From Candidatus Bathyarchaeum sp. (GTDB taxonomy: Archaea; Thermoproteota; Bathyarchaeia; Bathyarchaeales; Bathyarchaeaceae): 5,167 nucleotides of DNA. Under the pieces are notes generated by a model that saw only the letters and a list, made by a program, of their open reading frames with translations, was not told the DNA's origin and ran no database searches. Position 1 is the stretch's first letter, and every line of letters begins with the position of its first letter. Shown here in pieces: positions 1 to 5,167 of the stretch. The translations under genes and the position numbers were made by a program. Location: assembly GCA_003096255.1 (NCBI GenBank), contig PIXS01000180.1:1-5167 (forward strand). Direction: 5' to 3'.

Positions 1-11
1 AAAAGTTTTGA
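1..11 (-). terminator. possible U-rich terminator of tRNA-Leu
   Basis: Immediately after the encoded CCA the minus strand reads TCAAAACTTTT. A short T-run like this commonly ends archaeal tRNA transcripts. It is weak and is cut by the window edge, so a longer T-tract could continue outside. Confidence 0.3.
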
Positions 12-131
12 TGGTGCGGGGAACGGGATTCGAACCCGTGGAGGCCTGCGCCAGAGGATCTTAAGTCCTCCCCCTTTTCCTAGGGGATCTGTGTTTGACC
101 CACTATTTAGACCTGGCTCGGGTATCCCCGC
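12..131 (-). tRNA. tRNA-Leu (anticodon UAA), intron in D-loop
   Basis: Read on the minus strand, the gene starts at 131 with acceptor GCGGGGA (125-131), paired to TCCCCGC (16-22). It has discriminator A (15) and an encoded CCA (12-14). The T-arm is ACGGG-TTCGAAT-CCCGT (23-39). The anticodon arm is GAGGA-CTTAAGA-TCCTC (54-70), with anticodon TAA at 61-63. A long variable arm (40-53) with a GGC/GCC stem marks it as a class II tRNA, and A73 with UAA means leucine. D-stem CCC (120-122) pairs with GGG (72-74). Between these halves sits about 30 nt too much sequence, which folds as a hairpin and is best explained as an intron in the D-loop. The mature tRNA would charge leucine and read UUA/UUG codons. 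Identity is very secure; only the exact intron edges are uncertain. Confidence 0.95.
75..106 (-). other. tRNA-Leu intron, non-canonical (D-loop, about position 20/21)
   Basis: The segment interrupts the D-loop after AGGTCTAA. Removing 32 nt leaves a D-loop GAGCCAGGTCTAA of ordinary archaeal tRNA-Leu length, closed by CCC/GGG. On the minus strand the intron contains a hairpin, GTGGGTC (97-103) with GATCCCC (83-89), one mismatch, and loop AAACACA. A relaxed bulge-helix-bulge can be drawn in two registers: with GTCT (109-112) against GGAA (77-80), or with TCTA (108-111) against TAGG (79-82). The second register would give a 29-nt intron at about 77-105. The exact splice points cannot be settled by eye. 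The insertion is certain; the EndA-cleaved BHB form is likely. Confidence 0.7.
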
Positions 132-160
132 CTTCCTCACTATTCACATAATAGCTCCGA

Positions 161-168
161 CATAAATG
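161..168 (-). promoter_or_regulatory. TATA-like box of tRNA-Leu
   Basis: On the minus strand this reads CATTTATG, centred about 33 nt before the first tRNA base. With the usual archaeal TATA-to-start spacing of about 26 nt, transcription would begin near 138 and leave a short 5' leader for RNase P. No clear BRE element was verified. Confidence 0.45.
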
Positions 169-191
169 TTACTTGCCTTAAAAATTGTAAC

Positions 192-206
192 GGAGCCCAT
201 GGGTCC
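192..206. repeat. small palindrome between the divergent tRNA genes
   Basis: The sequence is GGA-G-CCCATGGG-TCC: an 8-bp perfect palindrome, CCCATGGG, flanked by complementary GGA and TCC with one unpaired G. It lies about 60 bp upstream of the tRNA-Leu start and 100 bp upstream of tRNA-Arg, in otherwise AT-rich DNA. It could be a protein-binding site or chance; no known operator is recognised. Confidence 0.3.
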
Positions 207-208
207 AA

Positions 209-239
209 AAATGAGTAGAATTTTTTTCTCTACTTTTTT
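209..239. repeat. AT-rich imperfect hairpin in tRNA intergenic region
   Basis: GTAGA (215-219) pairs with TCTAC (229-233) around a nine-base T-rich loop. The stem extends outward through A/T and one G-T pair to an A-run (209-211) against T-run (237-239), with one mismatch. On the plus strand it ends in TTTTTT, so it resembles a terminator, but no plus-strand gene precedes it in the window. It may be a relic or simply an AT-rich divergent spacer. Confidence 0.3.
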
Positions 240-260
240 GTTTTGTTTTCTTGGCGTTAT

Positions 261-270
261 GGTTATAACC
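261..270 (+). promoter_or_regulatory. TATA-like box of tRNA-Arg
   Basis: GGTTATAACC is a perfect 10-bp palindrome with a TATA core, centred about 41 nt before the tRNA. A start about 26 nt downstream (near 292) would give a leader of roughly 15 nt. It is the best TATA candidate upstream of this tRNA. Because it is symmetrical it does not by itself set direction. Confidence 0.45.
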
Positions 271-315
271 GTCAAAATCTAAGAAATGTTTTGGCGGAAA
301 AAATCTGGGCGGGTA

Positions 316-343
316 TAGAATGCTGTTATAGCTTTCTACCGAA
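316..343 (+). other. tRNA-Arg intron 1, 28 nt, tRNA position 9/10
   Basis: It lies between TA (positions 8-9) and the D-stem GCC. It folds as AGAA (317-320) against TTCT (334-337), then GCT (322-324) against AGC (330-332), with loop GTTAT. The central helix pairs acceptor CGG (310-312) with intron CCG (339-341), plus a G-A mismatch. Three-nt bulges TA|T (314-316) and AA|G (342-344) place both cuts. Because A315 and A343 are identical, the edges could shift by one base (315-342) without changing the mature tRNA. Confidence 0.8.
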
Positions 344-365
344 GCCTAGCTTGGACAGGGCACGA

Positions 366-387
366 ACAGCACAAAATGCTGATGTAT
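366..387 (+). other. tRNA-Arg intron 2, 22 nt, tRNA position 29/30
   Basis: It splits the 5' strand of the anticodon stem. The intron hairpin is perfect: CAGCA (367-371), loop CAAAA, TGCTG (377-381). The central helix GCAC (360-363) with ATGT (382-385) has a G-U pair, two Watson-Crick pairs and one C-A mismatch. The outer helix is AGG (357-359) with CCT (389-391). The bulges GA|A (364-366) and AT|G (386-388) put the cuts exactly where the mature anticodon stem requires them. Confidence 0.85.
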
Positions 388-395
388 GCCTCCTA

Positions 396-412
396 ACAGG
401 GAACTGGGAGCG
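396..412 (+). other. tRNA-Arg intron 3, 17 nt, canonical position 37/38
   Basis: This is a textbook BHB of near-minimal size. The inner helix is CAG (397-399), tetraloop GGAA, CTG (404-406). The four-bp central helix is exon CTCC (390-393) with intron GGAG (407-410). The three-nt bulges are TA|A (394-396) and CG|A (411-413). Outer pairs are GC (388-389) with GC (414-415). All elements are Watson-Crick. Cleavage leaves A395 joined to A413 and yields loop CTCCTAA. Confidence 0.92.
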
Positions 413-513
413 AGCTCGGGGTCACGGGTTCGAGTCCCGTCCCGCCCGCCACCAAAAACACAATGTTCTTTGAAAAAAGTGCCAGAAAAGTTGTTGAACG
501 CAAAAACGTGGGT

Positions 514-1005
514 TTATTTTAGTTTAATGCTTAGCCAGCCTCTTCCGCCTCTTTTTTGTTGCTGACCATTTTTTGGAATCTTTTTAGGCGGAACATATCT
601 GCTTGCCCGGGTTGTGGTTTTCTGGTTGCGTATGTTAGTCCTAATGAATTTGCCCCATCCGCCTATAGTGGAATTTGGAGGAATGACCTTTTCTGTGTCA
701 AGTTCAAGGTACTCTTTTACGATGTCAAAGAACTCCAGAGGCTTGAAGTCTCTTGTTGCCATAATCACTGTTCCTTGCTCGACAAACAGTTTTGAATAGT
801 CATGTTTGGCTATGCCTTCTGCTCTTACCTTGTCTTCTACCCTATTTCGCCAAAGGTTTTTCCAGTCAGTTCTTAATTCGTCAACGAACTCTTTCATGTT
901 GTTTGTCGCCATTTTTTGTTCCTCCATGCACTTGCGGAGCCGGTTGGCTTCTTTTTGGTGCTTGAGTTTCTTGCTGCTCTTTATTTTTCGTAAATATAAA
1001 GACAT
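514..1005 (-). CDS. hypothetical basic protein, 163 aa
   Basis: I do not recognise this family. The protein is strongly charged and soluble, with no signal peptide or membrane segment. Residues 1-65 look like a continuous charged amphipathic helix rich in Lys, Arg and Glu. Residues 70-115 look like a small folded core (KLFVEQGTVIMATRDF, then EFFDIVKEYL). Residues 118-163 form a basic, Gly/Gln-rich tail ending WLSIKLK, which suggests nucleic-acid contact, though that is only inference. The ATG at 1005 fits a TATA-like box at 1041-1050. An alternative ATG at 912 has a GGAGG eight bases upstream (921-925) and would give 132 aa. I keep the longer form because codons for residues 10-26 are GC-rich at third positions, unlike nearby spacer. 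It faces tRNA-Arg convergently with a 62-bp gap. Confidence 0.7.
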   Translation of the reverse strand: MSLYLRKIKSSKKLKHQKEANRLRKCMEEQKMATNNMKEFVDELRTDWKNLWRNRVEDKVRAEGIAKHDYSKLFVEQGTVIMATRDFKPLEFFDIVKEYLELDTEKVIPPNSTIGGWGKFIRTNIRNQKTTTRASRYVPPKKIPKNGQQQKRGGRGWLSIKLK

Positions 1006-1040
1006 AAGAAAAGAACTTCCATACCTAATTTCTGTAATTT

Positions 1041-1050
1041 AGTTATAGAA
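1041..1050 (-). promoter_or_regulatory. TATA-like box of the hypothetical gene at 514-1005
   Basis: The minus strand reads TTCTATAACT. A start about 26 nt downstream falls near 1019, giving a leader of about 14 nt before the ATG at 1005. This favours the longer start over the internal ATG at 912. Confidence 0.45.
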
Positions 1051-1120
1051 CTGAACTCTAGAAAACATGTAAGATTGTTCTGTAAGGGTTTGAAGAATAA
1101 TATGAACAACAGATTCACAA

Positions 1121-1130
1121 CATATTTATG
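1121..1130 (+). promoter_or_regulatory. TATA-like box of the winged-helix-like gene
   Basis: CATATTTATG lies about 43 nt before the ATG at 1169. Transcription would begin near 1150, giving a leader of about 19 nt that carries the GAGG ribosome binding site at 1158-1161. Together with the minus-strand box at 1041-1050, it makes the 163-bp gap 1006-1168 a divergent promoter region. Confidence 0.5.
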
Positions 1131-1168
1131 CAGTATAACAACAACTTCACACCCTCAGAGGAAAACAC

Positions 1169-1396
1169 ATGACAACTATCGACGACGTCATAATACTGCT
1201 CAAAGACGGCAAATGGCACAACATACAAGAAGTCACAGAAACTGTTGCTTTGCCCAAAGCTAAGGCAGAAATGGTCATCAGCTTCCTAGCGGAATACAAC
1301 TTCATCCAACAAGAAGACGGCAAAAAGATAAGGCTCCAAGCCTCAATGCTCGAGTTCATTGAAGGAATCCAACGCCTTGAAAAAGCGGGACTTTAA
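1169..1396 (+). CDS. small winged-helix-like protein, 75 aa
   Basis: The predicted fold is a single winged helix-turn-helix. Helix 1 is residues 3-12 (IDDVIILLKD). GKWHNIQEV is the common archaeal lead-in to helix 2 (18-26). The putative recognition helix is 29-42 (PKAKAEMVISFLAE). YNFIQQEDGKKIRL at 43-56 has the shape of a beta wing. The C-terminal helix (58-72) could dimerise. Such minimal wHTH proteins are frequent in archaea and usually act as DNA-binding regulators, but the target is unknown and some wHTH domains bind RNA or protein instead. The ATG has GAGG at 1158-1161, seven bases away. It is divergent from the hypothetical gene and 98 bp upstream of the CPBP gene, from which a hairpin separates it. 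Confidence 0.8.
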   Translation: MTTIDDVIILLKDGKWHNIQEVTETVALPKAKAEMVISFLAEYNFIQQEDGKKIRLQASMLEFIEGIQRLEKAGL

Positions 1397-1424
1397 GCCC
1401 TCGGACAGTTAAGGTTGTAACTCT

Positions 1425-1446
1425 TTTTTGGGTGAAACCCCAAAAG
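1425..1446 (+). terminator. hairpin between wHTH and CPBP genes
   Basis: TTTTGGG (1426-1432) pairs with CCCAAAA (1439-1445) around a six-base loop. It is preceded by a T-run that starts at 1424. Archaeal termination depends mainly on T-runs, so CTTTTTT here can plausibly end the wHTH transcript. The hairpin may be incidental to that. Confidence 0.4.
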
Positions 1447-1494
1447 TATCTTAACCTAAGTTTAGTTGATAATAAGAGAGCGGAGTAGCCACCA

Positions 1495-2580
1495 TTGACA
1501 TCTGATTCACTGAAACTGTTCGCCAAGCTGTTCATCATAGTCATAGCGATTTTCATGATTTCATTTTATCTCTTCATAGTTTTTCTGGAGCCAGCACTGT
1601 ACTATTTCACGCCTGATGGAGTAAACGCCACCACAGTCAACTTTTCAAACCCTTTGACACTGTGGATTCTAAACATGCCATTACGCGTTTACACAGGACT
1701 AAACCTAGGCGCAATCTTCTTTGGGCTTTGGATCGCCTTTGCTGCATCCTTTGTTGTGGCTTGGAAACTTAGAAAAAGCCTTCCCAAAGTAATCAAAGAA
1801 AGTGTTCACAAACCCACAAGGAAACTTTTTAGCAACTGCCTCTTTGCAATGCCCTTCATAAACAGCATGACATTACTTGTGGTCATGATAATCCAGAGCA
1901 TTCAAGAAACTGGAGGAATCCCAACAGGAACTGCTCCATCCCAAGGAGATATGTTTCTGGTTCTTTTTGATCGGTCATATGCCTCCGTGATCGAGGAGAT
2001 AGGTTTCAGGCTTATCCCTATCGGAGCGTTTCTCATTTTCATGTTCATGATGAAGAAAGAAGCTTGGGAGTTTTCTTTGAAGCAGAAAATCAAGCTCTTC
2101 TTTGCAGGGTTACTGTTTCCTGACACAGCTAAAAGAATGGTTGGGGCAAAAACTGTGGAAGAGCATGGATTGAAGGATGGAATCAGTTTAGGTGAGTGGG
2201 GTGTGGTAGTTTTTACGGCAGTGATTTTTGGTTTGGCTCACTATAACCCCGGAGTCAGTTGGGAAATCGGAAAAATCAGTTCTGCCGCCTTTACAGGTCT
2301 GGTTCTTGGTTTAGTTTATCTGGTTTATGGCATTCAAGCTTCCATAATCATGCATTGGTTCTTTAACGTCTACTCAACCACATTTGTCCTCATTTCAGAC
2401 ATGTATCCAGCCACGGCGCCCTTTGTTGATGCAATATGGATGATCACTTTAGCAGTAGGAATAATCGGATTGGTGGCAATAGCAAACATGGGAGTCCTTA
2501 AACTAATTACAGCCATCGAAAAAAGAGGCAAAAATAAGCAGAACCAATCTACTTTGAGCCAGCAAGTATCTCCTCTGTGA
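1495..2580 (+). CDS. CPBP (Abi/Rce1-like) intramembrane metalloprotease family protein, 361 aa
   Basis: All three CPBP motifs are intact: EExxxR at E167-E168-R172, FxxxH at F245-H249, and HxxxN at H287-N291. In this family the Glu and His residues lie inside the membrane; in Rce1 they cleave CAAX prenylproteins. Archaeal members mostly have unknown substrates. Roughly eight hydrophobic segments are visible, near residues 12-30, 68-90, 114-134, 155-185, 236-250, 263-283, 284-300 and 313-337. A 30-residue insert (about 195-235) with charged stretches separates motifs 1 and 2. The tail from 343 is Lys/Gln-rich and probably cytoplasmic. The start is TTG with CGGAG (1481-1485) nine bases upstream; the next Met is residue 21, inside the first membrane helix, so TTG is preferred. 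The 3' end overlaps hisS by 32 bp. Confidence 0.9.
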   Translation: MTSDSLKLFAKLFIIVIAIFMISFYLFIVFLEPALYYFTPDGVNATTVNFSNPLTLWILNMPLRVYTGLNLGAIFFGLWIAFAASFVVAWKLRKSLPKVIKESVHKPTRKLFSNCLFAMPFINSMTLLVVMIIQSIQETGGIPTGTAPSQGDMFLVLFDRSYASVIEEIGFRLIPIGAFLIFMFMMKKEAWEFSLKQKIKLFFAGLLFPDTAKRMVGAKTVEEHGLKDGISLGEWGVVVFTAVIFGLAHYNPGVSWEIGKISSAAFTGLVLGLVYLVYGIQASIIMHWFFNVYSTTFVLISDMYPATAPFVDAIWMITLAVGIIGLVAIANMGVLKLITAIEKRGKNKQNQSTLSQQVSPL

Positions 2581-3841
2581 GATTGCTGATGGGCACAGTC
2601 CGTTGTTCGCCTTTGTTCATGTCCTTTAGAACCACTTTCTTCTCCTCAAGCTCTTTGGGACCAACAATCACAGCGTAGGCGACCCCTCTTCGGTTAGCGT
2701 CAACCATAGCCCTTTTGATGGAACGTCCCATAACAGCCATTTCAACAGACAAGCCGCTGTTCCGGAGCATGGCTGCCAGCTCCAGTGCCTTGGCCATGGA
2801 CTCGTCTTTTACTGAGATGACCACGGCGCTTCTCTCCTTTGCGGTTTTTTGGGAGACATTCTGTTTGGTGAGGGCTAGAACGATTCGGTCAATCCCTTGG
2901 GCAACGCCCACGGCAGGAATTGGTTCGCCTCCGAAGAGTTGAATCAGCTTGTCGTAGCGTCCTCCGCCGCCCAAAGCAATTTCTAGTCCAGGAATGTAGG
3001 ATTCGAAGATTATGCCAGTATAGTATTCGAGACCCCGAGCGAAGCCTGCTTCAACCATAAGCTTAAGCTGTGCTCCGCTGTCTTTTACGAGTTCAAGTAT
3101 TTTCCAAAGATTGTCCACAGCAGCAACAGCAACTTCGTAATCTTGGACAGTTTCTTTTACGTTTTCAAGAACTTTAAAGGCGTCGTCGCTTCTTGCTTCT
3201 AGGAGGCTCTCTAAAACAGTCAGACACTTCTGTGATGCGCCTGCTTCTCGAGCAGCTGTTAGGGCGTCATCCCAAAGTTTTTTGTCTAGAAGTTGCCTGA
3301 CGCGGTCCTGTTTTGTTTCATCCAGTCCCTCTTGGTCCAGTATTCCCCTGAGGATTCCTGTGTGACCGACCTTGAAGCGGAAGTCTTGGAGTCCCAGTTT
3401 CGTGAGCACATCGTTGGTGAGGATTAGTATTTCTGCGTCTGCTTCTGGTCTGCTGGAGCCAAAAAGTTCGTAGTTTGCTTGCCAGAATTCTCGGAACCGT
3501 CCATACTGGGGTTCATCGTAGCGGTACAGGCTTCCTACACTGAAAAGGCGCATGGGCTTTGGCTCGTTTCTCAGTTTAGATGCTACCAACCGCGCGACAG
3601 AGGCGGTGAATTCTGGGCGCATAGCCACTTTTCTGCCGCCTAGGTCCTTGAAGGTGTACATTCGTTCACGGATTTCTTCGCTGGTTTTTGCTGCCAGCAG
3701 GTCATATGTTTCTAGGACTGGAGTGATGATTTCTTCAAAGCCGTAGAGTTTAGAAATGTTTCTGGAAACCTGTTCGACATGCCGCATCTTTTCAGCGTCT
3801 ATGGGCAGCAGGTCTCTCATTCCGCGAACAGTTTTGAACAT
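2549..3841 (-). CDS. hisS: histidyl-tRNA synthetase, 430 aa
   Basis: This enzyme attaches histidine to tRNA-His using ATP in the cytoplasm. It is a full-length class II synthetase. The start VRGMRDLLP (5-13) is followed by the RPEFTA segment (75-80) and motif 2 in YDEPQYGRFREFWQ (108-121). The histidine-specific motif ARGLEYYTG (268-276) and GGGGRYDKL (291-299) follow. Motif 3 is in VGVAQGIDRIVLAL (311-324). The C-terminal anticodon-binding domain runs from about 338 and contains GRSIKRAMVDANRRG. All expected elements are present and nothing looks broken. The ATG at 3841 has a GGTGA site six bases upstream, and it begins 17 bp after the endA stop, so the two genes very likely form one transcript from the endA side. 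Its end runs into the CPBP gene on the other strand. Confidence 0.98.
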   Translation of the reverse strand: MFKTVRGMRDLLPIDAEKMRHVEQVSRNISKLYGFEEIITPVLETYDLLAAKTSEEIRERMYTFKDLGGRKVAMRPEFTASVARLVASKLRNEPKPMRLFSVGSLYRYDEPQYGRFREFWQANYELFGSSRPEADAEILILTNDVLTKLGLQDFRFKVGHTGILRGILDQEGLDETKQDRVRQLLDKKLWDDALTAAREAGASQKCLTVLESLLEARSDDAFKVLENVKETVQDYEVAVAAVDNLWKILELVKDSGAQLKLMVEAGFARGLEYYTGIIFESYIPGLEIALGGGGRYDKLIQLFGGEPIPAVGVAQGIDRIVLALTKQNVSQKTAKERSAVVISVKDESMAKALELAAMLRNSGLSVEMAVMGRSIKRAMVDANRRGVAYAVIVGPKELEEKKVVLKDMNKGEQRTVPISNLTEEILAGSK

Positions 3842-3847
3842 TCAATT

Positions 3848-3852
3848 TCACC
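3848..3852 (-). promoter_or_regulatory. ribosome binding site of hisS (GGTGA)
   Basis: The minus strand reads GGTGA six bases before the hisS ATG. It lies in the 17-base gap after the endA stop codon, which supports translation of hisS from a shared endA-hisS message and fixes the start. Confidence 0.8.
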
Positions 3853-3858
3853 AACATG

Positions 3859-4428
3859 CTATTTTAGATTAAGTTCTGAAAGAGAGTAGTAAACGATTTC
3901 TCCTCTTCGGTTAATAACTGCGAGGATCAGATTTTTTTTCAGGTTCTGGACGTAACGTTGGGTTCTTGCCAGCTTCTCTAAAGTGACGGGCTGTCCCTCT
4001 TGTATACCGAATATGAGGTGCTTGGCTGTTTCTCTGCCATAGTCTCCCCGTTCGTAGACTCGAAAGTCAATTCCTAAGCCGAAGCCTTCCCGCGCCACGT
4101 ATCCGCGACCGCGTAGGTCCCTGTAGATGAGGTATCTGACCCAGACGTCTTTGTCAACTTGCTGGAAACGTTTTAGGAGTTCCTGAAAAGCCACCTTCTT
4201 TTTAGTTTTTTTGTCCGTAACTGTGATTGCCTTTTTTCCTAACAGGAGTAGGGCTTCATAGAGCGTGAGGAGCAGTTTGCCATCCTCTTCTGTACCATAA
4301 CCTTTTGACGAGAACTCTTGGATTCCCTCTGGTGACGAGATTGTAACAACCGTTTCTTTAAGAGAAGCGCCCACAGGCAGTATCTCTTGGCTTTTCTCAG
4401 CTTCAGCCTCTGATTTCTTTGACACCAA
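3859..4428 (-). CDS. endA: tRNA-splicing endonuclease EndA family protein, 189 aa
   Basis: EndA cuts the bulges of BHB motifs in precursor tRNAs to release introns. The C-terminal nuclease core is clear: YLIYRDLRGRGYVAREG (99-115), GIDFRVYERG (119-128), then NLKKNLILAVI (162-172) and GEIVYY (176-181). Compared with Methanocaldococcus jannaschii EndA (catalytic Tyr115, His125, Lys156, recalled from memory), Tyr125 and Lys165 are present. The His position falls on Thr134, in RETAKHLI against KEHSVYLV; a His occurs three residues later (His137). The length of about 180-190 fits the subunit of the alpha4 or (alpha-beta)2 forms. The loss may mark a structural subunit paired with a catalytic copy elsewhere. 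The first codon is TTG. The next codon, GTG at 4423-4425, has AAAGG five bases upstream and may be the true start. A charged, low-complexity N-terminus (1-18) precedes the fold. Confidence 0.9.
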   Translation of the reverse strand: MVSKKSEAEAEKSQEILPVGASLKETVVTISSPEGIQEFSSKGYGTEEDGKLLLTLYEALLLLGKKAITVTDKKTKKKVAFQELLKRFQQVDKDVWVRYLIYRDLRGRGYVAREGFGLGIDFRVYERGDYGRETAKHLIFGIQEGQPVTLEKLARTQRYVQNLKKNLILAVINRRGEIVYYSLSELNLK

Positions 4429-4470
4429 AACCTTTCAATCCTCTACTATCCAGCCTATCTTCACGGTCTT

Positions 4471-4484
4471 AAGATTTTAATCTT
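4471..4484 (-). promoter_or_regulatory. TATA-like box and inverted repeat upstream of endA-hisS
   Basis: AAGATT and AATCTT are exact inverted arms around a TT spacer. On the minus strand the centre reads TTAAAATC, a plausible TATA box about 49 nt before the endA start. Transcription would begin near 4450 with a leader of about 22 nt. The symmetry could also make it a regulator site. It sits in the 127-bp gap (4429-4555) between the ubiA-like gene and endA. Confidence 0.4.
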
Positions 4485-4555
4485 TAGCTGTTAGGAAATA
4501 GGCAAGTATCAAGAGCTTAGAAACAGCGAGGAATCCAACTTCGCAGTTTTGTTGA

Positions 4556-5167
4556 TTAAAATAGGATTTGTTGGTAGTTTAGGAACCCGTTTATCATCAG
4601 GTTTGCTGTGTGCACCAGTGCAATTATCACGAAGTCTTTTGCGAAGGCTTCACCTAGCTTGAGTAAAGTGTCCGATTCAATGTTTTTGCTTCTGAAGAGG
4701 GCGTTTCTGTGTTGAATTAGACGAAGGGACAGGAAGGCAATCAACACTCCAAGAATAACGAAATAAAGAAGACTCAACTGGAACAGGATTCCTACCAGAA
4801 CCATGAGGGGAACCATAAGGTAGCCGACTAGAACGGTTATGAAAAAGCCGCGTTTGAAGCCTAACACAACGACGAGGGTTCGTGCGTTTGCAGCAAAATC
4901 TGATTCGTAGTCAGCCAAATCTTCCCAAAGGCTATTCGCTGCCGTGGACAAGCCGATAAGAAGCACAAGAACAAGCAGCTCAAAAGAGAAAATGTTGAAG
5001 AAGGATGCCACAATGAGGATGGGCACGGCTCCTACGGACACGTTCACTAGAGGCTTGAGTATTGTTTGTCTAAGACGGAAGGGTGGCACCGAATAAACAA
5101 CGCCAGCAACTATGCCAACAAAAATGAAGACAGTCACTAACTGGATTCCAGTTATGAGACCTAGAGC
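4556..5167 (-). CDS. UbiA-family prenyltransferase, partial (N-terminus outside window)
   Basis: UbiA enzymes are integral membrane proteins that move a prenyl chain from its diphosphate to an acceptor. The visible 203 residues match the second half of the family. Numbering from the GTG at 5137, YSVPPFRLR (15-23) corresponds to the YSxPPxRLK motif, and the second aspartate-rich motif is DLADYESD (73-80; D73, D76, D80). Several long hydrophobic helices follow. The frame stays open without a stop to base 5167, so the first Asp motif (NxxxDxxxD) must lie beyond the edge, and the GTG at 5137 is not the start. A role as digeranylgeranylglyceryl-phosphate synthase in archaeal lipid synthesis is possible, but a quinone- or chlorophyll-type UbiA paralogue fits equally well. 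It is in the same direction as endA, 127 bp upstream, probably a separate transcript. Confidence 0.88.
   Translation of the reverse strand, partial: ALGLITGIQLVTVFIFVGIVAGVVYSVPPFRLRQTILKPLVNVSVGAVPILIVASFFNIFSFELLVLVLLIGLSTAANSLWEDLADYESDFAANARTLVVVLGFKRGFFITVLVGYLMVPLMVLVGILFQLSLLYFVILGVLIAFLSLRLIQHRNALFRSKNIESDTLLKLGEAFAKDFVIIALVHTANLMINGFLNYQQILF

Follow-up and report, generated by a model that had tools for sequence, protein, structure and literature searches.

A tRNA-Arg(CCU) gene with three introns in Bathyarchaeia, and an upstream copy of the acceptor strand that accompanies its 9/10 intron

How can a stretch of DNA that folds into no valid cloverleaf encode a tRNA? The window analysed here, 5,167 nt of contig PIXS01000180.1 from Candidatus Bathyarchaeum sp., raises this question at positions 307-451 of the forward strand, where the original prediction had placed a tRNA-Arg(CCU) gene that makes no valid cloverleaf in its raw form and carries three introns of 28, 22 and 17 nt. 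ARAGORN found no tRNA in the raw window, and Rfam gave only a sub-threshold match at 307-448, of the size of a T arm (423-440). When segments 316-343, 366-387 and 396-412 were removed by script, ARAGORN reported tRNA-Arg(cct) with a full cloverleaf on the joined exons, 75 nt long or 78 nt with CCA, which bears out the proposed identity. The gene occupies 307-448 of the forward strand, and CCA, as read from the sequence, is encoded at 449-451. Exon 1 (307-315) comprises the 5′ strand of the acceptor stem (307-313), U8 and A9; exon 2 (344-365) the D arm, N26 and the first 3 nt of the anticodon stem; exon 3 (388-395) the rest of the 5′ anticodon stem, the anticodon CCU (392-394) and position 37; and exon 4 (413-448) everything from position 38 to the discriminator G73. 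All the parts are collinear within 307-451, which rules out a permuted or split tRNA. The cloverleaf is complete, as had been claimed, except that the stems were said to be fully paired throughout and one of the four D-stem pairs is a G.U.

The exons and introns can be read off natural alleles of the same gene. The HisRS encoded in the window is 80% identical to that of the Bathyarchaeum MAG L001 and, over residues 1-333, 91% identical to that of L006, and on a HisRS tree the window stands beside G006 (support 99/99); by these sequences it is a member of Bathyarchaeia near Bathyarchaeum. All three introns occur at the same sites in ten relatives (G001-G007, G055, G056, G057). Other genomes carry subsets of them: introns 9/10 and 29/30 (G008, G067), 9/10 and 37/38 (G058), 9/10 alone (G146, G154, G194, G012, G070, together with the tRNA-Arg(CCG) gene of G039) or 37/38 alone (G145, G147, G198), and G011 and many more genomes carry none. 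Intron 29/30 alone, or with 37/38, was not seen among the relatives compared. The 28-nt intron 1 (316-343, position 9/10) is absent from L038, L052, L054 and others, the 22-nt intron 2 (366-387, position 29/30) from L038, L042, L053 and others, and the 17-nt intron 3 (396-412, the canonical position 37/38) from G008 (L037) and G067 (L043), both of which have the other two. The intronless L038 of G011 has the same exon 1 and differs from the predicted mature tRNA of the window at 6 of 75 positions without a gap, and the predicted mature tRNAs of seven genes form the same stems although their introns differ. Since an allele without the intron exists at every site, each junction is fixed at the position originally proposed; and because the sites recur in ten genomes alongside such alleles, a chance origin of the three introns is excluded. 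The structure, junctions and conservation of the gene are thus established by comparison of sequences.

It could still be argued that the gene is dead, a decayed tRNA-Arg(CCU) that retains its insertions while another tRNA has taken over its job, and the mismatch in the 29/30 splice motif of the window described below would suit such a reading. The mature stems, however, are preserved in six triple-intron genes after joining of their exons, and in the other five as judged by eye; paired changes occur inside the introns; and a tRNA-Arg(CCU) pattern run on the ten triple-intron relatives matched a single gene in each (10/10), being a strict pattern that a divergent second copy could escape. We therefore regard a dead gene as very improbable. 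The codon AGG is used in the window, at 9 of the 1427 codons of six ORFs. It is very likely that the locus is a functional tRNA-Arg(CCU) gene whose transcript would lose three BHB-type introns, at 9/10, 29/30 and 37/38, through cuts by a two-subunit endonuclease followed by ligation, a judgement that does not extend to the role of the leader discussed below. Transcription, cutting and ligation of the precursor are inferred here from the known archaeal pathway.

The original prediction had assigned a BHB-like fold to each intron. We placed the helices by hand with standard geometry and counted over distinct introns; as a control, 3′ arms were swapped among genes in 2000 trials, a re-dealing that ignores the relatedness of the genes. 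In the inner helix of the 9/10 motif, 66 of 68 cells were paired (17 distinct introns), and in that of the 29/30 motif all 44 were (11 distinct introns); re-dealing reached either figure in 0 of 2000 trials. The 37/38 inner helix, with 14 of 24 cells paired (8 distinct introns) and 114 of 2000 trials reaching that number, is weak in several relatives. In the window itself the fold stands in full for the 37/38 intron, whose BHB motif is complete by hand placement. At 29/30 it is interrupted by one C.A, at a place where the other 10 of the 11 distinct introns pair. The 9/10 motif is only a relaxed BHB, because in 16 of 17 distinct introns a G.A leaves its central helix with three pairs; only G012 forms the complete set of four. 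By hand folding, a cut one base earlier at intron 2 would unpair the anticodon stem at U387.

A shift by one base deserves more attention at intron 1, where a cut at 8/9 (removing 315-342) would leave the same mature tRNA in the window, A315 and A343 both being A. The unconstrained fold of the window does contain a shifted helix with U8 paired to A338, and position 9 is C or U in 9 of 21 intronless genes with the acceptor sequence GGGCCCG. On the other hand, the intron ends in C in 4 of 20 genes (G005, G007, G008, G067) and in G in 2 of 20, so that an 8/9 cut would alter position 9 in these genes, while A9 is found in all 34 intronless genes that share the acceptor GGGCGGG; the four central pairs of G012 are also formed in the 9/10 register. 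The argument from base 9 appears good but not absolute, because it is distant genes with the other acceptor that have C or U there, and we consider the 8/9 cut unlikely. A phylum-wide test with a pattern for 9/10 introns was too loose, mostly matching ordinary intronless 5′ ends with one mismatch, and was set aside.

The window also encodes a candidate for the enzyme that would remove these introns. A tRNA splicing endonuclease subunit, with PF01974 and PF02778 both over the cut-off, lies at 3859-4428 on the reverse strand and adjoins the HisRS gene; its best solved relatives by sequence are archaeal tRNA splicing endonucleases. Aligned to 1a79, it has Thr opposite the His of KEHSVYL, which we take to be the catalytic His, and this substitution would fit a structural subunit. 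Two PF01974 genes were found in each of 14 of the 15 relatives searched, and one in G154; the second gene of the relatives keeps Tyr, His and Lys at the expected places, as judged by eye. Two-subunit splicing endonucleases are linked to non-canonical introns in the excerpts consulted of PMC4090602 and PMC4033280. The gene pair fits the two-subunit type, the assembly and specificity of the enzyme being putative. Such an endonuclease would cut the three BHB-type introns from the tRNA-Arg(CCU) precursor, and the exons would then be ligated.

Genes of this kind are best known from other archaea, among them the hyperthermophiles of the genus Pyrobaculum. The original prediction had called triple-intron tRNA genes rare and best documented in Thermoproteales. 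According to the portions consulted of the reviews and of the tRNAscan-SE 2.0 paper, a tRNA gene of archaea can carry as many as three introns, multi-intron genes occur mostly in Pyrobaculum and Thermofilum, and the mean in Thermoproteales is given as 0.84 introns per tRNA gene. Excerpts of PMC4390854 and PMC4090602 describe triple-intron tRNA-Glu(UUC) in P. calidifontis and tRNA-Pro(UGG) in P. islandicum. These genes share with ours the number of introns, one canonical and two non-canonical in P. islandicum; they differ in isotype and, in P. islandicum, in intron positions (25/26 and 56/57), and the same excerpts mention no leader copy. A parallel to the variation among relatives is the tRNA-Thr(GGU) of Caldiarchaeum, whose intron number also varies at one gene locus with a mobile element nearby; as far as the excerpt of PMC3293823 goes, it has one versus two introns within one population, whereas tRNA-Arg(CCU) has three introns in combinations that change across the class. 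In the tRNA-intron literature, as represented by the excerpts consulted, Bathyarchaeota appeared only by name in a footnote of PMC7714728, and PMC9793634 matched by terms only. The triple-intron tRNA-Arg(CCU) thus belongs to an established type of gene, here met in a further lineage and documented by an evolutionary series of unusual clarity; such genes may already be listed in public tRNA databases. From its range of intron combinations one can read directly how tRNA introns are gained and lost. Triple-intron tRNAs are now found in a class with a cultivated mesophile, Bathyarchaeum tardum (gene L034, genome G003), which according to parts of PMC10477458 grows at 10-45 °C with an optimum of 37 °C, so that the order of splicing could be studied at moderate temperature. 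The words 'tRNA' and 'intron' are absent from the main text of that paper.

One feature of the gene had no place in the original prediction. At 293-297 of the forward strand, at the presumed start of transcription, stands GGCGG, a sequence match to the 5′ strand of the acceptor stem; this leader copy, whose role is inferred, accompanies the 9/10 intron. An exact copy of at least 5 nt of the gene's own acceptor strand, no more than 30 nt before G1, precedes 18 of the 19 genes with a 9/10 intron, which were picked by intron and acceptor sequence and not by leader, and 1 of the 67 tRNA-Arg(CCU) genes without it (Fisher 2e-16, uncorrected for kinship). The nineteenth, G012, has TGACGGG, matching at 5 of 7 positions. 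Outside the 19 stand G070, found later through the leader pattern, and a broken tRNA copy of G142 (L104) that is preceded by a GGGCCGGG run. The set of 67, to which G011 contributes two genes, excludes 23 parsed rows of other isotypes or tRNA genes as well as L144 and L050; 34 of its members have the acceptor GGGCGGG, and the only positive, L044 of G110, is among these 34. Base-shuffled leaders of the 19 genes reached 5 nt in 1829 of 38000 trials. Among the 30 tRNA loci selected by T arm in the single contig of G004, of which 29 were parsed, a 5-nt copy occurs in 1 of 28 and a 6-nt copy in 0 of 28 besides Arg(CCU). The reverse search, GGCGGG(2-10)GGGCGGGTA, matched in 28 of 256 genomes of the class; 19 places lay at tRNA genes, 17 of them with a 9/10 intron and the other two in G110 and G167, although these are largely the same genes as in the first count and do not make an independent test. 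In G167 (L229) a GGCGGG run stands directly before the acceptor strand of an apparent tRNA gene without the 9/10 intron, a possible counter-example to the rule.

A phylum-wide search for the leader pattern gave 17 places in 16 of 398 genomes, of which 7 are known Bathyarchaeia genes and 2 (the second place in G402 and the one in G442) stood outside the reading. Seven new loci had no T arm within 160 nt, and the place in G179 does not resemble a tRNA.

A TATA-like box, TTATAA, at 263-268 of the forward strand, a presumed promoter element, ends 24 nt before the copy in the window; in 18 of the 19 genes with a 9/10 intron such a box precedes the copy by 23-27 nt, and three genes have a second candidate. 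The distance from copy to G1 varies from 10 to 16 nt. From box to G1 the distance is 36-47 nt with the intron (box found in 19 of 20 genes), and without it 23-35 nt in 41 of the 53 genes, out of 67, in which a box was found, 11 lying above 35 and one at 18; the scan took the farthest candidate within 18-50 nt under a broad box pattern, and these distances are pattern matches rather than mapped starts. Because the spacing from box to copy is steady and that from box to G1 is longer with the intron, the copy probably lies at the 5′ end of the transcript.

Could the upstream copy be the real acceptor strand, with a correspondingly larger intron? In 7 of 20 genes it reads GGGCGGG without a mismatch. 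Nevertheless it starts with U rather than G in 13 of 20, is followed by the U that position 8 requires in only 6 of 20, and in intronless genes it is the downstream strand that runs on into U8-A9, which leaves this reading hardly credible.

We tentatively propose, at somewhat less than even chances, that the leader acts in cis as a splicing helper. The splice motif at 9/10 uses the 5′ strand of the acceptor stem. A precursor transcript beginning with a copy of this strand would pair the copy with the 3′ acceptor strand, and the true 5′ strand, thus freed, would build the 9/10 motif; leader and intron would be gained and lost together. The model was evaluated by partition-function folds of 20 precursors at 37 °C, with pairing above 0.5 as the criterion. 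In intact precursors the acceptor 5′ strand pairs with intron 1 and exon 2 in 18 of 20 and with the 3′ acceptor strand in none, and pairing between leader and 3′ strand passes the criterion in 14 of 20; in the precursor of the window the pairing of 3′ strand and leader reaches 0.25, and that on the splice-motif side 0.69. Replacing the copy with A/T left the splice-motif side in 1 of 20 and brought the 3′ acceptor strand to 12 of 20. Scrambling the copy alone had a weak effect (12 of 20 and 0 of 20, respectively) because a shuffled 7-nt GGGCGGG stays G-rich. Scrambling the whole leader also destroys bases -1 and -2, so the replacement of the copy alone is the cleaner test. In 16 of the 20 genes that have the 9/10 intron, and in 13 of the 67 that lack it, these two bases lengthen the outer helix through N14 and N15; changing only them to A gave 13 of 20 on the splice-motif side and 2 of 20 for the 3′ acceptor strand. 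In a forced comparison, the spliceable fold lay above the native-acceptor fold by a mean of 1.3 kcal/mol with the leader and 10.8 kcal/mol without it.

It is also quite conceivable, though short of probable, that the copy is a mere scar, left as a duplicated 5′ end when the 9/10 intron was inserted, with no part in splicing. This would account for L044 of G110, which has the copy without the intron, for the similar run of G167 (L229), and for copies that have shrunk to 5 nt in the window and in G006 or contain mismatches in G012. It also gains from the behaviour of the model after splicing: when only intron 1 is taken out, pairing of the 3′ strand with the leader persists (0.28-1.00), and its pairing with the true 5′ strand does not exceed 0.02 in any of the 20 precursors. 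The fold does not switch back, and the true stem would therefore need RNase P, tertiary structure or proteins. Against a scar, the copy has been kept at distances from G1 that range from 10 to 16 nt; it is absent from G144 and G153, which lack the intron and are close relatives of G110 and G154; and once it is replaced in silico, the splice-motif side exceeds 0.5 in only 1 of 20 genes, compared with 18 before.

The number of independent contrasts, only three, likewise suits a scar. A HisRS tree of 28 rows, from which G056, G194, G070 and G142 were left out and in which the HisRS of G039 is distant and long-branched, requires at least 4 changes for the 9/10 intron, 5 for the leader, 3 for the 29/30 intron and 6 for the 37/38 intron. 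Leader and 9/10 intron go together in all three independent pairs on its well-supported branches, for nearly every random pairing (sign test p 0.25); over all branches there are four pairs. The association thus appears striking in count and weak in independent events.

Leaders that help splicing are known from split and permuted tRNA precursors, where, according to excerpts of PMC3218864 and PMC4033280, they base-pair and help to form the BHB; in Thermofilum pendens such tRNAs were revealed by an unusual distance from promoter to tRNA. The tRNA-Arg(CCU) gene differs in being contiguous and collinear, and its leader, similar to the 5′ strand of the acceptor stem, has the 3′ strand as its predicted pairing partner. 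Nothing like this arrangement was found in the openly accessible part of the literature on tRNA leaders and acceptor stems, as far as the excerpts consulted go, and a leader copy tied to the 9/10 intron is a feature that we have not met before. If functional, it would account for the presence of an intron at a site whose splice motif itself consumes a strand of the acceptor stem, and a stand-in acceptor strand within a tRNA precursor would represent a novel way of assisting the fold needed for splicing.

Several further observations concern the same tRNA family. The pair of intron and copy is not confined to Arg(CCU): L090 of G039, a tRNA-Arg(CCG) gene, has a 9/10 intron of 44 nt together with a leader copy free of mismatches. 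In G142 (L176, G142:C62:1-13500), 13 kb separate a truncated tRNA-Arg(CCU) with a 9/10 intron (236 to about 305) from a complete copy without introns (13105-13179); this interval contains an archaeal phage integrase gene (PF16795) and, by eye, integrase-like pieces stand beside both tRNA genes. G142 may be a mixed assembly. A lone 3′ half of tRNA-Arg(CCU) stands at about 10870-10909 of L012. The gene may serve as an integration site in the class, which could bear on intron loss. In L073-L075, L077-L080, L087 and L100 the anticodon loop of tRNA-Arg(CCU) is CCCCTAA, with C at position 33 in place of the U that is, to our knowledge, near-universal in tRNAs.

Within the window, the neighbouring tRNA-Leu had been described as interrupted in its D loop. 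A tRNA-Leu(UAA) at 15-131 on the reverse strand indeed requires an intron within the D loop or close to it, and the arrangement recurs in L001-L004 and L007, the last with a further insertion after the anticodon. Three ORFs, at 514-1005 (reverse strand), 1169-1396 and 1495-2580 (both forward), have no Pfam match at E 0.001; the last resembles a multi-pass membrane protein by eye. Many tRNA genes of G004 (L108-L137) carry introns, and two of them, L121 and L133, which span 143 and 152 nt, probably hold several introns each.
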